From assembly GCA_026416715.1 (NCBI GenBank), contig JAOAEQ010000003.1, forward strand, positions 69,040 through 133,039: a stretch of 64,000 bases of DNA. Reading direction: 5' to 3'. The notes beneath the pieces are model-generated. The model made no database searches and was not told the DNA's origin. It was given only the letters and a program-made list of their open reading frames with translations. How positions within the stretch are numbered: position 1 is the first letter of the stretch; each line of letters starts with the position of its first letter. This document shows positions 1 to 64,000 of this stretch, in pieces. This stretch comes from a bacterium. Its GTDB lineage: Bacteria; UBP4; UBA4092; JAOAEQ01. Made by a program: the position numbers and the translations under genes.

Positions 1-2583
1 CCATTACGCTGGTTGTTTAATCTGGTGAATGTCTTCACGGCAATGCCAATATTCTATATCATACATTATGTTCTTGGTTTGGTTTTTATGTATCTATTCC
101 TGCGCTCGTTACCCCTAGGTAGAACCGCTGCAACTGGTGGTACGTTCTGTTACATTCACGGTAGTTATTTCCAAGCAAAAATGCTCATGAGTGGAACCTT
201 GTTCTTCTCAATGGCATGGATACCATTGTTTATGTTATTTGCGATACGGGCAATAACTGGGAACATGCATATCCTTACTGATTCGGAGCAAACTCCGAAT
301 AATAAAACGGTAGCAAGCTACCGCAGTCCACATTTAAGGAATGCGATTTATGCCGGATTGGTGCTTGGAATCATCGCAGTAATCGGGTCACCGCACCATA
401 TGTTTTATCCGGTATTAGCAATGGTTATTTCCGTTCTTTTCTCTATCGGGTCGACTAAGTACCGAGAAACAAATACCAAGTTTCCAAAATGGTATTCAAT
501 CCTTTATCCATTCTTCCTTATTACTATAACCGTGTTAATTGGAGTCGGTATTGGAGCAATCCAACTTATCCCTGGGAACGAACTGTTTACGAGAAGCATT
601 CGCGCGAATTTAACCTTTTCGCAAGTGGTCGAAACACCGCTGAAATCGCAGTGGATTCTCGCTTCGTTTCTTGGCGGCACGCAAACCCCAGAATTTTTAG
701 ATGCCTCTGCGTATTTCGGTGTTGCCGGATTGATGTTGATATTCTTTGCGTTTACGAAACGGAACATTGATACCCGTTATCTCTGGTTTTGGCTGACGAC
801 CGCTATCCTCGCAATACTTATAGCACGAGGACAATATGCACCGTTCTATCATATTTTTTATCATCTGCCATTTTTAAAATCATTGAGTTTTCCTTGCCGA
901 AGTCTTGTCCTGTTAGCATTAGCCGGCGCTGTATTGACTGCATATGGAATCGAAACTGTTATGCAGGTTCAAATCCGATATCCGAAATCCGGAATCCGAA
1001 ATTTCCAACTTCTTACTTCTTACTTCTTACTTCTAATTTCCATTATCGTTCTCGTGTATTTCTATTTCCGATTTGGCACTCTCCTGATCCAGACTTTACT
1101 GAATACCAAATGGGCTGACCCGCTGCTCTATCGCTGGGCAAATCTTTGTCTATTTACTTTATTAACTTCTTTTACGGTCATATTATTCTGGAAAAACCAC
1201 ATTGGGTTAAGAACATTTCAAATATTAATCCTCATTATTCTGTTTGCGGATTTATACCAATTCACTCCGCGTATCCAGAAACGGTTTATTAATGCTAAAG
1301 AATATTTATCTCCACCAGCTGCGGTGCAGTTTCTTCAACAGCAAATTAAAGCGCCAGTTCGAATTATCGGATTCCATTCTTCGCGCTTATATGCGATTGA
1401 CCAGAATGATAATCGGTTTAAAGAATATCTCGCGCCGAAACTCGCGGAGTTATATCGCTTGCAGGATGCACATGGTTACGACCCGCTCATGCTCCAGAAG
1501 TATGTTACGGTTATGCAGCGACTCGCTGGTCGTTCACCAACGGAAGATCCCCAACGGATGGCAACAGTAGCAACCTGCACGCCACGATTTCTCAATTTGC
1601 TGAATATCGGTTATATTGTTGGAGAAGTAAATGAATTCAGCGTTCTTCGAAAACAAATTGTTCTCGCATCAGGTATTGAAACAACTCTATCGGTTTCGGT
1701 CGATACCCCATGTCTCGAATTAGGGTTAATCTCATTACTTGACCGGCATCTCAAGACGCCGCAGGGAACCCAAATCGGAACGATAACCATTACTGATTCG
1801 AAAGGAGTTAATGAAATCCTCCCAATACGAGCGGGAATCGAAACCGCTGACTGGCGGATAGAAACCACACCAGCCGCACATCGAATGCCACAACCCGCAA
1901 TGACGTGGATTGGAAATCTTGCAGGAAAAGAATATACGCTCCATAATTTCTATACCCGATTAAAATTTACAAAACCGATTATTCCGAAAACAATTACCAT
2001 ATCACATTTACGAATTCCCGGAATTATAGTTGTTCAACATATAACGTTAATTAAACAGAATGACGAAAATCAGTTTACGAAACTTGCAGATTTCGGCGAT
2101 GTAAGGATATATCAAAATAAGACGGTTTATCCGCGCGCATTTCTCGTTCATAAAATAGAAGTTATTCCAGACGAAGCAAAGCTCCTTGAGAAAATAGCAG
2201 CACCAACTGCTGATTTAAGATACACCGCCTATCTACAAGAACCGATTCCAGTTAGATTAAATTCGCATCAGCTAACACTTAAACCGGATACTGTTACGAT
2301 AACGCGATTTTCTCCTAATCGAATAGAATTAGAAAGTGAAAGTGACCATAATAGTTTTTTGGTGTTAAGCGAAATCGATTATCCCGGTTGGCAGGCAACG
2401 GTTGATGGGAAACCGACTAAAATTTATACGACAAATTATATTCTGCGTGGCCTTTATTTGGAATCGGGAAAACATAGAATTGTCTTAACCTTTCGTCCTA
2501 AATCATTATTTTTCGGTGCTATTCTTTCCCTTACCACACTGGTCATATCGCTTCTCGGAATTAAATTAACTGCTAAAACTTGA
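1..2583 (+). CDS. YfhO-family polytopic membrane protein (5' partial)
   Basis: The reading frame is open to the first base of the window (four codons, PLRW, precede the TTG at 13), so the true start lies upstream; about 860 residues are visible. The N-terminal half is a series of hydrophobic segments. A long soluble region follows, then a characteristic C-terminal block around residues 785-830 (LSEIDYPGWQATVDG, then LRGLYLESGKHRI) and a last membrane helix. That C-terminal block is typical of YfhO-like proteins (PF09586). Some Firmicute members help glycosylate lipoteichoic acid, so a role in lipid-linked sugar transfer at the cell surface is a family-based inference. It ends convergently with aspS, with a strong palindrome between the two. 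Family assignment is fairly secure; the substrate is unknown. Confidence 0.8.
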   Translation, partial: PLRWLFNLVNVFTAMPIFYIIHYVLGLVFMYLFLRSLPLGRTAATGGTFCYIHGSYFQAKMLMSGTLFFSMAWIPLFMLFAIRAITGNMHILTDSEQTPNNKTVASYRSPHLRNAIYAGLVLGIIAVIGSPHHMFYPVLAMVISVLFSIGSTKYRETNTKFPKWYSILYPFFLITITVLIGVGIGAIQLIPGNELFTRSIRANLTFSQVVETPLKSQWILASFLGGTQTPEFLDASAYFGVAGLMLIFFAFTKRNIDTRYLWFWLTTAILAILIARGQYAPFYHIFYHLPFLKSLSFPCRSLVLLALAGAVLTAYGIETVMQVQIRYPKSGIRNFQLLTSYFLLLISIIVLVYFYFRFGTLLIQTLLNTKWADPLLYRWANLCLFTLLTSFTVILFWKNHIGLRTFQILILIILFADLYQFTPRIQKRFINAKEYLSPPAAVQFLQQQIKAPVRIIGFHSSRLYAIDQNDNRFKEYLAPKLAELYRLQDAHGYDPLMLQKYVTVMQRLAGRSPTEDPQRMATVATCTPRFLNLLNIGYIVGEVNEFSVLRKQIVLASGIETTLSVSVDTPCLELGLISLLDRHLKTPQGTQIGTITITDSKGVNEILPIRAGIETADWRIETTPAAHRMPQPAMTWIGNLAGKEYTLHNFYTRLKFTKPIIPKTITISHLRIPGIIVVQHITLIKQNDENQFTKLADFGDVRIYQNKTVYPRAFLVHKIEVIPDEAKLLEKIAAPTADLRYTAYLQEPIPVRLNSHQLTLKPDTVTITRFSPNRIELESESDHNSFLVLSEIDYPGWQATVDGKPTKIYTTNYILRGLYLESGKHRIVLTFRPKSLFFGAILSLTTLVISLLGIKLTAKT

Positions 2584-2945
2584 GTTTATTAGTCAAGATT
2601 TAGTACCTAATCTATTCTTATACGCATTCATTTCCAAATTTGTATATATACCATTAATATTTAAAGAGTTAACTTGTATCTGAACGAATTTTTGCATGGG
2701 TGGAGTAGAGTGAGAATTGAACGGTTCAATTCTCACTCTACTCCACTACTACTCCGTTATTGAGTATTGCATCAATTTGCTAGAAAATAGTGGTTAAATT
2801 TGACTAAAATAGTCGGATTTAAGGTCGGGTGAATTCCTCGGATAAGTTGGTTTGTGAAACTCAATAGAAGTCAAATTGATTTAAACAATAGTGAAGTATC
2901 CGTGAAATATGTTCAATTTTGATTGGAGACTACGAGAGTTAACTA
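2584..2945. other. Convergent intergenic region between YfhO-like gene and aspS
   Basis: The region is AT-rich and has no credible coding frame. Apart from the palindrome at 2700-2746 I see no tRNA, repeat array or clear promoter here. Confidence 0.6.
2700..2746. repeat. Perfect 23-bp palindrome, copy 1 of a covarying pair
   Basis: Two 23-base arms (2700-2722 and 2724-2746) are perfect reverse complements around a single central G. The left arm begins GTGGAGTAGAGTGAG and ends AATTGAAC. It lies between the convergent ends of the YfhO-like gene and aspS. No T-tract follows on either strand, so it is not a textbook terminator, although it could stop or stabilise transcripts from both sides. A related element at 41505-41547 shares 16 of 21 left-arm positions, and all five left-arm differences are compensated in the opposite arm. 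Confidence 0.85.
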
Positions 2946-4742
2946 TTACCTTATTCCCGATTTTGAGCTAATTTCAGGTTTGATAAGTTTCAAATGCAAT
3001 TCATCGAGTTGTTTTTTACTGACAGGACTCGGTGCATTCGTCATGAGACAAGTGGCTTTTTGCGTTTTCGGGAAAGCGATAACGTCGCGAATCGTATTGC
3101 TGCCTGTGATAATCATCATGATACGGTCGAGACCGAATGCAATTCCCCCATGAGGTGGCGCACCATATTGAAACGCTTCTAACAAGAAGCCAAACTTAAT
3201 TTGTGCTTCTTCTTTAGTTATTCCAAGAATTTCAAACATTTTCGATTGCACATCCGCACTATGAATACGAATACTACCACCACCGATTTCAGTTCCATTC
3301 AGCACCAAATCATACGCTTTCGCTCTAACTTTACCTGGGTCGGTCGAAAGTAATGGAATATCTTCTTCCATTGGTGAGGTAAACGGATGATGCATAGCAT
3401 TCCATTTTTTTTCTTCTTCACTCCATTCAAGCAGCGGGAAATCGGTTATCCAGAGGAATTGATAGGTATCTTTCGGTTTTAAATTCAAATCATCAGCAAG
3501 TTTCAAGCGTAATCTTCCCAAAACTTCAGCCGCAATCTGTGGTTTATCAGCTACCAAGAGTAATAAATCACCGGGTTTAGCGCCGAATTTTATTTTTAAC
3601 TGTTCGACTATTTCTGGTTTCAGATATTTTGCTACTGGCGAATCTACTGTGGTTTCCGTTACTTTCAACCAAACGAGCCCTTTTGCGCCAAATTGTTTTG
3701 CGAAATTCGTTAGTTGGTCTAGCTGGTTCCGTGAGAAACCTGAACAACCTGGAGCACATAACCCACGAACCACACCACCTAGTTCAACCGTTTTAGCAAA
3801 AACACTAAATTCGACATGACGTACTTCTTCAGTAATATCAACAATTTCTAACCCAAACCGAGTATCCGGTTTATCCGAACCGAACCGAAGCATAGCTTCC
3901 GTATACGTCATTCGCGGGAATGGAGTCGGAATATCGATACCTAATCCGAGCTTCATAATTTTCGCGAGCAGTGGTTCCAAAACATTGAATAAATTATCCG
4001 GAGTAATAAATGACATTTCAATATCTAGTTGGGTAAATTCTGGCTGGCGGTCTGCACGTAAATCTTCATCGCGAAAACAGCGAACAATCTGAAAATATCG
4101 GTCATATCCGGATACCATCAGAATTTGTTTAAACAATTGGGGTGATTGCGGTAAAGCGAAAAAGAATCCGGGACTTAACCGAGCTGGAACAAGATAATCT
4201 CGCGCTCCTTCAGGGGTACTTTTAGTCAACATCGGAGTTTCTATTTCAAGAAACCCTTGTTCGCTAAGATAATCTCGAATGAGTTTACAAACCTGATGCC
4301 GTAAAATAAAGTTCCGCTGTAGTCTCGGTCGCCGTAAATCGAGATAGCGATACTTTAGTCGGATATCTTCGGAAACATCAATATCATCTTCAATAGGAAA
4401 TGGTGGCGTTTCAGCTTTATTGAGGATTTGAACTCCAGTTGCATGAATTTCGATTTCTCCAGTCGATAAGTTCGGATTTTCTGTTCCTGCAGGACGTGGG
4501 GCTACATTTCCTTTAATTGCCACGACATATTCCGACCGTAATGAACGCGCTAATTCATGGATAGCTGCGTTTTCTGACGGATTAAATACTACCTGAATCA
4601 GTCCGCTTCGGTCGCGAACATCAACAAACAATAATCCACCATGGTCGCGAGTCCGTTGTACCCAACCATTTAAGACGATTTCTCGACCGATATCTTTCTT
4701 CGATACGGTACCGCAATATTTAGTTCTTTGCCAAAAAGCCAT
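2946..4742 (-). CDS. aspS: Aspartyl-tRNA synthetase
   Basis: Class II aminoacyl-tRNA synthetase that charges tRNA(Asp) (or, if non-discriminating, also tRNA(Asn)) in the cytoplasm. The 598 residues match the usual bacterial length. In order it shows an N-terminal OB-fold anticodon-binding domain (GWVQRTRDHGGLLFVDVRDR), class II motif 2 (RCFRDEDLRADRQPEFTQLD), the bacterial GAD insertion, and motif 3 near the C-terminus (GGIAFGLDRIMMI). The start MAFWQRTKYCG is typical of the family. It stands alone on the minus strand, downstream of nothing obviously related; the epimerase gene follows it at 4829 in the upstream direction. Confidence 0.97.
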   Translation of the reverse strand: MAFWQRTKYCGTVSKKDIGREIVLNGWVQRTRDHGGLLFVDVRDRSGLIQVVFNPSENAAIHELARSLRSEYVVAIKGNVAPRPAGTENPNLSTGEIEIHATGVQILNKAETPPFPIEDDIDVSEDIRLKYRYLDLRRPRLQRNFILRHQVCKLIRDYLSEQGFLEIETPMLTKSTPEGARDYLVPARLSPGFFFALPQSPQLFKQILMVSGYDRYFQIVRCFRDEDLRADRQPEFTQLDIEMSFITPDNLFNVLEPLLAKIMKLGLGIDIPTPFPRMTYTEAMLRFGSDKPDTRFGLEIVDITEEVRHVEFSVFAKTVELGGVVRGLCAPGCSGFSRNQLDQLTNFAKQFGAKGLVWLKVTETTVDSPVAKYLKPEIVEQLKIKFGAKPGDLLLLVADKPQIAAEVLGRLRLKLADDLNLKPKDTYQFLWITDFPLLEWSEEEKKWNAMHHPFTSPMEEDIPLLSTDPGKVRAKAYDLVLNGTEIGGGSIRIHSADVQSKMFEILGITKEEAQIKFGFLLEAFQYGAPPHGGIAFGLDRIMMIITGSNTIRDVIAFPKTQKATCLMTNAPSPVSKKQLDELHLKLIKPEISSKSGIR

Positions 4743-4784
4743 AACGTTATCGACCTCATTTAAAATTGCAAGATTAGCATTTGT

Positions 4785-4820
4785 AAATTTGACATGCTAC
4801 ATGCTAAATTTGAAATGAAT
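4785..4820 (+). repeat. Short AT-rich intergenic repeat, copy 1
   Basis: An imperfect palindrome with AAATTTG at one end and AAATTTGAAAT at the other, containing ATGCTA twice in tandem. A close relative lies on the other strand at 22709-22742, sharing the core ATGCTAAATTTGAAAT and most flanking positions. Both copies sit in short gaps next to genes. A weaker look-alike is at 20202-20224. Confidence 0.5.
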
Positions 4821-4828
4821 TCTCCTTT

Positions 4829-5959
4829 TTATGAAGTTAATCCTCGTTGTTCGAGTTGTTGTTTCGCTTGTTCGAATCCATCGGTAGCTTGCTGGTGTTT
4901 AACCCATTCGGTGAGTTCCCGCATTCCATCTTCAAATTTCACTTGCGGCTGAAATCCTAACGACTTCTGAATTCGGCTGATATCCGCATAACAATGCCGA
5001 ATATCTCCTTTCCGAAACTTATATGCGATTTCCGGTTTAAGAAACTCTTTCTTTCCTAACTTCTCCAGTAATACTTCCGCAATATGAAGGATACTCTGCG
5101 GCCGTCCAGAACCGACATTGAATACCTGATAGTTCGCTTCTTCTTTTTCTAACGCCAAAAGATTAGCCTGGACAATATCCCGCACATGGATAAAATCCCG
5201 AGTCTGGAGACCATCTTCATAAATCACCGGCGGGTGATTGTTTAAAATTCGCGCAGAAAATATCGCCGCTACCCCCGTATAGGGATTACTTAACGCCTGC
5301 CGCGGTCCATATACGTTGAAATACCGCAAAGCAACCGTCGGAAGCTGATACGCACGACCAAAACTTAAACATAATTCTTCATGGTCGCGCTTGGTCACTG
5401 CATACACTGAAGTCGGAAATAACGGCTTTTCCTCATCCGTAGCCATGGCTTCGGTTACTTCTCCACAATACGGACACCGCATCTCCCATTCTTGCCGTGC
5501 TAACTGCTCCTCGGGACGCAGTTTCGGATACACCAGCCCACAACACCGACAACTATACTTCCCTTCCCCATAAATCGACATCGACGACGCTACAATCAGT
5601 TTCTCTACCGTATGCCGCTCATTCGCTAAAATATCGAGCAGATTCGCTGCACCTAGCGAATTCACCTCCACATACCGCCGAATCTCATACATCGACTGAC
5701 CTACCCCAACCGCCGCTGCCTCATGAAATATCACCGATACACCTTCAACAGCTTTCTGTAACGCAACTCGGTCGCGAACATCGCCTACAACCAATTCCGC
5801 TGCAGGATTTAAATACGCCGGCGGTTTCCGTTCACTACCATGTACCTGCGGATCCAGATTGTCAAAAATCCGTACCGTATATCCCCGAGCAACAAGCGCA
5901 TCAACTAAATGCGACCCGATAAACCCTGCTCCTCCAGTCACTAAAATCCGTTTAGCCAT
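4829..5959 (-). CDS. NAD-dependent sugar epimerase with inserted zinc ribbon (dTDP-L-rhamnose 4-epimerase-like)
   Basis: Extended short-chain dehydrogenase of 376 residues. The N-terminal Rossmann motif GGAGFIGSHL binds NAD, SSMSIYGEG carries the catalytic Ser region, and SVYAVTKRDHE carries the YxxxK pair. Between these two catalytic motifs is an insertion of about 50 residues with four cysteines in two CxxC knuckles (CRCCG and CPYCG), which should bind zinc. This insertion is, from memory, typical of WbiB-like dTDP-L-rhamnose 4-epimerases; that substrate is a family inference. No other nucleotide-sugar gene is adjacent, but surface-glycan genes occur elsewhere in the window. Confidence 0.8.
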   Translation of the reverse strand: MAKRILVTGGAGFIGSHLVDALVARGYTVRIFDNLDPQVHGSERKPPAYLNPAAELVVGDVRDRVALQKAVEGVSVIFHEAAAVGVGQSMYEIRRYVEVNSLGAANLLDILANERHTVEKLIVASSMSIYGEGKYSCRCCGLVYPKLRPEEQLARQEWEMRCPYCGEVTEAMATDEEKPLFPTSVYAVTKRDHEELCLSFGRAYQLPTVALRYFNVYGPRQALSNPYTGVAAIFSARILNNHPPVIYEDGLQTRDFIHVRDIVQANLLALEKEEANYQVFNVGSGRPQSILHIAEVLLEKLGKKEFLKPEIAYKFRKGDIRHCYADISRIQKSLGFQPQVKFEDGMRELTEWVKHQQATDGFEQAKQQLEQRGLTS

Positions 5960-6018
5960 ACATACCCCTTATTACTATTTTCGTTATACCATTTAGTATT
6001 CGTAATTTAAGTTTGCTT

Positions 6019-6324
6019 TTATAAAATAAATCCCTTTTTCTTCGCAATCCGTTCCTTCGTTTGGTTAAAAACAACTTGCCATTGGGGAGTTCCCGGAGCA
6101 ACTTTTTGTTCGTAAGTTTTCAATATACGCAACGTCTCGGATTCAATTTCTTCTTCAAGTTTCTGGTCGGCTGCGATAATTTGCACGATTTTATGAACAA
6201 TACTAGTTTTATCTGAATTCTTGACTGCAATAAGCTTTTTTTTAATGAGATTAGCAATAATCTGATTTGCGATACTTTCAATTCGTTCATCGCTTAATCG
6301 CGTTTTGCTTGGATGAGTCAGCAT
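6019..6324 (-). CDS. DUF507 family protein (second of tandem pair)
   Basis: Charged, helical 101-residue protein of unknown function. It opens with a short leader and then LSDERIESIANQII, and ends with WQVVFNQTKERIAKKKGFIL, the beginning and end signatures of DUF507 (PF04368). It lies 18 bp downstream of a paralogue (6343-6624), so the two are almost certainly co-transcribed. No signal peptide, membrane segment or catalytic motif is visible. The family function is not known to me. Confidence 0.75.
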   Translation of the reverse strand: MLTHPSKTRLSDERIESIANQIIANLIKKKLIAVKNSDKTSIVHKIVQIIAADQKLEEEIESETLRILKTYEQKVAPGTPQWQVVFNQTKERIAKKKGFIL

Positions 6325-6342
6325 AGTTCTATCGAGTAGGTA

Positions 6343-6624
6343 TTATAAAATAATTCCTTTTTGTTTAGCTAAGATTAGTTTGGTTTTAGTTAATAAGGTT
6401 CGATAGTCTAACCCTTCCTGATTTAATTTATCTTTATGTTGATTGAGGATTTTAATCGCTTCCTGTTCAAGTTCATCTTCACGTTTTAAATCGAACACAA
6501 TTGTCTCTTTAATTACTGATTCAATTGAGGTTGCATCTGCTAATAGAGTCAATTGAGATTCCTTTTTCAATAATTCGGTTATTTTAGTTGCTAAATAAGC
6601 TATTCTTGGTTCGGATAAACGCAT
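6343..6624 (-). CDS. DUF507 family protein (first of tandem pair)
   Basis: A 93-residue protein starting MRLSEPRIAYLATKI and ending TLLTKTKLILAKQKGIIL, which matches the conserved ends of DUF507. It is predicted all-helical and very rich in Lys, Glu and Leu. It is the promoter-proximal gene of a two-gene unit on the minus strand, divergent from the glycoside hydrolase at 6888. The two members have diverged clearly in the middle, so this is an old duplication; they may form a heteromer, which is only inference. Confidence 0.75.
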   Translation of the reverse strand: MRLSEPRIAYLATKITELLKKESQLTLLADATSIESVIKETIVFDLKREDELEQEAIKILNQHKDKLNQEGLDYRTLLTKTKLILAKQKGIIL

Positions 6625-6828
6625 AGGTCTAATTTTAGATTGACCGTTTCATGTTTGGGATAACGTTAAATTTAAATTAACATTATCATTTAAAATGTCA
6701 GTTTTGTCAAATTACACTCTAGGGTTTAATTGCATTTATTTTTCAATTTTGTCTAACATAGTCTGCTCCATAGCTACCGCATATCTTCGTAAAACAAGTT
6801 TGTAAATTAATATACAAGAAATAATCAT

Positions 6829-6857
6829 TTGTTCATTGGTCAAATATTCTTTATAAT
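6829..6857 (+). promoter_or_regulatory. Putative sigma-70 promoter for exported glycoside hydrolase
   Basis: TTGTTC (6829-6834), 17-bp spacer and a consensus TATAAT (6852-6857), about 30 bp before the gene start. The -35 element is poor. Confidence 0.45.
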
Positions 6858-6887
6858 ATTACATCAAACTAAATCAAGGGGAACTTA

Positions 6888-8300
6888 TTGTTTATGCGAT
6901 TTATGGTAAGTTTATGCTTATTATGTATATCAATTGTATTGTGGCTCGCGCATTGTCAGAAAACTAATGGTGCAGATATTTATTTCGATTCTCCGTTTGG
7001 TATCCATGGGAAAACATTCGAACTTGGTATGCCGAAAAATCCACCTCCAGGATTAAAAGAAAATATCACCGCTCAATATGAGAAATTAGGGGTTAAAACT
7101 GGGTCGGACTGGAATACAAAAATTGCAGCTTTTGAAAAAGAACTCGGGATTCGCTGGGATCGAATGGGAATCGGATTTATGATGGCAGACGATATTTTCT
7201 CCCGCACGGATAATATCGTGAAAAATGCAAATAAAGTTGGTGTAAATGTTTTATTCACGGTGAGCTATCAGAATCGACCGATGCCTGGCACTGCGGAATC
7301 CGACCGTATCCAGCAATTGGTCGAACGATATGATGGCGATGGTGTAGATGATATGCCGGGATTAACCAAACCGGTACTGTATTGGCAGATCGGGAATGAA
7401 CCGGAAAACCGAGTTGACGCTACCGAATATTTAGAATTGCTAAAAATCGGATATACTGCGGTAAAAAATGCGTCGAGTAAATGTCAGGTTCTCATTGCTG
7501 GATTGGATATCCAGATGAATTCACAGCCGAATTTCCTAGCAACGATTCTAGAATCAGGTGGTGCTAATTATTTCGATATTCTCGATATCCATGCGTTTGG
7601 AAATGCGCAGGGTGATTATCGCCAGATTGAACAGAAGGTGACCGATGCGCAAAAGATAATGAAACACTATGGAGTAAATAAACCGATTTGGATAACCGAA
7701 ACTGGTACTGCGAGTGGTAGCTATAATTTTCCAATGCATCCGGAACAGCAATTATCTCAAACGGAAAAAGCACAGGCGATAGATTTAGTTCGGCGATATA
7801 TTTTAAGTTTCGGGCTAGGGGTAAAAAAAGTGTTCTGGGCATGGGGCTTGATTGAGGATTATGGTTTTATGAATAAAATAGACGGATATTTCGACCATAC
7901 CGGATTAATCTATAACGGATTAGGGTTGGCTGATGAAGGGCCGTGGGTAAAAAAATTAAGTTATTATGCATATAAGAAAATGACTGAAAAACTGGAAGGA
8001 GCAGATTGGTCGAAAACCAGCAGATTAACCAATTTACCTGCCGGAGTTTATGGCGTGCAGTTTACCAAAGCGGGAAAACCAATCTATGTTGTTTGGGTAG
8101 ATAATGCTTCGCAGGCATCGGTAACGTTAACTCTTCCTGGATTGACCGCTAATAAGGTAACTATCACTGAAGCTATCCCGAACTATGAAACCGGAAAAAA
8201 AGTCACGAATTATGCAACGGCATTTGTCACCACGTCAGCCTCAGTTCAAAACGGGAAACTGAATTTAGTTTTGAAAGATAAACCTGTTTATATTGAATGA
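6888..8300 (+). CDS. Exported glycoside hydrolase-like protein (clan GH-A TIM barrel)
   Basis: A 470-residue secreted protein. The N-terminus (RFMVSLCLLCISIVLWLAHC) is a signal peptide, and the Cys near its end could make it a lipoprotein although the lipobox is not ideal. The two expected clan GH-A acids are present: acid/base Glu171 in IGNEPEN and nucleophile Glu271 in WITETGTA. A small beta-rich C-terminal domain follows. The exact GH family cannot be fixed by eye (GH39-like is my best guess). The TTG at 6888 is 5 nt after the AAGGGGA ribosome site; the ATG at 6894 is an alternative. It is single, flanked by divergent and convergent genes. Confidence 0.7.
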   Translation: MFMRFMVSLCLLCISIVLWLAHCQKTNGADIYFDSPFGIHGKTFELGMPKNPPPGLKENITAQYEKLGVKTGSDWNTKIAAFEKELGIRWDRMGIGFMMADDIFSRTDNIVKNANKVGVNVLFTVSYQNRPMPGTAESDRIQQLVERYDGDGVDDMPGLTKPVLYWQIGNEPENRVDATEYLELLKIGYTAVKNASSKCQVLIAGLDIQMNSQPNFLATILESGGANYFDILDIHAFGNAQGDYRQIEQKVTDAQKIMKHYGVNKPIWITETGTASGSYNFPMHPEQQLSQTEKAQAIDLVRRYILSFGLGVKKVFWAWGLIEDYGFMNKIDGYFDHTGLIYNGLGLADEGPWVKKLSYYAYKKMTEKLEGADWSKTSRLTNLPAGVYGVQFTKAGKPIYVVWVDNASQASVTLTLPGLTANKVTITEAIPNYETGKKVTNYATAFVTTSASVQNGKLNLVLKDKPVYIE

Positions 8301-8317
8301 GAAATAACCGATTTCTC
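8299..8317. terminator. Weak stem-loop between convergent genes
   Basis: GAGAAAT (8299-8305) and ATTTCTC (8311-8317) form a 7-bp stem with a 5-nt loop overlapping the hydrolase stop codon. There is no T-run, so termination is only possible, not shown. Confidence 0.35.
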
Positions 8318-8355
8318 CTGAGTCACTGTTTTAATGTGATATAGAAGATTAAATT

Positions 8356-8901
8356 TTATTCTTTTGCGCCTGATTGCTTCAGAACCTCAACTATTTCAAA
8401 ATTGTTATCTTTGATTGCGCGGGTTAGGGCAGTCTCACCGAAATTATCCCGAGCATTAATATCTGCTCCTTTACTGATTAAAAAGCGGAGTATAGCAACA
8501 TGTTTATTTCGTGCAGCTACCATTAGCGCCGTTCTCCCGTCGGTAGTAGTTAGATTGATATTAGCGCCACTGCTAAATAATGCGCGCACAATTTCAAGAT
8601 GTCCTTCTCGTGCAGCAAGCATCAACGCTGACCATCCTTTCGGGTCTAGTTCATCGAGTTCAGCATGTGCTTCAATGAGTGCCCGAACAATACCGAGATG
8701 TCCTTTTTCAGCAGCGATCATTAATGCGGTATGACCGTATTTATCTTTTGCTTTCAGATTTATTCCAGAAGTAATAAATAATTTTACTACGGTAATATCG
8801 CTATGTTCGACCCGTTTTAAAAACGTTTCTTCACTGTAGATAAGTCCGAGTCGTGAAATCTCATTAACCGCTTCTTTTTTAGGATTTTTAAAAAATAACA
8901 T
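8356..8901 (-). CDS. Cytoplasmic ankyrin-repeat protein
   Basis: 181 residues with about four consecutive ankyrin repeats from residue 50 on, shown by repeated units such as YGHTALMIAAEKGHLGIVRAL, GWSALMLAAREGHLEIVRAL and DGRTALMVAARNKHVAILRFL. There is no signal peptide or membrane segment. The N-terminal cap (FLKRVEHSDITVVKLFITSGI) resembles that of the ankyrin lipoprotein at 19370-20071, so the two are paralogues sent to different compartments. Ankyrin repeats bind proteins; the partner is unknown. Confidence 0.85.
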   Translation of the reverse strand: MLFFKNPKKEAVNEISRLGLIYSEETFLKRVEHSDITVVKLFITSGINLKAKDKYGHTALMIAAEKGHLGIVRALIEAHAELDELDPKGWSALMLAAREGHLEIVRALFSSGANINLTTTDGRTALMVAARNKHVAILRFLISKGADINARDNFGETALTRAIKDNNFEIVEVLKQSGAKE

Positions 8902-9089
8902 AATACTCTCGTGGTAAAATTTTTCGAAATTATTATTTATTATATCCCAACTTACTTATAGTGCCTATTAAATTTTGATACGTGATACGGTTCGTGAACT
9001 CTGAACTCACACTAATCTATATACAGTATGAAAAAATGAGGATTTCAAGGTATAATATCTACTAATGTAGAATCCTTATTACCCATTGT

Positions 9090-9782
9090 ATGTCTCAAGT
9101 TACGGACAATTTGCTTCGTTTGAAAGAGCGAATTCATGAGATAGCATTACGGAGTCATCGGAATCCAGAAGAAATCATTGTAGTTGCAGTAACTAAGACT
9201 GTTCCTATCGAAAAAATACTGGAAGCGATTGACGCTGGAATACATAATATCGGTGAAAATCGAGTACAGGAAGCTCGAGAGAAGTTCAACCAAATTGGGA
9301 ATAAGGTAATCTGGCACTTAGTCGGACATTTACAAACGAATAAAGTTAAACCGGCAGTTGCGATGTTCGAGTTGATTCAATCAATTGACCGTATCGAGGT
9401 CGCGAGAGAAATAGATAAACGCGCCCGCCAGATTAATAAAGTTCAGAACGTTCTCATCGAAGTTAATACCTCGGGAGAAGAGACTAAGTTTGGAATAGAA
9501 CCTGATAGATTAATGCAATTGATTGAACAGATTTTGCCCTTGCCAAACATTCGAATCCAAGGGTTAATGACTATTGCTCCATTAGTGGCTGACCCAGAAC
9601 GAGCGCGACCGAGCTTTATCCAGTTACGAGAGTTGGCTGAACAGATTCAACGTCAGCATATAGCTGGTGTTGAAATGCGGTATCTTTCAATGGGGATGAC
9701 GAACGATTATCCGGTAGCTATTCAAGAAGGAGCAAATATGCTTAGAATCGGAACCGCGATATTCGGAGCGCGACTTCCGTAG
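9090..9782 (+). CDS. yggS: YggS/PROSC family PLP-binding protein
   Basis: 230-residue member of the alanine-racemase-like N-terminal fold that binds pyridoxal phosphate and keeps cellular PLP and amino acid pools balanced. Visible marks are the PLP lysine in VAVTKTVP (Lys36), the GENRVQE and WHLVGHLQTNK segments, and SMGMTNDYPVAIQEG near the C-terminus. A TATAAT lies at 9051-9056, but no good -35 or ribosome site is seen. It is followed by proC after 23 bp; the yggS-proC pairing is common in bacteria and supports both calls. Confidence 0.93.
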   Translation: MSQVTDNLLRLKERIHEIALRSHRNPEEIIVVAVTKTVPIEKILEAIDAGIHNIGENRVQEAREKFNQIGNKVIWHLVGHLQTNKVKPAVAMFELIQSIDRIEVAREIDKRARQINKVQNVLIEVNTSGEETKFGIEPDRLMQLIEQILPLPNIRIQGLMTIAPLVADPERARPSFIQLRELAEQIQRQHIAGVEMRYLSMGMTNDYPVAIQEGANMLRIGTAIFGARLP

Positions 9783-9805
9783 CGAGCCGGAAGGAGGGCT
9801 GTAAT

Positions 9806-10627
9806 ATGAGTAAAGAAAAACGACTAGCGTTTATTGGTGCAGGGAATATGGCTGAAGCATTGATTCGCGGGATACTCTATTCGAAATTAGTGAAACCGTC
9901 AGCGATTATTGCCAGTGATACACTTGATACCCGAGTAGAATATATTAGTCGTCGTGTGGGAGTGAGAGCAACACGAGATAATCGAGAAGCGATTCAAGAA
10001 GCAAATATTATTTTTCTTGCAGTAAAACCGAACGTAGTTGATACCGTTTTATCAGAAATCGGGACGCTGTTAACGAAAGAACAATTATTAATCAGTATCG
10101 CTGCTGGTATTACTATTGCTCGAATTGAGAAACAGTTAACTGGACATATTCCAGTAATCCGGGCGATGCCGAATACTCCCGCGTTAGTTCTCGAAGGAGC
10201 GACGGCCATCTGCCCTGGGTCGTTTACGTTAAAATCCCATCTTGAACTAGCTCAGCAATTACTCGGTGCGGTAGGGAAAGTGGTGGTCGTAGATGAAACG
10301 GTTATGGATACCGTAACTGGTTTATCTGGTAGTGGTCCAGCATATATTTTTATGGTTATTGAAGCGTTAGCGGATGCAGGAGTTAAAGAAGGATTAGAAC
10401 GAGGAACTGCTCTGTTGCTGGCAGCGCAAACGGTTTTAGGTGCAGCAAAGATGGTTCTCCAGACAGGGGAACATCCTGCGGTGTTGAAAGATAAAGTTGC
10501 ATCCCCAGGCGGGACAACAATTGCCGGGATTGCTGTATTAGAATCAGCTGGATTGCGGAAATCGCTCATTCAAGCGGTATCCGCAGCTACAGCGAGGTCG
10601 AGAGAATTAAACCAAGCTAAAAAATGA
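9806..10627 (+). CDS. proC: Pyrroline-5-carboxylate reductase
   Basis: Last step of proline synthesis: reduces 1-pyrroline-5-carboxylate with NAD(P)H. 273 residues, the usual length. The N-terminal Rossmann motif is FIGAGNMAEALIRG, the central VIRAMPNTPALV segment is intact, and the C-terminal signature is SGSGPAYIFMVIEALADAGV followed by SPGGTTIAGI. The ribosome site AAGGAGG (9791-9797) is 8 nt before the ATG. It sits between yggS and asd in one operon. Confidence 0.96.
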   Translation: MSKEKRLAFIGAGNMAEALIRGILYSKLVKPSAIIASDTLDTRVEYISRRVGVRATRDNREAIQEANIIFLAVKPNVVDTVLSEIGTLLTKEQLLISIAAGITIARIEKQLTGHIPVIRAMPNTPALVLEGATAICPGSFTLKSHLELAQQLLGAVGKVVVVDETVMDTVTGLSGSGPAYIFMVIEALADAGVKEGLERGTALLLAAQTVLGAAKMVLQTGEHPAVLKDKVASPGGTTIAGIAVLESAGLRKSLIQAVSAATARSRELNQAKK

Positions 10628-10655
10628 AAATTTAATGTTAAAGGAGAAAAAACAT

Positions 10656-11702
10656 ATGGAAATCGATAAGGTAGGTTATAAAGTTATTATTGTAGGAGCA
10701 ACAGGAGCGGTTGGAATCCAGTTCCGAGAAATTTTAGAACAACGCCGATTCCCAGTAAAGGAATTGCGGCTATTAGCTTCATCGCGGTCAATCGGTAAAA
10801 CTATGGTCTTTAGGGGAAAAGAAATTCCAGTAGAAGAGCTGAAACTCGAATGTTTCAAAGGAGATGAAATTGTTCTCGCATCAGCTGGTGGCGATGTGAG
10901 TAAGTGGTTTGCGCGTGATGCAGCAAAAAAAGGATGTATCACGATAGATAACACCAGCGCGTTTCGTATGGAGAAAGATGTGCCATTAGTTGTTCCGGAA
11001 GTTAATCCGCAGGACGTTACCTGGCATTCGGGGATCATTGCGAATCCGAATTGTTCAACAATTCAGATGGTAGTTCCATTGAAGCCGATCCATGACGTTG
11101 CAAAAATTAAACGGATTGTTGTTTCAACCTATCAATCTGTATCCGGAAAAGGACTGAAGGCAATTGATGAATTAGAAAAACAGACGCGCGCGTGGGCAGA
11201 AGGGAAACCATATCCTGCGCCAGCCGTATTCCCACATCAGATTGCGTTCAATTGTTTACCACATATCGATAGTTTTTTACCGAATGGATATACCAAAGAA
11301 GAAATGAAAATGGTTAATGAAACTAAGAAAATTATGGGTGACCAGAGTATCCAGGTTACTGCGACTACGGTTCGTGTACCGGTTTTTTATGCACATAGCG
11401 AGTCGGTAAATATTGAGACGGAAAAGAAATTAACCGTTGCCCAAGTTAAAGAGTTATTAAAAAATGCGCCTGGCGTAATTGTAGTTGACGACCCGAGTAA
11501 AAATGAGTATCCATTAGCAATTAATGCTGCAGGAAAAGATGAAGTATTTGTTGGTCGGATTCGGGAAGATGAATCTATTCCAAATGGTATCAATATGTGG
11601 ATTGTAGCTGATAATATTCGAAAAGGCGCAGCATTAAATGCAATCCAGATTGCGGAAATAATGCATACTATGGGGCTGCTTAAAGATAGATGGTTTGAAT
11701 AA
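10656..11702 (+). CDS. asd: Aspartate-semialdehyde dehydrogenase
   Basis: Converts aspartyl phosphate to aspartate semialdehyde with NADPH, feeding lysine/diaminopimelate, threonine and methionine synthesis. It shows the Rossmann loop VGATGAVGIQF, the catalytic cysteine in NPNCSTIQM, and the later substrate-binding region RVPVFYAHSES. I chose the ATG at 10656 rather than one at 10635 because AAGGAG (10641-10646) sits 9 nt before it; this gives 348 residues. It closes the yggS-proC-asd operon and is followed at once by a strong terminator. Confidence 0.96.
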   Translation: MEIDKVGYKVIIVGATGAVGIQFREILEQRRFPVKELRLLASSRSIGKTMVFRGKEIPVEELKLECFKGDEIVLASAGGDVSKWFARDAAKKGCITIDNTSAFRMEKDVPLVVPEVNPQDVTWHSGIIANPNCSTIQMVVPLKPIHDVAKIKRIVVSTYQSVSGKGLKAIDELEKQTRAWAEGKPYPAPAVFPHQIAFNCLPHIDSFLPNGYTKEEMKMVNETKKIMGDQSIQVTATTVRVPVFYAHSESVNIETEKKLTVAQVKELLKNAPGVIVVDDPSKNEYPLAINAAGKDEVFVGRIREDESIPNGINMWIVADNIRKGAALNAIQIAEIMHTMGLLKDRWFE

Positions 11703-11738
11703 AGAGTTTCATTGCAACGAGATAAACCATACAACCAT

Positions 11739-11770
11739 AGGCGCAAACAAAATTGCGCCTTCCTTTTTTA
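11739..11770 (+). terminator. Rho-independent terminator after asd
   Basis: AGGCGCAA (11739-11746) pairs with TTGCGCCT (11753-11760) around a 6-nt loop, followed by TCCTTTTTTA. It ends only 2 nt before the ATG of the next gene, so it may also act as an attenuator or leader hairpin. Confidence 0.85.
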
Positions 11771-11772
11771 TT

Positions 11773-12168
11773 ATGATTAAGATAGAAATCAATACTCCTA
11801 CACGGACTGCGTTAGTTGATATAACTGCGCAGATTGAAGATGCGGTCAGAAAAAGTAAAGTAGGTAATGGCGTATGCTATGTATATGTTCCGCATACTAC
11901 TGCCGGGATAACAATTAACGAAAATGCAGACCCATCAGTTCCAGCCGATATTATAAAAGAATTGAATAAACTCGTTCCGTTTGATGACCATTATCAGCAT
12001 TCGGAAGGGAATTCCGCGGCGCATATTAAATCAACATTCGTTGGGTGTTCACAGGTTATCCTGATTGAAAATGGCCGGTTAGTTTTAGGGACATGGCAGG
12101 GGATATTTTTCTGTGAATTTGATGGACCGCGACATCGACAAGTCTGGATTAAAATAATTCCTTCTTAG
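11773..12168 (+). CDS. YjbQ/UPF0047 family protein
   Basis: 131 residues after choosing the ATG at 11773; a longer frame would run through the asd terminator and add an unconserved leader. Family signatures are PHTTAGITINENADP, AHIKSTFVG and LGTWQGIFFCEFDGPRHRQ. Members of UPF0047 form compact trimers; E. coli YjbQ has weak thiamine-phosphate synthase activity, but the main role is unsettled. There is no clear ribosome site, because the upstream sequence is the T-tract of a terminator. A second, more diverged copy is at 55609-56022. Confidence 0.85.
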   Translation: MIKIEINTPTRTALVDITAQIEDAVRKSKVGNGVCYVYVPHTTAGITINENADPSVPADIIKELNKLVPFDDHYQHSEGNSAAHIKSTFVGCSQVILIENGRLVLGTWQGIFFCEFDGPRHRQVWIKIIPS

Positions 12169-12222
12169 AACTTTATCGTAATAAACTTTATATAAAAGAA
12201 AGAACGCAAAAAAACCGATACT

Positions 12223-13422
12223 ATGCAATATGAAAAAATCGTATCAGGCATATTAATATTCATTTGTTTTTCGTTCAGTTTCGCTGACCGAGTTGATGAT
12301 TTAATATCGCAATTAAAGCATAAAGATTTTTGGGTTCGTCGCCCTGCTGTTTTAGCATTACGTAAAATTCAAGATCCGAGAGTGGACGAATCACTAATTT
12401 CATGTTTGAAGGATGAGGATTTTTGTGTTAGAAGATTCGCTGCAGAAGCAATGATATTGAAGGGAGACGGTCGTGCTATAGAATCATTAATTTTATGTTT
12501 AAGAGATACAGATGATGAAGTCAGACGATTTGTAGCAGAAGCACTGGGTCAGATAGGAGACGCCCGTGCGATTGAACCATTAACAAAATGTTTACATGAT
12601 GATAATATGTACGTTCGAATTGCGGTAGTGAATGCATTAAGCAAGATAAAAGATCCGCAGACAATAAATTCGTTAGTTCTATTTTTAAATGACGAGTGTC
12701 CGATGGTACGTTCTTCAACTATAAGGGCGTTAGGCGAAATTGGCGATAATCGAGCAGTTACATATTTAATTCCTTTTTTAAAAGATAACGCTGTGCATGA
12801 AACAGCAGCAGTAGCTTTAGCAAAAATAGGCCAACCTTCGATAGACTCATTAATATCGGCTTTAAAAGATACTGAAGAGGAATCCTGGATACAAGGAATA
12901 GAACGGGAATCGGTTATAAAAGCATTGGTTTTGATTGGTAAGTTATCTGTTGAGCCAATGATTGCTTGTTTAAAAGATAAGGACGCAAGTATACGGACGA
13001 TAGCAGCGCATGTTCTTTATGAGATTAAAGACGTTAAAGCAGTTAATCCATTAATTGAATGTTTAAAGGACGATAATTGGATGGTACGGGCAATAGCAGC
13101 GAATGCGTTAGGCGAAATTAAAGATGAGCGGGCAATTGCACCGCTAATAGTATGTTTGGAGGATAATCATTACGATGTGTATAATTCTGTTTCCAATGCG
13201 CTCATAAAGATCGGTCAACCAGCGGTGACTCATTTGCTTGAACATTTGAATGATAGAAATCCTAGGTTATGCACTTCTGCTGCTGTAATACTGGGAGAAA
13301 TTAAAGACACTCGCGCAATCGAACCGTTAATAAACTTAATACAAAATAACAATAAATACATACGAGGAACCGCAATAGACGCATTAGGCAATATTGGCGA
13401 CAAAAAGTTATTCCTTATTTAG
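12223..13422 (+). CDS. Exported HEAT-repeat protein (frameshifted at 3' end)
   Basis: 399 residues: signal peptide (KIVSGILIFICFSFSFA) followed by about 12 HEAT/PBS-lyase-like repeats of about 31 residues, each with a core like DxxVRxxAAxALGEIxDxRAIxPLI. These form a solenoid for protein binding. The last repeat stops abruptly (GDKKLFLI, then TAG). Reading one frame back from the A5 run at 13402-13406 continues it as VIPYLVNSLPDWD and stays open to 13868. The true gene is therefore probably 12223-13868, broken by one missing A, or one that is recoded. It is followed by a transglutaminase in a likely operon. Confidence 0.8.
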   Translation: MQYEKIVSGILIFICFSFSFADRVDDLISQLKHKDFWVRRPAVLALRKIQDPRVDESLISCLKDEDFCVRRFAAEAMILKGDGRAIESLILCLRDTDDEVRRFVAEALGQIGDARAIEPLTKCLHDDNMYVRIAVVNALSKIKDPQTINSLVLFLNDECPMVRSSTIRALGEIGDNRAVTYLIPFLKDNAVHETAAVALAKIGQPSIDSLISALKDTEEESWIQGIERESVIKALVLIGKLSVEPMIACLKDKDASIRTIAAHVLYEIKDVKAVNPLIECLKDDNWMVRAIAANALGEIKDERAIAPLIVCLEDNHYDVYNSVSNALIKIGQPAVTHLLEHLNDRNPRLCTSAAVILGEIKDTRAIEPLINLIQNNNKYIRGTAIDALGNIGDKKLFLI

Positions 13423-13868
13423 TAAACAGTTTGCCCGATTGGGACATTCAAGGTAGAATTGTGGCGGCTTTAGAAAAATTAGATTGGATACCGAAAACTG
13501 AAAAGGAACAGATATATTCCATGATTTGTAAAAGAGATGTGCAAAATCTTATTGACAACTGGGAATTAACCAAACGAATTTTAATACAGGATATAGAAAC
13601 TTCTGATATTCGAAAAATTGAAAACGGAATCTATTCTTTTATCTGTATCGGTAGAGCAGAAATTATTCATTATCTTGTAACAGTATTATATGCAAAAGGT
13701 AATAATGATATAGCAGCTACTTATATTTCCTGTGGGAATAAAACACTGGCTAAAGTTGGTTACAATTGGTTAAAGAAACAACGATATAAAACAATTTCTA
13801 GCGCAGGTAAATATGGAGTTAGTTGGGGACGCTGGATGTTTCCTCCTGATCCTGTAGTAACCCCCTAG
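13407..13868 (+). CDS. C-terminal continuation of HEAT-repeat protein in the -1 frame
   Basis: This frame reads VIPYLVNSLPDWDIQGRIVAAL directly after the point where the HEAT protein loses frame, completing the interrupted repeat. It ends with a tail rich in aromatic residues and prolines (WGRWMFPPDPVVTP). A TTG at 13431 could start it as a separate 145-residue protein, but no ribosome site precedes it and its first residues complete a HEAT repeat. A homopolymer indel (assembly error or mutation) is the simplest reading. It ends 1 bp before the transglutaminase start. Confidence 0.65.
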   Translation, partial: VIPYLVNSLPDWDIQGRIVAALEKLDWIPKTEKEQIYSMICKRDVQNLIDNWELTKRILIQDIETSDIRKIENGIYSFICIGRAEIIHYLVTVLYAKGNNDIAATYISCGNKTLAKVGYNWLKKQRYKTISSAGKYGVSWGRWMFPPDPVVTP

Positions 13869-13869
13869 T

Positions 13870-15456
13870 ATGTTCATGAAATTAATACAAAGAAATAATT
13901 GGCATGTAATATTATTCATTTTAATAGTTTTTATTCCTTGTAGAACATTTGGTTTTTCGAATCCTACTTCCGAGAATTGGTTGAATGTGTTTCTCATGGG
14001 CGAAAAGATAGGGTATTATCATGAGACCAAACAGGAAACACTTTTTAACGGTGAAAAGGTCTATGAAATCAACAGCGAGATGATATCGAAACTTGCACGG
14101 TTCGGAATCGAGTTCAATGTAATTCAGAGATCGCAGGTATATCTAGCGAAAGATTATTCCGCTCGTTTTTGTAAATATGAAGAAGAAATGATGGGAAGTA
14201 AAAAAATCGTTACCGCAACGGTGCAAGGAAACAAATTATTGGTAGAAATCAATCTGAATGGTGAAATAACCAAGCAAACGTTAGCTTGGGCTCCGTCAAA
14301 TTATTTTGATGCGGCTGTAGTTGAAAAGATTGTGCGAGATGGCTTACCTGTGGGAAAGACGTATCAGTTTAAGGTATATAGTCCGGAGTTAGCGCGATGG
14401 TTTGATGTGTCAGTATCAGTTGGGACAACCGAAAAGGTAGAGGTAAATGGCATCATCCAAGACGCAGTAGTTGTATATACGGAGTATTTACAAGCGCCAG
14501 AGTTGACATCTCGAACGTGGATTGGGAAAGATAACCGAGTGGTCAAAGCAGAGGTTGGGAATTATGGGATGGTTATGGTTCAGGTACCGGAAGCGGAAGC
14601 GAAAGAGTTTAAGCAGAAAATGGAAATCAAGAATCTCGCAATGTTAAAAAGTAATGTAACTTTCGATGAGCCAAAAGAAGTAACCCGAATGCGAGTTAAA
14701 ATAACTTATACTGACGGTGACCCGAGAACCTTTATTCCTGAGGATGACCGGCAGAAATGGGAACAGCTATCCGATACAACTGTTCAATCGCGAGTGTTAA
14801 TTATAACCGCAAATCCGATTGATGAAAATACAGTGCTGGAACTACCGTTAAAAATTAAAGATAAGAATATAACGAGGTTCTTATCAAATACGCCCTATAT
14901 TCAATCAGATGATTCGGCAATAGTTGCTATTGCAAAGCAGATTGCTGGTTCTGAAAGAAACTCCGTAAAAGTAGCAATAGCATTATGCCATTGGGTAAAT
15001 AATTATGTTGAGAATAAAGGGTTTGATACGGGGTTTGCATCAGCTAAGGATACGCTGGTAACCAAACGCGGAGATTGCACTGAACATTCGGTTTTATTAG
15101 CAGCATTAACTCGTGCGGTTGGAATTCCGACCAAAATTGTTACTGGAATAACCTATGCTGAAGATGGTTTTTACTACCATATGTGGGTAGAAGTGTATGT
15201 TGGCAAATGGATTGCATTAGACCCGACGATGGATGAAATCCGGGTGAATGCGACACATATAAAACTTGCGGAAACTGAGACTCAAGAAGATGAATTAAGT
15301 GACTATGCATTGAAACTCCTCCGTTCTCTTAAAAAAATTACATTAGAGATACTTGACTACGATATGGCAGGGGAATATTATTCTTCCCAAGATACTCAAA
15401 TGTCAAGTCAAAATGAGATGTATAAAGTTTTAGAAAACCTGCTAAAATCCCAATAG
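13870..15456 (+). CDS. Exported transglutaminase-like protein
   Basis: 528 residues with an N-terminal signal sequence or anchor (HVILFILIVFIPCRTFG). A long beta-rich N-terminal region is followed by a transglutaminase-core domain with the expected triad: Cys403 in TKRGDCTEHSVLLAALTRAVGIP, His in YYHMWVEVYV and Asp in ALDPTMDE. In bacteria such domains are mostly periplasmic peptidases or amidases rather than cross-linkers. The substrate is unknown. The gene starts 1 bp after the HEAT-protein frame, so the two are probably translated from one mRNA and may work together. Confidence 0.8.
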   Translation: MFMKLIQRNNWHVILFILIVFIPCRTFGFSNPTSENWLNVFLMGEKIGYYHETKQETLFNGEKVYEINSEMISKLARFGIEFNVIQRSQVYLAKDYSARFCKYEEEMMGSKKIVTATVQGNKLLVEINLNGEITKQTLAWAPSNYFDAAVVEKIVRDGLPVGKTYQFKVYSPELARWFDVSVSVGTTEKVEVNGIIQDAVVVYTEYLQAPELTSRTWIGKDNRVVKAEVGNYGMVMVQVPEAEAKEFKQKMEIKNLAMLKSNVTFDEPKEVTRMRVKITYTDGDPRTFIPEDDRQKWEQLSDTTVQSRVLIITANPIDENTVLELPLKIKDKNITRFLSNTPYIQSDDSAIVAIAKQIAGSERNSVKVAIALCHWVNNYVENKGFDTGFASAKDTLVTKRGDCTEHSVLLAALTRAVGIPTKIVTGITYAEDGFYYHMWVEVYVGKWIALDPTMDEIRVNATHIKLAETETQEDELSDYALKLLRSLKKITLEILDYDMAGEYYSSQDTQMSSQNEMYKVLENLLKSQ

Positions 15457-15744
15457 TTCTGTTGTGCCATTTTGGCAGTGTGCAATGGTACATTATGACA
15501 CCCTAATCAACAATTTACTCCTATAATAACTTTTATAATTCCAACATTGTTCGCTGAACACTTGATTTTAAGCTGAATTTGTACCTGTTTGACTATTGTA
15601 TCGAATCCGAATTTTGTGAGTTAACTCTGGTATAGAAATTGCTCGAATGATTAAACGGAAAATAATTCAAATTATACTTTTCATACTTTCTGTGAGTGAT
15701 ATAAATAAAGGGAAATCTTGGCAGAGTGTTAAGCTGAACTTGAT
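15457..15744 (+). other. Intergenic region upstream of receiver gene
   Basis: AT-rich, no coding frame. A small hairpin (TGCCA/TGGCA near 15465) follows the transglutaminase stop but lacks a T-run. A promoter for the next gene begins at 15745. Confidence 0.4.
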
Positions 15745-15773
15745 TTGAATATCAATTAAAATTATGCTATTCT
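15745..15773 (+). promoter_or_regulatory. Putative sigma-70 promoter for receiver-domain gene
   Basis: TTGAAT (15745-15750), 17-bp spacer, and TATTCT (15768-15773) preceded by an extended -10 TG. The gene starts about 50 bp downstream. Confidence 0.5.
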
Positions 15774-15824
15774 TTTTCAGGTGAAGTTAATTGTTCAATC
15801 ATAACATAAGGCAAGGTGCAAATT

Positions 15825-16214
15825 ATGACCTTTGCAATTTCACCTTATAACAAACAAAAAATTCTTATTGTTGACGATGACCGATATACTCGGTTGACAC
15901 TAGAAGATGTTTTACAACGGGAAGGATTCAATACGTTCGGTCTGCCGGATGGGAACCAAGTAGCTGAAATTGTTATGAACGAATTAATTGATTTAGTTCT
16001 GCTTGACCTAAATCTTCCCGATCGAGATGGAATAGAAGTTTTGCGTGAAATAAGATATATGTGGTCGCAATTGCCAGTGATTATGATAACAGCTTCACGA
16101 GCGCCAGATTTATTCCATGCATTGATGGAACTCAATGTATTCTCGTTACTTCCGAAACCTATTGATATAGCGCTATTACGACATGCGGTACGTCACGCAT
16201 TATTTAAGTTGTAA
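15825..16214 (+). CDS. Stand-alone response regulator receiver domain
   Basis: 129-residue single-domain receiver. The acidic pocket is ILIVDDD, the phospho-acceptor is Asp61 in LLDLNLPD, the conserved Thr lies in MITAS and the Lys in LLPKPI. There is no DNA-binding or enzymatic output domain, so it probably acts by protein binding, in the manner of CheY or Spo0F. The ATG at 15825 follows AAGGTG (15813-15818); a GTG at 15816 inside that site is less likely. No kinase is adjacent; the nearest is the NtrY-like kinase at 20405. htpX and degP follow. Confidence 0.85.
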   Translation: MTFAISPYNKQKILIVDDDRYTRLTLEDVLQREGFNTFGLPDGNQVAEIVMNELIDLVLLDLNLPDRDGIEVLREIRYMWSQLPVIMITASRAPDLFHALMELNVFSLLPKPIDIALLRHAVRHALFKL

Positions 16215-16249
16215 CCAAAAAATACAACGATATTTTTTTGCTAGTATAA

Positions 16250-16293
16250 ATCCCATTAGTTGCAGATACACGCTGTGATAGTACTAATGGGAT
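16250..16293. promoter_or_regulatory. 11-bp inverted repeat upstream of htpX
   Basis: ATCCCATTAGT (16250-16260) and ACTAATGGGAT (16283-16293) are perfect inverted repeats separated by 22 bp, ending 7 nt before the htpX ribosome site. It could be an operator for a dimeric regulator, a leader hairpin that occludes the ribosome site, or a terminator of the receiver gene lacking a T-run. It is not the CIRCE element. Confidence 0.45.
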
Positions 16294-16315
16294 AAATTAT
16301 AGGAGGTTGATAGAG

Positions 16316-17182
16316 ATGAATGTACTTAAAACCACCATGCTAATGGTTGTTTTAACCATGATTTTAGTGTTTATCGGTTCATTTTGGGGAACCGAAGGAA
16401 TGGTATTTGCGTTAATCTTTTCCTTAGGAATGAACTTATTTATGTATTGGTTCAGTGATAAGATGGTATTAATGATGTATCGAGCGAGACCAGTAACACC
16501 GCAAGAAGCACCGCAGTTATACCAGATGGTTGCCGAATTGACACAAAATGCGGGTTTACCGATGCCAAAATTGTATATAATTCCAACCGATACGCCGAAT
16601 GCGTTTGCTACTGGACGGAATCCGAACCATGCAGCAATTGCGGTTACCGAAGGAATTCTACGTATTCTCGATTATAATGAACTTAAAGGGGTACTAGCGC
16701 ATGAATTAGCGCATGTGAAAAATCGAGATATGCTGATTGGAACGATTGCTGCAGGGATAGCTGGTGCGGTGATGATGCTAGCGCGGATGGCGCAATTTGC
16801 TGCGATGTTCGGTGGGGTCGGTGGTCGCAATGACCGTGAAGGAAATAATCCCTTAGCGTTATTGGTTATGATAATCGTTGCACCATTAGCTGCGTTACTG
16901 GTTCAGTTGTGGATATCCCGCACGAGAGAATATGAAGCTGATGCGACCGGAGCACGGTTCGCAAAAAATGCTGATGGGTTAGCGAATGCGTTATATAAAT
17001 TAGAACAAGCAGCAAAGTTATTACCAATGAATGCGAATCCTTCGACGGCGCATTTATTTATCGTTAATCCATTATCTGGTCGTTCTTTCCTAACATTATT
17101 TTCGACGCATCCACCGATCTCGGAACGAATTAAACGGCTTCGAGCGATGTCATTAACCGAGTTACTCGGTGCAATGAAGTAA
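16316..17182 (+). CDS. htpX: HtpX-type membrane zinc metalloprotease (M48)
   Basis: 288-residue inner-membrane protease involved in membrane-protein quality control. Two N-terminal membrane helices, the zinc motif HELAH (His129 and His133), two more hydrophobic segments, and the third ligand region REYEADATGARFA are all present, followed by a conserved tail STHPPISERIKRLRAM. The ATG at 16316 is 9 nt after a perfect AGGAGG (16301-16306); the TTG at 16307 abuts that site and is rejected. It is followed by degP, so two envelope proteases are adjacent. Confidence 0.93.
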   Translation: MNVLKTTMLMVVLTMILVFIGSFWGTEGMVFALIFSLGMNLFMYWFSDKMVLMMYRARPVTPQEAPQLYQMVAELTQNAGLPMPKLYIIPTDTPNAFATGRNPNHAAIAVTEGILRILDYNELKGVLAHELAHVKNRDMLIGTIAAGIAGAVMMLARMAQFAAMFGGVGGRNDREGNNPLALLVMIIVAPLAALLVQLWISRTREYEADATGARFAKNADGLANALYKLEQAAKLLPMNANPSTAHLFIVNPLSGRSFLTLFSTHPPISERIKRLRAMSLTELLGAMK

Positions 17183-17300
17183 CCCTAACCCTAAAATATT
17201 CATTACAAAAAATTTTGAATAAACCCTTAGGGTACGGTGTTAGATAGAGATATTAAATGTGATTAATAAAAAATATCCATTAGATGTGTGGGAGGATACT

Positions 17301-18815
17301 ATGCGTCACAATCTAAACCGATTATTAGCTCAATATCTATTCGGAGTTTCATGCATTCTCATTCTATCCTTTTTTTCTTTCTCGGTTTCTGCTGAGGGAC
17401 CAACGAAATCAGACGAGAATGTAATCTCCGCCGCAGAAGCTTTAGAAAAAGCATTTGTTGAAGTAGCGAAAAAAGTTAAACCTGCAGTCGTTAATATCAG
17501 TACCGAAAAAACAGTCCTAACTCGATCTTCAAATCCGTTTTGGTTCGACCCGTTTGGCGATGATGAATTTTTTAAACAATTTGAGCCATTTTTTAGAAGG
17601 ATGGTTCCGCCAGAAGTGCAGAAACGAGTTATACCGAGTCTTGGTTCTGGGGTTATTGTTCGGGACGATGGATATATTTTAACCAATAACCATATGGTAG
17701 ATGGGCTAGACTTGGAGAAAGATAAAATCATAGTTACCTTAGCTGATGGCCGGAAATTCACCAATGTTAAAGTGGTCGGTAAAGACCCGAAAACTGATGT
17801 TGCCGTAATTAAAGTTGATGGAGATAATCTTCCGACTGCAAAACTGGGCGATTCGAATACCGTACAGGTCGGTCAGATTGTTATCGCTATTGGAAATCCG
17901 TTTGGATTAGCGGAATCGGTAACGCAAGGAATTGTGAGTGCACTCGGTCGCTCAATAGGTCTTGCAGATTATGAAGATTATATCCAAACGGATGCGCCGA
18001 TAAATCCGGGCAATTCCGGCGGTCCATTAGTGAATCTACGTGGTGAAGTTATCGGAATCAATGCGGCGATTAAAACCGGTGGAATAGCGCAGAATGCTGG
18101 AATTGGGTTTGCGATTCCGATAAATTTAGCCAAAAAGGTTATGGGTGATTTAATTGAGTCTGGAAAAGTTGTACGGGGTTGGCTCGGTGTTCAACTGAAT
18201 CCGGAAGAAATCGATGAGAAAATGGCAAAAGCGCTCGGGTTAAAGGAGAAGAAAGGTGCGTTAATTGCTAATGTTTTAGAGGGTCCGGCAAAAGAAGCAG
18301 GAATCGAACCTGGAGATGTTATCATCGAAATAAATGGGGTTCCGGTAAATTCTAATACCGAATTGCGAAATCTAGTAGCGCAGGCTAAGGTAGGAGAGAA
18401 GGTTCCGGTGAAACTGATTCGTGACGGCAAAGAGAAAATCGTTATTGTTAAAATCGCCGAACGAACCGAAGATGTTGAACTCGCAAGTAAAGATGCGGCG
18501 ACAAAATGGGGATTAACGGTGCAAACATTCACGAAAGAACTAGCGCAGCAATTGAATCTCTCGTTTGAAGAAGGATTAGTGGTTACCGAGGTTAAATCGA
18601 AATCGCTTGCTGATGAAGCTGGATTTCAAAAGAACGATATTATTATCAAAATCAACAATAAACCGGTAAAAGAGATTAAAGAGTTCAATGATATCAGCAA
18701 AGAAATTAAACCGGGTGATAGTGTGAAGTTTTATCTAAAACGTGGTAATGGATATATGTTTATCATCTTGCAAATTCCAGAGAAAAAAGAAGAAAAGAAA
18801 GAAGAGAAAAAATAA
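17301..18815 (+). CDS. DegP/HtrA-type periplasmic serine protease
   Basis: 504 residues with a signal peptide (ending SFSVSAEG), a trypsin-like domain and two PDZ domains. The catalytic triad is His131 (TNNHMVDG), Asp166 (TDVAVIKVD) and Ser239 (NPGNSGGPL). PDZ1 begins near GWLGVQLNPEE and PDZ2 near WGLTVQTFTKEL. It degrades or refolds misfolded exported proteins. The C-terminus ends in an unusual run of alternating Lys and Glu pairs. The start at 17301 follows GGAGG (17291-17295); a GTG at 17259 would put an unlikely hydrophilic stretch before the signal peptide. Confidence 0.94.
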   Translation: MRHNLNRLLAQYLFGVSCILILSFFSFSVSAEGPTKSDENVISAAEALEKAFVEVAKKVKPAVVNISTEKTVLTRSSNPFWFDPFGDDEFFKQFEPFFRRMVPPEVQKRVIPSLGSGVIVRDDGYILTNNHMVDGLDLEKDKIIVTLADGRKFTNVKVVGKDPKTDVAVIKVDGDNLPTAKLGDSNTVQVGQIVIAIGNPFGLAESVTQGIVSALGRSIGLADYEDYIQTDAPINPGNSGGPLVNLRGEVIGINAAIKTGGIAQNAGIGFAIPINLAKKVMGDLIESGKVVRGWLGVQLNPEEIDEKMAKALGLKEKKGALIANVLEGPAKEAGIEPGDVIIEINGVPVNSNTELRNLVAQAKVGEKVPVKLIRDGKEKIVIVKIAERTEDVELASKDAATKWGLTVQTFTKELAQQLNLSFEEGLVVTEVKSKSLADEAGFQKNDIIIKINNKPVKEIKEFNDISKEIKPGDSVKFYLKRGNGYMFIILQIPEKKEEKKEEKK

Positions 18816-18874
18816 GTCTTAACCATAGAAACATAGTGACACCGAATTGATAATATATAATATGATAATACCAA

Positions 18875-18910
18875 ACCCCGTTAGAAAACTTCCACCTGCT
18901 AACGGGGTAT
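18875..18910 (+). terminator. Terminator after degP-like gene
   Basis: ACCCCGTTAG (18875-18884) pairs with CTAACGGGGT (18899-18908) around a 14-nt loop, followed by ATTTATT. Confidence 0.65.
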
Positions 18911-18977
18911 TTATTACCTAAAAGACGCGAGCATAGTCTTCCTCGAATCCCGCACAAATTCGTTGCGCAAGTTATCT

Positions 18978-19290
18978 CTATGCTGTCATACCAGAGGTAG
19001 GTTCTTTATCTACCGGAAACGGTTTTTCAATTGATTTCATTATCTCCCAATACACTTTTCTAATGAGCAAAAAACATAACACGAGAAACAGTATTCCCTC
19101 AATCGAATTCCTAATCAAATAAAGACGCAGATGTAAGAATAATAAATGATCCTATACCGATTATGAATCCCAAAAGGGCTTCTAATTTTTTTGAGTAATT
19201 AAAATATTTTCTTCTAATAACGGTAATTACCTTATTATGAATTAGCCAGACAAGTATCAGAGAAACCAAGATAGTATAGAATAATAAAAT
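18978..19290 (-). pseudogene. Small membrane protein gene, frameshifted
   Basis: Not an intact gene. On the minus strand a perfect AGGAGG (19301-19306) precedes an open frame from about 19290 (ATT, or TTG at 19269) reading two hydrophobic segments, YTILVSLILVWLIH and LEALLGFIIGIGSFIILTSA, ending at a TAG at 19111-19113. In the +1 frame the reading continues without a gap as LYLIRNSIEGILFLVLCFLLIRKVYWEIM and stops at 18978. Together they make a plausible protein of about 104 residues with three membrane segments, broken by one frameshift near 19125. No family is recognised. Confidence 0.5.
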
Positions 19291-19369
19291 TGCTTTTTAT
19301 CCTCCTATTTGGGGTAATCGTGAGCAGGGGTTAGATCGCTAGGAACGATGTTTCGCACTATGTATTTAA

Positions 19370-20071
19370 TTATTCGGTTGCGCCCGCGTCGGTAAGCAGT
19401 TGAACGATATCTTTGGCACCACGAGCTTTCGCGAATTTCAACGCAGTTTTCCCGCCGGTATTGGTTAAATTCGGATTCGCTTTTCGTTCAAGGAGTAATT
19501 TCACAGTATCAGTTTTACCTTCTTTTGCTGCATACATCAAAGCGGTATTGCCCCATTTATTCTGATAATTAATGTTTGCTCCTTTAATCAAGAGCGCTTC
19601 ACAACATCGGGTCTGTCCATATTCTGCCGCATACATCAGCGGTGTTGAACCAAATTTATCTTCCGCATCAACGTTCGCTTGAAAACTTAATATCGTTTGT
19701 ACTGCTGCAGTACATCCTTTTCTTGCCGCAAGATGTAATGCGGTTTCTTCTTGTGGACCTTTCGCGTTCGGGTCAGTTTTTTTGTTTTTTAATAACGATT
19801 TACATACTTCTGTATGGCCATTTAATCCAGCAAGCATTAACGCCGTATATCCATTCGGATTCTTGATATTCGGGTCAATCCCTGCGGTTAAAAATAAATC
19901 TACTGCGATAATATTTCCTTCCGTAGCAACTTTAAAAAAGTTTTTATCGGTATACTCCAAATCCATTTGAAGTAATTCCGATTTTGCGCGGTCTGAACTT
20001 TTCCCGCAAGAGATTAACGGGATTAGTGAAACAATTAACATCATGAGCAAAACCAGTTTTCTTTTGAACAT
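19370..20071 (-). CDS. Ankyrin-repeat lipoprotein
   Basis: 233 residues starting MFKRKLVLLMMLIVSLIPLISC, a lipoprotein signal peptide with lipobox LISC, so the mature protein is probably membrane-anchored in the envelope. About five ankyrin repeats follow (for example NGYTALMLAGLNGHTEVCKSLL and WGNTALMYAAKEGKTDTVKLLL). The chosen ATG at 20071 has an AGGGAGG just upstream; a longer frame to 20143 has none. It is paralogous to the cytoplasmic ankyrin protein at 8356-8901. It is divergent from the sensor kinase gene. Confidence 0.87.
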   Translation of the reverse strand: MFKRKLVLLMMLIVSLIPLISCGKSSDRAKSELLQMDLEYTDKNFFKVATEGNIIAVDLFLTAGIDPNIKNPNGYTALMLAGLNGHTEVCKSLLKNKKTDPNAKGPQEETALHLAARKGCTAAVQTILSFQANVDAEDKFGSTPLMYAAEYGQTRCCEALLIKGANINYQNKWGNTALMYAAKEGKTDTVKLLLERKANPNLTNTGGKTALKFAKARGAKDIVQLLTDAGATE

Positions 20072-20375
20072 AAGATAATCCTCCCTGGAGTAAAATATAG
20101 GTGATTTGACCCTTATTCTAACTCTCTTTATATAATTCGTCAAGCGAAATTTGACTTTTTATCCTTAATTATATGGATTACAAATAAATGGATGAGTGTC
20201 TAATGCTAAAAATAGCAAATTTAAACCGTAGTAGTATTGGAATTTGAATTTGTAAGCGGTTGCGACAAGACTTATCATTTAGTTTAGACGTGAAATTCCT
20301 TAATCACTTTTGATATTAAATCACCTAATTTTGATTTACCATGTGCGCTTTGACATTTAGCAGTATAGTTGTATA
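20072..20375. other. Divergent intergenic region
   Basis: AT-rich spacer between the ankyrin lipoprotein and the kinase. It holds a partial look-alike (20202-20224) of the ATGCTA repeat, a TTGACA at 20350-20355 that lies 23 bp from the kinase -10 (too far to be its -35), and no coding frame. Confidence 0.4.
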
Positions 20376-20384
20376 TGCTATAAT
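20376..20384 (+). promoter_or_regulatory. Extended -10 promoter of sensor kinase gene
   Basis: TGCTATAAT is a perfect extended -10 element. A start of transcription near 20391 would leave a leader of about 14 nt holding only the GAAGGA ribosome site before the ATG at 20405, which argues against the ATG at 20387. Confidence 0.55.
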
Positions 20385-20404
20385 GAATGTTACTGAAGGA
20401 AAAC

Positions 20405-22261
20405 ATGACGCCGCAAATTATAATTCAGAAATTTAAAGAGCCGTTTAAGAAAATCGTTAGGGTAACCTTACGAACGAAATTAATGATTGCATTTTTCCTT
20501 ACCGTAATCGTTTGTTTAGCGGTAGTGTTCGTTTTATCCCAACGAGTTATCAAACATCGATTCGATGAAATAGCTAAAGAGCAAATAACCGATGCATTAT
20601 CTCGGATTGATAACGAACTGAAAATAACTGGAAATGAAATCACTGGCAAACTAGAAAAAATCGCGCAAATAACTGAACTGAAACGGAAAATGCTGATGCG
20701 GTATGAAAGTTCCGGGTTCGATTATCTCGGGTTATCCAACCAATTGATAGATTTAATGCAATCAACCGGGTTAGATATTCTAGAAATAACTGACCATGAT
20801 GGGAAAGTTTTGGCATCAGCGCACGAACCTGGAAAAATCGGTTCCATCAAATCGGATGATGTCTTTCTGCAGACTGCGCTTACCGGAAAAAATGCTCAGG
20901 GGATTAGCATTGAGAATCTAGTTTCCGGAAGTTATTTGGCATTGAAATCGAGTGTACCGATATATCACCGAGGAGAAATTATCGGCGTACTTACCGGCGG
21001 ATACTTAATGAATTCGGAATTTATCCAGCGATTGAAACGGGTTGGTGCGGTTGACCTTGGGCTGGTTCAAGGAAATAATCTGGTAGTGAGTACTCTCGTT
21101 GATAGTCAAGGGAAACCAATAACGCAACTACACCTAAGTGCTGAATTCTTGAGTTCAATTCGGTCGTCGAAAATCCCGTTGATGCAGCGGTTTGTTTTGA
21201 ATCAAACCGAGTTCAGTATTGGTGGTATGCCGTTGATAACCGGAAACAAATCAGTAGGTATTCTACTCGTTGCTGTATCACAGGAGAAACTCCAGCAGAC
21301 AGTAGCAGATTTACGTCGTAATATTATCTGGTTTGGGTTTTTCGGTATGTGTATTGCGCTGTTGGTAGCATATCTTATTGCGAAACGAATCACGTATCCA
21401 CTGGATAAATTGGTTGAAGGGTCAGTTGCAATTGCAAAAGGAGATTATGATATCCAAATTCCGATAACCAGCAAAGATGAACTTGGAGCGCTCGTATCAT
21501 CTTATAACTATATGGCGAAAGAATTACGTGAGAATCGGGAGAAACTGATTACGGCAATGCGAGTTGCCGAATGGCAGGAAGTCGCTAAACGGATTGCGCA
21601 TGAAATCAAAAATCCGTTAACTCCGATTCAGCTCTCAATCCAGAATCTTCAACAAAGTTATAATCGCAAAGCGGCTAATTTTGATGAGGTATTGCAGGAG
21701 TCAACTCAAACGATTCTTGAGGAAGTCGAGAATCTCTATAAAATCGTCAACGCGTTCTCCGAATTCGCTCGGATGCCAAAACCCCAGCCGGAATGGATAG
21801 AATTGTCGGAAGTGATAGAAAGTACCGTTACCCTCTATTCCAGTGGACAAGACCAGATACAATTTAAGGTTAAGGTAAACGAACAAATCCCGAAAATATA
21901 TGCTGACCCGGAACAGTTACGGCGTGCGTTTTCAAACCTGATTAAAAACGCTATTGATGCAATGCCGAACGGTGGAACGTTGACTATCTCCGTTCAGCCG
22001 ACAATACTAAACGAGCGACCAGCGGTTCAAATATCTTTTGCTGATACTGGGGAAGGAATGACGCAGGAAACGAAAAGTAAACTCTTTATGCCATATTTTT
22101 CTACTAAACAGAAAGGTACTGGACTGGGACTCTCCATGGTTGACCGTATCGTTTCCGACCACGGGGGAAAAATTGAAGTTGTATCTGAAGTGAATCAAGG
22201 GAGTACGTTTATTATTGTTATCCCGGTTTACAATGAAGCATTTAACGTGTCGAAAGAATAA
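20405..22261 (+). CDS. NtrY-like membrane sensor histidine kinase
   Basis: 618 residues. A transmembrane helix near residues 25-45, a periplasmic Cache-like sensor domain (to about 290), a second helix near 300-325, HAMP, then the HisKA helix with His399 in RIAHEIKNPLTPIQLS (the PLTPI form is typical of NtrY) and an HATPase domain (NAIDAMPNGG, DTGEGM, GTGLGLSMV). It should autophosphorylate on His399 and pass the phosphate to a response regulator. None is adjacent, so its partner is unknown; the lone receiver at 15825 is one candidate by proximity only. Confidence 0.9.
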   Translation: MTPQIIIQKFKEPFKKIVRVTLRTKLMIAFFLTVIVCLAVVFVLSQRVIKHRFDEIAKEQITDALSRIDNELKITGNEITGKLEKIAQITELKRKMLMRYESSGFDYLGLSNQLIDLMQSTGLDILEITDHDGKVLASAHEPGKIGSIKSDDVFLQTALTGKNAQGISIENLVSGSYLALKSSVPIYHRGEIIGVLTGGYLMNSEFIQRLKRVGAVDLGLVQGNNLVVSTLVDSQGKPITQLHLSAEFLSSIRSSKIPLMQRFVLNQTEFSIGGMPLITGNKSVGILLVAVSQEKLQQTVADLRRNIIWFGFFGMCIALLVAYLIAKRITYPLDKLVEGSVAIAKGDYDIQIPITSKDELGALVSSYNYMAKELRENREKLITAMRVAEWQEVAKRIAHEIKNPLTPIQLSIQNLQQSYNRKAANFDEVLQESTQTILEEVENLYKIVNAFSEFARMPKPQPEWIELSEVIESTVTLYSSGQDQIQFKVKVNEQIPKIYADPEQLRRAFSNLIKNAIDAMPNGGTLTISVQPTILNERPAVQISFADTGEGMTQETKSKLFMPYFSTKQKGTGLGLSMVDRIVSDHGGKIEVVSEVNQGSTFIIVIPVYNEAFNVSKE

Positions 22262-22329
22262 AAGTTCATTATTCAGTAATCGATAGAAATTTAATATTTT
22301 AATTTTATATTTTGAAAGGAAGATACCCT

Positions 22330-22704
22330 ATGTTTTGTCCGAAATGTCAAGCGGAATATGAAGTGGGAATAACTGAATGCTCTGATTGTCAGATTCCGTT
22401 AATGGAGCGATTACCTGAAGAAAAAGATAAACCGGTGCCAGAAGCGGAATTGGTGTCGGTTATTCAAATTATGGATGAATCGGAAGCAGTATTCTATTGC
22501 GAATTGTTAAAACAATCGGGTATAACCGCTACGTTCCGTTCATTTATCATTCCGGGATATGATGGAATAACAGAATCAACTCCATATAAAGGTGAAGTGT
22601 TGGTTCTCGAAGAAGATGCCGACCAAGCAGAACAGATTATAGCTGATTATTTAAAGACTCTCGATAATTTTGAACTTGAAGAAGAACCGGAAGAAGAACC
22701 ATAA
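22330..22704 (+). CDS. Zinc-ribbon protein with DUF2007-like signal-transducing domain
   Basis: 124 residues: an N-terminal zinc ribbon (CPKCQAEYEVGITECSDC) followed by an alpha/beta domain with the pattern VSVIQIMDESEAVFYCELLKQSGI and ending in a Glu-rich tail. The second domain resembles DUF2007, small putative signalling domains found next to zinc ribbons. Start ATG at 22330 with AAGGA (22316-22320) 9 nt upstream. A decayed tandem paralogue follows at 22789. Function unknown. Confidence 0.7.
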   Translation: MFCPKCQAEYEVGITECSDCQIPLMERLPEEKDKPVPEAELVSVIQIMDESEAVFYCELLKQSGITATFRSFIIPGYDGITESTPYKGEVLVLEEDADQAEQIIADYLKTLDNFELEEEPEEEP

Positions 22705-22708
22705 AATG

Positions 22709-22742
22709 TATTTCAAATTTAGCATTTAGCATTTGAAATTTT
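22709..22742 (-). repeat. Short AT-rich intergenic repeat, copy 2
   Basis: On the minus strand this reads AAATTTCAAATGCTAAATGC and on into TAAATTTGAAAT, closely matching the element at 4785-4820, including the doubled ATGCTA. It lies in the 84-bp gap between the two zinc-ribbon paralogues. Confidence 0.5.
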
Positions 22743-22788
22743 AATAAACAATGTTAATTTTGCATTTTACGTTGAGATGGGTTTACCG

Positions 22789-23160
22789 ATGCCGTTTTGT
22801 CCGAAATGCCGAACTGAATATGAGTTTGGAATTATGAGATGTTCCGACTGCCAGATTCCGTTAGTCAGTCAGTTGCCGGAACCTAAATGAGCTGAAATTG
22901 AATCCGCAGCAGTACATTTATGTACTGTCGCAAGCGAATTTGAAGCTATCGTAATTTGTGAAATTTTAAAACAAGCGAATATAGAAGCGAGTTATCGGTC
23001 GTTAAAATTATCTCGATATATTGACCTTTCCATTGATGAACTGTTCAAAAGCTATTGGGGAGAAGTTATTGTTTTGGAAAAAGATTATAATGCTGCTAGA
23101 GAGATAGTTGCCGATTATTTGAAAAGTATAGAAGAAAATCGGCAACCAGAAGATAATTAA
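22789..23160 (+). pseudogene. Zinc-ribbon/DUF2007-like paralogue with in-frame TGA
   Basis: The frame starts at ATG 22789, encodes MPFCPKCRTEYEFGIMRCSDC, and aligns throughout with the product of the preceding gene. Codon 34 (22888-22890) is TGA, located in the linker after LPEPK; the frame then stays open for 89 more codons (EAIVICEILKQANIEASYRS and AAREIVADYLKS) to a TAA. Other genes here end with TGA, so this is a nonsense mutation rather than code reassignment, and no selenocysteine is expected in a linker. The rest of the frame has not decayed, so the event looks recent, or the stop is read through. Confidence 0.75.
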
Positions 23161-23620
23161 TGAAGAGAATTTTTTAGCTTGTAATATATCTTCGATAGTA
23201 ACACTAATAAAATCAATTAAAAATCTTCTTGTTGTAGGTTTGTCCAGTAAGCGGTTATTTATTTGACAAAATCAAACTCACCACTGGTAAGTTTGATTTT
23301 GTGCGTCGTGGTATCCTATTTTAAAAAATGAAATTATGGAAATTGACCGTGTTACAGTTGGTTAAAGCATGACATAAAACATGGTTGATATGATATAAAG
23401 TACCGTTTCAAGAAATAATTATTTCTATCCTAGGATTAGACGTAGAGAAAGTTTTCGTGTAACTTCATGATATTAATGGAGGACTATTTCTGAAGAAAAG
23501 AACCTGCTGGACTTATTCTTAGCGAAGATTTAAAAGCTGATTTAAGGAAGCTTTTGTAAATATATAGTCAGTTCACCGAAATAACCCATTGAGGTTTTGT
23601 TTACGCTTTCACGGAAACAA
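23161..23620. other. Convergent intergenic region with long stem-loop
   Basis: No credible gene. A perfect 13-bp inverted repeat, ACAAAATCAAACT (23266-23278) and AGTTTGATTTTGT (23290-23302) with an 11-nt loop, could serve as a two-way transcription stop between the zinc-ribbon pseudogene and the O-antigen-ligase-like gene. It lacks a T-tract on either side. Confidence 0.5.
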
Positions 23621-25411
23621 CTATTTATTCTTCGATAGTTCAGCGAATTTGAGCATCTCTGCCGTGGCTAACGCTTCTTTACCCTGTTCTGCATAAATCT
23701 GGGCAAGTTGATAGTGGTACGCGGGTTTATTCGGATAATGTGCAATCGCTAATTTCGCTTCTCGTTCCGCTTCCGGATATCTGCCGATAGCCCGATACGC
23801 TTCCGCTAAATCCGAATGATAATAGGCGGTATTTGGATTCAGTTTAACTGCGAGTTCTAGATGTCGTATTCCCTGTTCAACTGCGTTCAATTGGAGAAGC
23901 GTATTGCCTAAATGTTGATGGTATTCAGAATTCATCGGGTCACAAACCAGCGCTGCTTTATATCCGGCAACCGCAGAAACCAGTTGTTTTTCTTTTAGTC
24001 GGGTCAGTGCAGTGTTAAAATAGAGTTGACCGAGATAAGGAGAATATACCGCAAAATACCATACTCCAGCTAAGATAAGAAGAATAATACCAAAGATTAC
24101 AAACGAAACTAACGAAGGTTTTTGAGGTTCAAGTTCAGATTGAGGTTTCGACGGACGAATTGACCCAATATATACCCCAAGGATACAACAAAAAAGATAA
24201 AACAATTCAAGCGTATAATATCCGAATCCGAAAAAACCGTCGGTAATAAACGCGAACAAACTTCCCGATAAGGCATACGCAAGGTTCAATTCAGTTTTTT
24301 TCAAATACCTGAATGTGAAATACACCAGCGTAATCATTAATCCGATAAAACTTAAGAGCCCGAGTAAACCCTGTTCAACCCAAATCTGCAGGAATAGATT
24401 ATGCGCATATTTCGTCTCGCCAACTCCGACCGGCTTATATTTCCCATACCGGATTGCAAAACTCCCGATACCGGTTCCAACGAACGGATGGTCGGAAATC
24501 ATCTGTTTAGCGATATTCCAATATTGGAATCGTTCACTAACCGTGCTGGTTGGTTTAGTCAACCGTGAAGAGAATGTTTCCAATTTTTCCGATTGCAATT
24601 CCATTTTCGGAAATTGGGAACAGATTGTAATAAGAGCAATTGAGATGATAATCAAACTGCAAATCCAGAAGAGCTGGTTTAGATTGATTTGCTTTTTGAA
24701 TAAAAATATTAGTGGAATTAACCCGAACATTGAACAAAGATATCCACCGCGGGAATAAGTAAATGCGAGTGCAGTCAGGAGAATTCCCGTTGCAATAAGG
24801 AGCAGAGTCTTTTTCCCAACTTGTGTTGAGTTTAAAAAGTAGTAAGTTGATATCGGGAGAATCATTGCGAGAAAGAGCGCATATACATTTGGATTGCCGA
24901 ACGTTCCGATAATCCGATGTGTCTGCAGTGCATGGAGTATCCCTGTATAATACTGGGTAGAAATTAAATCCGGATTCTGCGAAATTAGTTGAATTGTATA
25001 CTTGAACCCATAAACATATTGATAAATACCATAACCCGCTTCAAGAATTCCGAGCAGAATCAATCCGTATCCGATAAATTCGTAAGCGGGACACTGCCGT
25101 GCAATCGGATAGGTTAGGGAACCAGATGAACTTAACCAATAGATAAGAAATCCGATGAACAGATTTAACCAACCGAGCCAACTGCCGTTAAGATATACCG
25201 CATTAAATATCGAGAATGCACTAAAAATGACATAAATCAGAAAAGCCGTTGCGACCGATTCCCATTTTCTGAAATAGTTTCTGGTCGGAATTAAGGCGAC
25301 CGCTAAAATTATGAAAACGAAACTCTGGATGAGCACTTTAGACCAGAGATAAACTGCAGATGGAAAGAGAACAATTATAGCTAGGAAAATAACAAGCAGC
25401 GAAGCAATCAT
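23621..25411 (-). CDS. O-antigen ligase-like membrane protein with C-terminal TPR
   Basis: 596 residues. About 11 hydrophobic segments carry the Wzy_C/O-antigen ligase hallmarks: GTFGNPNVYALFLAMILP, FTYSRGGYL and the large loop GTGIGSFAIRYGKYKP followed by AHNLFLQIWVEQGLLG. The last 130 residues are three to four tetratricopeptide repeats (LEPQ onward, with YHSDLAEAYRAIGRYPEAEREA). Such proteins join glycan chains to lipid or protein acceptors in the envelope. It begins 7 bp after scpB, so the two are likely co-transcribed although functionally unrelated. Confidence 0.85.
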   Translation of the reverse strand: MIASLLVIFLAIIVLFPSAVYLWSKVLIQSFVFIILAVALIPTRNYFRKWESVATAFLIYVIFSAFSIFNAVYLNGSWLGWLNLFIGFLIYWLSSSGSLTYPIARQCPAYEFIGYGLILLGILEAGYGIYQYVYGFKYTIQLISQNPDLISTQYYTGILHALQTHRIIGTFGNPNVYALFLAMILPISTYYFLNSTQVGKKTLLLIATGILLTALAFTYSRGGYLCSMFGLIPLIFLFKKQINLNQLFWICSLIIISIALITICSQFPKMELQSEKLETFSSRLTKPTSTVSERFQYWNIAKQMISDHPFVGTGIGSFAIRYGKYKPVGVGETKYAHNLFLQIWVEQGLLGLLSFIGLMITLVYFTFRYLKKTELNLAYALSGSLFAFITDGFFGFGYYTLELFYLFCCILGVYIGSIRPSKPQSELEPQKPSLVSFVIFGIILLILAGVWYFAVYSPYLGQLYFNTALTRLKEKQLVSAVAGYKAALVCDPMNSEYHQHLGNTLLQLNAVEQGIRHLELAVKLNPNTAYYHSDLAEAYRAIGRYPEAEREAKLAIAHYPNKPAYHYQLAQIYAEQGKEALATAEMLKFAELSKNK

Positions 25412-25418
25412 TTAATCC

Positions 25419-26081
25419 TCAAGATGCTGATTCAGGATTGGTTTGTTCTTCAGGTTGGTTAGAATTTCCGATTTCATCAGGTTTACGTTCCGCTTCCGGT
25501 TGCGTCTGGGTAAAAAGGTCTATTCCAGTTTCAGTTGAGGCGGGACCAACCGCTGATTCCGGAACGACTTCTTCAATGGTCGGTAAATCGCTTAAATTCC
25601 GTAGTCCAAAATGGTCAAGAAACTCTTGCGTGGTTCCATAGAGTAACGGACGTCCGACAACTTCTTTTCTGCCAGTAACCCGAATCAATTTTTTTTCAAG
25701 TAAGGTTTGGATAACACCACCGGAATCAACTCCACGAATAGCTTCAATTTCTGCACGCATTACCGGTTGCCGATATGCGATGATCGTTAACGTTTCTAAT
25801 GCTGGTTTGGTTAATCTGAATTTGGTGGTAGATTGAATTAGTTTCTTGACCCACTCTGCATATCTTGGTCGAGTAGCGAGTTGATATCCATTAGCGATTT
25901 CAACCAGTTGAATTGCGCGTCCGTTTTGAGAGTATTCCAACTTCAATTCTGCAAGCGCCTGTTTAATGGTAGCCTCATCAACATCTTCAATAATCTGTTT
26001 GAATTTTCGGATAGTTAACGGTTCATCGGCAACGAATAACAAAGACTCAATAATTGGTTTAACTTCAGATATTTCGAGCAT
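25419..26081 (-). CDS. scpB: Segregation and condensation protein B
   Basis: 220-residue winged-helix kleisin partner of the SMC complex for chromosome folding. The N-terminal IESLLFVADEPLTI and the central TKPALETLTIIAYRQPVMRAEIEAIRGVDS are strong ScpB signatures, followed by VGRPLLYGTTQEFLDHFGL. The last 45 residues are an acidic, low-complexity tail. Its usual neighbour scpA is not in the window. Confidence 0.95.
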   Translation of the reverse strand: MLEISEVKPIIESLLFVADEPLTIRKFKQIIEDVDEATIKQALAELKLEYSQNGRAIQLVEIANGYQLATRPRYAEWVKKLIQSTTKFRLTKPALETLTIIAYRQPVMRAEIEAIRGVDSGGVIQTLLEKKLIRVTGRKEVVGRPLLYGTTQEFLDHFGLRNLSDLPTIEEVVPESAVGPASTETGIDLFTQTQPEAERKPDEIGNSNQPEEQTNPESAS

Positions 26082-26141
26082 AATAATTTATTATATCCTA
26101 TCTTGCAACATATACCCAAGCGCAACTCAGGTTTATTTAGC

Positions 26142-26171
26142 TTGACAATTATATCCTTTGAGAGAGATAAT
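26142..26171 (+). promoter_or_regulatory. Sigma-70 promoter of initiator tRNA
   Basis: Consensus TTGACA (26142-26147), 18-bp spacer, GATAAT (26166-26171), about 18 bp before the tRNA 5' end. Confidence 0.75.
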
Positions 26172-26189
26172 ATTATATGCAACTAATGA

Positions 26190-26266
<77 letters not shown>

Positions 26267-26279
26267 ATCGTGATCTGAG

Positions 26280-26309
26280 GCTGAATAATAATGATTATTC
26301 AGCTTTTTT
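26280..26309 (+). terminator. Rho-independent terminator of tRNA-fMet
   Basis: GCTGAATAAT (26280-26289) pairs with ATTATTCAGC (26294-26303) with a 4-nt loop, followed by six T. On the other strand it faces the end of the trkA-like gene and may serve both. Confidence 0.9.
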
Positions 26310-26312
26310 ATT

Positions 26313-26966
26313 TTAGTAGAATAACTCGCGAAACTGCTCGCGACTTGACGAAGGGATAATTGCGATAATCGTATCCCCTGGTTTCAGTTCTGTTTCCCCT
26401 TTAGGTATAACCACCGTTCTTTCGCGAATAACCGCAATTAGAATACAGTCGTTAGGTAATTGTATTTTTTGAATCTGTTTATTAACCACAGGTGCATCTT
26501 TTGATAGTTCTATTTTAACAATTTCAACATTTCCGCCTTGTAGTGAAAGCAACGGGATTACCATACTCGAATCAACTTTCTCTTCTATCAAGGTATTAAT
26601 AATTCGAGTACTATTTACCGTAACATCAATACCAAGCATTTGCATGATTTCTTCATTTTTCGGATCGTTAACCCGAGCAATAGTTTTTGGAATAAAATAA
26701 ACAATTTTCGCCATCTGGCAGATAATCAGGTTATCTTCATCCGAACCGGTCACAGCAACTAAGACATCTGCCCGGTTCATCCCTGTAACTTTTAAGGTCT
26801 CGAGTTCAGCACCGTCACCGAGTATAACCGTTTCGCCTAATTCTTCGTTTAGTTTGGTATATCGAGCTGGGTCTTTTTCAACGAGGAGAACCTCATGTCC
26901 TTCTGCTAATAGGACTTTGGTTAAGTTATACCCTACCTTCCCTCCACCTACGACAATAACATACAT
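26313..26966 (-). CDS. TrkA-type RCK protein (N and C domains)
   Basis: 217 residues: RCK_N Rossmann domain with VVGGGKVGYNLTKVL and the acidic VEKD that marks NAD(H) binding, then an RCK_C domain (VEIVKIELSKDAPVVNKQIQ, ending PGDTIIAIIPSSS). Such proteins gate potassium transporters in response to nucleotides. It is the last gene of a minus-strand unit that starts with an APC permease; no TrkH/KtrB membrane subunit is present, so the permease may be the gated partner (inference). Confidence 0.88.
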   Translation of the reverse strand: MYVIVVGGGKVGYNLTKVLLAEGHEVLLVEKDPARYTKLNEELGETVILGDGAELETLKVTGMNRADVLVAVTGSDEDNLIICQMAKIVYFIPKTIARVNDPKNEEIMQMLGIDVTVNSTRIINTLIEEKVDSSMVIPLLSLQGGNVEIVKIELSKDAPVVNKQIQKIQLPNDCILIAVIRERTVVIPKGETELKPGDTIIAIIPSSSREQFRELFY

Positions 26967-27036
26967 ACGATTATAACATCTTCAATCCAAACCAAATGCT
27001 ATGATTTAATATTGGATTTTTGATTTTTTCCTTTTT

Positions 27037-27456
27037 TTATTTCTTTTTTCCGGATATTTTCGGAAATAACGTTTCTTTTAACATTTCGGTTATCATAATG
27101 GTCGGGCAAACCGTAATAATCCCAATTTCTTTAAACGCAGCCGCTCGTTTCGGGTCATAGACTCGCGCGATACTCCGATTAATGCCAAATTTCTCTTTGA
27201 CAAACTGTGCTGCCATTAAATTCATATTATCTGAATTAGTTACCGCAATAAATGCATCTATTTTAGTTAATTCCGCTTCGCGAATAACCGCATCGTCAAG
27301 CCCATGGCCAACAAGGATTGTCCCTTTAAAGTTTTCATCGAGATGCTGAAACGCTTGCCGATTCTCATCTATAATCGTAACTTTATGTCCTTCAGCATCT
27401 AGCTGGGATGCTAACCGTGCCCCCACTCGACCACAACCTAAAATGACGATTCGCAT
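27037..27456 (-). CDS. TrkA-type RCK N-domain protein
   Basis: 139 residues, a single RCK_N domain: VILGCGRVGARLASQL, IIDEN at the nucleotide-ribose site, then VTNSDNMNLMAAQFVKEKFG. It lacks the C-terminal ligand domain found in its neighbour, so the two may form a hetero-ring. Truncation of a longer gene is unlikely because it ends cleanly in a Lys-rich tail (SGKKK). Confidence 0.87.
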   Translation of the reverse strand: MRIVILGCGRVGARLASQLDAEGHKVTIIDENRQAFQHLDENFKGTILVGHGLDDAVIREAELTKIDAFIAVTNSDNMNLMAAQFVKEKFGINRSIARVYDPKRAAAFKEIGIITVCPTIMITEMLKETLFPKISGKKK

Positions 27457-27550
27457 ACATAACCTTTCTATTTTATAAACTGCAAATTAAGTACATTCTA
27501 TAATAATATACCAATCCCAATACCTATGTCCCAAATTGATGACTTCGCAA

Positions 27551-28186
27551 TTATTTCTCTAGTTTTGGTCGGTCGATGATTACCTCGCAATGAGCGCGTC
27601 GAAGGAGAACATCCGTAGTTTTGCCCAGAACCATTTGCGCCGGGTTAACCCGAGGACGAACGCCCATAACAATCATGTCTACATCATATTCCTTAGCGGA
27701 GCGGATGATTTCTTCCGCTGCAACTCGGGCACGTTCGATTTTCCGAATCGCGGGTAATCCACGTAATTGAACAATCGCTTCAGCTCGGTCAAGCGCTTGT
27801 TTTGCTTTTTCTTCTTCTTTTGGCAACTTTGCTCCTAGCGGTAAAGTTCGTGGGACTTCAACGATATACGTTAACACAATTTCAGCGTTCTGTTCAGCGC
27901 CGAGCCGACACGCGAGTTCTACTCCTCGGTCAGAATATGAAGTTCCCTGTGTAGGGACCAGAATTCGTTTAATTGCATCAACCGACCGTATTGCTTTAGC
28001 GACATCACGAGATACCATTGGCGGCGGATGCAGCATCCACCACATTATCCCGCTCAACGATGCGGTAAAGAGCAGAGCGAGCAGCAATCCTATCCAGGAA
28101 AACGATATTTCCCCGGTAGACTGCGGGACAATCAATAATGATGAAACAAAATTAGTTGTGGTTTCGCTAGCAGTCGTTAATTGCAT
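27551..28186 (-). CDS. Membrane-anchored universal stress protein
   Basis: 211 residues. One strong membrane helix near residues 30-50 (WIGLLLALLFTASLSGIMWWML) is followed by a USP domain beginning IKRILVPTQGTSYSDRGVELACRLG and ending MVLGKTTDVLLRRAHCEVIIDRP, where the GxxxxxLLRxAxCxV pattern is the usual ATP-binding end. Most USPs are soluble, so the anchor is unusual. Its place between the APC permease and the RCK genes suggests it is a cytoplasmic regulatory subunit of that transporter. Confidence 0.85.
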   Translation of the reverse strand: MQLTTASETTTNFVSSLLIVPQSTGEISFSWIGLLLALLFTASLSGIMWWMLHPPPMVSRDVAKAIRSVDAIKRILVPTQGTSYSDRGVELACRLGAEQNAEIVLTYIVEVPRTLPLGAKLPKEEEKAKQALDRAEAIVQLRGLPAIRKIERARVAAEEIIRSAKEYDVDMIVMGVRPRVNPAQMVLGKTTDVLLRRAHCEVIIDRPKLEK

Positions 28187-28203
28187 ACATTTGATTTTAA
28201 AAT

Positions 28204-28440
28204 TTATCTTTTTGATTCGGATGTGATTTTTAGATTATTTATTGCCCGATAAAACAGCCACATCCGGTATACCCCAGCTAGAAAAAACAATATTCCGATT
28301 AGAACACCGTACCAGGTTGGGACTTTCAACGATCGATAAATTAAAATCGGACCAAGTATCGTTAAGATAATTCCGAATGCAATTCGGAAATAATCTAGCG
28401 TTGGAATACTAATTTTCTTAGGTGACATTTTCTGATTCAA
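28204..28440 (-). CDS. Small two-helix membrane protein
   Basis: 78 residues with two membrane segments (YFRIAFGIILTILGPILIY and WYGVLIGILFFLAGVYRMWLF) and charged termini. It overlaps the end of the APC permease gene by 23 bp in another frame, so translation is probably coupled. No family recognised; likely an accessory subunit of the transporter. Confidence 0.7.
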   Translation of the reverse strand: MNQKMSPKKISIPTLDYFRIAFGIILTILGPILIYRSLKVPTWYGVLIGILFFLAGVYRMWLFYRAINNLKITSESKR

Positions 28441-30010
28441 TTAATGGCGCTCTTTTTCGGTCGCGTTCCGCGAGTGCATTTTTATATTGTTCTAGCAAAT
28501 CGAATTCCTCTGCGGATTCGAGCACCTGTTTCTGTTGTTCTTCCCAATTACGTTTAATGCTACCAAAAATTGGAAATCCTCGTCTTTTCCGATACCAAGC
28601 ATAATAGATGAAACAGCCGAATACCCATAGTGGACCAGCAATGCGTCCGATTTCATGTGTTAGGACTACCATAACCAGAACTAAAAATACACCAAATAAA
28701 CCTATCACTCCAAGAATCGGGAATTCGACCACCTGATGTTTTAATTTCAATTTCAGATTTAATGGGACTTTATAGGGTCTTGGTGTATAAGGGTCAGAAA
28801 ACCTAAGTTTTATTAGTGCAATAAAAACTAAAGTATAACCTAATGATGCACCAAATGCATACATATTTCCTAATGTATCCAATGCATTTTTACTTAAGAA
28901 CGATAATAATAATTCGATAATTCCGATACTAGAAAAAACCACAATTGTTCGAACCGGAGTTTTATATTTTGGGTGAACTTTATCAAACCATTCACTTATG
29001 CATTCCATTTTACTCATAGAATACGTTAGCCGAGAAGCCCCGACAATTCCACTGTTTGTGGAAATGAATAAAAAACATGCGCCAAGAATTGCAGTTAACG
29101 GTCCGGCAACTAATCCGATAAATGAGATATTACTCGCTAATTTTGCGACTGGATCACCGTAAGAAACTTCTGTCCATGGAAGAATACCTAAACTTAGAGT
29201 TGAAAATGCGGTTGCGAAAATAAAAACATTAAAAATAAGACTTAACGAAGTCCGAGGGATAATTGTTGCTGGACGACGGGTTTCCTGTGCTGCCTGCGAT
29301 ATTGATTCTAATCCTACATAGGAAATAATCGCTAAGCTTGAACCGTACATAAAATTATTCCAGCTTGGGAATTGAGTTTGCCAATGCCAGATTAGCATTT
29401 CCGGTTTCCACGTGAAAATGAATCCTACAACAATGATGATTCCTTCTACAACAATTCCGAAAACACCAAGAATTTCATTCAATAACGATGATTCGCGAAT
29501 CCCTTTAATATTTAGCCAGATTAATATTACAATTAAGAGAAGAGCTTCTAAACACCATATTGGATTCAAATTGGTAAATTGACCGAAAGAAATATTTAGG
29601 TCGCGGATGGCTGGGAAAAAGAAGTTGATGTAACCTGCGGTTCCGGTAGCGAATAGGGCAATATCAATAGTATAGTCTAATAGCAAAGCACTTCCTGCCA
29701 CAAATCCCCAGAAATCACCGAGACCACGTAAGGTAAAATACTGTCCACCTCCAGCAACGGGATATGCAGACGCAAGTTCAGTATAAGCTAAACCGATAAG
29801 GATATAGACAAGTCCGGCTACGGCAAATGCGATATTAGTTGCGCCTTGTGCAGCTGCCATAACGATACCGAGTGCAACATAAATATCTGCGCCGACATCA
29901 GCATACCCCCACATGAACGAACCCCACACGCTTACATTCCGCCGGAGTTCGGGTTGAGGAAATTGATGATTAGAACTGGTAGCAGGCGTATCGCTAGATT
30001 CACCAACCAT
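28418..30010 (-). CDS. APC-superfamily permease
   Basis: 530 residues, about 12 membrane helices, C-terminal cytoplasmic tail of about 60 residues that is highly charged. The first helix reads SFMWGYADVGADIYVALGIV in place of the GIGSGIF motif of classical amino acid permeases; the later SYVGLESISQAAQETRRP and FGASLGYTLVFIALIKLR are APC-like. Substrate could be an amino acid, or potassium as in KimA/KUP-type APC proteins, which would fit the linked RCK and USP genes. The second possibility is inference. Confidence 0.85.
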   Translation of the reverse strand: MVGESSDTPATSSNHQFPQPELRRNVSVWGSFMWGYADVGADIYVALGIVMAAAQGATNIAFAVAGLVYILIGLAYTELASAYPVAGGGQYFTLRGLGDFWGFVAGSALLLDYTIDIALFATGTAGYINFFFPAIRDLNISFGQFTNLNPIWCLEALLLIVILIWLNIKGIRESSLLNEILGVFGIVVEGIIIVVGFIFTWKPEMLIWHWQTQFPSWNNFMYGSSLAIISYVGLESISQAAQETRRPATIIPRTSLSLIFNVFIFATAFSTLSLGILPWTEVSYGDPVAKLASNISFIGLVAGPLTAILGACFLFISTNSGIVGASRLTYSMSKMECISEWFDKVHPKYKTPVRTIVVFSSIGIIELLLSFLSKNALDTLGNMYAFGASLGYTLVFIALIKLRFSDPYTPRPYKVPLNLKLKLKHQVVEFPILGVIGLFGVFLVLVMVVLTHEIGRIAGPLWVFGCFIYYAWYRKRRGFPIFGSIKRNWEEQQKQVLESAEEFDLLEQYKNALAERDRKRAPLIESENVT

Positions 30011-30040
30011 ATTGAGTTTAACCGGTAATTTGAAACTTTT

Positions 30041-30397
30041 CTAAAATCCTTTTTTTACGAAAACGAGAATCGTTGCACAAACCAACCACACTAATAGGGA
30101 TAGTAAAATACTCGGAAGTATTTTAAACCGATAGCTGCACCAATATAAGGTTGACGCAAATGCTATCCAGACCGGAATCGCCCAGAAACTCCAGATAATC
30201 GTTTCCCGCATTCGGTCGCCATTGCCGTTGCTTCCTAAAAAAAAGAATGTCGGAAGGCTAATGATTGGAAAAAATAGGAGCAATCCAGCAAGATAACTCA
30301 ATTTCGTCTGGGAAAGCCATAGAATCAAACCAATAAATGCGCCGCCAATGACCGCTTTGATTAAAATTTGAGTCATAAACAATATTGTAACATACAT
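30041..30397 (-). CDS. GlpM/DUF3147-like small membrane protein
   Basis: 118 residues with four hydrophobic segments. The first half (KAVIGGAFIGLILWLSQTKLSYLAGLLLFFPIISLP) and the central RETIIWSFWAIPVW resemble GlpM/DUF3147 proteins, whose role is unknown. An ATG at 30376 is an alternative start; neither has a ribosome site. It is the first gene of the minus-strand unit, 30 bp before the APC permease. Confidence 0.6.
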   Translation of the reverse strand: MYVTILFMTQILIKAVIGGAFIGLILWLSQTKLSYLAGLLLFFPIISLPTFFFLGSNGNGDRMRETIIWSFWAIPVWIAFASTLYWCSYRFKILPSILLSLLVWLVCATILVFVKKGF

Positions 30398-30713
30398 TAT
30401 TATACCATAATTTTAACCTTATAGATTAAATCACATCACGGTTTTATTTTAGGAACCGAATGATAATCAATCTCCTAGGAGATATATTGACCATTTTTAA
30501 ATGTAATGATGTACTAAGGGTTTCCTTGAAGTTGAAGTGAAGTAGAGTTAAGGCACTACGCAATAACCTTGATTATTTCCCATTATTCATTCTCATGAAA
30601 AATATAATAAAATAGCACTCCTATGAAAATAATAAGGTTGCAGTTACTTTTGGTATTTTAACGATTATCATGAAATAGTCCGGGGAATCTCCTCGCTATG
30701 TTTCTCGCTTTGA
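30398..30713. other. Intergenic region
   Basis: AT-rich, no convincing gene. It contains a perfect 14-bp palindrome ATCTCCTAGGAGAT (30470-30483) that could be a protein-binding site. Confidence 0.35.
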
Positions 30714-30923
30714 AAAACCACAAAACAAGACATTGAAATTGTGATTGAAGAAAAACCAAGTTTCGATTCCATGTCAGGCGCATATTTTTCGTTGACGGCA
30801 ACAGTTAAGTTCGATACCCAGATTTATACCGGTAATGCATTATCAGGGTGGGAAAAATACAGTGCCATTTTTCCGACTGATCCTTCAAAATTTTTCATTC
30901 AAATAATCCTTTGTGGAAAATAA
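30714..30923 (+). pseudogene. Possible gene remnant
   Basis: An open frame entering from a TGA at 30711 reads QDIEIVIEEKPSFDSMSG and ends KFFIQIILCGK. It looks like the C-terminal end of a larger protein; there is no ribosome site, no plausible start and nothing matching upstream. Could also be chance. No family recognised. Confidence 0.25.
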
Positions 30924-31005
30924 ATCCGTAGTTACTCTATCACGGCATAGGTATCCGTCAGAAGTTAAGTTATACTTAAATATTTCAAAAAATATTAAAT
31001 AATAC

Positions 31006-31034
31006 TTGACAAACATCTTTTTGTGGTGTATACT
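31006..31034 (+). promoter_or_regulatory. Sigma-70 promoter of XRE-cupin regulator
   Basis: Perfect TTGACA (31006-31011), 17-bp spacer, TATACT (31029-31034); start of transcription near 31041. This is the best promoter in the window, and the short leader carries AAAGG before the ATG at 31058. AAATATT occurs twice just upstream (30978-30984 and 30990-30996) and might bind the regulator itself. Confidence 0.8.
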
Positions 31035-31057
31035 ATTTGGTGAAAGGTAGAAATACA

Positions 31058-31609
31058 ATGAAACTAGTTGGAGTTAATATAAAGCGATATCGGGAAGAGC
31101 GGCAAATCACTTTACGCGATTTAGCGAGCAAATTGAACGTCAGCGCAAGTTTCTTATCACAGGTTGAAACCGGAAAAGCATCGCCGTCATTATCAACCTT
31201 AAAGAACATTGCCGATGCGTTACACACCACGGTAGGGAGTTTAATCGGTGAAACAGAACCTACGGCGACCCAACCAGTCGTTCGTGAGAAGGAACGCAAA
31301 TCGCTCAAACAGTTAGGGAAAGGGATTAAATTATATTTATTAACTTCACCGGATCCGAATAAACAGATGGAACCGTTATTGTTTAAACTGGATAAAGAGG
31401 CTAATTCCGGAGAAGCGTCATATCGCCATTTTGGTCAAGAGTTTGTTTTGGTTTTGAAAGGAACATTGGAAATCACACTCAATGAGAGCAAGTATATTTT
31501 GAAAAAAGGAGATAGTATTTATTTTAATTCCAGTATTCCGCATCTGTTTCGAAATGTCTCTAAAGGGACTACTGAAGCACTATGGGTGGTAACCCCACCA
31601 ACTTTTTAA
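31058..31609 (+). CDS. XRE-family regulator with C-terminal cupin domain
   Basis: 183 residues. Helix-turn-helix of the XRE type in the first 60 residues (LRDLASKLNVSASFLSQVETGKASPSLSTL), then a cupin ligand domain (FGQEFVLVLKGTLEITLN, KKGDSIYFNSSIPHLFRN). This PuuR/ClgR-like architecture usually senses a small metabolite and represses neighbouring genes. The upstream ATG-like codon at 31037 lies before the transcription start predicted above, so I use 31058. The following three genes are its likely targets. Confidence 0.9.
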   Translation: MKLVGVNIKRYREERQITLRDLASKLNVSASFLSQVETGKASPSLSTLKNIADALHTTVGSLIGETEPTATQPVVREKERKSLKQLGKGIKLYLLTSPDPNKQMEPLLFKLDKEANSGEASYRHFGQEFVLVLKGTLEITLNESKYILKKGDSIYFNSSIPHLFRNVSKGTTEALWVVTPPTF

Positions 31610-31643
31610 GTGCAGTAAACTGCTCTATTTTTTTATACGCTAT

Positions 31644-31686
31644 GTTAATTATTACTTAATATAGTTAATTTATATAAAACTAACTA
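31644..31686. promoter_or_regulatory. Possible operator upstream of the M20-like gene
   Basis: GTTAATT occurs at 31644-31650 and again at 31664-31670, exactly 20 bp (two helical turns) apart, and TAGTTA (31662-31667) is mirrored by TAACTA (31681-31686). The cluster ends just before the GGGAGG ribosome site and would suit a dimeric regulator such as the XRE-cupin protein encoded upstream. Confidence 0.35.
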
Positions 31687-31705
31687 GTAATGGGAGGTAA
31701 CAGGT

Positions 31706-32944
31706 ATGTATAACATTCTAAAAACCAAACTAACCGGATTACAAAATCCCATGCAGGATTTTTCCGGTCGATTATCTGAGTTTAATCTTGATGAAAGGAA
31801 CATGACTGAATTTATTACTTTGATCTCGCAAGAGATGAAAAAGTTAGACTTTGATGAAGTGGTTCAAGACCATGCCGGCAATATTATCGGTATCATTAAT
31901 GGTTATGACGCTCAGGAAGATTTAATTCTGATATCCCATATGGATTTTTCTGTGTTCTCTGGATTACAATCGTTCAGGTCATACCAACCAGAACTGGATA
32001 TGCTGACTTTTAAAGCCGGAATAATTTCATCGATATACGCCGGGGGATTAATGAAGCGGGTGTTAATGCCATTGAAGGGGAATCTAATCGTTTGCTGTGT
32101 TCCCCGAAGTGAAAGTTGCGGAATAGGTATCAAATATCTATTCGATAATTTCTTACGGGAACGACGCAAACATATTCAGGGAGTCATTCTTTGTGAGCCA
32201 ACTGACTTTAATATCAATCTTGGTCATAAAGGAAAAATGGAGTATGAGATTGTGGTGAAAGGGAAAATTGGGAAAGATGAATTTTTCGAACAACGGGGAA
32301 TAAATATGCTCGGGACTATGTTTCCGTTAATCAACGAATTAGAGAAATATTCACAAACGTTACCTCGCGATTTTACATTAGGTCCATCGAGTTTACGGAT
32401 TAAAGATGTTAGCTATAGCGGTTACGGTAGTCCGTATCAGCCATTGGAAGATTTACGAGAATGTCGGGTGGTCGTTGATCGCACCTATGTTCCGGAAGAA
32501 AGAGAGGAAACGATTTTAAATAAAGCCAAATCGATTGCGAAAAGTGTTTATCGAGAAAAACCGGAAGTAATAGTTGACACTGCGGTGGCAACGCGCAGAG
32601 TTAAAACCCTAGCTGGAACAGAAGTTATTGCTGAAAAAGAATATAAACCATGGAGAATGGAAGAACATCATCCATTTGTTCTCTCTTCGTTAGGAGTACT
32701 GAGAGAAAACGGATTTAATGCTACACTTGGATACTGGAAAAAAATTATTACCGAAGGTTCATATACTTGTGGTGAATTACAGATACCAACTATTGGTTTT
32801 GGCGCTGGTTCGGAAGAGATGCTAACTGTCGGCAAACCTATGATATCGATCGATGATTTAGCTAAATCAGTATATGGACAAACCCTGATAATTCACCGGA
32901 ATCTTGGTATGCCAACGTTTGGGTGGTGCGAAGATGAAATCTAA
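31706..32944 (+). CDS. M20-family hydrolase-like protein with missing metal ligands
   Basis: 412 residues, alignable from memory with YgeY-type M20 amidohydrolases. Retained: His78 in LISHMD and the Glu of CEPTDFNINLGHKGKMEYEI. Altered: the bridging Asp (usually in SDQEGG, here TFKAGI), the EE pair (here RSES), the CHGS dimer-interface His (here GKDE) and the final His (usually EAHAP, here MLTVG). It should therefore be inactive or bind metal differently. Ribosome site GGGAGG, and it overlaps the next gene by 11 bp. Possible binding protein rather than enzyme. Confidence 0.75.
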   Translation: MYNILKTKLTGLQNPMQDFSGRLSEFNLDERNMTEFITLISQEMKKLDFDEVVQDHAGNIIGIINGYDAQEDLILISHMDFSVFSGLQSFRSYQPELDMLTFKAGIISSIYAGGLMKRVLMPLKGNLIVCCVPRSESCGIGIKYLFDNFLRERRKHIQGVILCEPTDFNINLGHKGKMEYEIVVKGKIGKDEFFEQRGINMLGTMFPLINELEKYSQTLPRDFTLGPSSLRIKDVSYSGYGSPYQPLEDLRECRVVVDRTYVPEEREETILNKAKSIAKSVYREKPEVIVDTAVATRRVKTLAGTEVIAEKEYKPWRMEEHHPFVLSSLGVLRENGFNATLGYWKKIITEGSYTCGELQIPTIGFGAGSEEMLTVGKPMISIDDLAKSVYGQTLIIHRNLGMPTFGWCEDEI

Positions 32945-34166
32945 TGCTACTCCAATTAACATTCTAGTACTGAACTGCGGAAGTTCATCGCTAAAATATA
33001 AAATTATTCGGATGCCGGAAGAACAGGAATTGGTTTCAGGTGAAGCGGAACGGGTTGGAATAAAAACACAAGATACCCCGATGATAACCCATTATGTTTT
33101 CGGCCAAAAACGGGTGGTTAAAACTGAAATTCCGAATCATACCGTAGCGTTCCGAAAAGCGTTATCACTGATTAAAGAAGACCATAAAACCCATAAATCG
33201 GTTACGTTCGATATCTTTGCCCATCGATATGTTCATCCGGGAACGTGGTTTTCAAAAACAACAAAAATCACTAATGCCAGACTCGAACGGTTGCGAGAAA
33301 CATTGCAATTAGCGCCGTTACATAATCCGATATCATTTGCGTTGGTCGAACTTTGCACACAAGAGTATCCGGAAATTCCGCAATATGTGGTGTTCGATAC
33401 CGCGTTTCATTCAACGATTCCAAAGGAATTGTATAGCTATGCGTTACCCATGAAACTGGTAAAAAAATATGGGCTAAGAAAAATAGGGTTCCATGGTATC
33501 TCACATCAGTATGTAAGTAGGGAAGCTTGCCGATATCTAAATCGAGATTATAGAACTCAACGGATTATTAGTTGTCATTTAGGTACGGGTGGTTCCAGTG
33601 TATGCGCGATAGATTGTGGGAAATCAATCAACAATTCGATGGGATTTACTCCGTTAGAAGGATTAATGATGAACACCCGTTCCGGGGATTTAGATTTAGG
33701 GTTGCTCTTTTATATTATGTTTAAAGAAAATATCTCGCCTGAAGATACCGAGACAATTTTAAATAAAAAAAGTGGAGTCCTTGGCATATTTAAGAATTCA
33801 TCGGATTTACGCGATGTGATTAAAAGTATTAATAACGATTATAAAGCCAAAATGGCGTTTAATATGTACGTCCGCCGGGTAAAAAAATATATATGTTACT
33901 ATATACTCTTATTAAGAAAAGCAGATATTATTTTGTTTACTGATTCAATCGGAGTTGGAGTCCCGTTGATTCGAGAAGAGATTTGCCAAGGATTGGATTT
34001 CTTTGGAATCAAGTTGGATAAATTCAAAAATGCAAATTATACTAATGGAATACAAGATATTTCAACCTTAGATTCAGAAACCCGAATTCTGGTACTACCG
34101 ACCGATGAAGAAATTATGATTGCGCGAGAGGCATATAAGGAGTTTAACCATGATAATCGTTATTGA
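32934..34166 (+). CDS. Acetate kinase-like protein (first of pair)
   Basis: 410 residues from the ATG at 32934, which overlaps the previous stop. Acetate kinase (ASKHA fold) signatures are clear: LVLNCGSSSLKYKI, HRYVHPG, LAPLHNP, VFDTAFHSTIPKELY, GFHGISH, CHLGTGGSS, TPLEGLMMNTRSGDLD and PTDEEIMIARE. The adenosine-binding FTGGIGENS is instead FTDSIGVGV, and HGG is HPG. So the phosphate and acetate residues are kept but nucleotide binding may differ. It may still use acyl phosphate. Its ORF overlaps the next gene by 17 bp. Confidence 0.85.
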   Translation: MKSNATPINILVLNCGSSSLKYKIIRMPEEQELVSGEAERVGIKTQDTPMITHYVFGQKRVVKTEIPNHTVAFRKALSLIKEDHKTHKSVTFDIFAHRYVHPGTWFSKTTKITNARLERLRETLQLAPLHNPISFALVELCTQEYPEIPQYVVFDTAFHSTIPKELYSYALPMKLVKKYGLRKIGFHGISHQYVSREACRYLNRDYRTQRIISCHLGTGGSSVCAIDCGKSINNSMGFTPLEGLMMNTRSGDLDLGLLFYIMFKENISPEDTETILNKKSGVLGIFKNSSDLRDVIKSINNDYKAKMAFNMYVRRVKKYICYYILLLRKADIILFTDSIGVGVPLIREEICQGLDFFGIKLDKFKNANYTNGIQDISTLDSETRILVLPTDEEIMIAREAYKEFNHDNRY

Positions 34167-35229
34167 ACCGACATTACGTGAAATTACATTTTGGGGTTTT
34201 ACGAAAGGTAAAACTGGTAAGACCGAAAATACTTGTTTACTTAAAAAAACAGATGAGGTTCGTGATATTATCGGTTTAAAAACAGTAATAGATACTATAT
34301 TAAACCAGGAGAAACTAGAAGCGATTGCATTCCATATTTATTTCGGTGCTGACCTATTCGATCAGGCAGTTTTTGTCGACCGAACTTTTTTCGATAAATT
34401 CCGATCGTTGGTTAAATTTTTCCCTTTTTATATTCCGTTCATTGAAGATTTACTCCGGTCGGTATATGAGAAATATACTACTGTTCCGATACTAGCATTT
34501 TTCGAGACAGCATTTTTTACTGATTTGCCAGAAGAAGAGAAATATTATGCGATTCCCTATGAGTATTTCCAGAACACTAATATCAAACGTTGGGGATACC
34601 ACGGCATCTATCATAAGTTCAATGCTCAGATATCAAAATCAGACAACCGAATTATTTCAATCGTTTTTGATAAGCAGACTACCGTTTGTCCTATATACCA
34701 AAATCGACCATTAGCGATTAGTCTGGGATATACACCTTTGGAAGGGATAATGAGCCGAACCAGTTGCGGTGATATAGATCCAGGGATAGTGTTCTACCTT
34801 ATGAAACAATATAACTATTCGATATTCCAAATCGATGAAATCCTAAAAAGAGATAGCGGGTTCTATGGACTTACGGGCTACGATTTGAGTATGGAAGAGT
34901 ATTTCAAATTATATGGGAAAGATGAAAAACTTAAACTCGCGTTTGATATCTACGAAAACCAAATCTTAAAATATATCGGAGAAGGAATTTCGGTTCTCGG
35001 TGGAGTAGATATATTGGTTTTTTCTGGTGGTTTGATCAGATATGCACAATCACTCATATTGCATCTGCTCGAAAAGATAAGATTTTTAGGGATTAATCTC
35101 AAAGAATTACCGTGGAAGAATAAAACCAACATAATGTCTATCACTTCTCCAGATTCGAAAATTGGAGTATATCTCAATTTAGAGAATCTTGCACAAATTA
35201 TCTATGATGAAGCAGTAAAATTACTTTAG
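34150..35229 (+). CDS. Divergent acetate kinase-like protein (second of pair)
   Basis: 359 residues from the ATG at 34150, preceded by AAGGAG (34137-34142) inside the upstream gene. The fold is recognisable by FFETAFFTDLPEEE, GYHGIYHKF, SLGYTPLEGIMSRTSCGDIDPG and VFSGGLIRYA. The N-terminal phosphate loop NCGSSS is absent (it begins IIVIEPTLREI), the catalytic Asp-His of FDTAFH has become ETAFF, TRSGD is TSCGD, and the final TDEE helix is missing. It cannot be an ordinary acetate kinase. Its mate keeps most of what it lacks, so a heterodimer is plausible but unproven. Confidence 0.8.
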   Translation: MIIVIEPTLREITFWGFTKGKTGKTENTCLLKKTDEVRDIIGLKTVIDTILNQEKLEAIAFHIYFGADLFDQAVFVDRTFFDKFRSLVKFFPFYIPFIEDLLRSVYEKYTTVPILAFFETAFFTDLPEEEKYYAIPYEYFQNTNIKRWGYHGIYHKFNAQISKSDNRIISIVFDKQTTVCPIYQNRPLAISLGYTPLEGIMSRTSCGDIDPGIVFYLMKQYNYSIFQIDEILKRDSGFYGLTGYDLSMEEYFKLYGKDEKLKLAFDIYENQILKYIGEGISVLGGVDILVFSGGLIRYAQSLILHLLEKIRFLGINLKELPWKNKTNIMSITSPDSKIGVYLNLENLAQIIYDEAVKLL

Positions 35230-35309
35230 TCTTTTGAGTGTCGTGAGAGTTCAATCCAATTCGCATCGCAATATCTTGTTCACGCTTTTGATTTTTTAAC
35301 TATCTTGCC

Positions 35310-35338
35310 TTGAATTGAAATTAATATGAGTGTATAAT
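35310..35338 (+). promoter_or_regulatory. Putative sigma-70 promoter upstream of flavodoxin gene
   Basis: TTGAAT (35310-35315), 17-bp spacer, TATAAT (35333-35338). It would give a leader of about 120 nt. A second TATAAT at 35436-35441 has a poor -35. Confidence 0.4.
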
Positions 35339-35466
35339 AAGCTCAATTTGTTAGATAGCTAATTTTTATGATTTCGATTTCATATTCGAACCTAATTTTA
35401 AGTCATAGATAAAGTTGTTTTTCAGGCATGAATGATATAATAATATAACGATAAAGGAGGTAAAGT

Positions 35467-35943
35467 ATGCCGAAGGTTTTGATTATTTACTATTCCCGCA
35501 GTGGAAATACTGAAAAGTTGGCGAAGTATATCGAAGATGGCATTAAATCTGAAGGAGTTGAGGTTATCTGTAAGAAAGTTCAGGATGTTAGTGTTAAAGA
35601 ATTATTGGATTATGAGGGAATTGTAATCGGTTCACCGGTATACTATGGAACGATGGCAGCGGAAATTAAGAAACTCCTCGATGATAGTGTTCAGTTCCAT
35701 GGAAAACTGGATGGGAAAGTCGGTGCCGCATTTTCTACTTCAGCGAATATCGCTGGCGGAAATGAAACAACGATACTTGATATTCTTGCGGCAATGCTGA
35801 TTCACGGAATGATAATTCAAGGCGACCCGAAAGGAGACCATTACGGCTCTGTTGCTATCGGTAAACCCGATGACCGCGCGAAAGATAACGCTATTCGCCA
35901 AGGGAAACGAATCGCGAAATTGGTTAAAAGAATCAGCGGATAA
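35467..35943 (+). CDS. Flavodoxin/WrbA-like FMN protein
   Basis: 158 residues. FMN phosphate loop YYSRSGNTEKLAKYI at the N-terminus, VIGSPVYYGTMAAEIKKLLDD at the second FMN loop, and a third loop FSTSANIAGGNETT, together resembling the WrbA/NAD(P)H-quinone oxidoreductase branch. It probably carries electrons or reduces quinones. The ribosome site AAAGGAGG (35453-35460) is 6 nt from the ATG. It stands alone, convergent with the sigma-factor operon. Confidence 0.88.
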   Translation: MPKVLIIYYSRSGNTEKLAKYIEDGIKSEGVEVICKKVQDVSVKELLDYEGIVIGSPVYYGTMAAEIKKLLDDSVQFHGKLDGKVGAAFSTSANIAGGNETTILDILAAMLIHGMIIQGDPKGDHYGSVAIGKPDDRAKDNAIRQGKRIAKLVKRISG

Positions 35944-36009
35944 CCAATAAGTATTTTTTATCGATAATTTTAAGTAGAGTTAATTTGTAGTAAGCTAAGA
36001 TTGTTTTTC

Positions 36010-36606
36010 TTATTTTTTAAGCTTCTTTCCGCAGTATGGACAATAGCACCAATCAGGGTCAGTAATCTTTTTCGCGCAGGATTTGCATTTTGTTACCATA
36101 CTCGCTCCGCAATACGGGCAGAATTCCGGTTTCGCATACGCGCGAAATTGCTTGGTGCACATCGGACAAGTTTGCAGTATCGGCGTGGATATTTTTTCTT
36201 CTATTACTTTTTTCGCTTCACTAATCGCTGAAGGAACTATCTCACGCATCATTTCAGAAATATCGCTATCGCGCCAACCTTTTATCGAAATGAGATAAAC
36301 ATTCGCTTCTTTCTTCTGAATCGTTAACCCGGCAGCATCACAGACGGTCTGCAACGCAAGGTCTGCCGGAACATTTTTGAACGTTGCTGTTATCATTACA
36401 TTCGGTACTTCCGGTGAAATAACCACGCTAAAATTTCCGGATTTCGCAATTTGCGTAATTGCCGTAGTGATAGGAATATTAGTTAATTCTAGCGAAATTT
36501 TCATTAGCTCCTTGCTTAATTTCTCCGCCGGTTGTTCAGCATAACTAATAGAGATAATGGAAAAAAAGAGAATTCCAATTACTAAGATAATTGGTTTTTT
36601 ATCCAT
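36010..36606 (-). CDS. Exported STN-domain protein with two zinc ribbons
   Basis: 198 residues. A signal peptide (PIILVIGILFFSIISISYA) is followed by a secretin/TonB short N-terminal domain (STN: PITTAITQIAKSGNFSVVI, VPADLALQTVCDAAGL) at about residues 40-105. The last 60 residues hold two tandem four-cysteine zinc ribbons (CPMC, CPYC, CKSC, CPYC). Zinc ribbons outside the cytoplasm are rare. It is the third gene of an operon with an ECF sigma factor and its anti-sigma, with a 42-bp gap. Function unknown; an envelope sensor is possible. Confidence 0.75.
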   Translation of the reverse strand: MDKKPIILVIGILFFSIISISYAEQPAEKLSKELMKISLELTNIPITTAITQIAKSGNFSVVISPEVPNVMITATFKNVPADLALQTVCDAAGLTIQKKEANVYLISIKGWRDSDISEMMREIVPSAISEAKKVIEEKISTPILQTCPMCTKQFRAYAKPEFCPYCGASMVTKCKSCAKKITDPDWCYCPYCGKKLKK

Positions 36607-36648
36607 ATATTCTATACCTCCTGTAGTCTTTGGGTTCTCTGTGCTGTA

Positions 36649-37782
36649 TTATTTTTCATTAAATTCCATTTTTATCTGCAAATGCCGTGGTGATGAACTT
36701 TCGGCTTGTGGTATTTCCCGAATTTCAATGAACCGCTGAATCTGAAGGTCAGGCGAATGAGTTTGAATGGATAGTTCCATGGCTTCTTGTATCATTCTGG
36801 CTCTGATAGAGTCGAATGCAAGATGAGGTTGGGCAACAGGTGGTAATGCCGACGGAACTATTTGAATTACCGTTCGGTAGTCATAAGAAGCCACCTGTTC
36901 CATTCGTTGTGGAGTAAAAGATACTGAAGTCCCCCGTGCAAGTCCGATACTTTGAGAGAGAGTATCTCCAGTAGTTGCCGCTTGACTAATACCGAATTCT
37001 CCTCCTTTTACCTCAGGAGTAGATACAGACTTAGTTTTACCAATTGGATACGCTTCTTTAGCATATTTCGCTTCTCCTGCTATCTCCTTCGGCGAGAATG
37101 GAGCTATAGCTGTTGGCGTAGCGGCAAGTTCCCTGCTTGTTATGTTCCCGCCGACACTTTTCATCTTTGTTAATGTTTGATTCTTTTCAGCTTCTTCAGA
37201 AGAAATATCACCATGGGTAACTTTCGGCTCTCCGAACGCAGTAATATCTTGTTCTTGCATCGTTGGAGTTCCGTGCGTAGCAGGTTGTTCTGCTGGTTTC
37301 GGTTGCAGCCGATTTGCTTGAACACTTCTTTCTGGCTTATCCGCAGTAGGTTGCCTAGCTAGAACCATCGGTGGGTTAATTTCTTCTTTTGGTAATATCG
37401 TAGTCACAGGTTGATTGATTATGTTGATACATAGAATAATCGCAACAATTGATATCGTTGCCGATGCTATTGCAAGTTTTCCCCAGACCGGTTTCTGCCA
37501 GCGTAAACGAACCGCTGGTTCCGGTTTCTTTCCAGATTTTACTGCAGCAAGTTTCTGTTCAATTGCTTTCAATTGGTTCTGCCAATATAATGGTGGCCGT
37601 TCTTCTAGTTTTGGAAAACGTTCAATAATTCCATTCAGTTTCTTATACGATTCAAGTTCAGCGGAACAGACCGGACATCGGGCTAAATGCAATGTTAACC
37701 TATCCGATTTCCGACCGGATAATTCGTTATCCAGATATGCTACAATTAATTTTTGAACCTTTTTACATCGCATAATTTTCAT
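36649..37782 (-). CDS. Anti-sigma factor with zf-HC2 domain and long exported part
   Basis: 377 residues. Residues 1-50 form a zf-HC2 domain with HLARCPVC (Hx3CxxC), the zinc-binding fold that holds ECF sigma factors. One membrane helix lies near residue 105-125 (LAIASATISIVAIILCINII). The remaining 250 residues are extracytoplasmic, low-complexity and rich in Pro, Thr, Glu and Lys, ending in a more ordered segment. It lies 51 bp downstream of the sigma factor gene, the standard arrangement for a membrane anti-sigma. Confidence 0.85.
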   Translation of the reverse strand: MKIMRCKKVQKLIVAYLDNELSGRKSDRLTLHLARCPVCSAELESYKKLNGIIERFPKLEERPPLYWQNQLKAIEQKLAAVKSGKKPEPAVRLRWQKPVWGKLAIASATISIVAIILCINIINQPVTTILPKEEINPPMVLARQPTADKPERSVQANRLQPKPAEQPATHGTPTMQEQDITAFGEPKVTHGDISSEEAEKNQTLTKMKSVGGNITSRELAATPTAIAPFSPKEIAGEAKYAKEAYPIGKTKSVSTPEVKGGEFGISQAATTGDTLSQSIGLARGTSVSFTPQRMEQVASYDYRTVIQIVPSALPPVAQPHLAFDSIRARMIQEAMELSIQTHSPDLQIQRFIEIREIPQAESSSPRHLQIKMEFNEK

Positions 37783-37833
37783 GAGTGTTACATTATCAAT
37801 TTTATCAGACTAATTACTCCAATTTAACATTTT

Positions 37834-38583
37834 TCATAAATATTTTTTTAGTTTCTTACGCAGTTCTCGTTTCGCATGATATAACCGAGACATCACCGTA
37901 CCTATCGGGCATTGCATTATTTCCGCAATTTCTTTATATGATAATTCCTGTTGTTCGTGGAGAATAAATGCTATTCGATGTTCTACAGATAATGAATTCA
38001 ATGCGGTCTGGATGAGAGCATTCAACTCTTGATTAACCAGTTCTTGTTTCGGGTTCATACTGTCGTCAGGTATAACATCAGCTAACTTCGATGGTTTCTC
38101 TGACTCCTCCGAGATATAAACCGGTGCATCGAGTGATTCTTCTCGACGTCGGTTCTGTTTTCGTATCTGGTTTCGGCATAAGTTCACGGTTATTCGGTAT
38201 AACCAACCTGCAAACGTAGCGTTCGGTTGCGATTTGAATCGCTTGATGTGCCGAAATACCGCAACGAATGTTTCTTGGGTAATATCATCCGCTTCCGCAT
38301 GGTTGCCTAAAACCCGATAGCAGAGTGAATATACCCATTTCTGATATTTAACCACCAATTCCTGAAACGCAATAGCATCCCCTTGTTGTAACCGGAGAAC
38401 TAACGCTAAATCTGCATCAAGGTTAATATCTTCCAATACACGCGCAGAAGATGCGCCGGTTGATATCGATACAGCGCAGGTATCTGACATATCTTCGTCT
38501 GAGCCAATCGGTTGATTTACCTCTTTATTTTCAGGGTTGTCTTTGCCAATCATACTAACAACCGAACTCAATACTTTATTCAA
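37834..38583 (-). CDS. ECF RNA polymerase sigma factor
   Basis: 249 residues. An unusual 55-residue N-terminal extension precedes region 2 (FQELVVKYQKWVYSLCYRVLGNHAEADDITQETFVAVFRHI) and region 4 (LSVEHRIAFILHEQQELSYKEIAEIMQCPIGTVMSRLYHAKRELRKKL). It directs polymerase to a specific regulon, with activity controlled by the anti-sigma encoded next. Such units normally regulate themselves, but I could not identify the promoter by eye. Confidence 0.93.
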   Translation of the reverse strand: MNKVLSSVVSMIGKDNPENKEVNQPIGSDEDMSDTCAVSISTGASSARVLEDINLDADLALVLRLQQGDAIAFQELVVKYQKWVYSLCYRVLGNHAEADDITQETFVAVFRHIKRFKSQPNATFAGWLYRITVNLCRNQIRKQNRRREESLDAPVYISEESEKPSKLADVIPDDSMNPKQELVNQELNALIQTALNSLSVEHRIAFILHEQQELSYKEIAEIMQCPIGTVMSRLYHAKRELRKKLKKYL

Positions 38584-38765
38584 AAATAAAAGTGATTTTT
38601 CCGCTCAACGATTACACCACAAATACAATTTATATTGATATAACCATTTTCGACTACTATTATGCCATACTGTAAGTTTATTGCTAAAGCATAGATGAAT
38701 ACGTTATACTGTATAGCTAAATAATAGTACAATTCATCAGATTTTTTATTGTATATACCTAAAAC

Positions 38766-39206
38766 ATGGCTAAATTGCTTACTTGGAAGAAGTTTTTGAT
38801 GGCGTTGGTAATAAACCATATTGTCGTGACTCTGTTGGTTTTATTAGGAAATCGTATTTTCACCCCTCTTGCAGAAAGGAAATGCCAGCAGCAGATGGAG
38901 TATATCCAAGCCGGGATTAATGCCTATAATCAATCGCATCCGAATGATAAAAAGCTGCAGATGGAGTTCGGCTTTCCCGGGTTTATCGAGCAAACCTTGA
39001 TACCGCAAGGATATATCAAACAACCGATAGTAGATATTCGCGAAACGCATAGTTATTATCTGGAACGGAACGGATTTGTCAACTGCCGAATCCATCAGCG
39101 GAACCCAGCGTCTATAACTATATTAGGCATCGTGATACTATCGGTTTTAGCTACTATTTTAGAGTTTGCTTTTTTAGGATATCAGATTCAATATAGAACA
39201 AATTAG
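38766..39206 (+). CDS. Hypothetical two-helix membrane protein
   Basis: 146 residues: an N-terminal membrane helix (ALVINHIVVTLLVLLGN), a soluble loop of about 80 residues and a second helix (ITILGIVILSVLATILEFAFLGY). The pattern suggests both ends in the cytoplasm and the loop outside. No family recognised. It is divergent from the ECF sigma gene and might belong to its regulon, which is speculation. Confidence 0.55.
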   Translation: MAKLLTWKKFLMALVINHIVVTLLVLLGNRIFTPLAERKCQQQMEYIQAGINAYNQSHPNDKKLQMEFGFPGFIEQTLIPQGYIKQPIVDIRETHSYYLERNGFVNCRIHQRNPASITILGIVILSVLATILEFAFLGYQIQYRTN

Positions 39207-39275
39207 CCACGGATTAGCACGGAGGCAAAAATTGGTTTTGATAAAAAAATAATGTGTAACTGTGGCTTAATTTTT

Positions 39276-39301
39276 TAGGAGATTAATTGTAGGAGATTAA
39301 T
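39276..39301 (+). repeat. Tandem duplication containing the ribosome-binding site
   Basis: TAGGAGATTAAT occurs at 39276-39287 and again at 39290-39301, a 14-bp period. Each copy holds an AGGAG; the second is 7 nt before the ATG of the phosphodiesterase gene. Confidence 0.7.
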
Positions 39302-39302
39302 A

Positions 39303-41312
39303 ATGGATAGATATAGATGGTTGATTTGGCTAGTTAGTTTGGGTTTGATTATTAGCCTCGGGAGTTGTGGGAAAAATAAACAGACGAATTATAAATCGTT
39401 ACCGCAGAAAGTTGTTGTGCTTGGTTTTGATGGGATGGATGCTGGTTTAACCGCAAAATGGATGAAAGAAGGGAAACTACCAAATTTTTCGAAGTTAGCC
39501 GAAGTAGGTACTTTTAGTCCGTTGCAGACGACGAATCCTGCGGAATCGCCAGTATCATGGGCGACGTTTATTACCGGCTGTAATCCGGGAAAACACGGAA
39601 TATATGATTTTTTAAAACGGAACCCAGCGACCTATATGCCGGAATTAGCGCTAGATACGCTAATTTTTCCGAAGCGATTTATTCATATTGGCAAATGGCG
39701 ATTCCCACTCGAGAGTCCCAAGGTGGTGAATAATCGTAAAGGGATACCATTATGGGAATATACAAGGCGAGAGAATATCCATACGGTCGTTTTGCATTGT
39801 CCGGATACATTTCCAGCGGAACCATGTTCTGGGGCGATGTTATCCGGATTAGGGGTACCTGATTTACGTGGGACAATGGGCACATTTAGTTTTTATTCCG
39901 ATGCGGTAACTGATGCGGATACGGAGATGGGCGGGAAAATAATCAAGGTTGAGCTCAATAACGATACGATTGCAACGAAAGTTATCGGACCCCGAAATCG
40001 GTTTCTAAAAAAGCATCCCGGTGGGATTGATGTCACCTTACCGCTGCATATTACCATTGACCGGCACAGTAAACGGGTTACGCTCGAACTGCAAGGGCAA
40101 AAACAGACGATTGGACTTCGGCAATGGAGTGATTGGTTTACCGCAGAGTTTAAATTATTACCGTTTCGCAGTGTAAGCGGGATAGCGCGATTCTATCTGA
40201 TATCTATCGAACCAGAGTTTAAGTTATATTTATCGCCATTTAATTTCAATCCGGAAAATCCTCCGTTTCAAATCAGTTATCCGGCTGATTTTGCGAAGAA
40301 ACTTGCAAAACGATTTGGATTATATAAGACGTTAGGTTGGGCAGAAGATACTTGGGCGTTAAATGAAAATCGGATTGATGAAGATACCTTCCTTGAAGAC
40401 CTTTATTACACGTTTGAACAGCGAAGTCGCTATGCTTTGGAATTATTAAAAGAACTGGATGCGAATGTATTTATTGCCGTTTTTGAAGGAACTGACCGAG
40501 TCCAGCATATGTTCTGGCGTTATATGGATCCGAAACATCCAATGTATACCAAAGAAGGTGCAGCGCAATATGGTGATACGATTCTGAAGTTCTATCAGAA
40601 GATGGATGAGTTTGTCGGTCAGGTGATGCAAGAGTTACCACCGAATACGACGTTGATTGTTCTATCAGACCATGGGTTTCATAGTTGGCGGTATACAGTG
40701 AATACGAACACGTGGTTAGTGCAGAACGGGTTTATGGCATTACGAGAAGATACGCAATTTCAGGAGAAGAATTTATCGCAGTTTTTCGGGCAGGGGACAT
40801 TTTTCGAACATGTGGATTGGAGTCGGACGAAAGCGTATGCGCTGGGATTAAGCGAGATTTATATTAACCTGCTGGGTCGGGAAGGGCAGGGGATAGTCTT
40901 GCCTGGGGAAGAGTATGAGCAGGTGCGTAATGCGATTATTCAGAAGATGAAACAGTATCGAAATCCGCTCAATGGCGAACGGGTTTGGTATAATGTCTAT
41001 AAACGGGAAGAGGTGTTCCACGGTGAGTATGCAGAAGAATCCGGTGATTTAGTGGTCGGATTTAATGATGGATACCGCACTTCATGGCAGACTTCACTTG
41101 GTGGAACACCAGAGAACATCATCGAAGTTAATAAACGGAAATGGAGCGCTGACCATTGTTCTTTCGACCCGCATATTACGCCGGGAATCCTGCTAATGAA
41201 CCGAAAGTTAACTCGACCGAATCCGGCGATTCAGGATTTAGCACCGACTATCCTCCATCTTCTTGGTCTCGAAAAAGGACCGCAAATGGATGGAACGACG
41301 TTTATCCAATAG
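39303..41312 (+). CDS. Lipoprotein of the type I phosphodiesterase / alkaline phosphatase superfamily
   Basis: 669 residues. Signal peptide with lipobox-like LGSC near residue 22. The core fold begins VVVLGFDGMDAGLTAKWM, with the nucleophile region AESPVSWATFITGCNPGKHGIYDF; later metal ligands are in FEGTDRVQHMFWRY and LSDHGFHSW, and a final segment ADHCSFDPHITPGILL is also conserved in the family. It probably cleaves phosphodiester or phosphate-monoester substrates in the envelope. Start as in the tandem ribosome-site repeat. A single gene; substrate unknown. Confidence 0.85.
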   Translation: MDRYRWLIWLVSLGLIISLGSCGKNKQTNYKSLPQKVVVLGFDGMDAGLTAKWMKEGKLPNFSKLAEVGTFSPLQTTNPAESPVSWATFITGCNPGKHGIYDFLKRNPATYMPELALDTLIFPKRFIHIGKWRFPLESPKVVNNRKGIPLWEYTRRENIHTVVLHCPDTFPAEPCSGAMLSGLGVPDLRGTMGTFSFYSDAVTDADTEMGGKIIKVELNNDTIATKVIGPRNRFLKKHPGGIDVTLPLHITIDRHSKRVTLELQGQKQTIGLRQWSDWFTAEFKLLPFRSVSGIARFYLISIEPEFKLYLSPFNFNPENPPFQISYPADFAKKLAKRFGLYKTLGWAEDTWALNENRIDEDTFLEDLYYTFEQRSRYALELLKELDANVFIAVFEGTDRVQHMFWRYMDPKHPMYTKEGAAQYGDTILKFYQKMDEFVGQVMQELPPNTTLIVLSDHGFHSWRYTVNTNTWLVQNGFMALREDTQFQEKNLSQFFGQGTFFEHVDWSRTKAYALGLSEIYINLLGREGQGIVLPGEEYEQVRNAIIQKMKQYRNPLNGERVWYNVYKREEVFHGEYAEESGDLVVGFNDGYRTSWQTSLGGTPENIIEVNKRKWSADHCSFDPHITPGILLMNRKLTRPNPAIQDLAPTILHLLGLEKGPQMDGTTFIQ

Positions 41313-41905
41313 CTAAAATCAAACAATGATATTCTGATGTTCCACACGTCCACCTCGAATAATTTTAAATCAAATTTTCATTTCGCCATTCTTGCTGACA
41401 AAACTTCGACACTTCATTTCCTATCTTTCCTAGAAATACACTAAATTTGATATAGACAATTGATTTAGTTAAGGATATATATAAATTATTAGAACTAGGT
41501 TAAGGGAGAAGAGTGGGTATTGCTCGGAGCAATACCCACCCATCTCCGCTCGTGGTTCTGAGCTAGTCAATTCAGAGGGATGAATAGCCCCGAGCTTGAG
41601 TTTGAACGGAATAATATATAAAACATCTTGAGGTTTTAAGGGTTTTAACCCCCAAAATACCTGATTCCATATAGTGTGAAATTAAAGATAGAATGTCTCC
41701 AATTAGAAAATGTAGGTTTATCCCATTTAACGAACTGTTTTACTCTTGAAATATTCTGATGTATACTTGTAGTATGTAAAGTAAGAACGGGTTACCGAAG
41801 AAATGAAAAGCCAGTAGGATGGAGGTATCATTAATTTTTGTATTAAAGTATTAAGCATTTTTTCGAACATCATCTAACAAAAATTTTTCGAAAGGAGATG
41901 TTTTT
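41313..41905. other. Intergenic region upstream of phosphoketolase
   Basis: No gene seen. It holds the second palindrome (41505-41547). A weak promoter candidate is TTGAAA (41746-41751), 18-bp spacer, TAGTAT (41770-41775). The leader to the phosphoketolase start is about 130 nt. Confidence 0.45.
41505..41547. repeat. Near-perfect 21-bp palindrome, copy 2 of a covarying pair
   Basis: Arms 41505-41525 and 41527-41547 pair at 19 of 21 positions around a single central G. The left arm begins GGAGAAGAGTGGG and ends TATTGCTC. It matches the palindrome at 2702-2744 at 16 of 21 left-arm positions, and all five differences are matched by the complementary change on the right arm. Confidence 0.8.
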
Positions 41906-44314
41906 GTGTCGAAAAGAAAAAGCAATAAACCAAATCACATGCGCACCAAAAATAGCAATGCTCCATTAACACCTGATGAACTTCGGAACCTTGATGCTTA
42001 TTGGCGAGCAGCAAATTATCTATCCGTCGGGCAGATATATCTGTTGGATAATCCGCTGTTAAAAACTCCGCTAAAAAAAGAACATATCAAACCACGACTG
42101 TTAGGTCATTGGGGAACAACTCCCGGATTAAATTTTATTTATGTCCATTTAAATCGGGTAATTAAAAAATTCGGGTTAAATATGATTTATATCATCGGAC
42201 CCGGTCATGGCGGACCCGGGTTAGTAGCGAATGCGTATCTTGAAGGGACGTATACCGAATTCTATCCGCATATTTCGCAGGATGTTGAAGGAATGAAAAG
42301 ATTATTCAAACAGTTTTCTTTTCCGGGCGGGATACCGAGTCATGTCGCTCCGGAGACGCCCGGTTCGATCCATGAAGGTGGTGAACTCGGTTATGCGCTA
42401 GCGCATGCGTATGGTGCCGCGTTCGATAATCCGGATTTAATTGTTGCCTGTATCGTTGGAGATGGCGAAGCGGAAACCGGACCATTAGCTACGAGCTGGC
42501 ATTCGAACAAGTTTTTAAATCCTGTAACTGACGGTGCGGTTCTGCCGATTCTGCATCTGAACGGATATAAAATCGCTAATCCAACCGTTTTGGCTCGTTT
42601 ACCGCATGACGAACTTGAAAGCTTATTCATCGGGTATGGATATAAACCCTATTTTGTTGAAGGTGATGATCCCAAACACATGCATCAGCTTATGGCAAAA
42701 ACGTTAGATACCATCATCAACGAACTCCATGCTATCCAGAAAAAAGCAAGAATAACTGGCAACCGTTTTCGTCCAATCTGGCCAATGATTATCCTGCGAA
42801 CACCAAAAGGATGGACTGGGCCAAAAGCGGTTGATGGTAAACAAATTGAAGGAACGTGGCGGTCGCACCAAGTTCCGTTATCAAACATAGCGTCTAATCC
42901 CAAGAATATTAAACTATTAGAAAAATGGATGAAAAGTTATCAGCCGCAAAAACTGTTTGATACCACCGGAAAGCTTCGACCAGAATTAGCAAAGTTAGCG
43001 CCGATAGGTTCTCAACGAATGAGCGCAAACCCACATGCGAACGGCGGTCTTTTGCTCAAAGATTTGAAACTACCTGATTTTAAAAATTATGCGGTTGATG
43101 TTCCATCTCCCGGAACCGTAGTTGCGGAATCGACTCGAATTATGGGTAAATTTCTCCGTGATGTTATGAAATTGAACCAGGAGACGAAAAATTTCCGGAT
43201 ATTCGGTCCTGACGAAACAGCATCGAACCGATTAGATTCGGTATTTGAGGTGACTAACCGGACTTGGATGGCGCAACGGATTCCTGAAGATGATTATCTA
43301 TCTCCTGATGGACGGGTTATGGAAGTATTGAGTGAACATTTATGTCAAGGATGGTTAGAAGGATATTTGCTAACCGGTCGACATGGATTTTTCTCCTGTT
43401 ATGAAGCGTTCATCCATATCGTGGATTCAATGTTTAACCAGCATGCGAAATGGCTAAAAGTAACCCGGCATATTCCCTGGCGTAAACCGATTGCATCATT
43501 AAATTATCTCCTAACGTCGCATGTCTGGCGGCAAGACCATAACGGATTCTCGCATCAAGACCCCGGATTTATTGACCACGTGGTGAATAAAAAAGCGGAA
43601 ATTATTCGGGTATATCTTCCACCGGATGCAAACACCTTGTTATCGGTTACTGACCACTGTTTACGAAGTCGGAATTATGTGAATGTTATCATTGCAGGGA
43701 AACAACCGGCGTTGCAATATCTGGATATGGACTCAGCGATTAAACATTGCACGGCAGGTATCAGTATCTGGGAGTGGGCGAGTAATGATAAAGGCGGAGA
43801 ACCAGATGTGGTTATGGCATGTGCTGGAGATGTTCCGACATTAGAAACTCTCGCTGCGGTTGATATTTTACGGCAAAATTTCCCTGACCTAAAAATCCGG
43901 GTGATTAATGTTGTTGATTTGATGGCACTGCAGCCACCGAGCGAACATCCGCATGGATTGTCAGATAAAGATTTCGATGCGATGTTTACAATCAATAAAC
44001 CGATTATTTTTGCATTTCATGGATATCCGTGGCTTATCCATCGGTTAACCTATCGGAGAACTAACCACCCCAACCTCCATGTCCGTGGTTATAAAGAAGA
44101 AGGAACTACAACTACGCCATTTGATATGACCGTTCTGAATCAGGTTGACCGATTCCATCTAGCGAATGATGTTATTGACCGGGTTCCGAAACTCGGTTCC
44201 GCTGCTGGATATGTTAAACAACTCATTCGCGATAAACTCATCTTGCATCGTCAATATATTACCCAAACCGGTGATGATTTACCGGAAATTCGTAACTGGA
44301 AATGGCCATATTGA
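41906..44314 (+). CDS. xfp: Phosphoketolase
   Basis: Thiamine-diphosphate enzyme that splits xylulose 5-phosphate and/or fructose 6-phosphate with phosphate to acetyl phosphate and a sugar phosphate. 802 residues, the usual length. Family marks: [73 protein letters not shown] and [28 protein letters not shown] start at 41906 with GAAAGGAG 8 nt upstream. No phosphotransacetylase is in the window; two acetate-kinase-like genes lie 7 kb away. Confidence 0.97.
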
Positions 44315-44404
44315 ACAAAATGCATCGACCGACTAGGTATCATCTTGCAAGTGGAGATAAATTTTCAGTATAATTTTTTACTCAAACTCTTATAATTTCT
44401 TAAT

Positions 44405-44445
44405 AATGATTACTATGAGAACAACATCAAGGTAATCATTTTTTT
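44405..44445 (+). terminator. Terminator after phosphoketolase
   Basis: AATGATTAC (44405-44413) pairs with GTAATCATT (44432-44440) around an 18-nt loop and is followed by a T-run. It ends 5 nt before the next ATG, so it may also control that gene. Confidence 0.65.
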
Positions 44446-44449
44446 ATAT

Positions 44450-45391
44450 ATGATTGAGGTAAATAATCTTACCCGATATTATGGGAATTTAGCAGCGATT
44501 CGGGACGTGAGTTTTAAAGTGCAACCGGGAGAAATTCTTGGTTTTCTTGGACCGAATGCGGCGGGAAAAACGACTACGATGCGTATCATTACCGGATTCC
44601 TACCCGCAAATAGCGGGACGGTTCGAGTAGCAGGATTTGATATCGCGACGCAAAGTCTAGAAGCACGGAAACGTATCGGTTATCTTCCGGAAAACGCGCC
44701 GTTATATCCGGATATGACGGTTGCTGGATATTTATTATTCCATGCAAAAATTAAAGGGGTCGCAAAAAAAGACCGAGCTGACCGAGTTGAAGATGTGCTG
44801 AAAAGCTGTTATATAACCGATGTTCGGGATAAACTGATTGGCAAGTTATCGAAAGGATATCGCCAGCGGGTAGGACTAGCGCAAGCGATAATCCACAATC
44901 CGCCGGTATTGATTCTCGATGAACCGACCATAGGGCTAGACCCGATAGCTATTCGGGAAACGCGCGATCTAATTAAAAGTCTTGCTGGAAGGCATACCGT
45001 TATATTAAGCACACATATTCTTCCGGAAGTAAGTATGACCTGTTCCCGAGTGGTAATTATCAATAAAGGACAAGTTGTCGCAGAAGATACTCCGGAGAAT
45101 TTAACCGCGCAACTTCGTGGTTTTCAACGATTTTTTATCGAAATTAAACAGTCAGCTAATGAACTGGTTGATATTTTAAAAAAGATACGCGGGGTTACTA
45201 ACATTGTTCAAGAATCAGAACGGCAATTTGTAATTGAAAGTGAAATGAATACTGATATTCGTGATGAAGTTGCGTCAATAATCGTTAATCGCGGGTTAGG
45301 GTTACTTGAACTTCGGCCAATCCGAATGACTTTAGAAGATGTTTTTGTGCAATTAACGACAAAAGAAGAAACAGAAGCAACAAAAGATTGA
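44450..45391 (+). CDS. ABC transporter ATP-binding protein (GldA-type)
   Basis: 313 residues: Walker A GPNAAGKTTTMR, signature LSKGYRQRVGLAQAI, Walker B VLILDEPTIGLDP and switch His STHI, then a C-terminal domain of about 90 residues typical of ABC-2 type exporters. First of three genes with the permease at 45421 and the GldG-like protein at 46287. In Bacteroidetes the Gld set is tied to gliding; outside that group the role is unknown. No ribosome site is seen behind the terminator. Confidence 0.92.
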   Translation: MIEVNNLTRYYGNLAAIRDVSFKVQPGEILGFLGPNAAGKTTTMRIITGFLPANSGTVRVAGFDIATQSLEARKRIGYLPENAPLYPDMTVAGYLLFHAKIKGVAKKDRADRVEDVLKSCYITDVRDKLIGKLSKGYRQRVGLAQAIIHNPPVLILDEPTIGLDPIAIRETRDLIKSLAGRHTVILSTHILPEVSMTCSRVVIINKGQVVAEDTPENLTAQLRGFQRFFIEIKQSANELVDILKKIRGVTNIVQESERQFVIESEMNTDIRDEVASIIVNRGLGLLELRPIRMTLEDVFVQLTTKEETEATKD

Positions 45392-45420
45392 AACGAACCG
45401 TAACGGGTGGATAACCGTAT

Positions 45421-46131
45421 ATGAGAAATGTATATTATATTGCGCAACGAGAAATAAAATCATATTTTAGTTCACCGATTGCTTATGTGTTAATAGCAGC
45501 GTTTTTATTAGTCAGCGGATTTTTCTATGTGGTTATTATTAATTTTACCAGAACCGCAGAGTTGGGTTTGTTGTTCCATAATATAGCGATTATGTTACTG
45601 CTGTTAAGTCCGGTGATAACCATGCGGTTGATTGCTGAAGAACGTCGAACCGGAACTATCGAATTGTTGTTAACTGCGCCGATAACTGAAACCGAAGCGG
45701 TGGTTGGAAAATACTTCGGAGCGGTATGCGTGTATCTACTTATGCTCATATTAACGTTGCATTTTCCGCTTTTCTTAATCGCGTTCGGCAATCCGGATAA
45801 AGGACCAATTATTTCTGGATATCTCGGGTTATTCCTCATGGGAAGTTCGTTTTTAGCTATTGGCATATTAGCTTCATCATTCGCTCGAAACCAGATAGTC
45901 GCTGCTGTTTTCGGTTTTAGTCTCCTATTACTTTTATGGCTATTTAGCGCTATCGCGCAACAATTCAGCGGTCCGGTTGGTTCAGTTATCCAGTATCTGT
46001 CAATTTACGAACATTTTAATAATTTTATCCGCGGAATTATTGATACTCAAGATATCATCTATTTTTTATCGTTTATCATTATCGCGCTATTTTTAGCAGT
46101 CAGAGTAATGCACAATAAAAAGTGGAAGTAA
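45421..46131 (+). CDS. ABC-2 type permease (GldF-like)
   Basis: 236 residues, six membrane segments, starting with YIAQREIKSYFSSPIAYVLIAAF and containing the ABC-2 pattern RLIAEERRTGTIELLLTAPITETEAVVGKY after the second helix. It forms the membrane channel for the ATPase encoded 30 bp upstream. Confidence 0.9.
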   Translation: MRNVYYIAQREIKSYFSSPIAYVLIAAFLLVSGFFYVVIINFTRTAELGLLFHNIAIMLLLLSPVITMRLIAEERRTGTIELLLTAPITETEAVVGKYFGAVCVYLLMLILTLHFPLFLIAFGNPDKGPIISGYLGLFLMGSSFLAIGILASSFARNQIVAAVFGFSLLLLLWLFSAIAQQFSGPVGSVIQYLSIYEHFNNFIRGIIDTQDIIYFLSFIIIALFLAVRVMHNKKWK

Positions 46132-46143
46132 CCAGGCAAGTAG

Positions 46144-46259
46144 TTACATAGTTGCATGGTTACATAGATACATCAGTTTGTATAAGGTAAAGGAATCGGT
46201 TTAGGTTGATGTAGCGGATCAATTCGATAATCCGCCTAAGGGCTTGTTCAATCAAGCTC
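46144..46259. repeat. REP-like intergenic element with two hairpins and short direct repeats
   Basis: TTACATAG occurs at 46144-46151 and 46160-46167. It is followed by hairpin GCGGAT/ATCCGC (46214-46219 with 46230-46235) and hairpin GGGCTTG/CAAGCTC (46240-46246 with 46253-46259, one G-T pair). On the minus strand the last part begins GTAGGAGCTTG, reminiscent of REP-type palindromes. It lies between two genes of the same ABC unit. Confidence 0.4.
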
Positions 46260-46286
46260 CTACGTATAAGTTATAATTTTCGAACA

Positions 46287-47840
46287 ATGGTAAACAGAAG
46301 AATTATGGTTAGAAAACTTATTCCTGGAATTGGTATTATCGGCATCATAGGACTTATCATTTGTCTTGGCATACTGTTGGTTATCCCGACTTTCCCTTTG
46401 TGGCTGAAAATTGCTACGGGAATCAGTACAATTTTAACCTTATTGTATGTTGGGTATTATTGGGATAACATCATGCGATGGCTAAAAAGTGCTCCATTTC
46501 TTACCGGCGCAAACACTACCGTATTTATTCTAGCTATCATCGTCATATTCGGCTTGATTAACTATCTCGGGGTTCGGCATCACAAACAATTTGATTTGAC
46601 CAAAAGTAAAAAGTTTACGTTGTCTGAGCAGACGAAAAAAATCGTTCGTGGGATTAAACAGCCAGTGTTAATTACTGCATATTACCGGCAAATCCATCCC
46701 GAATATGATACGGTTAAAACGCTATTAAACCAATATACCGCATTAAATCCGAAAATTTCGGTGCAGTTTGTTGATATTCAGGTTAATCCCAGAAAAGCAT
46801 TGCAAGACGGGGTTCGGTATGATGGAACCAGTATTCTGGAGTCCGAAGGTAGAAAAGAACGAATTACCGGAAATGAAGAACGGGATTTTACTGCAGCGCT
46901 CCTGAAACTAACCAAACTCGGGAAAAATAAAATTTACTTTATTTCCGGTCACGGAGAACATAGTCTTGATGCGTATAACGAAGATGGATATAGCCAACTA
47001 AAAGAAGCATTACTCAATGAAAATTATCTGGTGAATACGCTCTCACTTACCCAGATGACTACAATACCAGCCGATGCAGCAGTAATCGTTATCGGTGGTC
47101 CGAAAAAAGAATTATTAGCTAACGAGGTTCAATTATTATCCGCATATTTGAAATCAGGTGGGAAATCCTTAATTCTACTCGACCCAGCTCCTGAAGGTAG
47201 TTCACTAGCTCCGATTTTAGAAGAATGGCACATCAAAGCAAATAAGAATATCGTGGTAGATTTAGCAAGTTATGCATTTCCGAATATCGCCATTCCTGCG
47301 GTGAGAGAATATCCCTGGCATGAGATTACTCGGTCGTTAGAAGGATTGAGCACAATCTATCCTTTAGCAAGGTCAATCAGTATTGATACTGGATTACCGG
47401 ACGGTTTAACAGTATATCCATTAGTAAAATCAAGCGATGAAAGCTGGGGCGTTACCGACCTAAATCGAGCGAAAATTGACCGAACAAAAGATAGTCCCGG
47501 ACCGTTAAATCTCGCGGTTACGGTAACTAAAAAAGTAACTGAATTAACTGGAATTGATACGACTATAGCAGTTCCCGAGACACGATTAGTCGTATTCGGT
47601 GATTCCGATTTTGTCAGTAACGCATTTCTTGATAAAGTTGGCAATCGAGATATTTTCTTAAATTCACTTGCCTGGTTAGTTGAACAACCGGAATTAGTTG
47701 GTATCCGCGCGAAAGAACCGGAACAGCGGCAGATATTCCTTATTGGTTATCAATGGCGATTAGTCGCGTTCACCAGTCTTTTATTCTTACCCTTAATCGT
47801 CTTCTTTGCTGGGATAGTGGTTTGGTGGAAACGGAGATAA
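46287..47840 (+). CDS. GldG-like ABC auxiliary protein
   Basis: 517 residues. Two N-terminal membrane helices and a third near residues 80-100, a long periplasmic region (LTEQ-like start FDLTKSKKFTLSEQTKKIVRGIKQPVLITAYY, with IYFISGHGEHSLD) and one C-terminal helix before KRR. This is the GldG architecture: an ABC-2-associated protein with a substrate-binding-like exported domain. It completes the three-gene set, although a 155-bp repeat-bearing gap separates it from the permease. Confidence 0.88.
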   Translation: MVNRRIMVRKLIPGIGIIGIIGLIICLGILLVIPTFPLWLKIATGISTILTLLYVGYYWDNIMRWLKSAPFLTGANTTVFILAIIVIFGLINYLGVRHHKQFDLTKSKKFTLSEQTKKIVRGIKQPVLITAYYRQIHPEYDTVKTLLNQYTALNPKISVQFVDIQVNPRKALQDGVRYDGTSILESEGRKERITGNEERDFTAALLKLTKLGKNKIYFISGHGEHSLDAYNEDGYSQLKEALLNENYLVNTLSLTQMTTIPADAAVIVIGGPKKELLANEVQLLSAYLKSGGKSLILLDPAPEGSSLAPILEEWHIKANKNIVVDLASYAFPNIAIPAVREYPWHEITRSLEGLSTIYPLARSISIDTGLPDGLTVYPLVKSSDESWGVTDLNRAKIDRTKDSPGPLNLAVTVTKKVTELTGIDTTIAVPETRLVVFGDSDFVSNAFLDKVGNRDIFLNSLAWLVEQPELVGIRAKEPEQRQIFLIGYQWRLVAFTSLLFLPLIVFFAGIVVWWKRR

Positions 47841-47927
47841 ATAAGATGATTATCCACAGATGTTCGAACTAGATACTACGATTTTTTAATCTATGTAGTC
47901 ATTTAAGAAATCTGTATAATCAGGTAT

Positions 47928-50333
47928 ATGGACCGGCCGCTGGTCGTTATTACCCTATGTTTTATCTGTGGTCTTACCCTTGGCCATTATGTTAGTATTT
48001 CTATTTCCTTCCTATTTGTTATCAGCCTTCTTTTACTCATTATTTCTGCTATTCTGATTCATCACGAAAAAGATGCTTCGGTAATTATTCTAGTTCTCGC
48101 AGGATTATTGGGTGTTATCCATATAGAACGAACGGAACGGAACAACCGTTTTCGGTTAGCATATATTGACTCGATTTCAAAGTATTCACCGATTAATCTA
48201 ACCGGAAGAGTAGTTGATAGTTCACATAGAACGAATGGGGAAATGGCGTTAACCATTGACCGAGTAAAATTCTATTATAACCAAACGTGGTATGATTTCA
48301 GCGGACAAATTTTGGTTATCCTACCTGCTCAAGAGAATATATCCGTTGATTCCAATTCGGCTAAAGAACCAACTCGGTATTTTTACGGCGATAGAATACA
48401 AGTGTATGGAACAGTCCAGATAGCTCCAGAACCTGCCAATCCCGGTGAATTTAATTATCGCGAATATTTATTGCAAGAAGAAATATATGGCATTGTTAAC
48501 TGCTGGAACGCTGCTGATATTCAAAATCTTTCAGTGAGTTCTTTTGGAGTTTGTGAACGCATTCTTCGCCTCGCATCAAAAATTAAATATTATTACGTTT
48601 GCATTAATAATGCTACTCTTCCACCTACACACGCCGCATTATTAAACGGGATTGTTCTTGGTGAAAAAACTGAATTAGCCGATGATATAAAAGAAGCATT
48701 TATTCGTTCTGGAATATTTCACCTCTTGGTCGTTAGTGGGAGCAATGTCATGTTAATTGCGGTTATCGTTTTCGTTGTGCTAAAGGTATTCCGAGTGAAA
48801 CGGAGAATCGCTGCGTTGGTTTCGATTCCATTAGTTATCCTGTATGCGCTGGTTGCAGGATATCAACCGCCGGTATCTCGTGCGACAATTATCGCGGTTA
48901 TGGTGCTGCTTGGGCTAGCTACGAAACAAGATGTACAAATTATTAATAATCTCGGGATTGCTGCATTGATAGCTTTGATAGTTAATCCGTTGGATATTTT
49001 CGGTGCAAGTTTCCAACTTTCTTTTTTAACCGTTTTAAGTATCATCCTAATCTATCCGATTCTACAGCAATGGATGCCGTTTCCGAAGAAACTTTTTTCA
49101 GTGCAGCTAATCCTATATAGTTCCATTGCTGCGTTTATCGGGATTGCGCCGTTGTCAGCGTATTATTTTAATCTTTTACCGTTGATATCTCCGGTAACCA
49201 ACTTACTCGCTGTTCCAATCGTTACTATTAATCTGTCCGCCGGATTGGTTTCAGGTATTGTTTACCCTTTTTCACCAGCATTAACCCAGTTGGTTGCAAA
49301 TACGAACTGGTTACTGCTAACGATTCTCATGAAAGTAGTTACATTTTTCTATTTCATTCCGGGAAGTTATATCTATGTTGCTAGACCAGCATTATGGGTT
49401 ATCGTTCTTTATTACCTTTTTCTACAAGGTTTTATTTATGGCTTTTATCCAACGGTTTATGCGCCGAATTATGCGTTCCGTAAAAAGTGGCTGGTGGCTG
49501 TTTGGGGAGTTCTACTCCTTATCGTAGTGAATGCATTGATTCCGTGGAATCGGAACCTAGAACTAACCTTTTTGTCAGTCGGACAAGGGGATAGTGCATT
49601 CATTAAATTTCCAAATGGGAAAACGATGTTGATTGACGGCGGCGATTATTCTGCTGGGAAACGGATTGTAATACCATATTTACGTCGGCAAGGAGTCCAT
49701 CATTTAAATACGGTGGTATTATCCCATCCGCATAATGACCATCTCGGTGGTTTGATTCATGTATTAAGTAATATTCCAGTTGAAATGTTCATAGACAGTA
49801 ACCAAATGAGATATGATTCCGAGTATTATCCAAAGTTGTATGAAATAATTAATAAAAAAAATATAAAGACGGTCAAGGTGGCTCAAGGATACCAGATATC
49901 TCTGTTTAGCAGAGCAACGATAACTATTCTCCATCCACCAACTGAATTTCTTCAAACTACTCGTTCTGAAACGAATAATAATTCTATCGTGTTACGTGTA
50001 ATTTATGGTAAAGTAACCACGATATTTCCGGGAGATATTGAACAAGAAGCAGAACGGTATCTAGTCCGGAAAAGAATCACACTCGCAGCGACAATTTATA
50101 AAGTGCCACATCATGGTTCTGCTAGCTCGAATGAGTTAAGTTTTTTGCGCTCTGTTCGACCAGAAATAGCGATTATCTCAGTCGGGAGAAATAATTGGTT
50201 TAATTTACCATCGCTAGTTGTTCTGGAATCTTTGAAAAAAGATAATGCCCAGATATACCGAACTGATATCAACGGTGCGATTCGTCTTTGGACGGATGGC
50301 GATAAAATAAAAATTGCATCAATGAGAGATTAA
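47928..50333 (+). CDS. comEC: ComEC/Rec2 DNA-uptake channel
   Basis: 801 residues, full length. N-terminal helices and an OB-like domain (to about 190), the competence domain with multiple helices (LLNGIVLGEKTELADDIKEAFIRSGIFHLLVVSGSNVMLIA), and a C-terminal metallo-beta-lactamase-like domain (LSVGQGDSAFIKFPNGKTMLIDGG, LSHPHNDHLGG, PHHGSASS). It moves single-stranded DNA across the inner membrane; the last domain may be the nuclease. No other competence gene is in the window. Confidence 0.94.
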   Translation: MDRPLVVITLCFICGLTLGHYVSISISFLFVISLLLLIISAILIHHEKDASVIILVLAGLLGVIHIERTERNNRFRLAYIDSISKYSPINLTGRVVDSSHRTNGEMALTIDRVKFYYNQTWYDFSGQILVILPAQENISVDSNSAKEPTRYFYGDRIQVYGTVQIAPEPANPGEFNYREYLLQEEIYGIVNCWNAADIQNLSVSSFGVCERILRLASKIKYYYVCINNATLPPTHAALLNGIVLGEKTELADDIKEAFIRSGIFHLLVVSGSNVMLIAVIVFVVLKVFRVKRRIAALVSIPLVILYALVAGYQPPVSRATIIAVMVLLGLATKQDVQIINNLGIAALIALIVNPLDIFGASFQLSFLTVLSIILIYPILQQWMPFPKKLFSVQLILYSSIAAFIGIAPLSAYYFNLLPLISPVTNLLAVPIVTINLSAGLVSGIVYPFSPALTQLVANTNWLLLTILMKVVTFFYFIPGSYIYVARPALWVIVLYYLFLQGFIYGFYPTVYAPNYAFRKKWLVAVWGVLLLIVVNALIPWNRNLELTFLSVGQGDSAFIKFPNGKTMLIDGGDYSAGKRIVIPYLRRQGVHHLNTVVLSHPHNDHLGGLIHVLSNIPVEMFIDSNQMRYDSEYYPKLYEIINKKNIKTVKVAQGYQISLFSRATITILHPPTEFLQTTRSETNNNSIVLRVIYGKVTTIFPGDIEQEAERYLVRKRITLAATIYKVPHHGSASSNELSFLRSVRPEIAIISVGRNNWFNLPSLVVLESLKKDNAQIYRTDINGAIRLWTDGDKIKIASMRD

Positions 50334-50405
50334 CCGCAATAATCTCAAAACTGAATAGACCAAGCGGTTGGTTATCGTTCGAGAACAAGAAAGTTTTCAT
50401 CCCCT

Positions 50406-51818
50406 ATGCATAATCGGAATTATATATCAAATGGACTGTTAATCTTTATCTTTTTTTTATCGTACTATTTACTTACCTTTGGTCGGTCACAAGAGTATTC
50501 CTATTTTGATGGTTCGATAATGTTTAATGTTACAAAAAGTATTGTCGAAGATGGCAGTTTAAAATCACGGGTACCGGGCATATATCGCGGCGGAGTTGAA
50601 GTAGTACATTCGCAGTATGGTTTAGGATTTTCAATTGTGACTATTCCAATGTACCTATTGTTGAAATTTATTGCACAGCAGACTGGAATATTTCAGTTTG
50701 AATCAATTGCTCGAGCAGCACCGATGCTAACGAATGTATTGATTACTGCTTTAACCTGTACACTACTATTTTCATTCGGGAATCAATTGTTTCGCAACAA
50801 ACGGATAGCGTTTTTCATAACCGCTATTTATGGACTTGCGACAATGGCGTGGCCATATTCCCGCTATGATTTTTCTGAACCGTTAGCCGGTTTATGTATC
50901 TTCGGAGCGATATATACATTATTTCTTTTTCAACAGGGGAAACAGAACTATTGGTTGGTGATAAGTAGTCTTGCAATAAGTTTTGCGTTATTTACTCGAA
51001 TTGTTGAAGTGATTTCGTTGCCATTTTGGTTTTTGTATTTATATCAACTCTTGAAAGAAAAGAAAGCAACGGTTAGTAAACGGTTCTTCATCCAAATATT
51101 CTTACCGTTAATATTAACCGGAATCGCTTATTTCTGGTACAATTATTACCGCTACGGCAACATTTTTACTACCGGCTATGGATTAGATTTACGGATTCAA
51201 ACTTTAGTCCGGAATTTTCTGCCTGGGTTGTATGGACTTTTGTTAAGTCCGGGAAAAGGATTGTTCTGGTATAATCCGCCATTATTGTTATTTCTGACAT
51301 CAATCCCAATTGTATATAACCGAGACCGGTCGTTATTTTATTGTGCAAATGGAATTATCCTTGCCCATTTGGTTACCTATTCTGCATGGACTGCTTGGGA
51401 AGGTGGTTGGTGCTGGGGACCGCGCCTGCTATTGCCGATACTCCCTTGGTTGGTTTTATTAAGCGGGTATTGGCTTGAAACTAGGCGCATCCAAATGCTT
51501 AGCTGGTTTTTATTTTTATGCGGATTTATTATCCAGTTTCTCGGAATTGTCTTTCCTTATAACCACTATATCTATTCTACCTTATCCAATGGTATCCCGT
51601 TTTCGGCGTTACTGTTTCAAGTTCAACATAGTCCGATTCTAGGACATTTGATTTTGCTTTTTCAATATCCGATGTATCTCTGGGATTTCGCGTTGGTAGC
51701 TACTGTTCCTGATTCGATTAGATACTATAAACTCGGTGCAATAGTTATTCTGGTATTTATTTTTATTTCTTCAACCGTCATTTTAACGAAACGAGTCATC
51801 AATCCGTATGAAAATTAA
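50406..51818 (+). CDS. GT-C type membrane glycosyltransferase-like protein
   Basis: 470 residues with about 10 membrane helices. An acidic first loop, SYFDGSIMFNVTKSIVEDGSL, and WEGGWCWGPRLLLPILPWLVLL near the C-terminus resemble GT-C (lipid-phosphate-sugar) transferases. It shares its layout with the protein at 53453. It overlaps the next gene by 11 bp. Sugar and acceptor are unknown. Confidence 0.7.
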   Translation: MHNRNYISNGLLIFIFFLSYYLLTFGRSQEYSYFDGSIMFNVTKSIVEDGSLKSRVPGIYRGGVEVVHSQYGLGFSIVTIPMYLLLKFIAQQTGIFQFESIARAAPMLTNVLITALTCTLLFSFGNQLFRNKRIAFFITAIYGLATMAWPYSRYDFSEPLAGLCIFGAIYTLFLFQQGKQNYWLVISSLAISFALFTRIVEVISLPFWFLYLYQLLKEKKATVSKRFFIQIFLPLILTGIAYFWYNYYRYGNIFTTGYGLDLRIQTLVRNFLPGLYGLLLSPGKGLFWYNPPLLLFLTSIPIVYNRDRSLFYCANGIILAHLVTYSAWTAWEGGWCWGPRLLLPILPWLVLLSGYWLETRRIQMLSWFLFLCGFIIQFLGIVFPYNHYIYSTLSNGIPFSALLFQVQHSPILGHLILLFQYPMYLWDFALVATVPDSIRYYKLGAIVILVFIFISSTVILTKRVINPYEN

Positions 51819-53373
51819 TTCGATCTCAGCCATGAAAAAATGGTTATTCTGGTTAGGTTTATTGGTCGTTATCGGATTAAGTATCTATCTCCGATTCTGG
51901 AACTTGGAGACAAATCCCCGCTGGTATAATGATGAATGTATTTATCTCAATGCTACGAGAAATCTTCTTCATGGAAAGTTACAAATGCAAGCGGTAACCT
52001 GGACTTTTTTCTCCCCGCATCTACCACATCCGCCGTTGTTTTTTCTGCTCAGTGCGATTGCGTTGGTTCTTTATTCTAATGGAGTGATAGCATTACGGAT
52101 TATCGTAGCGCTTGCTGGGATCGCTACGACCATTTTACTCTATTTTACAGGAAAAGAAATTCGTGATGAACAAACCGGTTTATGGGCTAGTTTCTTGTTC
52201 GCCATTTATCCTTTGTCGGTAATTTATACCCGTTGGGCGTTTCCCTATGCTTTGGGAATGTTCTGGATTCTGTTTACTATTTATTGGTTACTTAGGTATG
52301 TTAGTATACGAAAAGAGAAGTATTTGTATTTTGCAGGAATAACGGCTATGTTATCGGTATTAACCATTTATGATGCGCTCGAACTTATCCTTTTTCTAGC
52401 AGCCGGTATGATATTGATGAAAATTGATTGGAAAAAAATCGGTTTGATACTTAGTATTGCACTAGGTCCATTAATCCTGCTTTTTTTAGGTATGCTAATG
52501 GTAGATTGGCAATCAGTAATATATGATTTGCGAATGCTTGTCGGGCGGTTCGTACACGAAAGTATACCGCCGCATAACTTCTGGTTACTCGTAGCCGGAT
52601 ATAAGAAATTGTGGTTATTAGATAGTTTTATGTTTTTTGGAATTATTGGATTATTATTCGTCAAACGAGAATACCGATTATATCTCGCGCTCGCTTTCCT
52701 ATGTATCAGTATTCTTCCGGTTGCTCGACTTGGAATTTATCTTGATATATTTTTCCATCCGATAATGATTTGTTTACCACTCATTATTCTTGGATTAGCC
52801 AATATTGTTACCGGTATACTCGAGCAATGCTATCGCCGATTAAATTACGTAATAAAAAAAATACCAGCTTTATCACAATTTACCATTCAATTTATTCAAT
52901 TAGCCCCGATAATAATCATTTTCATTTTGTTAATCCCATGTGTGGTAACCGATATTCGGAGCGTAAATAATGTTTTTATAGCGAAAATGAATTATTTCGC
53001 CAATCGGAATAATAACCATACGGTTGCTTTAGCGCAGTATCTCAATCAACATACTGAAAAGAATGACGTGGTCATAGCGCCGTTATGCGTGCAACAATTT
53101 CTCCAATGTAATAGTACCGATTTATTTCAATCTGCCGCATATAGCGGTTGGGACACCCAATATTATTCAGCTGAGCTTCCCAAAGAACGTTTTAAGTATC
53201 CATGTGCATATTATTGGGTTAAATATATTGTGGTTTCGGAAGTTGACCGAGTTGATACGATAACCAAACCAGGCGTTAAGGAACTGTGGCAGAGAATTCA
53301 GGCAGATAAGTGGCAAATTGTCTACCAGCTTGGTGAGTATGATGTATATTTAAATCCGTTGTATAAGAGCTAG
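51808..53373 (+). CDS. PMT/ArnT-like (GT39/GT83) membrane glycosyltransferase
   Basis: 521 residues. The first loop reads RFWNLETNPRWYNDECIYLNATRNLLHGKL with the catalytic acidic pair (DE), then PHLPHPPLFFLLSAI, as in dolichyl-phosphate-mannose and lipid-A arabinose transferases. About 11 helices and a soluble C-terminal domain of about 100 residues. The upstream ATG at 51808 gives overlap with the previous gene; ATG 51829 is an alternative. Forms a unit with the flanking GT-C genes. Confidence 0.82.
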   Translation: MKINSISAMKKWLFWLGLLVVIGLSIYLRFWNLETNPRWYNDECIYLNATRNLLHGKLQMQAVTWTFFSPHLPHPPLFFLLSAIALVLYSNGVIALRIIVALAGIATTILLYFTGKEIRDEQTGLWASFLFAIYPLSVIYTRWAFPYALGMFWILFTIYWLLRYVSIRKEKYLYFAGITAMLSVLTIYDALELILFLAAGMILMKIDWKKIGLILSIALGPLILLFLGMLMVDWQSVIYDLRMLVGRFVHESIPPHNFWLLVAGYKKLWLLDSFMFFGIIGLLFVKREYRLYLALAFLCISILPVARLGIYLDIFFHPIMICLPLIILGLANIVTGILEQCYRRLNYVIKKIPALSQFTIQFIQLAPIIIIFILLIPCVVTDIRSVNNVFIAKMNYFANRNNNHTVALAQYLNQHTEKNDVVIAPLCVQQFLQCNSTDLFQSAAYSGWDTQYYSAELPKERFKYPCAYYWVKYIVVSEVDRVDTITKPGVKELWQRIQADKWQIVYQLGEYDVYLNPLYKS

Positions 53374-53452
53374 TCAGAATAATTTAATTGAGAGTATAAG
53401 ATGGAGTAAAGAAGAATTTTTGTCATTCTCTTAGCAATACTTTGATTTGATT

Positions 53453-54901
53453 ATGCGACGAATTTGGATCAAGTATCGAATAGAAATAATACTGTTTTTA
53501 TTGTTCTTCTTTTGCTATAGTTACATTTGGCATAAGCCGAGTTGGAACGATTTGGGGAGATATGACCTAATTATGGCTATAGTCGAACAAGGAACAGTCT
53601 GCATTGATTCGTATCACCAGAACACCGGGGATAAAGCATTTTATCAAGGTCATTATTATTCGGATAAAGGCCCTTTTCCTGCTTTTCTTGGCGTTCCGAT
53701 ATATTGGTTGTTATCGAAACTTTTTACAAAAATGGAACCTCAGTTGGGATTTGCTGGTCATAGGCAAGTTAATCTTCTAATTTGGTTTACTAAATTGGTG
53801 ATTATCCGAATTCTGGTTATTTCCGCTCTATCAGCGTTACTTGCAATAGTTTTATACCGATTTCTACTTCGGTTGGGAACAGAGCCGAAACTAGCAATAC
53901 TGCTGACTATTGGGTATGGTCTCGGAACGTTAGCATTTCCATATTCAACCTTATTCTATGGACATCAACTAGCAGCAGCGCTTATCTTTATGTCATTTTA
54001 TATACTATATAATTTGAAACATCCAATTCAGAATATTTCATACAAAAAATCAAACGTATGTTATCTAATCTCAGGATTATTATGTGGGCTAGCTATTTTA
54101 ACCGAATATCCGGTGGTTCTGTTGGTCGTAGTGCTTTTCTTTTATGCTTTTCCAATTTACACACAGCAATCTGCATTTCGAAATATTCTATGGTTTTTGC
54201 TCGGGTTCGTTGGTCCGATAGCAGTTTTATTTTATTATAATTATCTTTGTTTCGGATTTCCGTTTACATTCGGTTATTTCTCAGTAGCAGATGAAAACTT
54301 CCGCCAACAGATGGCGAAAGGAATTGCTGGGATAACGTATCCTAAAGCAGATGCGCTGGTTGGTATAACATTCAGTGCATATCGCGGATTATTTTTTATT
54401 AATCCATTATTACTATTATCAATTTTCGGGTTCTATTATTTCTATCAAAAACAAGAAACACGGAACGAATTCCGGTTTATTCTTGTCGCGTTCATCATCT
54501 ATCTATTATTTAACGCATCATATTATATGTGGTGGGGTGGATGGACGATTGGCCCGCGGCATTTGATTCCAATAATTCCGTTCCTCATTATTCCGATAGC
54601 ATTTATTCCATTGAACACATCTAAATGTTTCAAACCATATCTTCTTTATATTTTATGCATGATTTCTATCCTATTTATGGTTATCGGAACGGTTGTTGAC
54701 CCACAGGTACCGGATACTATCCGCAGATTATCCTGGAGTCCATTATTCGGCTATTCCCTTCCTAAATTTCTCTCCGGCGATTTTTATGCTAATCTCGGTA
54801 CCGTTCTCGGTCTCAACGGTCTAGCCAGTATTCTTCCACTGCTAATCGTCATGGTTATCGGCATTTCTCATCTTATCTATTTAGCGAAAAGGGCAACATA
54901 G
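53453..54901 (+). CDS. GT-C type membrane glycosyltransferase-like protein
   Basis: 482 residues, about 11 helices, clearly related in plan to the protein at 50406: the first loop DLGRYDLIMAIVEQGTVCIDSYHQNTGDKAFYQGHYYSDKGP is acidic, and MWWGGWTIGPRHLIPIIPFLIIP ends the core. The TTG at 53447 is an alternative start; neither has a ribosome site. Third of the GT-C cluster. Acceptor unknown. Confidence 0.72.
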   Translation: MRRIWIKYRIEIILFLLFFFCYSYIWHKPSWNDLGRYDLIMAIVEQGTVCIDSYHQNTGDKAFYQGHYYSDKGPFPAFLGVPIYWLLSKLFTKMEPQLGFAGHRQVNLLIWFTKLVIIRILVISALSALLAIVLYRFLLRLGTEPKLAILLTIGYGLGTLAFPYSTLFYGHQLAAALIFMSFYILYNLKHPIQNISYKKSNVCYLISGLLCGLAILTEYPVVLLVVVLFFYAFPIYTQQSAFRNILWFLLGFVGPIAVLFYYNYLCFGFPFTFGYFSVADENFRQQMAKGIAGITYPKADALVGITFSAYRGLFFINPLLLLSIFGFYYFYQKQETRNEFRFILVAFIIYLLFNASYYMWWGGWTIGPRHLIPIIPFLIIPIAFIPLNTSKCFKPYLLYILCMISILFMVIGTVVDPQVPDTIRRLSWSPLFGYSLPKFLSGDFYANLGTVLGLNGLASILPLLIVMVIGISHLIYLAKRAT

Positions 54902-54986
54902 GATTAGAAGTGTTAATAGGGAAGAGATAGAGCTATACAATATAGCGCTATTCACTGTGTCGAATTTATAAGCTTTATGGCAACGT

Positions 54987-55020
54987 AAAAAAAGGGTATC
55001 TCATTATTCAAGAGATACCC
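54987..55020 (-). terminator. Terminator of ferritin-like gene
   Basis: GGGTATCTC (54994-55002) and GAGATACCC (55012-55020) form a 9-bp stem with a 9-nt loop. On the minus strand it is followed by seven T (54987-54993). Confidence 0.9.
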
Positions 55021-55049
55021 CTATAAATGGTAAAGTATGTTAGTCTCGT

Positions 55050-55478
55050 TTATTTTTTAATTCCGAGGATGGTTTCGAATTGGTCAGCGTGTCCTTCTTC
55101 TTCAGCTAGAATTTTCTCGAATAACAGGCGGGTGGTTGAATCATCCGATTCCGCAGCAAGCTTTATAATCTGCTTATACATTTCGATAGCTTCTTCTTCA
55201 GCTTCCAAATCAGCTTTTACCATTTCTGGCAAGGAACCACCAACTTTAATCGGGGTTGGTTTAGTCGTCGGTGTTCCACCAAGATAAAATAACCGTTCCG
55301 CAATTTGTTCCGCATGTTTCATTTCTTCAATGGCAATATCTTCAAAAATATCTTTAATTTCCGGACTCTGCATTCCGATAGCCATTACATGCTGCCACAT
55401 ATATTGAATCGTAACCCCGATTTCTCGCGCAATCGCTTTATTCAACCATTCTAATAACTCTTGTTTACCTTTAGCCAT
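55050..55478 (-). CDS. Ferritin-like/bacterioferritin-like protein
   Basis: 142 residues forming a four-helix bundle. Di-iron ligands are visible as Glu18 (REIGVTIQYMWQH), the ExxH in IEEMKHAEQI, Glu in LEAEEEAIEMY and the second ExxH in LAEEEGHADQF. It should store iron or detoxify peroxide in the cytoplasm. No haem-binding Met can be assigned by eye. Ribosome site AGGAGG lies just upstream on the minus strand. Single gene with its own terminator. Confidence 0.88.
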   Translation of the reverse strand: MAKGKQELLEWLNKAIAREIGVTIQYMWQHVMAIGMQSPEIKDIFEDIAIEEMKHAEQIAERLFYLGGTPTTKPTPIKVGGSLPEMVKADLEAEEEAIEMYKQIIKLAAESDDSTTRLLFEKILAEEEGHADQFETILGIKK

Positions 55479-55608
55479 AATTCATTGAAACCTCCTATTT
55501 TTTAATGGGTATAGTTGTGCAGCTAAGTTATTTAAGCATCGTTTAGCTGGATTTAAGCTATGCAATCAGTTAATTAAGATACCCAAAAACGCTTTATTTC
55601 GTCAAGGA

Positions 55609-56022
55609 TTATTCACCAATCGCTTTGATAATAACCCGTTTTTTTCGTTGCCCATCGAACTCGGCATAATATATCTGCTGCCATGGACCTAAGTCTAACC
55701 GACCATTAGTTACCGGAACAATAACTTGATGATGTATCAGAAGACTTTTTAAATGCGCATCTCCATTAGTTTCTCCGGTTCGATGATGCCGATATTCCGA
55801 TCCTTCTGGAGCCAATTCCTGCAACCAATCGTCAATATCAGCAATAAGACCAGATTCCGCATCATTAACATATACCCCTGCAGTAATATGCATCGCTGAA
55901 ACAAGAATAAATCCTTCTTTAATTCCACTTTTTTTAAGAACTTTCTCAACTTCATCGGTAATATTGATATATTCTCGTTTTCGAGAAGTATTAAACCAAA
56001 GATATTCAGTTATTGCTTTCAT
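55609..56022 (-). CDS. YjbQ/UPF0047 family protein (second copy)
   Basis: 137 residues. Family signatures are [32 protein letters not shown] and [19 protein letters not shown]. It differs from the copy at 11773 in most positions (for example MHITAG against PHTTAG), so the two belong to different subfamilies. It lies alone, 131 bp upstream of the ferritin-like gene in the same direction. Confidence 0.87.
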
Positions 56023-56292
56023 AATAAACCTCTTGAAATATTTCTTTTAACAATAACTATATCAATGCTTTATAATTTATTGATATTGAATAAAAAATTG
56101 ACTATTAACCTTGATTTATTATGTGTATGTATGTTATAATATTATTGTATAAAAATAAAATTTTGTCCATTCGGGCTGGAAATGGAATTTCGGTTCTGTT
56201 TCTGGCCTTTCTTTTTTAATACCGAAATTAAGCGAATACAGAAAGAAATAATGCAAATAAAACAATTTATTTCATCTGCTCTCTCGTTCGGT

Positions 56293-57717
56293 TCATTTGG
56301 ATTCAAGGACTGCCTTAATTCGTTTAACCGCAGTTTCTTTTCCCATAGCAAATAGCAACTCATAGATACCCGGACCAACAGTTTTCCCAGTTAATGCAAC
56401 TCGGGCGGGATGAACGAGTTGACCGAGTTTAACCCCTTTTTCGGTTGTGATTTTAATGAATAACTTTTCAATATTTTCTATCGTATACGGTTCCAATTTA
56501 TCCAATTCCGTTTCTAACATTAAAAGAAGAATTCGAGATTCTGCTGGTGAAAGATGTTTTTTCGCTGCTTCCGGCTCAATTGTAATCTTATCAGCTAAAT
56601 AGTAATCGAAATTTGTGGCGATATCTTTAACTGTTTTTGCCCGTTGTCGTTCGAGTTCGATAACTGAATGTAACCAGGTTTTATTGATCTTCTCAATATC
56701 ATACCCTTTCTCTTTTAGTAATGGGATGAGTAACTCTTCTAATCGGGAGAGGGGAACCCGTTTAAGATAGATACTATTCATCCACGAAAGTTTATTATGG
56801 TCAAATATTGCTGGGTTCTTCGATACTTTATCAAGAGAAAACTTTTCAATTAACTCCTCTTTCGAGAAAAATTCGGTTTTATCATCATATGCCCAACCGA
56901 GTAATGCGAGATAATTCATCAATGCTTCCGGCAGGTATCCAAGCTCGCGGAATTCTAGAACTGACGCTGCTCCATGCCGTTTGCTCAGTTTCGTTTTATC
57001 CGGCGCAAGGATAACCGACACATGGGCGAAGTATGGCGCTGGCTGACCGAATGCTTGATATAGCATCAACTGTCGAGGTGTATTGGAGAGATGCTCTTCA
57101 CCGCGGATAACGTGGGTTATTCTCATTTCAATATCATCAACTACAACCGTAAGATTATAAACGGGCGTTCCATCTGAACGCAGAATAATAAAATCATCGA
57201 GAACGCGATTATCAAAAGTAACTCTACCGCGTACCAAATCGTTGATGTCAGTGAACCCTTCTAATTTTCGAAACCGAACCGCCGCTTTTTCACCGTTATC
57301 AATTCGGGTTAACGCTTCTGCTTTTGTCAGGGAAGCACAGGTACCATCATATTTCGGCGGAAGTTTTGCCGCTAATGCTTTTTTGCGTTTCTCTTCGAGC
57401 AATTCCGGTGAACAAAAACAAAAATACGCTTTATTTTCATCTAATAATTTCTGTACATACTTTTGATACAATGCAGTTCGTTCTGACTGAAAGAACGGTC
57501 CTTCATCAAAATCGAGACCTAGCCAGGCTAAACTATCCAAAATCGCGCGCGTTGATTCTTCTGTAGACCGTGCAGCATCGGTATCTTCGATGCGTAGAAT
57601 GAATATACCGCGATGATGCCGAGCAAATAACCAATTAAATAACGCACTTCGCGCGCCGCCAACATGCAGATACCCCGTTGGACTTGGCGCAAACCGAACT
57701 CGTACTTTATTCTCCAT
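56293..57717 (-). CDS. gltX: Glutamyl-tRNA synthetase
   Basis: 474 residues. Class I synthetase that charges tRNA(Glu). The HIGH-like motif is FAPSPTGYLHVGG and the KMSKS-like motif is KLSKRHG; ILRIEDTDAARSTEE is typical. The start MENKVRVRFAPSPTG at 57717 matches the family; a longer frame to 57786 adds unconserved residues. Followed upstream by a small zinc-finger membrane protein gene. It may be discriminating or not; this cannot be told by eye. Confidence 0.96.
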   Translation of the reverse strand: MENKVRVRFAPSPTGYLHVGGARSALFNWLFARHHRGIFILRIEDTDAARSTEESTRAILDSLAWLGLDFDEGPFFQSERTALYQKYVQKLLDENKAYFCFCSPELLEEKRKKALAAKLPPKYDGTCASLTKAEALTRIDNGEKAAVRFRKLEGFTDINDLVRGRVTFDNRVLDDFIILRSDGTPVYNLTVVVDDIEMRITHVIRGEEHLSNTPRQLMLYQAFGQPAPYFAHVSVILAPDKTKLSKRHGAASVLEFRELGYLPEALMNYLALLGWAYDDKTEFFSKEELIEKFSLDKVSKNPAIFDHNKLSWMNSIYLKRVPLSRLEELLIPLLKEKGYDIEKINKTWLHSVIELERQRAKTVKDIATNFDYYLADKITIEPEAAKKHLSPAESRILLLMLETELDKLEPYTIENIEKLFIKITTEKGVKLGQLVHPARVALTGKTVGPGIYELLFAMGKETAVKRIKAVLESK

Positions 57718-57806
57718 AAAATAAAACGATTCAAACGGATAGTTATGGACGCACACGAATAGTGAATCCATTTGTATCAGAATCAATCCGTCTGAATCAG
57801 ATTGAG

Positions 57807-58136
57807 TTAGAATAACGATTTAATCCAATCAATTCCTTCTTGAATGCTAGTTATCCCGAGAACAAAATAAGCGACTGCAGCTATGATCGCAAGTAGTATC
57901 GCTAATCCGATTAACCGGCGTAACCATTTAGAGACTACCCAATGCCATTTCGGTTTCTTTTCATACGCTCCCTGCCGAGCCATAAAATTTTTCATCTGGA
58001 TATAACAAGCTTCACTACAGAATATCCCCATATCAGTTGTTACCTGACAATCACGACATACCGGCTTCAAGCAGTTCTTACATCGGGCAACCGCTTTAAC
58101 TAGCGGATGATTAATACAATATCCCTTCACCGCCAT
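57807..58136 (-). CDS. Zinc-finger protein with one membrane helix
   Basis: 109 residues. An N-terminal double zinc-finger-like region (CINHPLVKAVARCKNCLKPVCRDC, then FCSEACY) resembles B-box/inhibitor-of-apoptosis-like bacterial fingers often fused to membrane segments; one helix (LIGLAILLAIIAAVAYFVLG) follows near the C-terminus. Function unknown. It is the gene before gltX on the same strand, with a 89-bp gap. Confidence 0.65.
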   Translation of the reverse strand: MAVKGYCINHPLVKAVARCKNCLKPVCRDCQVTTDMGIFCSEACYIQMKNFMARQGAYEKKPKWHWVVSKWLRRLIGLAILLAIIAAVAYFVLGITSIQEGIDWIKSLF

Positions 58137-58377
58137 AAAAGTTACCTCCGAATTTCCGTCGTTATTGTAAAGATATTATACCACGAAGATATCAATACAC
58201 AAAGGTTAGAAAATAGTATAATTGTACTGAAAATTCTATACTTTTTCTTCACTTAGAACTCATGCAGCCTCTAATTTATAACATAATTCATTCAAATCGG
58301 CAACCCGTTGTTATATCCATATAGGTTAACTTGTCTTGGTATCTTAATGTTTCGGTGGTTAAATTATACCATTTCGT
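58137..58377. other. Divergent intergenic region
   Basis: AT-rich, no gene. It ends in the dacB promoter; no other structure is seen. Confidence 0.35.
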
Positions 58378-58407
58378 TTGACAAGAATAGTCGTTCCATT
58401 TTACTAT
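58378..58407 (+). promoter_or_regulatory. Sigma-70 promoter of dacB
   Basis: TTGACA (58378-58383), 18-bp spacer, TACTAT (58402-58407), about 60 bp before the start codon. Confidence 0.55.
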
Positions 58408-58465
58408 TTTTAACCACAGATTAGAAAGCTTTCATTGCTATAACGTTTAAAAGGAGAAAAGATTG

Positions 58466-59938
58466 ATGCGGAGAATAGGTTATTTTTTAAATCTCATTTT
58501 TTGTTTAGCTATAACCGCAATCGTTTTTGCGGTAGATAAACCTGACGTGCGGTTGAAAGAATTAAGAAAAGATTTAGATGAAATTCTCGCTTCGCGAACA
58601 ATTCGGTCAGCGCAGGTTGGAGTCTGTATCGTATCATTACGACCAGATAATGGCGTTATCTACGCGCATAATGCCGAAAAAGCGTTCATCCCAGCGTCTT
58701 GTATGAAAATATTCACTTCCGCAGCTGCGCTGGATACGCTCGGAAGTCAATATACGTATAAAACGGTTATCTATCAAAAAGGGAAAATTGATTCTAATGG
58801 GGTTTTACAAGGGGATTTAATTATTCGCGGTACTGGTGACCCATCTATTTCCGGCCGGTATCGAAACAAAAATGTTCTCGCAATTCCGCAAGAGTTTGCT
58901 GACCAATTACTTGCTGCCGGAATTCGGAAAGTGCAAGGGAACTTGATAGCTGATGCGACTTATTTCGACAATCGTGAACTTGGCTGGGGTTGGTCGTATG
59001 ATTATCTTGATGCATGGTATGCGGCGAAAGTTGCAGCGTTATCGTTCAATGATAATTGTATTGATGTTTATATCAGACCGGGGAAAAATGTCGGTGACCC
59101 AGCGGTTATCCGATTCAATCCGCCGACAAACTATGCTACTGCTATAAATAAAATTACTACCGCTCACCGAGGGACGCGCGCATCAATCCGCTGGGATTGG
59201 ATTCCCAATAGTCAACAAATTGAATTTCGCGGTAGTGTACCCTTACATTCAGGTGAAACGCTTCATTATATTGCAGTAGATAATCCAACAATGTATACCT
59301 TGACTGTTCTAAAAGAGACGTTCGAACAGAAAGGTATCCAGATTACCGGACACCTACTCGAAATTCGGCAACCGCTACCTTCACCAATCAATATGGATTG
59401 TAAACCGGTAGCGAATTATACCTCGCCGCCGTTAGGTGAACTGCTAAAAAAAGTAAATAAAAATAGCCATAATTTTTTCGCTGAACAGCTCTTAAAAACT
59501 GTTGGAGCAGTGAAATATCAGGATGGCAGTTATGATGCTGGTGTGAAAGTTGTTCAAGAGCTTATGCAACGGGCGAAAATTGACTCAGAAGGGTTTGAAC
59601 AGGTTGATGGTAGCGGATTATCCGCATATAATAAAGTTACTCCGGAACAGTTGGTGGGAATGCTGAAATATATGTATCGGCATCCGGAACATCAGAGTTA
59701 TTATGATTCATTTTCTATTCCCGGAGTAGATGGTACTTTACGCAGTCGGTTTAAAGGATTAGGTAGTCGAATGCGTGCGAAAACCGGGTCGATTAAAATG
59801 GTATCATCGTTAGCAGGATATCTGACTACGAAATCCGGTGAGCCAGTAGCGTTTGCGATTTTATTCAATAATATGGCGAATCGTGGAGCAGCAGTTGCGG
59901 TTGAAGATAAAATTGTCAATCGATTGGCTGAATTTTAA
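58466..59938 (+). CDS. dacB: D-alanyl-D-alanine carboxypeptidase / PBP4
   Basis: 490 residues with a signal peptide (NLIFCLAITAIVFAVD). Class C penicillin-binding protein that trims or opens peptidoglycan stem peptides in the periplasm. SxxK is SCMK (Ser78), SxN is SHN in KNSHNFFAEQLLKTV, and KTG is in MRAKTGSIK. The ATG at 58466 is 9 nt after AAGGAG (58451-58456); the TTG at 58463 is less likely. It is followed by a DciA-like gene. Confidence 0.94.
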   Translation: MRRIGYFLNLIFCLAITAIVFAVDKPDVRLKELRKDLDEILASRTIRSAQVGVCIVSLRPDNGVIYAHNAEKAFIPASCMKIFTSAAALDTLGSQYTYKTVIYQKGKIDSNGVLQGDLIIRGTGDPSISGRYRNKNVLAIPQEFADQLLAAGIRKVQGNLIADATYFDNRELGWGWSYDYLDAWYAAKVAALSFNDNCIDVYIRPGKNVGDPAVIRFNPPTNYATAINKITTAHRGTRASIRWDWIPNSQQIEFRGSVPLHSGETLHYIAVDNPTMYTLTVLKETFEQKGIQITGHLLEIRQPLPSPINMDCKPVANYTSPPLGELLKKVNKNSHNFFAEQLLKTVGAVKYQDGSYDAGVKVVQELMQRAKIDSEGFEQVDGSGLSAYNKVTPEQLVGMLKYMYRHPEHQSYYDSFSIPGVDGTLRSRFKGLGSRMRAKTGSIKMVSSLAGYLTTKSGEPVAFAILFNNMANRGAAVAVEDKIVNRLAEF

Positions 59939-59983
59939 ATAGCATACACAGATTGCAAAAAACGGTTATACAGATTGAGAAGT

Positions 59984-60340
59984 ATGGCACATGAACCAGT
60001 TAAAATTGGCGATATCCTTTGGCAGAGTATAGATACGTTAGAATTCAAGCGAAACATTTATCCGAAACTTATCGAATTGAGTTGGCATCATATCCTTGGT
60101 TCGACATTAGCTCAACATTGTAAATTTCGGAAAATAGAAAAAGATAAAATCTATATAAAAGTTAATTCACCGGAATGGTTCAAGGAACTTAACGACCATA
60201 AACCGTTATTGATCGAAAAGATTAATCGCTATTTCAACAAGCCGCTTATTGCTGACATAGAATTAGAACTGCCAGCGTATGCCCGACCAAAACCAAAACC
60301 AAGAACTCGACCAAGAAATAAAAAGAATTGCTCGAAATAA
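59984..60340 (+). CDS. DciA/DUF721-like helicase-loader-related protein
   Basis: 118 residues. The pattern WHHILGSTLAQHCKFRKI, IYIKVNSPEWFKELNDHKPLLIEKINRYF is the DUF721 (DciA) domain, a KH-like fold that loads replicative helicase in bacteria lacking DnaC. The C-terminal tail is basic (KPKPRTRPRNKK). A TTG at 59975 is an alternative start. The last 62 bp overlap the next gene in another frame. Confidence 0.8.
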   Translation: MAHEPVKIGDILWQSIDTLEFKRNIYPKLIELSWHHILGSTLAQHCKFRKIEKDKIYIKVNSPEWFKELNDHKPLLIEKINRYFNKPLIADIELELPAYARPKPKPRTRPRNKKNCSK

Positions 60341-60968
60341 CGGAATAGCGTTATTGAGTGTAGCTGATGTTTCTTCAGTTGCGGATATGATACATCCGGA
60401 AGTGCAATTAGCGTTGCAAGGGTTACCCTTTGCGATTTCAATTGGTATCCGCTTGTCCGACCGGATTATTGAATCCCTGATTGATAAACCGACGAAATTA
60501 TATCTCCATCATTATAAAACCTGTAATCAAGTTCTTGACCATACATCGCTTAAACTAACGAATATTATTCAAGCGTATGGATACCATGCACTTCCGATAC
60601 CAGCTTCACAGTTAGTTGATTGGGGTGGAACTACTTCCGGTCATATTTCACATCGAAAAATCGCACATCTTGCTGGACATGGTTGGTTCGGACGAAGCGG
60701 GTTGATTATCCATCCAGTGTATGGTGCACGAGTTCGGTATACAACAATATTTACAGACGCACCACTTTCCATAGCGAATCCGTTTCAAGGAGATTGTAGT
60801 GAATGTAGGTTATGTATTGCGATATGTCCAGCGGGAGCGATTACTGAAAACGGAGTCGATATCCAAAAATGTTTTACTCAATTAAAACAGTTTGCTAAAC
60901 ATTTGGGCGGAACGCAATATATTTGCGGATTATGTATTAAAGCGTGTAAAGGGAAACGGGAGACCTAA
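60279..60968 (+). CDS. Fe-S reductase-like protein related to epoxyqueuosine reductase
   Basis: 229 residues. An N-terminal cobalamin/substrate-domain-like part is followed by HLAGHGWFGRSGLIIHPVYGARVRYTTIFTDAPL and an 8Fe-8S ferredoxin-like stretch, CSECRLCIAICPAGAI with CGLCIKACKG near the end. The second cluster arrangement is close to QueG but the protein is much shorter than QueG (about 310-380), so the name is only a family link. The long overlap with the DciA-like gene suggests coupled expression. Confidence 0.65.
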   Translation: MPDQNQNQELDQEIKRIARNNGIALLSVADVSSVADMIHPEVQLALQGLPFAISIGIRLSDRIIESLIDKPTKLYLHHYKTCNQVLDHTSLKLTNIIQAYGYHALPIPASQLVDWGGTTSGHISHRKIAHLAGHGWFGRSGLIIHPVYGARVRYTTIFTDAPLSIANPFQGDCSECRLCIAICPAGAITENGVDIQKCFTQLKQFAKHLGGTQYICGLCIKACKGKRET

Positions 60969-61051
60969 ACAGCGTTCGAATGAAAGAACCTGAAAACAAA
61001 AAAACGCTTGAATGAAGATATCCACTATATAACCATTTAACAGAATATCTT

Positions 61052-63595
61052 ATGAGAATCAGGGTTATTTATTCCGTTACTGTTGTATTATTGTTTTTAT
61101 ATAGTATTAGTATTTGTGCCGAATTTCCACGTCATATCCCAAAGACATTTTTCGCGATGCAATCGCATTCGCTGCAAGGTGATACAACTCATCATACACG
61201 AACTTGTCAATTAATGGCAGAAGCGGGAATTAAACTTATTCGCGATGAACTCTATTGGAGTAATCTGGAACGAGAAAAAGGGAAGATTATTTTTCCAGAG
61301 AATTATCTCCAGAATGTTGAAATCACCTTAGCGCATGGAATCGAACCGTTAATCATCCTTGATTATGGTAATCCGAATTATGATAATGGACGAGCTCCGT
61401 ATACCGATGAGGGTCGAGAAGCGTTTGCCCGGTATTGTACCGCTGTAGTGAGTAAGTTTAAGGGCAAAATTAAATATTTCGAAATCTGGAATGAACCGAA
61501 TATACCTGGATTCTGGAAACCGGAACCAAACCCGAAAGATTATTTCTTATTATTAAAAACGGTATATCAAGCGTGCAAACAAGCGAACCCGAACTGCGTT
61601 ATTCTCGCTGGAGCGACCAGTGGTGTAGATTTGAAATTTTTTGAAGAAGTATTCAAACTCGGTGGATTGCAGTATATGGATGTTCTTTCGTTGCACCCTT
61701 ATACTGGCGTATCTCCGGAAGGAAATGATTTAGTCGGTAAACTAATTGCCGCAAGGAAACTAACCGAGAAATATCGGAAGTCGCTCCGGATTTGGATAAC
61801 TGAAATCGGATATCCAACACATACCGGTCCGAATGGTTTTACTGAACAGACGCAATCGGATTATTTGGTTCGAACCTATTTCCATTCGTTAGCAAGCGGG
61901 TACGTTGATGCAGTATTCTGGTATTGGTTTGGTCCTGACGGACCGGATGAAACCTATAGTGAAGACCGATTCGGTATCATCCGGTCGGATTGGTCGCCGA
62001 AACCGGCGTATATTGCGTATAAAACTATGTATGAGCAAATAAACAACGTACAATATCTTGGTTCGATTGATTCAACGAATCCCGCAGTGGTAGGGTATCG
62101 ATTCCAAAACGGAAATAATCTGCTCACAGTTCTCTGGTCAGTTAAAGGGCGGATTCCTATTGGAATTAAAACGCGAGCGAAAGAAATCCAGATTATTGCT
62201 GCTGATGGAACACAACAAACATTAACACCGTTACAGAATGTGGTAACATTCACCTTAACCGAATCGCCAATATATATTCATTCAGGGAAAGACCCGATTC
62301 AAGTTACGACTCCCTTATTCAAATTCGGGAAATCAAATTATGTTTTCCCGCCGGGCTCAACGAAATCAGTTACCCTGATTTTGGATAACAAGAGTATTAA
62401 ACCAAATCAGCAGTTCGATGGATTATGTAAACTAGCTATTAATCCGCTTGAAATCCAGTTAACCAAAGAAATCATTCCTATCAGACTTGAAAAAATCGGT
62501 TCACCGATTTATCGAATCCAGATGATTACTCCTAGATTGCCTTCAAAGAAAACTGCGATTTTAACTGCACAGGTAATTATCGGAGGTAAATTAATCGGTG
62601 TCGTAGAAACCGAAATTCAACTTACTGAACCAGCAATATTACAATGTTATCCGGAGTTAGATTTAGTGACCGGAACGAAAAACGTTAAGATTAGATTAGA
62701 CAATCTGATGGAATCACCGATATCCGGTGAACTTCATTTAAGTTCCCTCAAGGACACTATCATTTTCGATCGGGTGATTATTCCATTTAGTGAAATTAGC
62801 GCGAAATCCGGCTGGACGTACCTCGCTGAAATTAAAGAAAGTAATGATGCACCGGATACATTATATTCACTAGAAGTATCCGCTTATTTAACTGATGGAA
62901 ATACCTTGCGATTAAATAAAACCATAGCTTATTTACCATGCAAGAAATCGAAACAGAATATTGTTATTGATGGTAATCTTGAAGAATGGAAAGATGCGAT
63001 ACCAATCCGATTAACTCGGGCTGAACAGATTACTGTTGGGAAAGAAAATTGGTTCGGTAAATTCGATGGAAGCGCAACCGTTTCGCTCCTTTGGGATGAT
63101 AAAAATATTTATGTAAGTGCGATTGTCCTTGATGATAAGAGAAGTAATACCATAAAACCGAGTTCTTCAGTTTATCATAGCGATGGTTTAGAAATCTATT
63201 TCGATACCGATTTGGTTAGTGATTATACAACCGCAAAATATAACGATGATGATTTTCAATTCGGATTTTTCGATACGCCAGATGGACCGATTGTCTGGCG
63301 CTGGTCTCCCGGCGATACGCAAGATACTGCGGCACAAATAGCTATCGTCGAACGGAATGATTTAGGCGAAAATGCCCAAGCTACCGGATATATACTCGAA
63401 GCTAGGATTCCATTGTCAGAATTGAGATTGAGTCCGCAACCCGGAATGGTTATCGGATTCACGGTCGCTTTGGACGATGATGATACTCCGAATGCAGTCG
63501 ACCCGTTCAAACAGGATATGCAGATGATTTGGGCTGGCAGTAAAAATAATTGGTGCGACCCGACAGGATTCGGGCAGTTATTTTTTATAGAATAA
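61052..63595 (+). CDS. Large exported glycoside hydrolase with C-terminal CBM9-like domain
   Basis: 847 residues. Signal peptide (VIYSVTVVLLFLYSISICA), then a clan GH-A barrel (GH39/PslG-like) with acid/base Glu148 in EIWNEPNIPGFWK and nucleophile Glu251 in WITEIGYP. A beta-sandwich middle section follows, then from about residue 640 a family 9 carbohydrate-binding-like domain (IVIDGNLEEWKDA, VYHSDGLEIYFDTD). It probably degrades or remodels a polysaccharide outside the inner membrane. Second GH-A protein of the window, with the one at 6888. Confidence 0.82.
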   Translation: MRIRVIYSVTVVLLFLYSISICAEFPRHIPKTFFAMQSHSLQGDTTHHTRTCQLMAEAGIKLIRDELYWSNLEREKGKIIFPENYLQNVEITLAHGIEPLIILDYGNPNYDNGRAPYTDEGREAFARYCTAVVSKFKGKIKYFEIWNEPNIPGFWKPEPNPKDYFLLLKTVYQACKQANPNCVILAGATSGVDLKFFEEVFKLGGLQYMDVLSLHPYTGVSPEGNDLVGKLIAARKLTEKYRKSLRIWITEIGYPTHTGPNGFTEQTQSDYLVRTYFHSLASGYVDAVFWYWFGPDGPDETYSEDRFGIIRSDWSPKPAYIAYKTMYEQINNVQYLGSIDSTNPAVVGYRFQNGNNLLTVLWSVKGRIPIGIKTRAKEIQIIAADGTQQTLTPLQNVVTFTLTESPIYIHSGKDPIQVTTPLFKFGKSNYVFPPGSTKSVTLILDNKSIKPNQQFDGLCKLAINPLEIQLTKEIIPIRLEKIGSPIYRIQMITPRLPSKKTAILTAQVIIGGKLIGVVETEIQLTEPAILQCYPELDLVTGTKNVKIRLDNLMESPISGELHLSSLKDTIIFDRVIIPFSEISAKSGWTYLAEIKESNDAPDTLYSLEVSAYLTDGNTLRLNKTIAYLPCKKSKQNIVIDGNLEEWKDAIPIRLTRAEQITVGKENWFGKFDGSATVSLLWDDKNIYVSAIVLDDKRSNTIKPSSSVYHSDGLEIYFDTDLVSDYTTAKYNDDDFQFGFFDTPDGPIVWRWSPGDTQDTAAQIAIVERNDLGENAQATGYILEARIPLSELRLSPQPGMVIGFTVALDDDDTPNAVDPFKQDMQMIWAGSKNNWCDPTGFGQLFFIE

Positions 63596-63672
63596 TATTC
63601 GATTACGATGATTATACTTATACTATCGTCGCCATCAACCACCATAGAATTAGACTTATCAAGGAGTTAATA

Positions 63673-64000
63673 TTGAGTATGCAACAGCCATTATCTATTA
63701 CGGCAAATCAGAATATTATTGAAATGGAATATGCGGTTCGCGGTCCGCTGCCGAAACGAGCAGCAGAATTAAAAAAGCTAGGGAAACAGGTTATCTTTTG
63801 CAACATCGGGAACCCGCAAGCGTTAGGGCAATCGCCGTTAACCTATTACCGTCAGGTAGTGAGTCTGGTTGAAGACCGGTCGAAAATCGAGCGCGAACGA
63901 AAGCTGAAAAAAGTATATCGGGAACATAAAAGTATATTTAACGAAATAAATCCAACTGAGTTCATTTCAGATTATGTTCTCGATGTAAGTGAACGATTCC
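63673..64000 (+). CDS. Class I/II aminotransferase, alanine aminotransferase-like (3' partial)
   Basis: The frame runs off the window end. It reads MEYAVRGPLPKRAAELKKLG then VIFCNIGNPQALGQSPLTYYRQVVSL, the opening of eukaryote-like alanine/glutamate-pyruvate aminotransferases, PLP enzymes moving amino groups between alanine and 2-oxoglutarate. The ribosome site AAGGAG (63661-63666) is 6 nt before TTG 63673 and 12 nt before ATG 63679; I use the TTG. Confidence 0.85.
   Translation, partial: MSMQQPLSITANQNIIEMEYAVRGPLPKRAAELKKLGKQVIFCNIGNPQALGQSPLTYYRQVVSLVEDRSKIERERKLKKVYREHKSIFNEINPTEFISDYVLDVSERF

Follow-up and report, generated by a model that had tools for sequence, protein, structure and literature searches.

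The window (the whole 64,000-nucleotide stretch of bacterial DNA that was analyzed) contains a four-gene cassette encoding an XRE-cupin regulator, an M20-fold protein, and two acetate kinase family proteins (genes A to D), in which the first kinase (C) carries the signature of the pyrophosphate (PPi)-dependent acetate kinase from Entamoeba (EhACK). This finding was real and more specific than the preliminary description of the locus, and both the signature of C and the linkage of the genes were well supported. The best explanation, in which we place moderate confidence, is that the cassette encodes a short-chain acyl kinase that depends on Pi/PPi, is self-contained and under local control, and consists of an active and a dead subunit together with an M20-derived accessory protein. 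A literature search (open-licence papers) turned up neither the B-C-D trio nor any acetate kinase paired with a dead partner, in line with the initial claim that no described system pairs these proteins.

All four genes are located on the plus strand. Gene A (31058..31609) was assigned by a domain search as an XRE-cupin regulator (HTH_3 and Cupin_2, both over the Pfam cut-off), as originally proposed; its start was ATG at 31058, the same start as in all relatives, while TTG at 31037 is at or 5' of the expected transcription start. Gene B (31706..32944) encodes the M20-fold protein, with a broken metal site and the C-terminal tail FGWxxDEI; its domain matches were weak (M20/M20_dimer), and the top NCBIfam match, YgeY, was under the cut-off (143.5 and 113.8 bits vs 321). 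Genes C (32934..34166; pyrophosphate-type signature) and D (34150..35229; a catalytically dead paralogue, as judged by its motifs) have one Acetate_kinase domain (Pfam) each. The B/C and C/D overlaps were 11 and 17 bp, respectively; these open reading frames, their order, and both overlaps had been noted in the preliminary description and were confirmed by the ORF positions and by recurrence in relatives.

When bacterial genomes were first scanned with B, three loci from Omnitrophota were found in which all four genes were arranged as in the window. A B profile run against 384 Omnitrophota genomes gave 12 strong matches (397-858 bits; next best, 30 bits), and one further locus brought the total to 13. 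The order A-B-C-D was retained in 13/13 as far as the contigs reach (10 complete and 3 cut by contig ends), D followed C in every locus where the contig continues, and most loci had a B/C overlap of 11 bp and a C/D overlap of 17 or 4 bp. The same gene order, which the preliminary description had suggested searching for, therefore recurred far beyond chance, and linkage was complete, with the genes not set apart in relatives; this bore out the view of the regulator, the M20 relative, and the two ASKHA acyl-kinase relatives as a single unit. Identities to the window proteins were 61-72% (A), 41-58% (B), 50-64% (C), and 45-52% (D), and the dN/dS values of a close pair (L049/L051) were 0.18, 0.12, and 0.13 for B, C, and D, respectively, indicating purifying selection on all three.

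Beyond Omnitrophota, a B search of 386 genomes from many families revealed B-C-D without A in another phylum (G614), in which the trio was present in 5/44 genomes (G614 and four more). A genome from a further phylum (G648) had C and D only, overlapping by 4 bp. Two genomes of the window's own phylum were examined, and the other one was without the cassette. In phylogenetic trees, the window proteins fell among the Omnitrophota sequences (the D tree placed L046 and L047 outside the window protein; 97/90), so the conserved cassette has likely moved between phyla and is probably mobile. A stray Omnitrophota contig in the genome bin was considered and is unlikely: the tetranucleotide similarity of the cassette flanks to other contigs of the same genome was 0.96-0.97, and the cassette itself (0.82) was no outlier among 4.2 kb pieces from elsewhere in the window (0.80-0.92), while the Omnitrophota loci gave 0.09-0.58.

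C retained PHOSPHATE1 (NCGSSSLKY), Arg91, His123, Asp148, His180, Arg241, and Glu384, and the acetyl-phosphate side was thus intact. On the other hand, PHOSPHATE2 was HLG[TS]GG[SAG]S, with one extra residue and loss of Asn211, and the ADENOSINE motif was FTD, with loss of Gly331 (HLGTGGSS at residues 215-222 and FTDSIG at residues 335-340 in the window protein). The PPi-dependent Entamoeba enzyme is distinguished in the literature by an extended PHOSPHATE2 loop and by Asp within the ADENOSINE motif (PMC5517563, PMC4390882). Both altered motifs were found in 18/18 complete members of the C family (several phyla, including G648) and in 0/32 other acetate kinases, drawn from the same and additional genomes; Asn211 and Gly331, conserved in ATP-dependent AckA, were both missing from C. 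The Gly331 position is occupied by Ser, not Gln, in C, and by Ser, Thr, or Asp across the family. C is, very probably, a catalytically active acetate kinase of the PPi-dependent type. The proposal of altered motifs in all three products therefore held for B and D, and for C on the nucleotide side only; the three proteins were not equally altered, because C is a signature-type kinase, D is dead by its motifs, and B is intact in one lineage. The acyl-phosphate chemistry initially proposed was judged likely.

Val93, Leu122, and Pro232 set acetate binding in the Methanosarcina enzyme (PMC4390882); the equivalents in C were kept or conservatively replaced, which makes a short-chain acid likely as the substrate, probably acetate or propionate. 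Pfam and NCBIfam assigned C to the general acetate/propionate kinase family, as would be expected if it were an ordinary ATP-dependent kinase whose motifs had drifted, with D as a duplicate in decay. However, the altered loops were fixed in 18 proteins from several phyla and matched EhACK, and D was both under purifying selection and present wherever the contig continues; we regard this alternative as highly improbable. When the DNA pattern CHLG[TS]GG was searched in 346 genomes, acetate kinase matches were obtained only in the window genome (G000) and G648, and G614 was missed because the pattern omits some Ser codons. Besides C and D of the cassette, the window genome had an ordinary AckA (on contig C11) and a further odd paralogue (G000:C40:5357-6523; L055 5324-6538, minus strand) with NVGSTSLKY, HLGGSSS, and an altered Arg91 region.

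To our knowledge, EhACK is the sole characterized PPi-using acetate kinase described, and its physiological role has stayed open. Among the matches listed, EhACK (4H0O) was the top-scoring PDB kinase on the PHOSPHATE2 loop and the sole ungapped one, and FTD was common to both proteins. With the whole C protein of G648, EhACK was the best PDB match (347.6 bits vs 325.5 for the next). In a tree constructed without the signature columns, EhACK was located inside the C family (100/100) as the sister of G648 (100/96), while an AU test of the alternative, EhACK with ordinary kinases, did not reject it (p 0.133); the placement is therefore strong but not final. C and EhACK share the extended PHOSPHATE2 loop (HLGTGGSS), the ADENOSINE Asp, loss of the invariant Gly331, and the acetyl-phosphate catalytic residues, but differ at the Gly331 position (Gln in EhACK vs Ser/Thr/Asp in the C family) and in gene context: no partner is reported for EhACK, whereas C precedes the dead D, and B precedes C in three phyla. 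The putative PPi-dependent kinases of Anaerolineaceae (Ornatilinea, Longilinea, Flexilinea, and Leptolinea) have the same extra Gly and Asp as C, and Asp at the Gln323 position, as in the G648 member; they were described as single kinases with gene neighbors unreported (PMC5517563). For bacterial proteins in which the Gly331 position holds another amino acid, the 2017 authors could not decide between PPi and some other substrate.

These relationships suggest that the C family hints at the origin of the Entamoeba enzyme: a bacterial family with the EhACK signature in a conserved operon is a likely source, and it provides proteins that may be tested. We advance more tentatively, as possible rather than probable, the wider proposal that the locus represents an undescribed three-subunit Pi/PPi acyl kinase (an active kinase joined by an M20-derived subunit and an obligatory dead kinase), spread between phyla as a cassette with its regulator and operators, whose C family was the bacterial source of the Entamoeba enzyme.

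D lacked PHOSPHATE1 (N-x-GSSSxK), PHOSPHATE2 (HLGxG), Arg241, and Glu384 in 17/17 trio members; Arg91 was also lost in the window protein and retained in most Omnitrophota proteins. The fold was that of acetate kinase (predicted model with pLDDT of 81.6; best match 2iir, TMq 0.77, E 1.1e-25). All D proteins formed one group in the tree (100/99), most simply explained if the dead partner arose once. In other folds, inactive paralogues called prozymes form complexes with their partners and activate them (PMC5201418, PMC3663545). D may be read as the partner of C by analogy with these systems: the pairs of trypanosomatid AdoMetDC and deoxyhypusine synthase likewise combine an active enzyme with a dead paralogue, but their folds are unrelated to that of C-D, for which a complex is deduced from the likeness. 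D would pair with C as a hetero-oligomer and control or stabilize it, with translational coupling producing roughly equimolar amounts. Ordinary acetate kinases are homodimers, and C may thus act without D, as EhACK does. The dead partner beside C is nevertheless a hint that PPi-type acetate kinase may work as a complex, and may normally be a hetero-oligomer.

The M20 fold of B was supported by a structure comparison (Z up to 26.8), while no PDB sequence was matched when B was used in phmmer and profile searches. In the window and Omnitrophota proteins (14/14), the metal site was incomplete: the bridging-Asp loop, the catalytic Glu pair, and the last His were lost, and mostly HxD and one Glu were kept. 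In contrast, the M20 metal site was complete (HxD, GA[AS]DCK, EE, EP, and AHxxxE) in 5/5 members from the G614 phylum. The tail FGWxxDEI or a close form was found in both forms of B and was absent from YgeY-type M20 proteins. Compared with M20 hydrolases of the YgeY family and the DapE/ArgE type, B has the same fold and overall length, and the G614-type protein has all the metal ligands. The trio proteins differ from YgeY in the extra tail, and the window-type protein also has neither the bridging Asp nor the Glu pair or last His. A YgeY-type enzyme in its usual context was rejected, since YgeY-like genes elsewhere mostly adjoin carbamoyltransferase- or dihydropyrimidinase-like genes, not acetate kinases.

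The intact site in the G614 phylum, where B matched DapE/ArgE-type deacylases, is consistent with a catabolic pathway in which an N-acyl compound is hydrolyzed by the M20 enzyme and the short-chain acid set free is activated by C-D with PPi, hydrolysis having been lost or moved to another enzyme in the window lineage. A divergent gene of one type adjoins each trio of the G614 phylum, and in the three run through Pfam (L105, L157, and L160) it encodes a sigma-54 activator with XylR_N and V4R, a catabolic type of regulator that also points in this direction. However, the window and Omnitrophota proteins are still linked to the operon without the bridging-Asp loop, Glu pair, and last His, and the direction reported for EhACK is the reverse one, with acetate and PPi as products (PMC9983610), making such a pathway quite unlikely. 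In the preferred reading, C would be the catalytic subunit with pyrophosphate/phosphate in place of ATP/ADP, most likely converting acyl phosphate and Pi to the acid and PPi, as EhACK does. B would be an M20-derived third component, most likely a binding or scaffolding subunit, because its metal site is broken here and complete in its relatives from another phylum. B is a clean case of a lost active site with a retained place in the operon.

The strong promoter initially noted upstream of A was verified as a sigma-70 type, TTGACA-17-TATACT (31006..31034, plus strand), matching 11/12 consensus positions, and TTGACA was kept upstream in relatives. A putative operator, GTTAA-N7-TTAAC, was newly found as four copies in fixed places in 13/13 loci, some of them imperfect: two ~30 bp apart upstream of A and two 20 bp apart in the A/B gap. 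In the window, copy 1 (GTTAAGTTATACTTAAA, 30964..30980) is 30 bp upstream of copy 2 (ATTAAATAATACTTGAC, 30994..31010), which overlaps the -35 element at a position kept in all loci; copy 3 (GTTAATTATTACTTAAT, 31644..31660) is followed after 20 bp by copy 4 (GTTAATTTATATAAAAC, 31664..31680), just 5' of the Shine-Dalgarno sequence of B, a spacing found in most loci. Across the upstream regions and A/B gaps, 53 sites had >=8/10 matches, in comparison with a shuffled mean of 3.5 and a maximum of 9 (of 200), while the coding sequence of A contained 2 in 7.2 kb. A window-wide search for an operator regulon gave 22 matches vs 14 expected. A weak terminator-like hairpin at the end of A (31585..31599, plus strand) is uncertain because such hairpins were fewer than the chance expectation.

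The four operator copies in 13/13 loci tie the XRE-cupin gene to the cassette, and their placement fits repression by its product, which would act on its own promoter and on B-C-D via the four copies and be released by a ligand of the cupin domain; that this domain senses an acyl metabolite is a guess. PuuR-like XRE-cupin repressors have the same order of HTH_3 and Cupin_2 as A, but A scored 67.3 bits, under the NCBIfam equivalog cut-off of 211, and has its own conserved operator. The co-encoded regulator and the operators conserved at the locus would also suit an acyl-phosphate sensing or regulatory module, in which acetyl phosphate is bound by C but not usefully turned over, with the three proteins of the trio signaling together to the XRE-cupin protein; catalytic sites are missing in two of the three proteins in the window lineage, and ordinary AckA is already present in the genomes. 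We consider such a module unlikely, because C retains the full acetyl-phosphate catalytic set, its close relative EhACK is an active enzyme, and the trio of the other phylum is accompanied by the unrelated sigma-54 activator, and is thus not bound to one regulator.

Concerning the metabolic setting of the preferred acyl kinase, a separate ordinary AckA was found in the window genome and 12/13 Omnitrophota carriers. Pta was present in 19/20 carrier genomes, and a membrane pyrophosphatase in 20/20 carriers vs 4/14 genomes of a small control set. A path from PPi to an ion gradient is possible because the carriers have the membrane pyrophosphatase and mostly Pta; on the basis of this gene content, we suggest that acetyl-CoA may be converted via acetyl phosphate to acetate and PPi, with PPi feeding an ion gradient. 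If true, the energy metabolism of uncultured anaerobes, e.g., Omnitrophota, would gain a pyrophosphate branch.

Several neighboring genes were also observed. In G648, a GTP cyclohydrolase FolE2-like gene is directly 3' of C-D (L171 8528-9319) and a GntR/LacI-type regulator is upstream. In G614, an indolepyruvate oxidoreductase-like, acyl-CoA-ligase-like, and ACT-domain cluster is located a few kb upstream of the trio (L161 5896-11687; L105), and was not seen at the other four trios of that phylum. A WrbA/flavodoxin-like gene with its own ribosome-binding site is directly 3' of the window cassette (35467-35943); it was rejected as a fifth member, since the counterpart at L007 belongs to a different Pfam family and L005 and L006 are without one. 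A defense system was also rejected, PADLOC giving a generic HTH match only. On the minus strand, an amino-acid permease, an adjoining universal-stress-like protein, and a small membrane protein are encoded 5' of the cassette (27551-30397), and an ECF-type sigma factor, a zinc-finger anti-sigma-like protein, and a small secretin-domain-like protein with zinc ribbons, as read from the sequence, are encoded in a row at 36010-38583.
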